DNA of 33,390 nucleotides from 'Osedax' symbiont bacterium Rs2_46_30_T18 (GTDB taxonomy: Bacteria > Pseudomonadota > Gammaproteobacteria > Pseudomonadales > Balneatricaceae), in assembly GCA_002163025.1 (NCBI GenBank), contig MABF01000322.1:1-33390 (forward strand). The letters are read 5' to 3'. Position 1 is the first letter of the stretch; the number at the start of each line of letters is the position of its first letter. A program made the position numbers and the translations under genes. Positions 1-33,390 of this stretch are shown piece by piece. Under the pieces are notes generated by a model. The model worked only from the letters and a program-made list of their open reading frames with translations, did no database searches and was not told the DNA's origin.

Positions 1-943
1 CCTGGATTTGAGAAGGGAACCTTTAAAGCTCGTTCCAGGCAGTTGCAGAATCATCAGTTTGAGGATGGACTATCAGCCACCGGCGAAGGATTCGATTAAG
101 ATACTTAAAGATAAAGATAAAGCTTATATCGCCCGCTACACTTTAGGTAGGGATTACCACAAAACCGTACGCAAAAGGCTTACCAATCTTGGCAAGCTCA
201 TACAAGATAAGTGTAACAGTTTAGGTTACCGTGCTTTTGTTGATAGCGCTCCGATTATGGAGCGAGCGATTGCCGAACAGGCTGGACTCGGATGGAGCGG
301 CAAGCACACACTACTAATAAACAGAGAGGCGGGGTCGTACTTCTTCCTCGCCGAACTATTTATAGACTTACCCCTGCCCACAACTGAGAAAAAGCTAAAG
401 AACCACTGCGGAAAATGCACTGCCTGCCTGGACATTTGCCCTACTAAAGCTTTTGTCGGTGCCAACATATTAGATGCCAGGCGCTGTATTTCCTATCTGA
501 CTATTGAAAGCAAGGAAGCCATCCCTGTGCACCTGCGGCCTATGCTGGGTAATCGAATTTTTGGCTGCGACGACTGTCAGCTGATCTGCCCCTGGAATAA
601 GTTTGCAAAGTTTAGCCAAGAAGATGACTTCAAACCCCGCAACAACCTAGACGACATCAGTTTGCTGGAATTGTTTGACTGGGATGAGACGACTTTTCTA
701 AAAAAAACAGAGGGCTCGGCCATCAGAAGAACCGGCTTTGATGGCTGGCAGAGAAACATTGCAGTAGCCCTTGGTAACAGCCACGGAGGAACTGCGGTCG
801 AATTGGCACTAGCCGCCAAACTAGACAGCTGCAGTCCACTGGTTGGAGAACACATTCGATGGGCACTGCAACAGTTGCAACACAGAGCCCAGACGCCGGA
901 ACAAGACCCGCAAATTGTCAAAATACTGTCAGCTAAAGCTTAG
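1..943 (+). CDS. queG: Epoxyqueuosine reductase QueG, 5'-truncated by the window edge
   Basis: QueG performs the last step of queuosine synthesis, reducing epoxyqueuosine to queuosine in tRNA with cobalamin and two [4Fe-4S] clusters. The reading frame is open from base 2 with no start codon. By comparison with E. coli QueG (from memory), about the first 60 residues lie outside the window. Visible landmarks are the VDSAPIMERAIAE segment, whose Asp corresponds to the family's catalytic acid; a ferredoxin-like motif CGKCTACLDICP; the DARRCISYLTIE block; and a second cluster motif CDDCQLICPWN. The C-terminal part, with EGSAIRRTGFDGWQRNIAVALGN, fits the HEAT-like tail of the family. The gene converges on orn with only 24 bases between the stops. 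In E. coli queG and orn flank glycine tRNA genes, which are absent here. Identification is firm; only the N-terminus is missing. Confidence 0.95.
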   Translation, partial: LDLRREPLKLVPGSCRIISLRMDYQPPAKDSIKILKDKDKAYIARYTLGRDYHKTVRKRLTNLGKLIQDKCNSLGYRAFVDSAPIMERAIAEQAGLGWSGKHTLLINREAGSYFFLAELFIDLPLPTTEKKLKNHCGKCTACLDICPTKAFVGANILDARRCISYLTIESKEAIPVHLRPMLGNRIFGCDDCQLICPWNKFAKFSQEDDFKPRNNLDDISLLELFDWDETTFLKKTEGSAIRRTGFDGWQRNIAVALGNSHGGTAVELALAAKLDSCSPLVGEHIRWALQQLQHRAQTPEQDPQIVKILSAKA

Positions 944-962
944 CTGCAGTTGCACTTGCAGC
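943..962. terminator. Small hairpin between convergent queG and orn
   Basis: GCTGCA (943-948) pairs with TGCAGC (957-962) across an 8-base loop, in the short gap between two convergent stops. There is no T-tract on either side, so termination is only an inference from position. Confidence 0.3.
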
Positions 963-967
963 AGGGT

Positions 968-1513
968 TCAATTGCGAATAAAGTGCTCTTTATAGTACTT
1001 CAGCTCCATAATAGACTCGCGAATATCGTCCAGAGCCAAATGACTACCTTTCTTACTAAAACCCGCTAAAATTTGTGGCTGCCAGCGCATTGCCACTTCT
1101 TTGAAACTGCTGACATCAATGTGTCGATAATTACAGTAAGCTTCAAGATTGGGCATGTATTTGTACATAAAACGCCGATCCTGGGAGATGCTATTACCAC
1201 AAAGAGGCGATGCTCCTTCAGCGACATGCAGACGCACAAAATCTAAACTCAACTGCTCAGCTTCTGCCAAGGTAATTTTACTCGCCCGAACTTTAGCCGT
1301 TAGTCCAGATTTACCGTGCTGCTCTATACACCATGGATTCATATTGTCTAAAATATAATCACTCTGATGAATAACCAGAGAGGGCCCCTCTGCGATAATA
1401 TTTAAATGAGGGTCAGTAACTATTGTGGCAATCTCAATAATATGGTCTGTTTCTGGGTTTAGGCCGGTCATTTCCAGGTCCAACCAAATAAGATTATCTT
1501 TTAGTGACATCAA
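968..1513 (-). CDS. orn: Oligoribonuclease (DEDDh 3'-5' exoribonuclease)
   Basis: Orn degrades di- to penta-ribonucleotides, including pGpG from cyclic-di-GMP turnover, to mononucleotides in the cytoplasm. The 181-residue product has the usual family length. All DEDDh residues are visible, at the numbers I remember for the E. coli enzyme: Asp12 and Glu14 in [11 protein letters not shown], Asp112 in [10 protein letters not shown], Tyr129, His158 and Asp163 in [12 protein letters not shown]. Two adjacent Met codons begin the protein and either could initiate; the first is used here. It is divergent from rsgA, the conserved gammaproteobacterial arrangement. A TATAAT-like -10 on the minus strand (1581-1576) lies in the shared upstream region, but I see no good -35. 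Confidence 0.97.
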
Positions 1514-1569
1514 TCTTCCTCATTTATGAGACAGCGGCGACTCGGCCACTTATAATAGGTCGGCCAATA

Positions 1570-1585
1570 GCACTAATTATAGTGC
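1570..1585. promoter_or_regulatory. Palindrome in the orn-rsgA divergent intergenic region
   Basis: GCACTA (1570-1575) and TAGTGC (1580-1585) form a perfect six-base inverted repeat around ATTA. The palindrome contains a minus-strand TATAAT (1581-1576), the best orn -10 candidate. A plus-strand TATAAT occurs at 1551-1556. The 208-base gap (1514-1721) therefore probably holds promoters for both genes. A regulator binding the palindrome is speculation. Confidence 0.3.
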
Positions 1586-1721
1586 AGAATTAGCCTAAAA
1601 CGAACAACAAGCCATTATGTTGCCAGCGCAATTAAACGACCAAACACCCTATTAAGCAATTAATATAGGGAGAAAGGGCGCATTATATCCTGTAATTGAG
1701 AGAATCGGACAGTACTGATAC

Positions 1722-2747
1722 ATGTCAAAACGCAAATTAACTCGCCGCCAAGCATGGCGGGTGGAAAAAATACACAAGGAGCGTACAGAGCGCGCCTTAA
1801 AAACAGACAATAAAATCGTCGATCAGCTGGATGCCAGCGAGCTAGGCATAGAACAACAGGGATTAATAATCTCTCACTTCGGCAAACAGGTTGACGTAGA
1901 GGCAACAGAAGGCGAATTAAAAGGCAACATCTACCGCTGCCACTTGCGCACCCATCTGGGGCAACTAGTTACTGGCGACAAAGTTATCTGGCGCCAGGGG
2001 GCCGAAACAGGGGTAATTGTTGCGGTGCTACCGCGCATTACTGAACTACAGCGACCGACAAACCACGGAGAACTTAAACCTGTCGCCGCCAATATCGATC
2101 GCATTGTTATTACCTTTGCCATCGAACCTCAACCTTTCAGTAATTTGATAGATCGCTACCTAGTGGCCTGTGAACTCAGTGGTATCCAGCCCATACTACT
2201 GCTCAACAAATCCGACCTGATCACTGACAAAAATCGCGAAAGCACTGCTCAGCTTATTAATAGGTACCAAGATATCGGCTACCAGGTATTGACCGCCTCA
2301 ACCACTTTAGAACACGGAATGCAGGCTCTGCACGACCAGCTGAACAACAACACTTGTGTTTTTGTCGGCCAGTCGGGGGTCGGAAAGTCTTCGCTGATTA
2401 ATGTTTTACTGCCCGGGGTCGATATTAAAGTTGGGGGACTTTCAGAACAAACCAGAAAAGGCAAACACACGACGACGACTGCCAGATTATTCCATATCCC
2501 CTCCGGCGGAGACTTAATAGACTCTCCGGGGATCAGAGAATTTGCACTCTGGCATTTAGAAGAAAGAAGCATAATTCGAGGATTTATCGAATTTAAACCT
2601 TTTATAGGCATGTGTAAGTTCAGAGACTGTAAACATATTAGCGAGCCGAAGTGCGCACTGCTGAAGGCGATCGAAGAAGGCCATATCAGCGAATCCAGAA
2701 TGGCAAGCTACCGTCGCATTATCAACTCACTAAACGAAGACAATTAA
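1722..2747 (+). CDS. rsgA: Small ribosomal subunit biogenesis GTPase RsgA
   Basis: RsgA is a circularly permuted GTPase that checks late maturation of the 30S subunit and releases RbfA. At 341 residues it has normal length. Residues 1-120 hold a basic N-terminal extension (KRKLTRRQAWRVEKI) and the OB-fold. The G motifs come in permuted order: G4 NKSD at 162-165, G1 GQSGVGKSS at 216-224, and G3 DSPG at 267-270. The C-terminal zinc site is complete, with Cys298, Cys303, His305 and Cys311 in CKFRDCKHISEPKC. The ATG at 1722 opens the conserved KRKLTRRQ start. It is divergent from orn and upstream of the HDOD gene, as in Pseudomonas. Confidence 0.97.
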   Translation: MSKRKLTRRQAWRVEKIHKERTERALKTDNKIVDQLDASELGIEQQGLIISHFGKQVDVEATEGELKGNIYRCHLRTHLGQLVTGDKVIWRQGAETGVIVAVLPRITELQRPTNHGELKPVAANIDRIVITFAIEPQPFSNLIDRYLVACELSGIQPILLLNKSDLITDKNRESTAQLINRYQDIGYQVLTASTTLEHGMQALHDQLNNNTCVFVGQSGVGKSSLINVLLPGVDIKVGGLSEQTRKGKHTTTTARLFHIPSGGDLIDSPGIREFALWHLEERSIIRGFIEFKPFIGMCKFRDCKHISEPKCALLKAIEEGHISESRMASYRRIINSLNEDN

Positions 2748-2855
2748 GCCAAATTGTTGTTTACACTATATTAACTTATGTGTTTTATTAAATACTACTA
2801 CACTGTATTCACGGATCAGACTAACAATCGGAGTGATTAAACTACAGGATTGAAT

Positions 2856-4487
2856 ATGAGCGCAGAGATTATCAGTAACTTTGAAGACTATGATGAGGAT
2901 ATACTTTACGGGCTAGTGGCCTGGACAGACTATCTCGTCGACAAACCTTTGCCGGCCAAAGCTAGCAGCTTAAAACGTCTCAAAAAGCTAATCACCAGCG
3001 CCAGTTCAAACGTACAGCAACTTGAGGCTGTGGTAAATAAGGATCCCGTGCTCAGCTTGTATGTCGTCAAGGCTGCGCAACGCATGCATAGCCAAAACGA
3101 AAATGAAGTCAAAAGCATCTTACACGCAGTCAACTCTTTAGGTTATGACGGCATTGAACAAATCGCCAATAGCTTAAAGCCAATTTCCCTCAACCCTACC
3201 AATGTACAACAGAAACGATTTTTACATGCTATCGCCAGTAGCCAGCATGCAGCCAATCAGCTGCATCAGTGGATGCAGATGAAGAACTTGCCGCTGATTG
3301 AAGAGTCTTATTTAGCGGCATTATTTTATAGCATAGGCCTTTGGTCACTGTGGTTACACGCCCCTTTGCATATGCAAAAAATACAAACGCTAATCCATGA
3401 GCACAACGTACACCCCACTGAAGCAGAGCAACAGATTTTAGGTTGCAGCATGCAAATGATATCCAAAGGTCTCGCCGAGGATTGGCAGTTATCACAACTA
3501 ACGCAATTGGGACAAGATCACAACACTTCACCCTCATCCCAAACACTTAAGAGATTACACTTGAGAGCGCTGCGTGACCCCAGCCTTGATGCACTGGAAA
3601 TTAGAGAACTTAACCACATTACCCAGCAAAAACACTTCCCGATAAAGCTTGCCAATTGGCTGGCATTAACTGCTTCACGCAGCTGGGAATCTGAAGACAC
3701 TTTGCACAATATAGATTTAATCAGTGATTACATGGGCATCCCCCAAGAAGCGGCGATTAGTTTAGTGCATAAAATTTGTGCCCGATCCTCCAGGGGATAT
3801 TTTTCTCCAGGGATAATGTCCCCGGCATTTCAGCTAATATTGATCCCTTCAGCGATTAAACCCCATTATAAAATGGGCAACAAGGAACTCACTGCCAATA
3901 GAGGCCAGTACCCCGAACCTGAAGTGCCAATGATAATTCCCATCGCCGATATCTCGACACAGAGCAAGCACTACCACGATCAGAGTTTTTACGAATTGAT
4001 CGCGGCGCACTTAACAGCCAGCGCCGAGGATTCAAAATTTGAGAAGCCCACCCAGGTATTAATGGCAATGTTACAGGGACTGGAAAAAGGCCTGGCTGTT
4101 AAAAGAATTGCGCTTCTCTCTGTCAGTCACAAAACCCAGAGCCTTAAAACCATTCAAAGCATTGGCTTTGCAGATGACGAGCCAATGAAGAGCCTGCAAA
4201 TCCCTCTCACCTCAGGCAACTTATTAACCAACAGCTGCAACAAACAAAGCTATGTTGTATACGATTCTCGCTCTGCAAAAAAACTTGCCCCTAATTTAAC
4301 TAATAACTTAAAAATAGCGGTGAGCGATGAGTTTATGATTGTCTCAATTTTCAAACTCAACAGAGCCATTGCTGTTGTATATTTAGATATGCACAATGGA
4401 CCTGACGATGCAGTAATGACTAACTTTATTCGCGAGAGAAGCAGAAACCTCTGTTACTCAGCCTCACAAGCTCTTAGCCATCTATAG
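2856..4487 (+). CDS. HDOD-domain protein, putative signalling regulator
   Basis: This 543-residue soluble protein has no recognisable signal peptide or membrane segment. Roughly residues 30-240 match the HDOD fold, a catalytically dead relative of HD phosphohydrolases: the stretch around LEAVVNKDPVLSLYVVKAAQ followed by SILHAVNSLGYDGIEQI is typical. Residues of about 370-540 look like a degenerate GAF-type sensor domain (LLSVSHKTQSLKTIQSIGFA, then IAVVYLDMHNG near the end), but this is inference from pattern only. The ATG at 2856 is preferred over an upstream TTG because AGGA lies six bases before it. It sits between rsgA and psd, where I remember Pseudomonas carrying a similar uncharacterised HDOD gene. 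The signal it responds to is unknown. Confidence 0.8.
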   Translation: MSAEIISNFEDYDEDILYGLVAWTDYLVDKPLPAKASSLKRLKKLITSASSNVQQLEAVVNKDPVLSLYVVKAAQRMHSQNENEVKSILHAVNSLGYDGIEQIANSLKPISLNPTNVQQKRFLHAIASSQHAANQLHQWMQMKNLPLIEESYLAALFYSIGLWSLWLHAPLHMQKIQTLIHEHNVHPTEAEQQILGCSMQMISKGLAEDWQLSQLTQLGQDHNTSPSSQTLKRLHLRALRDPSLDALEIRELNHITQQKHFPIKLANWLALTASRSWESEDTLHNIDLISDYMGIPQEAAISLVHKICARSSRGYFSPGIMSPAFQLILIPSAIKPHYKMGNKELTANRGQYPEPEVPMIIPIADISTQSKHYHDQSFYELIAAHLTASAEDSKFEKPTQVLMAMLQGLEKGLAVKRIALLSVSHKTQSLKTIQSIGFADDEPMKSLQIPLTSGNLLTNSCNKQSYVVYDSRSAKKLAPNLTNNLKIAVSDEFMIVSIFKLNRAIAVVYLDMHNGPDDAVMTNFIRERSRNLCYSASQALSHL

Positions 4488-4797
4488 GTAGTCCTGAAGA
4501 CAACCTGCTTGTTGATTTCTATAACGCGAAGTTCTTTTCAGTTACTACTGATATTTCTGCTTAGCTTATTGATAACTAATCAGGATAACTTTACTATCCC
4601 TACCCATATCAATTTCAACGTTGCTACTTTAGCAGTGACCCTACAGTTTCTGGGTCGGCGAAAGTAATTTAATACACTAAATGCGAAGAGGCCAAGCTAC
4701 ATATGCCCTCTTGCTATAATGGCCTAGAGAACAGCGGACTTACTCACTGACTCAGCCACCAAGTACAACACTATTTTTTATCAGATTGGGTATCATT
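4488..4797. other. 310-base gap between the HDOD gene and psd
   Basis: I find no convincing ORF or RNA gene here. The right part carries the extended -10 listed separately. In Pseudomonas, as I remember it, a rhodanese gene (rhdA) occupies this position; nothing recognisable of it remains. Confidence 0.5.
4712..4720 (+). promoter_or_regulatory. Extended -10 promoter element for psd
   Basis: TGCTATAAT fits the extended -10 consensus TGnTATAAT perfectly. It lies about 78 bases before the psd GTG start. No TTGACA-like -35 is seen at the normal distance, which is common for extended -10 promoters. Confidence 0.6.
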
Positions 4798-5664
4798 GTG
4801 AAAGAACAGCTATTTATAGTACTGCAACAACTCGTGCCGCAGCACTTAATATCCCGTTTTGTCGGTTTTTTTGCGCAGTGCAAAATACCCTTAGTTAAAA
4901 ATCAATTTATCCGTTGGTTTATTGCAAAATATAATGTCGACATGAGCTTAGCGAAGATCGAAGACCCCAGCGAATTTGCAGACTTTAATGCCTTTTTCAC
5001 TCGCGAGTTAAAACCTGGAGTAAGACCCATAGACCCGCAATGTGATTTAGTTTTCCCAGCTGACGGTGCCATCAGCCAACTGGGAGACATCCATAACGGT
5101 CGAATCTTTCAAGCTAAAGGAAAAGACTTTTCCCTGAGTGCAATTTTAGGGGCCGACCCAGCCCTGGTCGCTAAATTCGAACAGGGCCGCTTTGCCACTA
5201 TTTATCTATCCCCTAAAGACTACCACCGTGTACATATGCCTATCACCGGAAAACTGATAGAGACTATTTATATCCCCGGAGATCTATATTCTGTCAATCA
5301 ATCTACCGCAGAAAATATCGATGAGCTATTCGCTCGAAATGAGCGCCTGGTGGTTATATTTGAAACTGCTGTAGGGCCAATGGCCATGATTTTAGTGGGA
5401 GCAATGATAGTCGCCGGTATTGAAACAATCTGGGGCGGACAAGTGTGCCCTATTGCCAAGGCGCTACAAAAACAGCATTTTTGCGACTCACAGCGCTCTG
5501 ATATTATCATTGAAAAGGGCGATGAGATGGGCAGGTTTAAATTGGGCTCTACCGTAGTGCTATTATTTGCCGAAGACGCTATCAACTGGAAAGAGCACTT
5601 ATTCCCGCAGATGCCTACTAAACTCGGTGAGAGCATGGCCGATAAAAACAGTCCTGTGGAATAG
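4798..5664 (+). CDS. psd: Phosphatidylserine decarboxylase proenzyme
   Basis: Psd converts phosphatidylserine to phosphatidylethanolamine at the inner membrane. The proenzyme cleaves itself at LGST to give an alpha chain with an N-terminal pyruvoyl group. With the GTG start at 4798 (288 residues), the cleavage serine is Ser251 in GRFKLGSTVVL. The self-cleavage Asp and His are present in PADGAIS (Asp89) and DYHRVHMP (His146). The amphipathic N-terminus (VKEQLFIVLQQLVPQ) fits membrane association. A TTG at 4786 in the same frame would add four residues; GTG is chosen because it aligns with the start of E. coli Psd as I remember it. The protein lacks the long acidic C-terminal tail of the E. coli enzyme, as many homologues do. 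Confidence 0.95.
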   Translation: MKEQLFIVLQQLVPQHLISRFVGFFAQCKIPLVKNQFIRWFIAKYNVDMSLAKIEDPSEFADFNAFFTRELKPGVRPIDPQCDLVFPADGAISQLGDIHNGRIFQAKGKDFSLSAILGADPALVAKFEQGRFATIYLSPKDYHRVHMPITGKLIETIYIPGDLYSVNQSTAENIDELFARNERLVVIFETAVGPMAMILVGAMIVAGIETIWGGQVCPIAKALQKQHFCDSQRSDIIIEKGDEMGRFKLGSTVVLLFAEDAINWKEHLFPQMPTKLGESMADKNSPVE

Positions 5665-5679
5665 CCTTACAGCAGCAGG

Positions 5680-5717
5680 CTGGTATATGATCCCGCTCTA
5701 TTAGCGGGCTTTACCAG
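5680..5717 (+). terminator. Nested hairpin after psd
   Basis: An outer stem CTGGTA (5680-5685)/TACCAG (5712-5717) encloses an inner stem CCCGCT (5692-5697)/AGCGGG (5703-5708). There is no following T-run, so it may be a weak terminator, an mRNA-stabilising 3' end, or a structured element between psd and ygfZ. Confidence 0.45.
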
Positions 5718-5775
5718 TTACTGTATTGGGCTCTAAATAAACATCCAAACGCACAGAGCAGCACCGAGAAACCGC

Positions 5776-6789
5776 ATGAATAAATCCACCATTTGGCAAC
5801 AGTTGCTGACGACAGCGCGATTAAAAATTACTACCGAGCAACCCTCCACAAGTTTGTCTATCCACCCGCTTGACTACCAGAGTTTAATTCAAGTAAAGGG
5901 CGTTGATAGCGAAAAGTTTCTGCAGGGACAGCTGAGCTGTGACATGCGCGAGGTCGTTGAGGATGGCAGCAGACTGGCTGCTCACTGCAACCCTAAAGGC
6001 AGCATGATCAGTTTAATGCGCGTGATCAAAGCGACTGATTCTTTCTGCTTGCGCCTGAATAATCAAAGTATAGATACAGCTTTGAGTACCCTAAACAAGT
6101 ATATTATGTTTTCAAAAGCTCAGACCTCTGATTTACAAGACCAGTGGATAGGTTTTGGTATCCAGGGAGGCGATGCTGCTGCGATGCTACAACAGCATTT
6201 TTTGCAACTTCCCAAAGCCGACAACCAAGCTTTCATCAGCAGTGACGATTTACTGGTCAAAGTACCAGGTGAAAGATATGAGTTGTGGCTTAAGCACGAA
6301 CGAGCTGTAAACTGGTTGGCGGATAAAAAAGTGCAAGAGCATCTAAGCTCGAGTGACCACTGGTTACAGCAAGAAATAATTAATGCTATCCCAGATATCT
6401 ATCCACCGAGCAGCACCACCTACTTACCGCAAATGTGCAACTTACAGGCACTGGATGGAGTCAGCTTTAAGAAAGGCTGCTATACCGGCCAGGAAATCGT
6501 TACCCGGCTGCACTTTAGAGGCAAGCTCAACAAACACTTGCTAACAGCCAAATTAAACTCTGACAATGTGGACCGCTCAATAGTGATCGGCAGCGACATA
6601 GATTGCGCACAAAGACCCAAAATTGCTAAAGTTTTACAGCATGTCACTATTGGTAATCAGACATTTGTGCAATTGGTTATCAATGTTAAATACGCGACTG
6701 AGCCACTGTTTACTGAAGCGGGATCAGCACTAAAGACACTGCCAAGCCCTTATGACTTAGATCCCTCGCTGTTTGTGCGCAAGGACTAA
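5776..6789 (+). CDS. ygfZ: YgfZ/GcvT-family folate-binding protein
   Basis: YgfZ is a tetrahydrofolate-binding cytoplasmic protein that supports assembly or repair of certain Fe-S enzymes, notably the tRNA thiolation enzyme MiaB. The 337-residue product carries the family signature KGCYTGQE at residues 233-240, with the invariant Cys235, inside SFKKGCYTGQEIVTRLHFRGK. The N-terminal part resembles GcvT folds (VDSEKFLQGQLSCDM, then AAHCNPKGSMISLMRV). It lies downstream of psd on the same strand and converges on rluB. It does not look like a GcvT aminomethyltransferase proper, because the signature and length are those of YgfZ. Confidence 0.92.
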   Translation: MNKSTIWQQLLTTARLKITTEQPSTSLSIHPLDYQSLIQVKGVDSEKFLQGQLSCDMREVVEDGSRLAAHCNPKGSMISLMRVIKATDSFCLRLNNQSIDTALSTLNKYIMFSKAQTSDLQDQWIGFGIQGGDAAAMLQQHFLQLPKADNQAFISSDDLLVKVPGERYELWLKHERAVNWLADKKVQEHLSSSDHWLQQEIINAIPDIYPPSSTTYLPQMCNLQALDGVSFKKGCYTGQEIVTRLHFRGKLNKHLLTAKLNSDNVDRSIVIGSDIDCAQRPKIAKVLQHVTIGNQTFVQLVINVKYATEPLFTEAGSALKTLPSPYDLDPSLFVRKD

Positions 6790-6876
6790 AACAAGCCCCT
6801 GCCTGTAGTACAGACAGGAGGAGAGACGAAGATACCAGCCTGCTAAGATCGACCATTAGCCAAGAAAGCCACTCTA

Positions 6877-7719
6877 CTACTGTTTGCGCTTTGGACCTAC
6901 TTCCTGACGGATTCTCTGATTTTTATAGCGGCGATCTAAACCCGCCTTTTCAGCGGGTTTCATTCGCATTGGCTTTTTATCAGCGAGCTCTAAATGTTTT
7001 GCTAACACTTTAACTTCTTTGTGCTCTAACTCTTTCCAGGTGCCTATTTTCACATCACTTGGCATGAAAATAGTGCCGTAACGTACCCGTTTCAGACGAC
7101 TAACCCTGATCCCTTGCGACTCCCAGAGACGGCGTACTTCTCTATTTCGACCCTCCATGACAACACAGTGGTACCACTTATTAGCACCTTCGCCATCAAA
7201 AAATTGAACGTCAGTAAACTTCGCCATACCGTCGTCTAACAAAACACCTTCTTTTAAATTAGAAATCATCTCATCATCAATATTTCCTAACACCCTGACA
7301 GCATATTCACGATCGATATTCGCTGATGGGTGCATCATCTTGTTAGCTAACTCACCATCACTGGTAAAAATCAACAACCCGGATGTATTGATATCTAAGC
7401 GGCCTATTGCAATCCAACGACCATTCTTTAGCGGCGGCAAGTGGTCGTAAACTGTCGGTCGGCCCTCTGGATCATGTCGGGTAGAGACCTCACCTACTGG
7501 CTTGTTATAAATCAGCACCCTTCTGGGGCTATCCAGCTCAGACACCAATTCAATATCTCGCCCATCAAGCTGAACTTGATCGCGACGTGCTACTCGGTCA
7601 CCTAATTTTGCTTTTTCACCATTGATAGAAAATCGACCTTGATCTATCCAGCGCTCCATCTCACGACGTGAGCCATATCCGGAGCGCGCCAATACTTTTT
7701 GTAACTTTTCATCACTCAT
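6877..7719 (-). CDS. rluB: 23S rRNA pseudouridine synthase RluB
   Basis: RluB makes a pseudouridine in helix 89-90 of 23S rRNA (U2605 in E. coli numbering). The 280-residue protein has an N-terminal S4 RNA-binding domain (EKLQKVLARSGYGSRREMERWI) and a RsuA-type catalytic domain. The catalytic Asp109 is in GRLDINTSGLL. Further family blocks are VLIYNKPVGEVSTRHDPEGR and GRNREVRRLWESQG. The C-terminus is a basic tail (KPMRMKPAEKAGLDRRYKNQ). RluB is preferred over RluE/RluF because of the KPVGEVST and DPEGRPTVYDHLP blocks and the neighbouring yciO and rnm, which accompany rluB in many gammaproteobacteria. It lies downstream of the H-NS-like gene but is separated from it by a terminator. Confidence 0.94.
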   Translation of the reverse strand: MSDEKLQKVLARSGYGSRREMERWIDQGRFSINGEKAKLGDRVARRDQVQLDGRDIELVSELDSPRRVLIYNKPVGEVSTRHDPEGRPTVYDHLPPLKNGRWIAIGRLDINTSGLLIFTSDGELANKMMHPSANIDREYAVRVLGNIDDEMISNLKEGVLLDDGMAKFTDVQFFDGEGANKWYHCVVMEGRNREVRRLWESQGIRVSRLKRVRYGTIFMPSDVKIGTWKELEHKEVKVLAKHLELADKKPMRMKPAEKAGLDRRYKNQRIRQEVGPKRKQ

Positions 7720-7748
7720 TTATGACGCTCCATACTCATTATGGGTTT

Positions 7749-7782
7749 AAAAAAAAAGCCCCCTGACGAAACATCAGGGAGC
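7749..7782 (-). terminator. Rho-independent terminator of the H-NS-like gene
   Basis: Read on the minus strand, CCCTGA (7779-7774) and TCAGGG (7766-7761) form a stem with a seven-base loop; the stem extends three more pairs with one mismatch. It is followed by a run of nine T (7757-7749). It lies about 25 bases after the H-NS-like stop and 30 bases before the rluB start, so rluB probably relies on readthrough or its own promoter. Confidence 0.85.
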
Positions 7783-7807
7783 TCTGGTAGGTACTATTGT
7801 ACAGCTT

Positions 7808-8197
7808 TTATTTAATTAAGCAGCTTTCTTTTGAACAGCTATTGGCATCAAAATACTGCTGAAAAACGACGGGCGTTCTACCACGCCCCGACCATTCATG
7901 AGTAATGTTATCGACTACTACTCGGTACTTTGCCTGCACTTTCTTTTTCGGCGCAGAGGGGACTAATTCTTTTAAATCTTCGAAAGCGATGCCCGATTCA
8001 GCCATCGCCTGGCGAATAGCTTCTATTTTTTCTATTTTTACTTGCTCTGCTTTACTACGCGCTCGCTCTTGCTCTTTATGTTCATCCAATATATTAGTCA
8101 GATCAGCAATGATTTTTGTAATATCTTCAGTGGATAATTCCTGGCATTGTTTACGCAGCGAATTTTTTCGAGTTAATATTCTTACAAAATCAGTCAT
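7808..8197 (-). CDS. H-NS-family nucleoid-associated protein
   Basis: H-NS proteins bind curved AT-rich DNA, oligomerise and silence genes. The 129-residue product has the family layout. A charged coiled-coil N-terminal region (about residues 10-75, KIIADLTNILDEHKEQERAR) gives way to a proline/lysine linker (PSAPKKKVQ, 80-88). The DNA-binding domain follows from Lys90-Tyr91, with the minor-groove loop GRGRTP at 104-109. The ending CSKESCLIK recalls the last helix of E. coli H-NS. Two cysteines near the C-terminus (121 and 126) look unusual. GGGAT seven or so bases before the ATG is the likely ribosome binding site. It is not MvaT, which uses a different DNA-binding motif. It occupies the place between yciO and rluB where many relatives have scpA-scpB (from memory). 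Confidence 0.85.
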   Translation of the reverse strand: MTDFVRILTRKNSLRKQCQELSTEDITKIIADLTNILDEHKEQERARSKAEQVKIEKIEAIRQAMAESGIAFEDLKELVPSAPKKKVQAKYRVVVDNITHEWSGRGRTPVVFQQYFDANSCSKESCLIK

Positions 8198-8230
8198 TAG
8201 TTAATCCCAGATAATAAAATTAGTGTTATG

Positions 8231-8259
8231 AATTTAACCCAGAGTTAAATATATTTCAA
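8231..8259 (-). promoter_or_regulatory. Candidate promoter of the H-NS-like gene with overlapping palindrome
   Basis: On the minus strand TTGAAA (8259-8254) and TAAATT (8236-8231) are separated by 17 bases. A palindrome with seven-base arms, ATTTAAC (8232-8238) and GTTAAAT (8244-8250), covers the -10 and part of the spacer, a position suited to repression or autoregulation. The promoter match is moderate. The palindrome is exact. Confidence 0.45.
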
Positions 8260-8303
8260 GATTTAACATTTATCTATCTAAAAAATTAATACTTTTGCTA
8301 ATA

Positions 8304-8921
8304 TTAAAAATGACTAGTATCACCTGCTCCTACTCTTATTATCTCTGGAACATCTTCCACTAAGTTAATAACCGAAGTCGCTTCCATGCCACAGTAACCA
8401 CCATCAATTACCAGATCTACCTGATGCTGTAATATATCTCTAATCTCATAGGGATCAGTTAGCGGATCACTGTCTCCTGGAAGTATAAGAGATGTACTCA
8501 TAATAGGCTCCGCTAGTTCTCTCATTAAATCCAGTGCTATATTACTATCTGGGATTCTTAATCCAATGGTTTTTCGTTTGGGGTGCAATAACCTTCTCGG
8601 TACTTCTGTTGTCGCCCTGAGAATAAATGTATAAGCTCCCGGGGTATGGTTTTTTAATATTCTATATTGTTGGTTATTAACTTTAGCGTAAGTACCCAGC
8701 TCACTTAAGTCCCGACATACCAGTGTAAAGTTGTGCTTGTCATCGAGCTTGCGAATACGTTTTATTCTATCAACAGCAGTTTTATCCCCTAAATGACAAC
8801 CTATAGCATAAGCACAATCTGTCGGATATATAACTAAGCCTCCTTTTCTTATTATCTCTACGGCCTGTTGAATTAATCGCTTTTGCGGATTATCCGGATG
8901 TATTTGAAATAACTGACTCAT
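8304..8921 (-). CDS. yciO: YciO, Sua5/YciO/YrdC-family protein
   Basis: YciO belongs to the TsaC/Sua5 fold of threonylcarbamoyl-AMP synthases, but its physiological role is less certain than that of TsaC. The start at 8921 (205 residues) is chosen because MSQLFQIHPDNPQKRLIQQAV matches the E. coli YciO N-terminus as I remember it. An upstream in-frame ATG at 8957 would lie inside rnm. Family blocks are GGLVIYPTDCAYAIGC, RIRKLDDKHNFTLVCRDLSEL, GAYTFILRATTEVPRR and KRKTIGLRIP. The start codon shares one base with the rnm stop (TAATG), so the two are translationally coupled. The same pair accompanies rluB in many gammaproteobacteria. Confidence 0.93.
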   Translation of the reverse strand: MSQLFQIHPDNPQKRLIQQAVEIIRKGGLVIYPTDCAYAIGCHLGDKTAVDRIKRIRKLDDKHNFTLVCRDLSELGTYAKVNNQQYRILKNHTPGAYTFILRATTEVPRRLLHPKRKTIGLRIPDSNIALDLMRELAEPIMSTSLILPGDSDPLTDPYEIRDILQHQVDLVIDGGYCGMEATSVINLVEDVPEIIRVGAGDTSHF

Positions 8922-9796
8922 TATATTCTCTTCAGCGTTACTTGATCTGCTAAGCATTTTGTTAGCACGTGGGGTAAATCATCGGCAACCTTGGGATACC
9001 TACCTAGTGTAGTCCATTTATTTTCTGGAGTGTGAAAATCACTCCCTGCCGATACTGACAACTGATGTTTGTCTATTTCAAATTTTAATATATTTTGTTG
9101 TTGAACATTAACGCCGGGATAACTAATTTCGATAGCATCTCCGCCTAACAGTTTAAATTCTGCGATGATTCGCCTGAGCTTACTCATGGTTAATTTATAC
9201 TTAGTGGGGTGCGCCAAGACAGAAACTCCACCACTTTGTTTTATCACCTCTAATACCTGCTCTAATGTCGGCCATTGCACAGCGACATTTGCCACTTTAC
9301 CTGCACCTAAATATTTTTTAAACGCTTCCGCCTCGCTACTCACCAACTTAAGGTCACAAAGTACTTTGGCAAAATGCGGCCGGCCAATTTGTGCACCTGC
9401 AGCCTTTTCATGCACAAGCGATAATATATTGGGTAATTTTTTCTTCACTAGTTTTGCGGCAATACGTTCTGCGCGATCTAAACGTAACGCTGCCAGCATC
9501 GATAAATGTTCAATTAACCCAGGGTTATCCATTTGTATGTTCAACGCGACAATGTGTAACACTTGCCGCTCCAACACGCAGGTCAATTCAGCGCCACTTA
9601 TCAATTTAATCTGATCTGAAATTTCACCGCTTTGCTGTAAAGACAATAATTGAGAGTAGCCGTCAATCGTATCGTGATCAGTGACTGCCAATATTTCTAT
9701 CCCGTGCTCCAGCGCCGATGCAAAAAGTGCCGCCGGGGATAAAACCCCATCCGATGCTGTCGTATGGGTATGTAAGTCATAGTGAGAAAAGGTCAT
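8921..9796 (-). CDS. rnm: PHP-domain nuclease RNase AM (YciV/TrpH)
   Basis: RNase AM is a metal-dependent PHP-family 5'-3' exonuclease and 3',5'-nucleotide bisphosphatase; in E. coli it matures 5' ends of ribosomal RNAs and degrades short oligonucleotides. The start at 9796 (291 residues) places the first metal ligands where expected: His9, His11 and Asp16 in YDLHTHTTASDG. Further PHP motifs are AVTDHDTIDGY, SGAELTC, GGVSVLAHPTKY and VSAGSDFHTPEN. Upstream starts in the same frame (ATG 9856, TTG 9862) would add residues with no family counterpart. It is the first gene of rnm-yciO and diverges from yciB. Confidence 0.92.
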   Translation of the reverse strand: MTFSHYDLHTHTTASDGVLSPAALFASALEHGIEILAVTDHDTIDGYSQLLSLQQSGEISDQIKLISGAELTCVLERQVLHIVALNIQMDNPGLIEHLSMLAALRLDRAERIAAKLVKKKLPNILSLVHEKAAGAQIGRPHFAKVLCDLKLVSSEAEAFKKYLGAGKVANVAVQWPTLEQVLEVIKQSGGVSVLAHPTKYKLTMSKLRRIIAEFKLLGGDAIEISYPGVNVQQQNILKFEIDKHQLSVSAGSDFHTPENKWTTLGRYPKVADDLPHVLTKCLADQVTLKRI

Positions 9797-9899
9797 AATT
9801 ACCGCTATATTACAATTTACTAACGAGGAATAATTTATGCTAGTACTATCAAGCATTTCCAAACAGACAAAAATCAGGCCTGCCTGGGAACAGAAGGTA

Positions 9900-9918
9900 T
9901 TGTAAACAATTTTTACAA
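9900..9918. promoter_or_regulatory. Palindrome between divergent rnm and yciB
   Basis: TTGTAAA (9900-9906) and TTTACAA (9912-9918) are perfect seven-base inverted repeats separated by CAATT. They lie about 104 bases before the rnm start and 84 before yciB. A plus-strand TATAAT at 9973-9978 is the likely yciB -10. The half-sites look like BirA half-sites, but the 5-base spacing is wrong for BirA. The cognate factor is unknown. Confidence 0.45.
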
Positions 9919-10001
9919 CATATTCACAACTGGGGCGGATTATCTGTTAAATTTAGCCGACCTTTTCAACATTATAATTAACTGCTATTAGCTGAGAGTT
10001 T

Positions 10002-10553
10002 ATGAAACTATTTTTAGATTTTTTACCTATTGTCATTTTTTTCGCTGTCTATAAATTTACCGGCGACATAATAATAGCCACCGCCGTACTGATTCCCGCC
10101 ACCATTGTTGCAATCAGTTACACTTGGATCAAAGTACGCAAAATTGAAAAAATGCAATTAGTGACCTTAGTACTAGTAATACTGATGGGCGGTGCCACCG
10201 TCATTTTTCAGGATAAAACATTTATTCAATGGAAACCTTCAGTAGTTAACTGGTTATTCGCATTAGTCTTTTTTGGTAGCCAGTTCATCGGTGATAAAAC
10301 TATCATAGAGAGGGTCATGGGTGCTCAGATAGAATTAAAGAAAAATGTCTGGAGCATTCTCAATTTGGCTTGGGTCACCTTTTTTACTTTTATGGGAATT
10401 ATCAACTTGTATGTTGCTTTCAATTACTCTGAGGAAACTTGGGTCGATTTTAAGCTTTTTGGCATGTTGGGCCTGACAGTAGTCTTTATCGTAATCCAGG
10501 GGATTTATATCTCAATTAACAGTAAATCTAATGATCTGCCACCGACTCAATAA
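10002..10553 (+). CDS. yciB: Inner-membrane septation/envelope protein YciB
   Basis: YciB (IspA/IspZ family) is a small inner-membrane protein linked to cell-envelope synthesis and division. The 183-residue product shows about five hydrophobic spans: residues 2-17, 22-43, 52-70, about 80-95 and 118-170 split in two. Family landmarks are FLDFLPIVIFFAVYKFTGDI at the N-terminus, the ILMGGATVIFQDKTFIQWKP loop, and WSILNLAWVTFFTFMGIINLYVAF. It forms a likely operon with yciI, 11 bases downstream; the same pairing is common in gammaproteobacteria. Confidence 0.93.
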   Translation: MKLFLDFLPIVIFFAVYKFTGDIIIATAVLIPATIVAISYTWIKVRKIEKMQLVTLVLVILMGGATVIFQDKTFIQWKPSVVNWLFALVFFGSQFIGDKTIIERVMGAQIELKKNVWSILNLAWVTFFTFMGIINLYVAFNYSEETWVDFKLFGMLGLTVVFIVIQGIYISINSKSNDLPPTQ

Positions 10554-10564
10554 GGAACTCATCT

Positions 10565-10864
10565 ATGTTGTACGCATTTATTTGTCAGGACCATCCCAAC
10601 TCTCTGCAACAACGCCTGCAAGCCAGGCCTGAACACTTGGCCAGACTGCAAAGCCTCAAAGAGCAAGGGCGATTGATCATCGCCGGTCCGCACCCCGCTA
10701 TCGATAGTGAAGATCCGGGGCAGGCGGGGTTCAGTGGTAGCTTGATAGTGGCGGATTTTGAAAATTTAGCCACTGCTGAGCAATGGGCCGCAGAAGACCC
10801 CTATCAAAAAGTTGGCGTTTATAAAAAAGTGTCAGTAAAACCCTTCAAAAAAGTCCTTCCATAG
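10565..10864 (+). CDS. yciI: YciI-like protein
   Basis: YciI proteins are small ferredoxin-like (dimeric alpha/beta barrel) proteins of uncertain function; a conserved His and Asp suggest catalysis. The 99-residue product contains the His (His24 in RPEHLARLQSL), the GRLIIAGPHP turn, FSGSLIVADFENLATAEQWA and the EDPYQKVGVYKKV block. The ATG at 10565 follows AAGGA. It follows yciB directly, probably cotranscribed. The name is supported by both sequence and context, but no reaction can be assigned. Confidence 0.9.
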   Translation: MLYAFICQDHPNSLQQRLQARPEHLARLQSLKEQGRLIIAGPHPAIDSEDPGQAGFSGSLIVADFENLATAEQWAAEDPYQKVGVYKKVSVKPFKKVLP

Positions 10865-11026
10865 TCTATACCTTATTAAAGTGATTGATACTGTTAAGAA
10901 TAAAAGGTTCCATAACGGTGCAACACTCAGTACAATACTCGAACATGCGCATGCCTATAAAAAATATCACTATGGTGTGCAAGTGATGTTAGTAGCAATA
11001 ATTCACACTATAAAGGAAGTTAAAAA

Positions 11027-11593
11027 ATGAAAAAGTTCGCTATTACTGCCGGCATGGCATTAGCAGTGGCCATGTCTGGGACTGCCATGGCACACTCGGA
11101 TAACCACGGCTATGCTACAAATTCTAATGGAACAATTTGGCGCATCAGCAACGGCACTTGCCTTAAGACTTCAGTATGGTCTGACGCTGATTCAGCTGCG
11201 TGTGACGGCTCACCTGCTGCTGCAGAAGCTGTAGCTACAGCTGCCGCTAAGAAGTTTGCTGTCTTCTTCGATTTCGATAGCGCTGCAGTTGGCAATGTTT
11301 CTCACATTGCAGACTACATCAACGGCCTGTCTGAAACTGGAACTGTAAGCCTAGTAGGCCACGCTGATCTAATCGGCGACAGCGCATACAACATGGCTCT
11401 TTCACAAAGACGTGCCAACAATGTACGCAGTGCACTAACTAACTCTGGCGTTGACGGATCAGTTATCACTGTTGGTGCTCAAGGCGAATCAGCTCCAGTA
11501 GCACAATGCTCTGGACGCGGTGCTGAATTAATCAGCTGCCTACGCGCTGACCGTCGTGTTGACGTACAAATCTCTGGTAAAAGCAGCTCATAA
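11027..11593 (+). CDS. Periplasmic OmpA-family peptidoglycan-associated protein
   Basis: The product (188 residues) has a clear signal peptide with a likely cut after Ala22 (MAVAMSGTAMA/HS region). A short N-terminal segment follows with Trp38, Cys45 and Cys59, possibly a disulfide. A low-complexity alanine-rich linker leads to a C-terminal OmpA-like domain (about 75-185). That domain shows VFFDFDSAAV, LVGHADLIGDSAYNMALSQR and RRVDVQI, the conserved pattern that binds diaminopimelate in peptidoglycan. There is no lipobox and no beta-barrel, so it is probably a soluble periplasmic protein. A strong ribosome binding site (AAGGAAG) precedes the ATG, and two hairpins follow the stop. It is transcribed alone. 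Similar solitary OmpA proteins occur widely in gamma- and betaproteobacteria; the exact role is unknown. Confidence 0.85.
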   Translation: MKKFAITAGMALAVAMSGTAMAHSDNHGYATNSNGTIWRISNGTCLKTSVWSDADSAACDGSPAAAEAVATAAAKKFAVFFDFDSAAVGNVSHIADYINGLSETGTVSLVGHADLIGDSAYNMALSQRRANNVRSALTNSGVDGSVITVGAQGESAPVAQCSGRGAELISCLRADRRVDVQISGKSSS

Positions 11594-11664
11594 CGCTTTG
11601 CCACCAGCCCTTTGATGACCTTCTCAAAGGGGCATTCACTAAGTATTTTTAATTAATGTGAATG

Positions 11665-11693
11665 CAAAAAAGCCAGTCATTGACTGGCTTTTT
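11665..11693. terminator. Bidirectional terminator after the ompA-like gene
   Basis: AGCCAGT and ACTGGCT form a tight stem (11671-11677 with 11683-11689), flanked by AAAAAA before and TTTTT after. It therefore works as a rho-independent terminator in either direction. It lies about 75 bases after the stop of the OmpA-like gene, behind a weaker hairpin with stem CCCTTTGA/TCAAAGGG. Confidence 0.8.
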
Positions 11694-11927
11694 AATGCCT
11701 GCACGATAATTGCAGCGAACCTTGATAGCCAGCTCTCTAATCATTACTTGCCCTCTTGCATGCAATCTTACCCCGGTCATCAACTTAGCTTTAGCAAAGA
11801 TATTGCTGCATTTGAATCGATTGTTCACTGTGCCTGGACAAACAGCAAAACTTGCGAAGCACTTTGAAGACACACTCATGCTCTGAGTATTTAACCAAAG
11901 ATAAATGACAGCCTATAACAGCGACGC

Positions 11928-11954
11928 AAAAAAAGGCCAGCGATTAGCTGGCCT
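11928..11954 (-). terminator. Rho-independent terminator of purL
   Basis: On the minus strand an eight-pair stem AGGCCAGC/GCTGGCCT (11954-11947 with 11941-11934), with a five-base loop, is followed by seven T (11934-11928). It lies about 30 bases after the purL stop. Confidence 0.88.
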
Positions 11955-11985
11955 ATATTAGATTATGGCTAGTGGGTCGATCTTC

Positions 11986-14900
11986 TTAGCCCAACCAGAC
12001 ACGAGCGTTGCGGAACAGACGCATCCAGGCGCCATCTTCCTGCCACTCATCAGGTGCCCAAGAATTCTGCACTGCCCTGAACACGCGCTCCGGATGAGGC
12101 ATCATAATAGTTACCCTGCCATCTACAGAAGTCATCCCGGCCACTCCCAGTGGAGAACCGTTTGGATTTTGCGGGTAATGCTCTGTCACTTGTCCAAAGT
12201 TATCAACATATCTTAATGCTACGCTGCCGGAATTAGTTGCGCTCTGCAAATGCTGCTCAGAGCTGAACTGTGCCAACCCCTCGCCGTGGGCAATCGCTAT
12301 AGGCATTATAGAGCCCTGCATTCCCTGCAAGAAAACCGAGGCTGACTCTTGTACTTGGGCCATAGCCACCCGACCTTCAAACTGCTCTGACTTGTTGCGC
12401 ACAAACGTCGGCCAATGCTCCGATCCAGGTACGATTTGCTGCAGGTTAGAAATCATCTGACAGCCATTACACACACCCAACGCCAACGTATCTTTGCGCT
12501 CGAAATAAGCGGCAAACTGATCTCTGGCAATGTTATTAAACAAGATAGATTTAGCCCAGCCCTCTCCTGCACCCAATACATCTCCGTAAGAGAAGCCCCC
12601 GCAGGCAACTAGCGCTTTAAAATCTGTCAGTGACACTCGCTGTGCCAATATGTCACTCATGTGCACATCGACACTGTCGAAGCCTGCCCGATCAAAAGCG
12701 GCGGCCATTTCAATTTGTCCGTTAACTCCCTGCTCACGCAGTACAGCTATTTTAGGTCGCACCCCAGTAGCGATGTATGGCGCCGCTATATCTTGATTGA
12801 TATCGAAGTTCAGAACGGGTGATATACCCGGGTCGTCAGCATTTGTAATTGTGCTGTACTCTTGCTCTGCACACTCTGAGTTATCGCGAATTTTTTGTAT
12901 TTGATATGAAGTCTCTGACCAGATTTTTTGTAAGGCTATGCGCTTTTCACTGTATATCTCATCTTCATCGAAATGAATCCGCAGCTCATCATCCCAATTT
13001 GGTGAACCAATGACAGCGGCGATTTCACCTAGACCTGCTGCGTTGAGCTCAGTCAAGACTTCTACCGTTTTATCCCTAGCCACTTGAATCACAGCGCCCA
13101 GCTCTTCATTAAACAATGCAGCCAGACATTCACTGCGCTGCCCTGCCAACATATCGAGGTTTATATCTACACCGACATGACCGGCAAAACACATTTCAGC
13201 AACTGTCGCCAAAAGACCGCCATCGGACCTATCGTGGTAGGCAATAATTAAGCCCTGCTGATTGAGCCCCTGAATAGCCGCAAAGAAAGTCTTCAGTAAA
13301 TCGGCATTATCAACATCCGGTACTTCCTGACCTACCGCCTGGTAAACTTGCGCCAGAGCTGACAAACCTAGTCGATTACGCCCTTCACCAAGATCCAATA
13401 ATATTAGGTCGGTTTCACCTAAATCGGTACGCAACTGTGGCGTCAGTGATTTTCTGACATCTGATACCGGAGCAAAGCCGGAAATAACCACTGACATAGG
13501 TGATGTTACGCTCTTATCCTCACCCTGATCGCGCCATGCTGTGCGCATCGACATGGAATCTTTACCTACTGGTATAGTAATCCCCAGCGCCGGACACAAC
13601 TCCATACCCACCGCTTTAACAGTATCGTAAAGTTTCTCATCTTCACCCGCATGTCCAGCTGCAACCATCCAGTTGGCAGACAACTTGATGTCACTGATAT
13701 CATCGATGGCAGCACCGGCCATGTTGGTCAGCGTCTCGCCAATAGCAATACGCCCTGAGGCCGCGGCATTAACCAGCGCCAGCGGCGTTCTCTCGCCCAT
13801 TGCCATCGCCTCACCACGGTAACCTTGGTAAGAAGCAGTTGTCACCGCGCAATCAGCTACAGGTACCTGCCAGGGGCCGACCATTTGGTCTCTGGCCACC
13901 TGACCTGTAATAGTTCTATCACCAATTGTGATTAAAAATGATTTCGAGGCGACCGCAGGTAAATTAAGCACTCGCACAACCGCTTCATCCATTTCGATTG
14001 AACTCGTGTCAAAGGCATCTACTGCATATTCTATGCGCTGCACGCTGCGGTGCATTTTAGGTGCCTTGCCAAAAAGCACATTCATCGGCAGATCGACTGG
14101 TTTGTTTTCGAAATGCTGATCGCCTAACGTTAAATGATGCTCTGCGGTCGCCTCACCGACCACCGAGAACGGGCATCGCTCTCTAACACATAACTCCTCA
14201 AACAACGCCATATTCTCAGGCTGCACCGCCAATACGTAGCGCTCCTGGGATTCGTTACTCCAAACACCCAGCGGGGACATTCCAGGCTCGTCGTTGTTAA
14301 TATCGCGCAACTCGAAATTGCCACCACAGCCACCGTCTTTAACTAACTCGGGAAAAGCGTTGGAGAGGCCACCGGCACCCACATCGTGAATGAATGCAAT
14401 CGGGTTGTTTTCAGCCATTTGCCAACATCTGTCTATCACTTCTTGACAGCGTCGCTCCATCTCTGGATTGCCTCGCTGTACCGAGGCAAAATCTAAACTC
14501 TCTGCAGAACTACCGGAGGCCATTGAAGAGGCGGCACCGCCACCCAGACCTATTAACATCGCCGGACCACCAAGACATATCAGCTTGGCTCCCACATCAA
14601 TTTGCCCTTTATCCACATGATCCGCACGGATGTTACCCATGCCACCGGCAATCATAATAGGTTTATGGTAGCCGCGCACCTCCACGCCTGCAGCGCCATT
14701 GACACTCTGCTCAAAAGTACGGAAATATCCAGTTAATGCAGGGCGACCAAACTCGTTGTTAAAGGCAGCACCACCAACAGGGCCTTCGATCATAATATCC
14801 AGGGCTGAGACGATACGCGATGGCTTGCCATAGTGGGACTCCCAAGGTTGTACAAAACCTGGGATTTTTAAATCCGAAACAGAGAAACCTGTCAGCCCCG

Positions 14901-15888
14901 CTTTAGGCTTCCCGCCACGACCAGTTGCGCCTTCATCGCGGATTTCACCCCCGGAGCCTGTAGCAGCACCAGAAAATGGTGCGATTGCAGTTGGGTGGTT
15001 ATGCGTTTCTACTTTGATCAGAATCTGAATAGCTTCATCGTTATAGCTATATTTATGGCCGGTCTGCGAGGGATAAAACCGCGCCGCATCACTGCCGACA
15101 ATCACAGCAGCATTATCTTTGTAAGCGGACAATACATTCTCGCCGCCTAATTCATTAGTGTTGCGAATCATCGAAAAAAGTGATTTTTCCTGAGCTTCAC
15201 CATCGATATCCCAAGAGGCATTAAAAATTTTATGGCGGCAGTGTTCAGAGTTTGCCTGGGCAAACATCATTAGCTCGACATCGGAGGGGTTGCGGTTTAA
15301 ACCCATAAACCCTTCAACCAGATAATCAATTTCATCGTCGGCCAAGGCCAGACCTAAATCTGTATTCGCTTCAACCAGCGCCTCCCTGCCGCGCCCGAGG
15401 ATGTCAATCCTGAGCATAGCTGCAGGCTCAGCCTGAGCGAACAATTGCTGTGCCAATTCTATCTCAGGGAACACTTGTTCAACCATTCTATCGTGGACTA
15501 GCTGCTCAACTATTAATAGCTGCTCAGCGCTCAACGGGGTACTTGATTGCAGATAAAAAGCTGTTCCTCGCTCCAGGCGAGCAACTTGATTCAAACCACA
15601 GTTTTTAGCGATATCAGTCGCTTTACTCGACCAGGGAGAGATAGTGCCGAGCCTGGGTGTGACAAACAACATTTGACCCACTGGATCTTCTTTTGCTACA
15701 TTCGGTCCGTACTGTAGTATAGTTTCCAGCTTTACAAGGTCTGCATCGCACAGCGTTTCGTGTAACTGTAGCAAATGGACAAACTCAGCATATATCCCAC
15801 TAACAGCGGGAACTTGCTGTTGCAAGGTCGCTAGTAGCTTTTGTTGACGGAAGTTGGAAAGGGCGGGGGCACCACGCAAAATAAGCAT
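11986..15888 (-). CDS. purL: Phosphoribosylformylglycinamidine synthase (large, single-chain)
   Basis: PurL converts FGAR, glutamine and ATP to FGAM, step four of purine synthesis. At 1300 residues it is the fused form usual in gammaproteobacteria. The N-terminal PurS-like region includes [20 protein letters not shown]. Two AIRS-type halves follow; [20 protein letters not shown] is the ATP-binding signature and [17 protein letters not shown] marks the second half. The C-terminal class I glutaminase has the nucleophile Cys in LGVCNGCQM and His in [10 protein letters not shown]. The start at 15888 ([16 protein letters not shown]) matches E. coli PurL as I remember it; an ATG at 15906 would add six residues. 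It is divergent from mltF, a conserved pairing. A GC-containing inverted repeat lies 18 bases upstream. Confidence 0.98.
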
Positions 15889-15906
15889 TATCAGATTGAA
15901 CCTCAT

Positions 15907-15934
15907 GGGCAAAACAAAGGGCGAAATTTTGCCC
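15907..15934. promoter_or_regulatory. Inverted repeat in the purL leader (purL-mltF gap)
   Basis: GGGCAAAA (15907-15914) and TTTTGCCC (15927-15934) are perfect eight-base arms around 12 bases. In the purL transcript this would be a hairpin ending 18 bases before the start codon. It does not fit the PurR consensus spacing. It may be an operator or a leader hairpin. Confidence 0.4.
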
Positions 15935-15982
15935 AGTATTTTACCTTAGACGCAACCATTAGAGTACTAGTAAAACTTGATT

Positions 15983-17464
15983 ATGAGTCGAAAAACACGT
16001 GCATTTTACTTTTTAGTATTTTTAGTCAGCATTTCTCTACTGGGTTATCTGGTAACTAAAGTACAAACAGAAAAAACCAGCCAGCTCAATGCGATCCTAA
16101 GTGCCAACCTGGTTAAAGTGAGCATCACCAATTCAGCAGATACTTACTACCTCAAAAACAGCGTTGCAACTGGCTTTGAATACGAGTTAGCCAGCGCATT
16201 TGCCAAACACTTGGGGGTTAATATTGAATTTTCCCTCAGACAAAACCTGCAGCAATTATCCACTGACTTAAAAAACCGCGACAGTCATATCAGTATCGCC
16301 GGGCGCGCTATTATCACTAACAACCTCCCCCAGCAGCGACCCAGCACCAGCTATACAAAGCAGCAATCGGTGGTTGTTTATCGAGTAACTCAAGGCATAA
16401 AAGCCCCCACCGAGCTTGCAGACATCGTCGGTCGTAAGCTATTGGTCAGTGCCAACTCACTGCAAAACCAGCAGCTGGAGATTGAAAAACTGAACTACCC
16501 CGAGCTAAGCTGGTCCCTAGCCGAGACCCAGACGACTTATGATATGCTGCAAAAAGTGCTGGATAAAGACATGGATATTGCAGTTATCAGCGCGATTGAA
16601 TTCCAGTCCACAGGCCCTTACTTCCCCGGCCTCAAAGTGGCTTTTGAACTACATAAAGCACAAAACATTCACTGGTTGCTAGCTAATAAGACTGATGACT
16701 CTCTAATCAATGCCGTTAATAACTTCCTCTCTAGCGAGTCAACAATAGAGCTGATAAAGACTTTAGAAGCGAAATATTATCAAAATAACAATCCGCTCAA
16801 CTTATTTGACACTTTAACTTTTAAGAAAGATTTTAAAAATCGGCTGCCAAAACTGGAACCCTTTTTTAAACAGGCCTCCCAAGAGACGGGTATCGACTGG
16901 TTGCTGCTAGCCGCTATCGCCTATCAGGAATCTCATTGGAACGAAAAAGCAGTATCCCCCACTGGGGTGAAAGGTATCATGATGCTAACAAAAGCCGCCG
17001 CTAAAGAGGTACAAGTTACGGACAGAATTGATCCACGACAAAGTATTATCGGCGGCGCAAAGTATCTGATCATAGTAAAAAATAAAATCCCAACACGGAT
17101 TCAAGATCCCGACAGAACCTATTTAGCTTTAGCGGGTTACAACACCGGTTTCGGTCATTTGGAAGATGCCAGAATCCTGGCGAAACGGGCCGGCTTAAAT
17201 CCCGATTTATGGGAGGATGTGAATAAAACTTTACCACTGCTAACCAAAGAAAAATATTTCACTACCGTCAAACACGGCTATGCCCGGGGCTACGAACCTG
17301 TTAACTATGTCAAGAATATCAAACGCTATCTGCAGATCTTAAAATGGGAACAACAACAACAATTGCTCAAAGAAGAGAGCGGTAATGACAGTGACCAACT
17401 ACCCGCAGAGGAGAAGGGCAATAAACCTGCAGATCCCGACACAACACCGCCTTCTACTTTATAG
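15983..17464 (+). CDS. mltF: Membrane-bound lytic transglycosylase F
   Basis: MltF cleaves peptidoglycan glycan strands to 1,6-anhydro ends at the outer membrane. The 493-residue product begins with a hydrophobic signal segment (AFYFLVFLVSISLLGYLV) without an obvious lipobox. A solute-binding-protein-like domain follows (about 40-270; FEYELASAFAKHLGV and YPELSWSLAETQTTYDML). The SLT domain has the catalytic Glu316 in AAIAYQESHWNEKAVSPTG and the blocks KGIMMLTKAA, LALAGYNTGFGH and YARGYEPVNYVKNIKRY. The ATG at 15983 is preferred over a TTG two codons earlier. It is divergent from purL and ends 20 bases from the convergent tadA, the same neighbourhood as in E. coli and Pseudomonas. Confidence 0.96.
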   Translation: MSRKTRAFYFLVFLVSISLLGYLVTKVQTEKTSQLNAILSANLVKVSITNSADTYYLKNSVATGFEYELASAFAKHLGVNIEFSLRQNLQQLSTDLKNRDSHISIAGRAIITNNLPQQRPSTSYTKQQSVVVYRVTQGIKAPTELADIVGRKLLVSANSLQNQQLEIEKLNYPELSWSLAETQTTYDMLQKVLDKDMDIAVISAIEFQSTGPYFPGLKVAFELHKAQNIHWLLANKTDDSLINAVNNFLSSESTIELIKTLEAKYYQNNNPLNLFDTLTFKKDFKNRLPKLEPFFKQASQETGIDWLLLAAIAYQESHWNEKAVSPTGVKGIMMLTKAAAKEVQVTDRIDPRQSIIGGAKYLIIVKNKIPTRIQDPDRTYLALAGYNTGFGHLEDARILAKRAGLNPDLWEDVNKTLPLLTKEKYFTTVKHGYARGYEPVNYVKNIKRYLQILKWEQQQQLLKEESGNDSDQLPAEEKGNKPADPDTTPPSTL

Positions 17465-17484
17465 CCAGAAGCATATTCGACGGG

Positions 17485-17979
17485 CTAAGGTTGCAGCAGT
17501 TTTCTTTTAAGTGCTTTTTTCTCGCGGCGCCGGCGGGCAAAAAACTCAGAAATAACGGCCGCACACTGATCTGCTCTTATCCCAGCCGTCACTTGCACTT
17601 TATGATTCATACAAGCTTGACCAAACAACTGCAAATTACTTTCGATTGCACCAGATTTTGGCTCGTGAGCGCCGAAATATACTCTATTAATGCGACTGTG
17701 AACTATTGCACCTGCGCACATTGCGCAGGGCTCTAGTGTCACATACAAATCAGCACCCACTAGACGATAATTTTGCACAACTTGCGCCGCTTGACGCAAG
17801 GCCTGAATTTCGGCATGCGCGGTAGGGTCGTTGCTACCAATAGGGCCATTGCTGCCGCTACCGATTACCTTACCTTGCAATACTACTACCGCTCCTACAG
17901 GCACCTCGTTGCGCTCAGCACTGGCATTGGCAAGCACCAGTGCCCGCTCCATCCAGTACTCGGGTGAGTCAGGGCACAT
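17485..17979 (-). CDS. tadA: tRNA-specific adenosine deaminase TadA
   Basis: TadA deaminates A34 to inosine in tRNA-Arg(ACG), allowing wobble decoding. The zinc site is complete in the 164-residue product: His55 and the proton-shuttle Glu57 in TAHAEIQAL, Cys85 and Cys88 in EPCAMCAGAI. NEVPVGAVVV and SRINRVYFGAHEPKSGA are family blocks, and the C-terminus is basic (RRRREKKALKRK). The ATG at 17979 follows GGAAG about ten bases upstream; a TTG one codon earlier is less likely. It lies 24 bases after guaA and is probably read through from it. Confidence 0.97.
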   Translation of the reverse strand: MCPDSPEYWMERALVLANASAERNEVPVGAVVVLQGKVIGSGSNGPIGSNDPTAHAEIQALRQAAQVVQNYRLVGADLYVTLEPCAMCAGAIVHSRINRVYFGAHEPKSGAIESNLQLFGQACMNHKVQVTAGIRADQCAAVISEFFARRRREKKALKRKLLQP

Positions 17980-18003
17980 CAACTATTTACTTCCTATAGC
18001 CGA

Positions 18004-19584
18004 TTATTCCCACTCGATAGTGGCTGGCGGCTTACTTGAAACATCATAAGTAACCCGTGATACATGCGCTATCTCATTGATAATCCGGCCGGAGACCGTT
18101 TCCAACAGTTCGTATGGCAAATGCGCCCAACGCGCAGTCATGAAGTCGATAGTCTCCACGGCGCGCAACGCAATAACGTATTCATAACGCCTTGCATCAC
18201 CTACAACACCCACAGATTTTACCGGCAAAAATACGGCAAACGCTTGACTGGTCTTTTGATACCAGCCCGAGCGGTGCAGCTCCTCCATGAAAATGGCATC
18301 TGCTGAACGTAAAATATCGGCGTATTCTTCTTTAACTTCACCTAAAATGCGCACACCTAAACCTGGGCCCGGGAAGGGATGACGATAAACCATCGTTTCC
18401 GGTAACCCTAGTTCAAGACCTAATTTTCGCACTTCATCTTTAAATAATTCACGCAGTGGCTCTACTAACTCAAAGGCCATATCATCAGGTAAGCCACCCA
18501 CATTGTGGTGAGATTTAATAACATGTGCTTTACCCGTTTTGGCGGCTGCAGATTCAATCACATCCGGGTAAATCGTCCCCTGTGCTAAGAAATCCACATT
18601 TTTAAGTTTCAACGCTTCCTGGTCAAATACTTCAATGAAAGTGTTGCCTATCACTTTACGCTTCTTCTCAGGATCACTGACACCCACCAAACGACCTAAA
18701 AACAACTCGCGAGCATCGGCGCGAATAACTTTCACACCCATGTTATCAGCGAACATTTTCATCACCTGATCGCCCTCTTGCTTGCGCAACAGGCCGTTGT
18801 CGACAAAGACACAAGTTAGCTGATCGCCGATTGCCTTGTGCAATAGAGCCGCTACTACAGAGGAATCAACACCACCTGACAACCCTAACAGAACTTTCTT
18901 GTTGCCAACCTGGCTGCGCACCCTATCAATTTGATCTGATACAATATTTGCCGATGTCCAAAGCGCTTCTGTTTCACAGATATCCAAGATAAAGCGCTGT
19001 AAAATTGCTCCACCTTGCTTAGTGTGAGTGACTTCAGGGTGAAACTGCACCCCGTAATAGTTCTTCAGCGGATCACACATTGCTGCGATAGGAGCCGACT
19101 CAGTAGAGGCTATCACGCTAAACCCTTGCGGCAGCTCGACTACTTTGTCACCGTGACTCATCCATACATCCAGCAGTGAGGCCCCATTATTCGCCAGCTG
19201 ATCTTCCAGCCCATCAAACAATCGACTACTGCTTTCTGACAGACGCACTTTTGCATAACCAAATTCGCGATGCGAAGAAGTCTCAACCCGCCCCCCTAAC
19301 TGAGTGGCCATGGTCTGCATTCCATAGCAGATGCCCAATACCGGTAATTTAGAATCAAAGACTATTTGCGCAGCTGTTGGTGACTCTCCCTCTGTCACCG
19401 ATTCAGGCCCGCCCGCCAGAATAAATCCTTTAGGATTGAATTCTTTGATATCCGCCTCGGGGCAATCCCAGGGAAATATTTCGCAATACACACCAATTTC
19501 TCGCACTCTTCGGGCAATCAGCTGTGTGTATTGGGATCCAAAATCTAAAATTAAAACTCTTTGGGAATGTATATCTGCGCTCAT
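18004..19584 (-). CDS. guaA: GMP synthase (glutamine-hydrolysing)
   Basis: GuaA aminates XMP to GMP using glutamine and ATP. At 526 residues it has normal length. The N-terminal class I glutaminase has Cys86 in LGICYGMQ, and His and Glu in [10 protein letters not shown]. The ATP pyrophosphatase domain has the P-loop [15 protein letters not shown]. The C-terminal dimerisation domain ends [17 protein letters not shown], the usual ending. Blocks [10 protein letters not shown] and [10 protein letters not shown] bind XMP. It lies 89 bases downstream of guaB, but an intrinsic terminator sits between them, so guaA may be partly uncoupled from guaB. Confidence 0.98.
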
Positions 19585-19620
19585 ATCTTTAACTCCATCG
19601 TCGGCTATTTAGCTTGTGCC

Positions 19621-19654
19621 AAAAAAAAAAGCGGGGCACTTATCAGCGCCCCAC
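19621..19654 (-). terminator. Intrinsic terminator between guaB and guaA
   Basis: On the minus strand GGGGC (19652-19648) pairs with GCCCC (19637-19633), followed within two bases by ten or more T (19630-19621). The stem can be extended by flanking pairs. It lies about 20 bases after the guaB stop and 37 bases before the guaA start. Confidence 0.8.
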
Positions 19655-19673
19655 TCTTGACGAATAACTATTT

Positions 19674-21140
19674 TTAAATACGATAATTAGGTGCTTCTTT
19701 AGTGATACTGACATCGTGCACGTGACTTTCGTTCATGCCGGCGCTGGTAATACGCACAAAGCTCGGAACAGTACGCATCTTTTCAATATCTGCACTACCT
19801 GTATACCCCATAGAGGCACGAAGACCGCCCATTAACTGATGGACGACCCCTTTCATAGTCCCCTTGCAGGCAACTCGACCTTCAATCCCCTCAGGGACCA
19901 GTTTTTCAGCACCTTCTGAGGCATCCTGAAAATAGCGATCCGAAGAGCCAGAACTCTGCGCCATGGCGCCAATAGAGCCCATGCCACGATAGGATTTGTA
20001 GGCTCGACCCTGGAACAACTCTACTTCACCTGGTGCCTCATCAGTACCCGCTAACATAGAGCCCACCATCACTGCAGAGGCCCCAGCGGCTATCGCCTTG
20101 GCTATGTCGCCAGAGAAGCGAATGCCACCATCGGCAATTAGCGGTATGCCACGATCTTTTAGCGCCGCTGCAACATTGGCAACCGCAGAAATTTGTGGAA
20201 CACCTATACCAGAAACAATACGTGTGGTGCAAATTGACCCCGGGCCAATACCAACCTTAACTCCGTCAGCTCCAGCATCTGCCAGGGCAATAGCAGCTTC
20301 AGCTGTGGCAATGTTCCCGCCTATAACTTGCACTTGTGGAAAGTTATTTTTAATCCAGGCTACTCTGTCAATAACACCTTTTGAATGTCCGTGGGCAGTG
20401 TCGACGATAATAACATCAACACCTGCTGCAACTAACAACTCAACCCGCTCAGGTGTTTCGGGACCAGTACCAACAGCGGCACCGACTAACAAACGCCCCT
20501 GACTGTCTTTGGCTGCATTTGGAAACGCCTGCGCTTTGTACATGTCTTTAACGGTCATCATACCTTTCAGGCTGAAGCTATCATCAACCACTAAGATCTT
20601 TTCTATACGATGTTTACGTAATAAGTTACGAACTTTTTCCTGATCAACCCCTTCAACAACCGTCACCAATTCTTCTTTAGGCGTCATAATCGAAGCGACT
20701 GTAGCATCCAGATAGTTTTCAAAACGCATATCACGACTAGTCACAATACCGACCAGTAAATTATTGTCTACTACAGGAAAACCTGAGAAACCTACGGCAT
20801 CTGCCATTGCCCTGAGCTCCCCTACGGTCATTTTGGAATGACAAGTAATAGGATCTTTAACAACACCAGCTTCGTATTTTTTTACTTTTTCAACTTCTTG
20901 GGCTTGCTCTTTGGGCGTTAAGTTCTTATGAACTATACCTATACCACCTTCTTGCGCCATGGCGATAGCCAACCGCGATTCGGTGACGGTATCCATCGCA
21001 GCAGAGGCGAGAGGAATGTTAATGGAAATTTCTTTAGTTAGACGTGAAACAAGGGACACGTCTTTAGGTAATACCTCTGAATAACCAGGTATTAGTAAGA
21101 CATCATCAAAGGTCAGAGCCTCTTCAGCGATTCGCAACAT
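19674..21140 (-). CDS. guaB: Inosine-5'-monophosphate dehydrogenase
   Basis: GuaB oxidises IMP to XMP with NAD+, the committed step to GMP. The start at 21140 (488 residues, [20 protein letters not shown]) matches the family; three upstream codons from an alternative start have no counterpart. Two CBS domains (about 95-205) interrupt the barrel: [12 protein letters not shown] and [13 protein letters not shown]. The catalytic Cys is in [15 protein letters not shown]. The flap region is [12 protein letters not shown], and [21 protein letters not shown] follows. It is divergent from xseA and is the promoter-proximal gene of guaB-guaA-tadA. Confidence 0.98.
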
Positions 21141-21190
21141 AATTAACAATCCCGCTAGGAAAAAAATGAACAGTTAAAAATAAGCGCTGC

Positions 21191-21219
21191 ATTATACCTA
21201 AAAGACGACCTTTAGACAA
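21191..21219 (-). promoter_or_regulatory. Candidate guaB promoter
   Basis: On the minus strand TTGTCT (21219-21214) and a perfect TATAAT (21196-21191) are separated by 17 bases, about 45 bases before the guaB start. Confidence 0.6.
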
Positions 21220-21300
21220 TCGTAATCAGATGGCTCTTATCTTATTTTCAAATGCTAAATTTCTATTACTCAATGCTACACTATAGTTTAATATAAGCTG

Positions 21301-22710
21301 ATGAATACATTTAACAAGATGCGATCCACACCCCAATCAAGATCTGGCTACAATAGAAACATTGCAGCTGACACTAGCTCTATATCGGTCACAGAGCTCA
21401 ACCGCCAAGTCAAATCAATGCTAGAAAACTCATTTCTAAGCATACAGGTACAAGGCGAGCTATCAAATTTCGCCAGACCGAGCTCCGGGCATTGGTACTT
21501 TACATTAAAAGACGCCAAAGCTCAGATCCGCTGCGCCATGTTTAAAGGCAGTAATCGACATGTGCAATTTCAACCCAAAGAAGGCGACCAAATCACAGTT
21601 CAAGCCAAAGTCAGCTTGTACGAGGGCCGCGGTGACTATCAGCTTATATGCGAAAGAATGCAGGAAGCGGGTTCAGGACGATTACAACTGGCTTTTGAGC
21701 AATTAAAAGCCAAGTTACTCAAAGAGGGGTTATTTGAGAGCAGCAATAAAAAAGCGACTCCGAAACTCGCCAAGCATCTCGGAGTCATTACCTCTCCCAG
21801 CGGTGCAGCCATTCACGACGTATTAAGCGTTTTAAAAAGACGTTTTCCGGCCCTGCCTGTTACTATTTATCCCAGCCAGGTGCAAGGCGCTGATGCGGCA
21901 AATGGACTGATTCAAGCAATCGCCCTGGCCGAACAACAGCAACAGTGCGATGTATTGATCATTACTCGCGGCGGCGGCTCCTTAGAAGATTTGTGGCCTT
22001 TCAATGAAGAGCTACTGGCCAGAGCCATTTTTGCCTGTACTATTCCTATTATCAGCGCTGTCGGTCACGAGGTTGATTTCTCTATCTCAGACTTAGTTGC
22101 TGATTGCAGGGCTGCCACTCCCTCGGCGGCAGCTGAGTTAATCAGCCCTGACCAAGATGGCTTACGTATTCAAATCGATCAACTGCAACAGCGACTATTA
22201 AACCAAGTTCGCAATCAAATACAGCAGCGAAGAAAAGCTAACCAGGCGCTCAAGGCGAGAATGCGATCACCACAGCAGCGCCTTGACCTACAAAATTTGC
22301 AGTTATTGGCGTTAAAAAACCGCCTATCAAAACCTACCGCGAGCACCCTCAATAATCACCAACAATCTATTGCTTTGTTGGAGCAGCGAATAAGCAACCA
22401 AAGCCCCCAGCTTTTAATACAACATAAAAACACTTATGTGAGCCAATTAAAGCAGCGCATTGCTCAGCTTATAGAACAAACCAATCGCGACAGGCGCCAA
22501 GCGCTTCAAAACGCCGCTGCTATGCTGCATAGTGTCAGCCCACTTTCGACCTTAGAGCGAGGCTACAGCATAGCGCAGAGCGCCACTGGCGAGATAATTA
22601 CTGATTCAGAGCAACTGCAAATAGGACAGAAAATCACCAGCAGATTACACAGCGGCGAGTTTAGCAGCGTAGTTTCTTCAATCAAAACTTGCGCGAAGAA
22701 CACTGAATAA
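21301..22710 (+). CDS. xseA: Exodeoxyribonuclease VII large subunit
   Basis: XseA is the catalytic subunit of exonuclease VII, which with XseB degrades single-stranded DNA. The 469-residue protein has an N-terminal OB fold (ISVTELNRQVKSMLENSF, then SSGHWYFTLKDAKAQIRCAMF). The catalytic domain shows GVITSPSGAAIHDVLSVLKRR and IITRGGGSLEDLWPFNEE, then SAVGHEVDFSISD and CRAATPSAAAEL. A long glutamine-rich coiled coil follows (about 285-420), ending in the family motif SPLSTLERGYSI. Neither ATG at 21301 nor ATG at 21319 has a clear ribosome binding site, so the exact start is uncertain. A TATAGT at 21282-21287 would give a very short leader. xseB is not in the window. Confidence 0.96.
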   Translation: MNTFNKMRSTPQSRSGYNRNIAADTSSISVTELNRQVKSMLENSFLSIQVQGELSNFARPSSGHWYFTLKDAKAQIRCAMFKGSNRHVQFQPKEGDQITVQAKVSLYEGRGDYQLICERMQEAGSGRLQLAFEQLKAKLLKEGLFESSNKKATPKLAKHLGVITSPSGAAIHDVLSVLKRRFPALPVTIYPSQVQGADAANGLIQAIALAEQQQQCDVLIITRGGGSLEDLWPFNEELLARAIFACTIPIISAVGHEVDFSISDLVADCRAATPSAAAELISPDQDGLRIQIDQLQQRLLNQVRNQIQQRRKANQALKARMRSPQQRLDLQNLQLLALKNRLSKPTASTLNNHQQSIALLEQRISNQSPQLLIQHKNTYVSQLKQRIAQLIEQTNRDRRQALQNAAAMLHSVSPLSTLERGYSIAQSATGEIITDSEQLQIGQKITSRLHSGEFSSVVSSIKTCAKNTE

Positions 22711-22756
22711 GTGGGAGTCGCTGTAGTGCAAACGAATAGCAAAGGACAACCCCCTC

Positions 22757-22909
22757 ATGTACTGCGACACTGAATATGCATATGAAGGCTTTCTAACATT
22801 GCTTGGAATGTTAGCAGAAGATCCCAGCCAAGCTAGAGCCTTTACTCATTCTGTGATAGCCTTCGATTTTAATTCACAAAATAGATGCGATATACAATGT
22901 CTGATATAA
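22757..22909 (+). CDS. Possible 50-codon leader ORF overlapping fklB
   Basis: An ATG at 22757, ten bases after GGA in AAAGGAC, opens a 50-codon frame ending TAA at 22907-22909, 13 bases into fklB (start 22897). The predicted peptide begins MYCDTEYAYEGFLTLLGM and ends NSQNRCDIQCLI. It has a mixed, protein-like composition and three cysteines, with no signal or membrane segment. A hairpin CTAACATT/AATGTTAG (22793-22800 with 22807-22814) lies inside it. The FklB start itself has no visible ribosome binding site, so translational coupling through this ORF is conceivable. I recognise no homologue. It may equally be chance. Confidence 0.35.
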   Translation: MYCDTEYAYEGFLTLLGMLAEDPSQARAFTHSVIAFDFNSQNRCDIQCLI

Positions 22910-23523
22910 AAATTGAAAGTATGGAACAATGTGCAAGTTATGGAATCGGCCGTCAAATGGGTGATCAACTAGCACAAAATGGCTTTGACGGAATTGACTT
23001 TAATGTACTGTCCCTTGGTATTGAAGACTCTTATACAGGTCAAGATCTGCGTATTGAAGTAGAAAAAATTCAAGACGCTTTCAATAAGCTCAACGAAATC
23101 ATGAAGAAAGCACAAGCCGAACAAGAAAAAGCAGCCAGCGCTGAAGGCACTGCATTTTTAGAGAAAAATGCCCAATTAGAAGGTGTTGTAACTTTAGAGT
23201 CAGGCCTGCAATACCAAATCATTGAACTCGGCGATGCCGCAGCCGAAAAAGCAACCAAAGAATCCACTGTTCGCTGCCACTACCACGGCACTTTCATTGA
23301 CGGAAAAACCTTTGACAGTTCTTATGATCGCGGCCAGCCAGCCGAATTCCCAGTTAGCGGCGTCATTGCCGGCTGGACTGAAGCGTTACAGTTAATGAAC
23401 ATCGGCGCCAAATGGAAATTATCTATTCCCTACGGCTTAGCTTACGGCACTAACGGCTCACCTGGTTCAATCCCAGCCTGCGCAACTTTAGTGTTCGATG
23501 TTGAATTGCTAGCTATCGTATAA
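22897..23523 (+). CDS. fklB: FKBP-type peptidyl-prolyl isomerase (FklB/FKBP22 type)
   Basis: This family catalyses cis-trans isomerisation of prolyl bonds and acts as a folding helper. The N-terminal part (about 1-95) is the helical dimerisation region of FKBP22-type proteins: ASYGIGRQMGDQLAQNG, then a long charged helix DAFNKLNEIMKKAQAEQEKA. The FKBP domain (about 105-208) has ESGLQYQIIELG, TFDSSYDRGQPAEFPV, VIAGWTEALQLMNIGAKW and IPYGLAYGTNG. There is no signal peptide, so it is cytoplasmic, as E. coli FklB is mostly described. The start at 22897 (208 residues) is chosen by family alignment; an in-frame ATG at 22885 is possible. Neither has a good ribosome binding site. Confidence 0.9.
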   Translation: MSDIKIESMEQCASYGIGRQMGDQLAQNGFDGIDFNVLSLGIEDSYTGQDLRIEVEKIQDAFNKLNEIMKKAQAEQEKAASAEGTAFLEKNAQLEGVVTLESGLQYQIIELGDAAAEKATKESTVRCHYHGTFIDGKTFDSSYDRGQPAEFPVSGVIAGWTEALQLMNIGAKWKLSIPYGLAYGTNGSPGSIPACATLVFDVELLAIV

Positions 23524-23537
23524 GCTAGAAAATAAAG

Positions 23538-24311
23538 ATGAAGCTACATTATCAAATAAGCGGCGAAGGACCTCCGCTTATTATTTTGCATGGTCTGTTC
23601 GGTACATTAGAGAACTGGGGCTCGCAGGTAACAGCACTGAGCCAGCACTACACTGTCATCAGTGCCGACTTGCGTAACCATGGCCGCAGCCCACACTCGC
23701 AAGTGATGGACTATCCCCTGATGGCTGCAGATGTGATCGAACTAATGGATCACTTGTCCTTTAGTCGCTGTGCGATTATCGGTCATTCAATGGGTGGAAA
23801 AGTGGCAATGCAACTCGCCTTAAACTACCCAGAAAGAGTAGGCCAGTTAATTGTTGTCGATATTGCGCCTGTAAGCTACAGCGCCCACCACCAAGAAATT
23901 TTTAACGGGTTATTCAGTATCGAACTGGCATCGCTGCGCTCTAGATCTGCAGCTGACACACAACTTCAGCCCTATGTCCAAGACTCTGGAATCAGAGCTT
24001 TTCTGCTGAAAAACTTGTACCGCAACTCTGACAAGGCATTTAGCTGGCGATTCAACTTACAAATTCTGCGACAGGCTTACCAAAACCTAAGCTTAGCCCC
24101 TATCGGAACACCCTTCGACGGTGCCACTTTATTTATCAAGGGAAAGAATTCCGAGTATATTTTGCGACAACATCAAGCTCCCATCAAAGCCCTGTTTAGC
24201 AACCCCACTTTTAAGATGATAGAGGGGGCCGGGCACTGGCCACATGCAGAAAAACCCAAAGTTTTCAGCGCTATAATTATGAAATATTTAGCCAACAATA
24301 AAGCGAAATAA
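23538..24311 (+). CDS. ybfF: Alpha/beta-fold hydrolase, YbfF-type esterase
   Basis: The 257-residue product is an alpha/beta hydrolase with the oxyanion-hole region ILHGLFGTLENW, the nucleophile elbow GHSMGG (Ser84) and the catalytic His in GAGHWPHAEKP. The blocks SADLRNHGRSPHS and VVDIAPVSY are characteristic of E. coli YbfF, a thioesterase/esterase acting on acyl esters and acyl-CoA in vitro. Its physiological substrate is not established. It lies 14 bases after fklB and one base before a small membrane-protein gene, suggesting one operon. It is distinct from the BioH hydrolase later in the window. Confidence 0.85.
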   Translation: MKLHYQISGEGPPLIILHGLFGTLENWGSQVTALSQHYTVISADLRNHGRSPHSQVMDYPLMAADVIELMDHLSFSRCAIIGHSMGGKVAMQLALNYPERVGQLIVVDIAPVSYSAHHQEIFNGLFSIELASLRSRSAADTQLQPYVQDSGIRAFLLKNLYRNSDKAFSWRFNLQILRQAYQNLSLAPIGTPFDGATLFIKGKNSEYILRQHQAPIKALFSNPTFKMIEGAGHWPHAEKPKVFSAIIMKYLANNKAK

Positions 24312-24312
24312 A

Positions 24313-24510
24313 ATGCAAAAGAATTTTTTTATCACTAAAGTGTTCCCCGTCTTGGCGATACTAGCCATCTACGGGATTGGTACTTTTGAACTACCGGGCA
24401 TGGTATTTCTGCCTATTGGCTTGAGCATTGCTGTTTTAGTTTTTTATATCACGCAAAAATACGGAAGCCCAAAAGAGCAAAACAAAACCAATTCAGAGGA
24501 AAAAAAATAG
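24313..24510 (+). CDS. Small two-span membrane protein of unknown function
   Basis: The 65-residue product has two predicted membrane spans (about residues 8-24 and 27-48, the second containing FLPIGLSIAVLVFYIT) and a charged C-terminal tail (SPKEQNKTNSEEKK). The start ATG is one base after the ybfF stop and has no separate ribosome binding site, so it is probably translated by coupling to ybfF. I do not recognise a family. The hydrophobic pattern and coupling support a real gene. Confidence 0.7.
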   Translation: MQKNFFITKVFPVLAILAIYGIGTFELPGMVFLPIGLSIAVLVFYITQKYGSPKEQNKTNSEEKK

Positions 24511-24567
24511 CCTATATTTAAACACAGGCGCTTGGTAGCAAAGGATTAAAAACAAAATAGAGAGGAA

Positions 24568-25560
24568 CTAAACGTTTTGATCTATAACAAAACCTTCCGG
24601 GAAAGACTTAACAAAAACACCTGTGTCCACCAGCTGTATATTGAGCCTGCGCAAGGTTTCTTGTATTTCATGAATTTGCGAATTGTATTCTTTTAATACT
24701 TCAATAGATGCATCGGCACTGCGCTTACGCGTTTCTGCTAGCGCGTCATTTCGATCTTGCTTGGCCTGCTTTAACTCAGCCTCAGCCAAAAACTCTTCCC
24801 GCTCCAACTTCTTCTGCTCAGCCTGTATTTGAGTATCACGCACAATTTCTTTGACATCATCCTGTTGCACTCTATCCTCGCTAAGCTCAGAAAGAGCCTT
24901 AAGGGCGATTGATTTGGCCTCAGACGCCACCTGTCGATCAGCAGGGGAGGGATCTGACACTGACAATGCCGCTCTGATTATAACTTGCGCCTTCTCAAGT
25001 GTAGCCCTGGGGTCATTCTCTACGGGTGATGTATCTATAGACACCTGGCCAGTAGTGGCATATAAACGCCCGTCTGGCCCGTTAGTATAGGAATACGAGG
25101 GAGAACCTGCATGGGGACCAGCTATGGCAGCATGGGTCTGCTCATGAGTTTTTACCTCTCGGTCTCTACTTGCCAACTGCTGTATTATTTTTAATTCAGC
25201 CCGCTCAAAATCGATCTCTGCGGACAGTTTACCGGACGCTGTATTAGTTTGCTCAGCACGTATCGATGCGACGTCTTTGAGACTATCATTCGCTGGCTTT
25301 GTGCTGACATCGGCTGAAGAACCGGACACCAGCTGCCCATAAACAGCAACAGCATCTTCTGCTCCAGCTACCAGCTTAGACACCACAGACGTCGACTCGC
25401 GTGCAGCTTGCGGCTGATTTTTAGAGTGCTCAAGGCTGCGCTGCTCTGATTCTAATACCTGAGCTGAAGAATTTTTCGCAGCGGATAGCTGCACAGTTTC
25501 GTCAGCAATAGAAAGAGGGCTATTGGCGGAAAAATTAAGAATTGGACTTTGCAGTTCCAT
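24568..25560 (-). CDS. SprA-related putative metalloprotease
   Basis: The 330-residue protein has a low-complexity, alanine/serine-rich N-terminal third (about 1-115). A conserved core follows, SRDREVKTHEQTHAA, with a zinc-protease-type HExxH motif (His139, Glu140, His143). Next come AGSPSYSYTNGPDGRLYAT, QVSIDTSPVENDP and SDPSPADRQVASEA. This pattern matches the SprA-related family annotated in other bacteria as a putative metalloprotease (CJM1_0395 type, from memory). The C-terminal part is a charged coiled coil (about 240-305). There is no signal peptide. A GAGG ribosome binding site lies about seven bases before the ATG. It follows a small hypothetical gene by 25 bases. Protease activity is inferred from the motif only. 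Confidence 0.75.
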   Translation of the reverse strand: MELQSPILNFSANSPLSIADETVQLSAAKNSSAQVLESEQRSLEHSKNQPQAARESTSVVSKLVAGAEDAVAVYGQLVSGSSADVSTKPANDSLKDVASIRAEQTNTASGKLSAEIDFERAELKIIQQLASRDREVKTHEQTHAAIAGPHAGSPSYSYTNGPDGRLYATTGQVSIDTSPVENDPRATLEKAQVIIRAALSVSDPSPADRQVASEAKSIALKALSELSEDRVQQDDVKEIVRDTQIQAEQKKLEREEFLAEAELKQAKQDRNDALAETRKRSADASIEVLKEYNSQIHEIQETLRRLNIQLVDTGVFVKSFPEGFVIDQNV

Positions 25561-25585
25561 ATACGTACCTCACACCAAACTTAGA

Positions 25586-25846
25586 CTAAACAACAACATC
25601 TACGTTGGCCCCCAATGCCACACTGGCATTGATCTCTGTAGCATTGGTTACAACTTTTGTGGATGCAGCATCAGTAACGGGATCTAAGGTTGTCTCATCT
25701 ACAGCATCGTCTAAATCTGCACCTGACGCTGTCTCTGGAACGGGGGCACTACCAGAGCCATGAAAATCACCTGCGGCTCTTGGATTGTTATCCAGACCTC
25801 GGTTTAAACCGATAAGGCCTGTCTGCAATGCATTGGTTATATTCAT
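25586..25846 (-). CDS. Small acidic low-complexity protein, partner of the SprA-like gene
   Basis: The product is 86 residues from the ATG at 25846, chosen because GGATA lies just upstream; an ATG at 25858 has no such site. It begins MNITNALQTGLIGLNRGLDN, then a proline/serine/glycine segment, and ends in an acidic, valine/alanine-rich tail. There is no signal peptide and only one aromatic residue. The N-terminus loosely resembles short helical starts of flagellar-type proteins, but I cannot name a family. It precedes the SprA-like gene by 25 bases, likely as one operon. Confidence 0.6.
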   Translation of the reverse strand: MNITNALQTGLIGLNRGLDNNPRAAGDFHGSGSAPVPETASGADLDDAVDETTLDPVTDAASTKVVTNATEINASVALGANVDVVV

Positions 25847-25956
25847 CACTATATCCATTTATAAAAAGTATTTAATTCATATATTTAAAATATTTTTCAG
25901 GAGCAACTTAAAGAAACCCCATAAAATCGTAAATTAAAAAATACTTAGCACAAACC

Positions 25957-25984
25957 ATTATAGCTCATTTATTACTCAATTCAA
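25957..25984 (-). promoter_or_regulatory. Candidate promoter of the small protein/SprA-like pair
   Basis: On the minus strand TTGAAT (25984-25979) and TATAAT (25962-25957) are separated by 16 bases in the gap after bioD. This would give a leader of about 100 bases before the small protein gene. Confidence 0.5.
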
Positions 25985-26001
25985 ATATTTAGCAAAAAGT
26001 C

Positions 26002-26685
26002 CTAAAGTATTTGCTGTAACTGCAGGTATCTACTTGCCGCTATTGGAGTTTTGTCAAGCAGATACGGGACAACACCTAACAGAGGGGCATTGATCGCACT
26101 TTGCAAGGTGGCCACACTCTCCTCACTGGCCTCCATTTCTGGATCTATATGGTTGGCTACCCAGCCTGCTAAAGTAAGCCCATCTCTATTGATGGCCTCT
26201 ACTGTCAAGAGAGCGTGACTGATACACCCCAACTTGACTCCAACGACTAAGATTACCGGCAGGGACAGTGCCTTGGGAAGCTCCGCCAAAGTCTCGCGAT
26301 TGTTTAATGGCACCCGCCAGCCGCCCGCCCCCTCTACCAAGACAAAGTCAGCTCTATTCATCATAGCTCCACGACAAAAACCACTGATTCTCTGCAGGTC
26401 CAGAGTCTTGCCCTCCGCTTTCGCCGCAATATGTGGTGCTATTGCCCGCTCCAGCGCTATCGGGTTGACTTGCTGATAAGTTAACTTCACCGATGACGAC
26501 TGCATTAATTTCAGGGCATCTTCGTTGCGTAGCCCCTCCTCGGTCATCACGCTCCCCGCGGCAATTGGCTTTAAGCCGAAGCAGCTCATTTCTCGCTGCT
26601 TAGCAACCTCTAACAAAGCTTGCGAAATAAAAGTTTTACCTACATCGGTATCCGTTCCGGCGATAAAAAACTTGTGCTTGGCCAT
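26002..26685 (-). CDS. bioD: ATP-dependent dethiobiotin synthetase
   Basis: BioD carboxylates 7,8-diaminononanoate to dethiobiotin using ATP and CO2. The 227-residue product has the P-loop AGTDTDVGKTF near the N-terminus, LKPIAAGS for substrate binding, the VEGAGGWRVPL block and AGWVANHID. The start at 26685 is preferred because GGGAAATG lies just upstream and MAKHKFFIAGTD matches the family. It is the last gene of bioB-F-H-C-D, 29 bases after bioC. Confidence 0.96.
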   Translation of the reverse strand: MAKHKFFIAGTDTDVGKTFISQALLEVAKQREMSCFGLKPIAAGSVMTEEGLRNEDALKLMQSSSVKLTYQQVNPIALERAIAPHIAAKAEGKTLDLQRISGFCRGAMMNRADFVLVEGAGGWRVPLNNRETLAELPKALSLPVILVVGVKLGCISHALLTVEAINRDGLTLAGWVANHIDPEMEASEESVATLQSAINAPLLGVVPYLLDKTPIAASRYLQLQQIL

Positions 26686-26714
26686 TTTCATTTCCCAGTT
26701 CAAGGACTAAATTG

Positions 26715-27506
26715 TCACTTTTTTCTCAACAGTAAATAGTAAACTTCGTAAGTAGCTGGCAATTTGCCATTTTTCTGACGAAAACTCTCATAGTTGGATT
26801 TAAACTTGCCCACCCTTGCCCTGCCGGTGAGACCTTTGTTCTCTCCAACATTCATATTATGCGCACCGATGTTTTTAAGCTCCGAGGTTATTTCCGATAA
26901 CTTATTATACTCGAGCACTCTAATTTCACGGCGCTGCCTCTCTACTTGCAAATTTACTGGCAGGGCTGCAAGCACTTCTTCCAGCGCGACAAATTTGTTC
27001 ACATGTACATTTTGATCGACATCGGCCCAAGACTCTCGCAATTCAAACAAACTGCTCGGCCCAAGACTCGAAATCACCGCGCTGCCGCCACTGTTAAGCA
27101 CTCGGGCTAACTCTTTAAAAAGTTGCGTAAGACTAGAACACCATTGAATAGCTAAACTTGAATACAACTGTGCAACGCTGTTTTCTGCGAGAGGCAACGC
27201 CTCTGCATCGGCACACAGCCAATGCGCACCTGACAACCCCCTGGTGCTTCGGGCATGTTGCAGCATTCCCTGTGCAATATCCAGGCAAATTAAATCCCTG
27301 TGCGGATAGATATCGGTGAGATGCCTCGAAAAATAACCGGTACCACAACCTAAATCTAATATTCTTCCTGTTGCACAAATAGATGGATCTAGCCATTCCA
27401 ACAACTGCTCGCCAACATCTTGTTGCAGCGCCGCCGCTTTATCATAAGTGCCCGCTGCCTTGCTAAAAGAATCTGCAACTCTGATTTTGTCAATTATCGC
27501 AGCCAT
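26715..27506 (-). CDS. bioC: Malonyl-ACP O-methyltransferase
   Basis: BioC methylates malonyl-ACP with SAM, disguising it as a primer for pimeloyl synthesis by the fatty-acid machinery. The 263-residue protein has a class I SAM site (LDLGCGTGYFSRHL), the acidic loop LICLDIAQGML, and CADAEALPLAENSVAQLYSS. SSLAIQWC is characteristic of BioC. The later GLTGRARVGKFKSNYESFR stretch is also typical. The start codon immediately follows the bioH stop, so the genes are coupled. Confidence 0.94.
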   Translation of the reverse strand: MAAIIDKIRVADSFSKAAGTYDKAAALQQDVGEQLLEWLDPSICATGRILDLGCGTGYFSRHLTDIYPHRDLICLDIAQGMLQHARSTRGLSGAHWLCADAEALPLAENSVAQLYSSLAIQWCSSLTQLFKELARVLNSGGSAVISSLGPSSLFELRESWADVDQNVHVNKFVALEEVLAALPVNLQVERQRREIRVLEYNKLSEITSELKNIGAHNMNVGENKGLTGRARVGKFKSNYESFRQKNGKLPATYEVYYLLLRKK

Positions 27507-28286
27507 CTAATAGCGACCTGCATCAATGCGCTGGGTAAATCCAACCAATTCATCCGCCAGCCATTGCGGGTCAGAAATAAAAGGCAAATGCCCAGCTTCA
27601 GGAATTTCCAGGCCAGTAATGTTTATTCCCATTGCGCCAATCAAATGTCGCACCTTCCGAGGAACTAACTGATCCATTTCAGCGTAAAAATGCAGAGATG
27701 GCACGCCAAGCTGCCCTAGCGATTGCCTTAGATCATGTTTTAACAATTGCAAACTGGCACACAGCTGCTGGTGTTCAATATTCTTATCCACAGCCCGCAA
27801 ATGATTTAACACAGCTTTTTGCTGGCTACCATTTTGGACTTGTAACAGAAAAAATCTCGACAAGGTTTTTTCTGGTTGCCGGAGCAGATTAGCTTCAAAA
27901 GCTGCAAAATCATCCGCCGACATTGCCTCGGTCCAATCATCTCTTTGTACAAAACAGGGATTGCAAGCGATGGTGACCAAAGCTTTTATCCGCAGCTGTA
28001 ATTTCTGGGCCAGTGCGATAGCCAACATTCCACCAAGAGACCAACCCAACAAGATACTATTATCTGGCACTTTATCTGCCAGAGCCGATACTACCGACTG
28101 CAGTGAATAATTTTCAGAGTCAGAGACTGTGGATAACCCCAGCCCCGGTAGATCAATACAAGTAATTGAGTAATGCTCAGTCAGAAATGGTAGCCAGGGC
28201 TGCCAGATATCACTACTGGTTCCCCAGCCGTGCAGCAACACCAAGTCAGGCTTAGCAGATTGAGTTTTTTTAATATGGATATTCAA
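27507..28286 (-). CDS. bioH: Pimeloyl-ACP methyl ester carboxylesterase
   Basis: BioH removes the methyl ester from pimeloyl-ACP, ending the BioC/BioH cycle. The 259-residue protein is an alpha/beta hydrolase: VLLHGWGTSSDIW, nucleophile in GWSLGGMLAI, Asp in FYAEMDQLVP and His in PEAGHLPFISDP. Asn-Pro in TIACNPCFVQRDDW fits BioH. The start is TTG at 28286; the frame has no ATG before the conserved HIKKTQSAKPDLVLLHG. AAGAG seven bases upstream supports it. It overlaps the bioF stop by 17 bases. Confidence 0.94.
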   Translation of the reverse strand: MNIHIKKTQSAKPDLVLLHGWGTSSDIWQPWLPFLTEHYSITCIDLPGLGLSTVSDSENYSLQSVVSALADKVPDNSILLGWSLGGMLAIALAQKLQLRIKALVTIACNPCFVQRDDWTEAMSADDFAAFEANLLRQPEKTLSRFFLLQVQNGSQQKAVLNHLRAVDKNIEHQQLCASLQLLKHDLRQSLGQLGVPSLHFYAEMDQLVPRKVRHLIGAMGINITGLEIPEAGHLPFISDPQWLADELVGFTQRIDAGRY

Positions 28287-29451
28287 ATTTAATCTCTTTT
28301 ACCACTGTGGCTAAAGCCGCCAACAGCTGTTGTAAATCATCGAGGCTATGGGCGGCACTAAAAGTGACTCTAAGCCTCGCCTGGTTTAGCGGAACCGTTG
28401 GTGTGCGGATCGCTTTAACTTGCACCCCCAAACTCGATAGCTTTTCACTGATAGCGACAGCAGTATGCTCTGCCCCTATCATTATCGGCTGAATAGCCGT
28501 ATCAGAAGGTAGCAACACTAAGCCAAGCTGCTCACAACCGCTTTTAAACCGGGAGATCAACAGCTGCAAGTGTTCTCTGCGCCAACTCTCTTTTTGAATC
28601 AGTTTTAAACTAGTGCGCGAGGCTGCTGCAACAGCCGGTGGCATACTGGTGGTATAGATATAAGTACGAGAAAATTGGATCAATGTTTCTATTAAAGCAT
28701 CGCTGCCAGCAACAAAAGCTCCCGATGTACCAAAGGCCTTCCCCAATGTACCCATCAACACTGGCACTTGCTGCTCACTGAGCTTGTACAACTCACTGCA
28801 CCCCGCCCCAGTTTCTCCCAGAACGCCAATGCCGTGCGCGTCATCTATCATCAACCAGGCATTGTGCTGCAGTGCTTTGTCGGCTAAAGCGGGTAAATTT
28901 GCTATATTGCCGTCCATACTAAACACTGCATCTGTTACTACCAATTTACGGTTGGCAGTGGAGCGCACTAATTTCTTCTCCAGGCTATCGACATCGTTAT
29001 GCAGATAGCGCTGGAACTTAGCGCCAGATAATAATCCGCCATCGAGCAGTGATGCATGATTGAGCTTATCTTGAAAAACCGCATCAGTTTTACCTAAAAG
29101 AGCATTGATTACCCCGACATTAGCCATGTAACCACTGCAAAAAAGCAGCGCTCTGGAGCGATTACAAAATTCTGCCAACTCTAACTCTAACTCATGGTGA
29201 TGGTGACTGTGACCATTCACCAAATGAGAAGCGCCTCCACCGACTCCATATTCATCAGCAGCCAATTTAAAACTTTCCACCACCCGGGGATGATTGGCCA
29301 GGCCCAAATAATCATTTGAGCTGAAATTGAGCAAGGTTTTGCCAGCGACAATAATTTTCGGGCTCTGCGGGCTCTGCAGTATTTCCCGACGCCGATACAG
29401 AGAGCGCTGTTTTCGCTGGTCTAAGATTTGTTGTAAATTATCAAATGACAT
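28270..29451 (-). CDS. bioF: 8-amino-7-oxononanoate synthase
   Basis: BioF condenses pimeloyl-ACP (or CoA) with alanine using PLP. The 393-residue product has FSSNDYLGLANHP, YGVGGGASHLVNGHS, DDAHGIGVLG and the PLP lysine Lys238 in GTLGKAFGTSGAFV. The C-terminal block VKAIRTPTVPLNQARLRVT is typical. AAAGGTGG lies a few bases before the ATG. It follows bioB after 93 bases and overlaps bioH. Confidence 0.97.
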   Translation of the reverse strand: MSFDNLQQILDQRKQRSLYRRREILQSPQSPKIIVAGKTLLNFSSNDYLGLANHPRVVESFKLAADEYGVGGGASHLVNGHSHHHHELELELAEFCNRSRALLFCSGYMANVGVINALLGKTDAVFQDKLNHASLLDGGLLSGAKFQRYLHNDVDSLEKKLVRSTANRKLVVTDAVFSMDGNIANLPALADKALQHNAWLMIDDAHGIGVLGETGAGCSELYKLSEQQVPVLMGTLGKAFGTSGAFVAGSDALIETLIQFSRTYIYTTSMPPAVAAASRTSLKLIQKESWRREHLQLLISRFKSGCEQLGLVLLPSDTAIQPIMIGAEHTAVAISEKLSSLGVQVKAIRTPTVPLNQARLRVTFSAAHSLDDLQQLLAALATVVKEIKFEYPY

Positions 29452-29544
29452 AGGCAGCCACCTTTCACTAATTTAGCCAAAGGCAGATGCAGACCGCCCG
29501 GTGTGTTGAGCGCACTGCAATTGGACTAAAGCTGATGACTAAGA

Positions 29545-30588
29545 CTATGCCTGATAGAAATGGGAACTATCTTGCTCTGCCTGAATGTTTTTTAATAACA
29601 GCGCCGACTGAGTTTCATCATCGTCTGCAATCCCCTGTTCAGGGTTGATTCCCAAGCGTTTAAATAGAAGTAAATCTTTATTGGTTTCCGGGTTCGGGGT
29701 AGTAAGTAAACACTCACCATAGAAGATAGAATTAGCGCCGGCAAAAAAAGTCATCGCCTGCATTTCATCAGACATTGCCTGCCTTCCGGCCGATAGCCGC
29801 ACATGAGACTTTGGCATCATAATTCTGGCGACGGCAATAGTGCGTATAAAAATAAGATGATCTAAATCTTCGACATTCTCCATCGGAGTCCCGGCAACTT
29901 TGACCAACATATTGATAGGAACACTTTCTGGTTGGGTTGGCATATTCGCCAGCTGCATCAATAAGCCGATGCGATCACCCGCCGTCTCTCCCATCCCTAA
30001 GATCCCACCGCTACACACTTTCATGCCTGACTCGCGCACGTTGTGCAGAGTATCCAGTCGATCTTGATAAGTTCTGGTAGTGATTATTTTGCTGTAGAAT
30101 TCAGGTGAGGTATCCAGATTATGATTATAGTAATCTAACCCGGCATCAGCCAGTCTGTCAGATTTATCTTCATCCAACATACCTAAGGTCATACAAGTCT
30201 CAAGGCCGATCTCTTTGACCCTCTTTACCATTTCAAGAACATAGGGCATATCGCGCTCATGAGGATGCTTCCAGGCCGCCCCCATACAAAACCGGGTAGA
30301 GCCCGACGCCTTGGCTTGCTGCGCTTTAGCCACAACGGCCTCTACTTCCATCAAACGCTCGCGCTCAAGTCCAGTATTATAACGGGCGCTCTGCGGGCAA
30401 TATTTGCAATCCTCTGGACAGGCACCTGTTTTTATCGACAACAAAGTACTCACCTGAACCTGGTTAGGGTCAAAATTTTGCCGGTGAATAGTATGTGCTT
30501 TGAATAGTAAGTCATTGAATGGTAGTTCAAATAATTCCTGAACCTGGTTTTTAGTCCAATCGTGACGTAGCTGTCCATCTTGATGCAT
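29545..30588 (-). CDS. bioB: Biotin synthase
   Basis: BioB is the radical-SAM enzyme that inserts sulfur into dethiobiotin. The 347-residue protein has the radical-SAM cluster motif CPEDCKYC (Cys57, Cys61, Cys64), and the [2Fe-2S] ligands are visible in [20 protein letters not shown] and [13 protein letters not shown]. The ending is acidic and variable. It is the first gene of the operon and divergent from comF, as in Pseudomonas. A 12-base motif shared with the bioA upstream region lies 25 bases before the start. Confidence 0.98.
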
Positions 30589-30613
30589 CTACAAGGTACT
30601 CCCAACAATAGCG

Positions 30614-30625
30614 AAAAACGGTTAA
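30614..30625 (-). promoter_or_regulatory. Shared biotin-gene motif upstream of bioB
   Basis: Read in the bioB direction, TTAACCGTTTTT (30625-30614) is identical to 32340-32351 upstream of bioA, in the same orientation relative to its gene. With context it is TAGATTAACCG against TAGTTAACCG, close to the left half (TTGTTAACC/TTGTAAACC) of BirA operators. No right half is seen at the usual 14-16 base spacing, so its role is an inference. Confidence 0.4.
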
Positions 30626-30673
30626 TCTAAATTATCTGACATATGATAATCACCCATGAGGAACTGTCAACTT

Positions 30674-31369
30674 ATGGCTATGGATTTTATAAACAACTGT
30701 TCACTTATCACCCAGCACTGCGTTTTTTGCGATCTGCCTGGCCACGCTGGCGGACACCTCTGCGCGGGTTGCTTTGCAGATCTCCCCTGGCTGACAAAAC
30801 CGTGTTTTCGCTGTGCCCTGCCGCTACCAAGCAGTGGCCATGAGCAACTGTGCCGGCTCTGCTTAAAAAAACCTCCCCATTTTTCTCAAACCACGGCACT
30901 TTTTAGCTATCAGTTCCCTATCGACCTGCTAATGCCTAAAATCAAACAGCAACAACAGCGCTATCACTTTAAGTGGCTCTCCCAATGCATAGCCAAACGC
31001 CTGGATTCGCAGCAGCTCCTGGCACAAGCCTTAATTCCGGTACCAATAGCTAAGTCAAAGTTACTGCTGCGAGGATATAATCAAGCTGAGCAACTAGCCC
31101 TGGAACTGAGTCGGCATTTGCAGATCAAACTGGACCGAACGACAGTCAGCAAAAACCGCGACACTCCCGCTCAAGCCAAGCTCAGTGCCAAAGCGCGTAA
31201 AACCAACCTCAGCGGGGCTTTTGATATTGGGGAGCACCATTATCGGCATATAGCAATCATCGATGATGTTATGACCACAGGAGCAACCGCCAATGAAATA
31301 GCCAAAGCCCTGATCAAATCAGGAGTAGAGCGAGTGGACGTCTGGATTGTGGCCAGAACTCCAGTGTAA
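30674..31369 (+). CDS. comF: ComF-family phosphoribosyltransferase-like protein
   Basis: ComF-family proteins are needed for DNA uptake in naturally competent bacteria, although the family is wider than that. The 231-residue protein (from ATG 30674) has an N-terminal zinc-ribbon-like set of CxxC pairs: CVFC, CAGC, CFRC and CRLC. The phosphoribosyltransferase domain has LIPVPIAKSKLLLRGYNQAE and the PRPP-binding loop IAIIDDVMTTGATANE. The start at 30674 is preferred because GAGGAA lies ten bases upstream; ATG 30656 has no such site. Divergent from bioB, the usual gammaproteobacterial layout. Confidence 0.93.
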   Translation: MAMDFINNCSLITQHCVFCDLPGHAGGHLCAGCFADLPWLTKPCFRCALPLPSSGHEQLCRLCLKKPPHFSQTTALFSYQFPIDLLMPKIKQQQQRYHFKWLSQCIAKRLDSQQLLAQALIPVPIAKSKLLLRGYNQAEQLALELSRHLQIKLDRTTVSKNRDTPAQAKLSAKARKTNLSGAFDIGEHHYRHIAIIDDVMTTGATANEIAKALIKSGVERVDVWIVARTPV

Positions 31370-31481
31370 AACCCTCAATCAAGCGCACAGCAATGCCAAC
31401 TAAAACCCATATCATACCAATTGTGCCCAACTTATAATCTGCGTACACTGCCAGCGTTTATCTCCAGAATAAGGTTCAGGC

Positions 31482-32207
31482 ATGACGCAAACGCACTCCA
31501 GCTTCTCTTTTAAAACTATTGGCGTGGTCAAATCCCCTTTTCGACAAAAATTTGGGATCCCCCGCCAACCCGGACTTACTCCAGAGATTAAATCTTCAAT
31601 CGTGCTGGAACCTGAATACGCTAGCGACGATATCGTCGATCAACTATCACTGTCATCACACATTTGGATATTATTCGTTTTTAGCGCCTGCTACAAAAAA
31701 GACTGGAGCGCAAAAGTGCGACCTCCACGCCTGGGAGGCAATAAAAAGATCGGTGTATTTGCCAGCCGATCGCCTTTTCGACCAAACCCAATAGGCATGT
31801 CTGCGGTCAAGCTAACTGGCATACGCAAACAGCCTGGATCATTGATTATTGATGTATTAGCGGCTGATTTACTCGACGGCACTCCCGTCATCGACATCAA
31901 ACCTTATATCCCCTATGCCGACAAATTGACCGATGCCAGCAATCAATTGGCCGGATCTATTTCGCTACTGAGCCAACCGATCTTTTTTAGCTCTCAGGCC
32001 CTGCAGGTGTGCGAGCAGATATTATTATCCGGTGCAGAAAATTTAAGGGTAGAAATTGAGCAAGTGTTACGCTGTGACCCGAGACCTGCCTACCAAAAAG
32101 ACCAGCAAAGAATATATGGGCTATCCCTATACAACTTGAATATTCGCTGGCAAATCAGCACTGAAAGAATTGACGTATTGAGCATAGAAAATTTATCAAG
32201 CGACTAG
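31482..32207 (+). CDS. trmO: tRNA (t6A37) N6-methyltransferase TrmO
   Basis: TrmO (TsaA/YaeB/VirR family) uses SAM to methylate the t6A37 base of tRNA-Thr(GGU). The 241-residue product has the family N-terminus FKTIGVVKSPFRQKFGIPRQ, the core KVRPPRLGGNKKIGVFASRSPFRPNPIG split over about residues 80-108, and VLAADLLDGTPVIDIKPYIP. The C-terminus includes VLRCDPRPAYQ and YGLSLYNLNIRW, also family features. It lies between comF and bioA on the same strand. The stop codon falls inside the left arm of the inverted repeat described next. Confidence 0.93.
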   Translation: MTQTHSSFSFKTIGVVKSPFRQKFGIPRQPGLTPEIKSSIVLEPEYASDDIVDQLSLSSHIWILFVFSACYKKDWSAKVRPPRLGGNKKIGVFASRSPFRPNPIGMSAVKLTGIRKQPGSLIIDVLAADLLDGTPVIDIKPYIPYADKLTDASNQLAGSISLLSQPIFFSSQALQVCEQILLSGAENLRVEIEQVLRCDPRPAYQKDQQRIYGLSLYNLNIRWQISTERIDVLSIENLSSD

Positions 32208-32398
32208 GAGCATGCGATTAAGTCCAATATCTTCTCTGCGGGCTTAAAAACGGCTAATACCCATAAGTAGGGGCACACTGATACTTGAAAGGCAGCACAG
32301 CGCGATGACGAGCCCTTTCCAGGCTGAATGACAAAGTAGTTAACCGTTTTTAAACCCGCCCTTCAGGGCGTATTGGACTTGACCGTATGCTCCCTTAG
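32204..32398. repeat. Long imperfect inverted repeat between trmO and bioA
   Basis: Arms of about 54 bases (32204-32257) and 59 bases (32340-32398) are inverted copies. Matching blocks include GGAGCAT/ATGCTCC, AAGTCCAATA/TATTGGACTT, GCGGG/CCCGC and TTAAAAACGG/CCGTTTTTAA. About 44 bases match, with mostly C/T or A/G substitutions elsewhere and one unmatched patch (8 against 11 bases). The right patch contains a small hairpin CGCCC/GGGCG. The 82-base centre has a further hairpin GAAAGG/CCTTTC. It could be a MITE-like mobile element or a large regulatory hairpin. I see no clear target-site duplication. Confidence 0.8.
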
Positions 32399-32432
32399 CA
32401 ACCCTTTTTCTCAGCAGCACAAAGGATAAAAC

Positions 32433-33390
32433 ATGACTCCAGAACAATTGCAATTTGACCGCGAGAATATTTGGCACCCCTACACCAGCATGACACACCC
32501 GACGCCCTGCCTCCCCGTCGCATCGACTGAAGGTGTTTATCTGCATTTAAGTAGCGGCGAAAAGTTAATTGATGGCATGTCATCCTGGTGGTCTAGTATC
32601 CATGGCTACGGTCATCCAGCACTCAACAGTGCCGCTCATCAACAAATAGACACTATGTCGCATGTGATGTTTGGTGGCTTAACGCACGAACCCGCTATAG
32701 AACTGGCTAAGAAATTAACCGCCATAACCCCTGAGGGCTTAGACAAAGTATTTTTGGCAGACTCCGGATCTGTGGCCGTTGAAGTTGCCATTAAAATGGC
32801 CTTTCAATACTGGATTTCCAAAGGACAGACACAGAAAAACCGTTTGTTGACAATACGAAACGGCTACCACGGAGATACATTTGCGGCCATGGCGGTCTGC
32901 GATCCGATTAACGGAATGCACGACATGTTCAGTGACGTACTGGCCAAGCATTATTTTGCTCCTAGGCCAGAAACTAAATTTGACCAACAGTGGGATCCTG
33001 AAGATATCAGTGAATTAGCTAAAATACTGTCCGAGAACCATCGGCATATTGCGGCGTTAATTTTAGAGCCTATTGTGCAAGGTGCGGGCGGAATGCGCAT
33101 GTACAGCCCCGAGTACTTAGCGCAGGCAAAGAAACTCTGCGAAGAATTCAACGTGTTGTTAATCGCCGATGAAATAGCGACCGGCTTTGGCAGAACAGGT
33201 AAAATGTTTGCCTGTGAGCACTCAGCTATTGCGCCGGATATACTCTGTCTGGGGAAAGCGCTAACGGGCGGCTATATGAGCTTGGCTGCCACTATGACGA
33301 CCACAGCGATAGCCAACACTATTTCTGATGGCGGTGCCGGTTGCTTTATGCACGGCCCGACTTTTATGGGCAACCCTCTAGCCTGCGCCG
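32433..33390 (+). CDS. bioA: Adenosylmethionine-8-amino-7-oxononanoate aminotransferase, 3'-truncated
   Basis: BioA transaminates 8-amino-7-oxononanoate to 7,8-diaminononanoate with SAM as amino donor. An open frame of 319 codons runs from ATG 32433 to the window edge, so about the last quarter is missing. AAGGA six bases upstream supports the start. Family features are Tyr17 in [65 protein letters not shown] and the PLP lysine Lys275 in [13 protein letters not shown]. It lies apart from bioB-D but shares an upstream motif with bioB. Together they complete the biotin pathway from malonyl-ACP methyl ester. Confidence 0.97.

Follow-up and report, generated by a model that had tools for sequence, protein, structure and literature searches.

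Several small, folded repeats of bacteria have been described. The Correia or NEMIS elements of Neisseria are small and non-coding, carry terminal inverted repeats and a target duplication, and form a stable stem in transcripts (PMC2229807, PMC10969869). They measure about 107 and 155 bp and fold as a single long stem through pairing of their ends (PMC2229807), and cleavage of Correia transcripts by RNase III has been reported (PMC10969869). ERIC (RU-1, 127 bp) and YPAL (RU-2, 168 bp) are intergenic, multi-copy and folded, and ERIC affects mRNA stability in an orientation-dependent manner (PMC2229807). The alphaproteobacterial CIR repeats of Caulobacter and Brucella, of about 110 bp, consist of two long stem-loop arms and a linker, are conserved between species, contain a GANTC motif and have, as reviewed, no terminal inverted repeat (PMC2229807). 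REPs measure 20-40 bp and occur in intergenic DNA as paired hairpins of opposite orientation, or BIMEs (PMC3733652).

Here, we analyze a 33,390-nucleotide stretch of DNA (the window; contig MABF01000322.1, positions 1 to 33,390) from the 'Osedax' symbiont bacterium Rs2_46_30_T18, in which a member of a dispersed family lies between trmO and bioA. This family shares the general build of Correia/NEMIS, the intergenic, multi-copy and folded state of ERIC and YPAL, the two arms, linker and interspecies conservation of CIR, and the paired opposite hairpins of REP/BIME. It differs from Correia/NEMIS in its length of about 263 bp, its two inverted-repeat arms, its conserved inner motifs and its IS5-type YTAR duplications, and from ERIC in a layout that is alike read either way; CIR is set apart by its description, and REPs by their size, the present arms being about 100 nt long and enclosed by terminal repeats with YTAR duplications. 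Like ends and YTAR duplications are found in IS5-family insertion sequences and in IS5-derived MITEs, but the structured core of the family is absent from the insertion-sequence ends seen and also occurs inside quite different terminal repeats. No published description of the family was recognised in the literature searched; individual members may well have been described. The mobile element itself is a MITE; what is unusual is that it is an inverted dimer of apparently strand-selected hairpins, spread over different ends. The features of the locus are as follows.

31482 to 32207, + strand: trmO, its last codons changed on insertion
32204 to 32206: left copy of the target duplication, CTA, overlapping the trmO stop codon
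32207 to 32229, + strand: left terminal inverted repeat GGAGCATGCGATTAAGTCCAATA, from the inverted-repeat search and from dispersed copies with the same ends
32207 to 32229 with 32371 to 32393: outer inverted repeat, 23 nt, 87% complementary
32229 to 32377, + strand: hairpin arm 1, a match to covariance model R1 at 109.5 bits
32238 to 32257 with 32340 to 32359: inner inverted repeat, 20 nt, 90% complementary
32258 to 32281, + strand: 24-bp palindromic insert TACCCATAAGTAGGGGCACACTGA within arm 1, from alignments A1 and A2
32371 to 32393, - strand: right terminal inverted repeat, from the inverted-repeat search and alignment
32394 to 32397: right copy of the target duplication, CTTA, from comparison with locus L252
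32433 to 33389, + strand: 5' part of bioA, which runs off the window

An inverted-repeat search of the whole window (minimum length 20, at most 400 nt between arms) returned just these two inverted repeats, both inside a 187-bp element at 32207-32393 whose outer 20 bases pair at 17 positions and which contains no listed open reading frame of at least 80 amino acids. The RNA fold of 32190-32410 has an energy of -75.2 kcal/mol; 200 dinucleotide shuffles gave a mean of -53.0 (sd 4.7, z -4.8), one being equally good and 199 worse. The original prediction of long inverted arms is thus borne out. It had placed the element at 32204-32398; the element proper is narrower, and the outer bases of that interval belong to an imperfect target duplication, CTA/CTTA, which is not a clean YTAR. 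The left CTA may be read as CTTA minus one T, a single change, and a TTAG reading would need about three. The stop codon of trmO, TAG at 32205-32207, straddles the junction, being composed of the TA of the target site and the first G of the element, so that the insertion supplied it, as had been proposed; the product ends in SIENLSSD here and in SIESSKATF in a congener (G006).

In all seven genomes of the genus trmO precedes bioA. At locus L252 of the nearest congener (G005), CAACTTAACAACCC takes the place of GACTA-element-CTTAGCAACCC in the window, and the short trmO-bioA spacer of G006 (L251) is also empty. The site in G005 being empty, the insertion is lineage-specific. Even at E<=10, R1 matched between trmO and bioA in the own genome only, and no copy was detected there in any of the six congeners, where a clean empty-site alignment is confined to G005 and G006 and the longer, diverged spacers of L254 (about 245 nt), L255 and L256 count as empty in that the model found no copy. 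As a negative control, 657,227 bases around trmO of 80 other genomes contained no R1 match at E<=1. The biotin genes of the window are split: open reading frames that we read as bioD, bioC, bioH, bioF and bioB lie on the - strand at 26002-30588, and bioA lies on the + strand (32433-33389), past a comF-like gene and trmO; trmO and bioA were identified separately.

The original prediction raised the alternative of a large structured leader controlling bioA, and these comparisons bear on it, whether as a cis-regulatory leader or as a riboswitch of that gene. The element does stand directly upstream of bioA, in a region with a stable fold. However, no match lies upstream of bioA in six of six congeners, copies occur at many unrelated places, and neither an intrinsic terminator nor a sigma-70 promoter was found by pattern search within 32150-32460, element included. 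No Rfam family rose above noise: in a search of Rfam 15 none matched at or above its gathering score, the output consisting of unrelated tRNAs, one Moco riboswitch beside locus L077 and sub-threshold matches. (That riboswitch, at 58.8 bits, occupies L077 1782-1939, about 150 nt from a family member.) We consider a role in controlling bioA hardly credible.

The element is also not solitary, as it had first been thought to be. In the own genome, blastn gave 17 rows with E below 1e-3, which correspond to 15 places including that of the window, and many copies occur in congeners. A nucleotide search matched 31 of 57 genomes at E<=1, many rows being 20-base chance matches, and counts were therefore taken from the covariance model: R1 matched all seven genomes of the genus and, at E<=0.01, 21 of 57 relatives, including other families of the order. 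Loci L090-L092 apparently come from the same assemblies as G006, G003 and G001, with identical matches and coordinates, and are not independent. In samples of 369 genomes from the class and 200 from the phylum, the arm-1 model R2 matched 89 and 26, respectively, at E<=1e-4, nine of the 26 lying in another class; the two samples overlap, sharing the own genome and some others. Among 30 named genomes chosen from the 80 trmO loci, 13 match R2 and 17 do not, four Marinobacter genomes (loci L147, L153, L165 and L164) having no R2 match. Counted as arms rather than elements, R2 matches number 16 in Vibrio harveyi, 29 in Grimontia celer, 14 in Hahella and 10 in Shewanella. A Candidatus Thiodiazotropha genome (G617, from L113) has 109 R2 matches, and the equal scores of many of them suggest a recent expansion. 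One of 20 genomes labelled as outside Gammaproteobacteria matches, that of Desulfoluna (11 matches, 2.6e-6 to 2.9e-5), and its copies have a recognisable core and their own paired ends. Three family queries had no match in a plasmid collection, and one family query each had none in E. coli genomes or in phages. A Vibrio copy matched 10 records of the plasmid collection, including a 2.06-Mb Vibrio campbellii record; the family thus also occurs beyond main chromosomes.

The ends of the family connect it to IS5-type insertion sequences. Both ends and unique flanks were found for 96 copies, of which 73 measure 261-271 bp, 6 measure 174-221 bp and 17 measure 279-394 bp. A perfect YTAR duplication flanks 30 of the 96, compared with 4 of 1900 shifted controls, and is absent from the remaining 66. 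Autonomous relatives, insertion sequences with like ends, occur in other genera (L044, L294 and L297), each with an IS5-family transposase above the NCBIfam cut-off: the L044 protein scores 356 bits to NF033581 (cut-off 140), that of L294, an insertion sequence of 1169 bp, 207 bits, and that of L297 199 bits. L295 has like ends and in-frame stops. The own genome contains a transposase fragment (L299) at 131.3 bits, just below the NCBIfam cut-off of 140, for which no terminal repeat was found. PF01609 was hit at E<=1e-10 in 10 of 12 genomes searched; G004 and G036, both copy-rich, gave no hit at that threshold, so that there the partner transposase is missing or of another kind. Movement would be expected to occur in trans, by an IS5-family transposase. 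Terminal inverted repeats, small size, absence of coding sequence, dispersed copies and sites lacking the element are all found, and we conclude with considerable confidence that the element in the window is a non-autonomous, MITE-type insertion with IS5-type ends between trmO and bioA. The own genome also harbors mini-elements of 51-52 bp, hardly more than two ends, at L006 1490-1541, L011 1502-1552, L004 1501-1552 and L014 1490-1541; perfect YTAR duplications flank the ones at L006 and L011 (TTAG and CTAA, respectively) but not those at L004 and L014.

A typical member of about 263 bp consists of a terminal repeat, arm 1, a short central hairpin, arm 2 and a second terminal repeat, both arms being multi-part hairpins and arm 2 the reverse-complement homologue of arm 1. 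Opposite-strand matches to arm 2 were obtained with R1, which was built from arm 1, in 12 elements and with R2 in 24 of 37 distant ones; since models of arm 1 recognise arm 2 in this way, the element is built as an inverted dimer of a single hairpin. Compensatory changes on both sides are seen at 22 of 33 pairs in the 14 sequences of alignment A2. The unpaired conserved motifs read, approximately and on the working strand, CAAGGCGC - stem - GCAG..AAUGGY..GYCCUU..CAAG - stem - GCAACRC. Mobility and covarying structure had been put forward as an exclusive choice; both are found, and the exclusivity falls away. Because the family is at once mobile and strongly covarying, covariation is no argument against a MITE here. 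In L003, L009 and L010 arm 1 contains a 47-column insert with CAAAGC direct repeats at its flanks, which may be another small repeat nested there.

Quite different terminal repeats enclose the same core. Paired ends, with at least 14 of 20 positions matching, were seen in 23 of 24 core/end examples picked by eye, and 16 of the 23 measure 262-267 bp. Either the ends of one lineage drifted together with their transposases, or cores moved between ends. That 263 bp corresponds to 25 turns of B-DNA is an arithmetical guess at the reason for this length. By crude open reading frame calls, 26 of the 96 measured copies lie between tandem genes in the direction of arm 1 and 29 between tandem genes in the opposite direction; divergent genes flank a further 26 and convergent genes 8, with 6 copies located at edges and 1 within an open reading frame. 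Neither orientation is preferred, which is what an inverted dimer should show, although this is weak evidence for it.

Judged against its relatives, the copy in the window is a decayed, one-armed member of the family. It has no arm 2, which precedes the right end in full-length relatives; the inner motifs of its arm 1 are damaged (GAATG to GATG, CAAG to CAGG); and it carries the 24-bp insert, which most members do not have. With arm 2 missing, the insert present and conserved motifs altered, no selected function is expected there. This copy is probably inert except as a stable stem within the trmO-bioA transcript, on which RNase III might possibly act by analogy with Correia elements. The insert at 32258-32281 is a small palindromic repeat, TACCCATAA..GGGGCACAC, also seen at L031, L176 and L038: near-identical inserts lie inside two G006 copies (L031 and L176), and in G003 (L038) the repeat stands outside the element, that genome having many short matches to it.

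Strand asymmetry in the imperfect pairs of full-length copies indicates which strand of each arm is constrained. End-finding began from 102 places, one of them at a contig edge; those with weak ends or a length outside 255-290, the window copy among them, were dropped, leaving 81 full-length copies that were aligned with MAFFT, blind to structure, and in which pairs were chosen by Watson-Crick content alone. In the 29 non-redundant copies (<88% identity), G-U and A-C cells, which are not independent events, so that Fisher values serve as guides, numbered 33 and 3 over 22 pairs of arm 1, 12 and 33 over 24 pairs of arm 2, and 6 and 7 over 8 pairs of the terminal stem, the arm-2 count alone being free of the G-U-favouring covariance model by which arm 1 was picked. 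The ratios for arm 1, arm 2 and the terminal stem were 16:0, 2:18 and 3:3 in 13 copies of <70% identity and 83:12, 25:50 and 29:29 in 64 copies of <95% identity, and the pattern holds when any one of the seven genomes is left out. A separate set from the class and phylum, its arm 1 likewise picked with that model, gave 44:7 for arm 1 (37 copies) and 15:39 for arm 2 (24 copies), read on the arm-1 strand. Model-fitted pair counts (GU 74, AC 21) were set aside in favor of the structure-blind test because the covariance model favours G-U. Since what reads as an A-C mismatch on one strand reads as a G-U pair on its complement, selection seems to act on the + strand for arm 1 and on the - strand for arm 2; we infer that each arm is selected as a folded single strand. 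Integron attC sites were considered because of the strand-specific fold of the family and seem unlikely, the copies in the Vibrio harveyi, Grimontia, Shewanella and Hahella genomes being scattered over many contigs instead of forming a single array.

Long stems are a general property of folded MITEs, and the arms could be plain palindromic sequence in which template switching between them is alone responsible for the pairing, with a fold that has no function. The terminal stem, at 6:7, shows no bias and would accord with such an origin. Homogenisation by template switching could raise pairing in this way, but it would not flip the bias between the arms, and the bias is opposite in the two; moreover, the unpaired motifs (CAAGGCGC, GCAG..AAUGG, CCUU..CAAG and AACGC) are conserved across distant genomes. 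We regard an origin by template switching alone as improbable. Selection of the arms as folded single-stranded DNA, for instance in the lagging-strand template or a transposition intermediate, deserves more weight, although we still think it rather unlikely. Folding of single-stranded DNA is known for REP hairpins, GTAG- or CGTC-tagged palindromes that go with a RAYT transposase, and for the ends of IS200/IS605, paired inverted hairpins recall BIMEs, and copy length is nearly constant. The strand asymmetry fits a folded DNA strand equally well: G-T is better tolerated than A-C in DNA too, and the asymmetry therefore does not separate RNA from single-stranded DNA. On the other side, the ends and the YTAR duplications are of IS5 type, and the DDE transposase of such elements works on double-stranded DNA; the central loops, which resemble C(UNCG)G on either strand, also look RNA-like to us.

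In the mechanism that we consider most likely, and on balance probable, the arms work at the level of RNA, in transcripts reading through the element. Owing to the inverted-dimer layout, whichever arm RNA polymerase reached first would be the working one, regardless of the orientation in which the element had inserted. The working arm would help both host and element to tolerate insertions inside operons, for example through reduced polarity or defined mRNA ends. Tentatively, and with rather more doubt than confidence, we propose that the family may be a widespread, uncatalogued mobile module in which a conserved structured hairpin is present as an inverted dimer, with each hairpin selected as a folded single strand on its own DNA strand, so built as to be independent of orientation. 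It would travel as a passenger inside the ends of different insertion sequences, changing vehicles, and would serve itself as a structured RNA that eases insertion into operons.

The locus between trmO and bioA carries a warning, in that strong covariation at a single locus can stem from membership in a mobile family rather than from regulation of the adjoining gene. If the arms are functional RNA, they would rank among the commonest structured RNA modules in Gammaproteobacteria, hitch-hiking on the ends of insertion sequences. In that case the family would also show how a selfish element has solved the problem of inserting in random orientation, and it makes the reason for the strong structure of bacterial MITEs directly testable.
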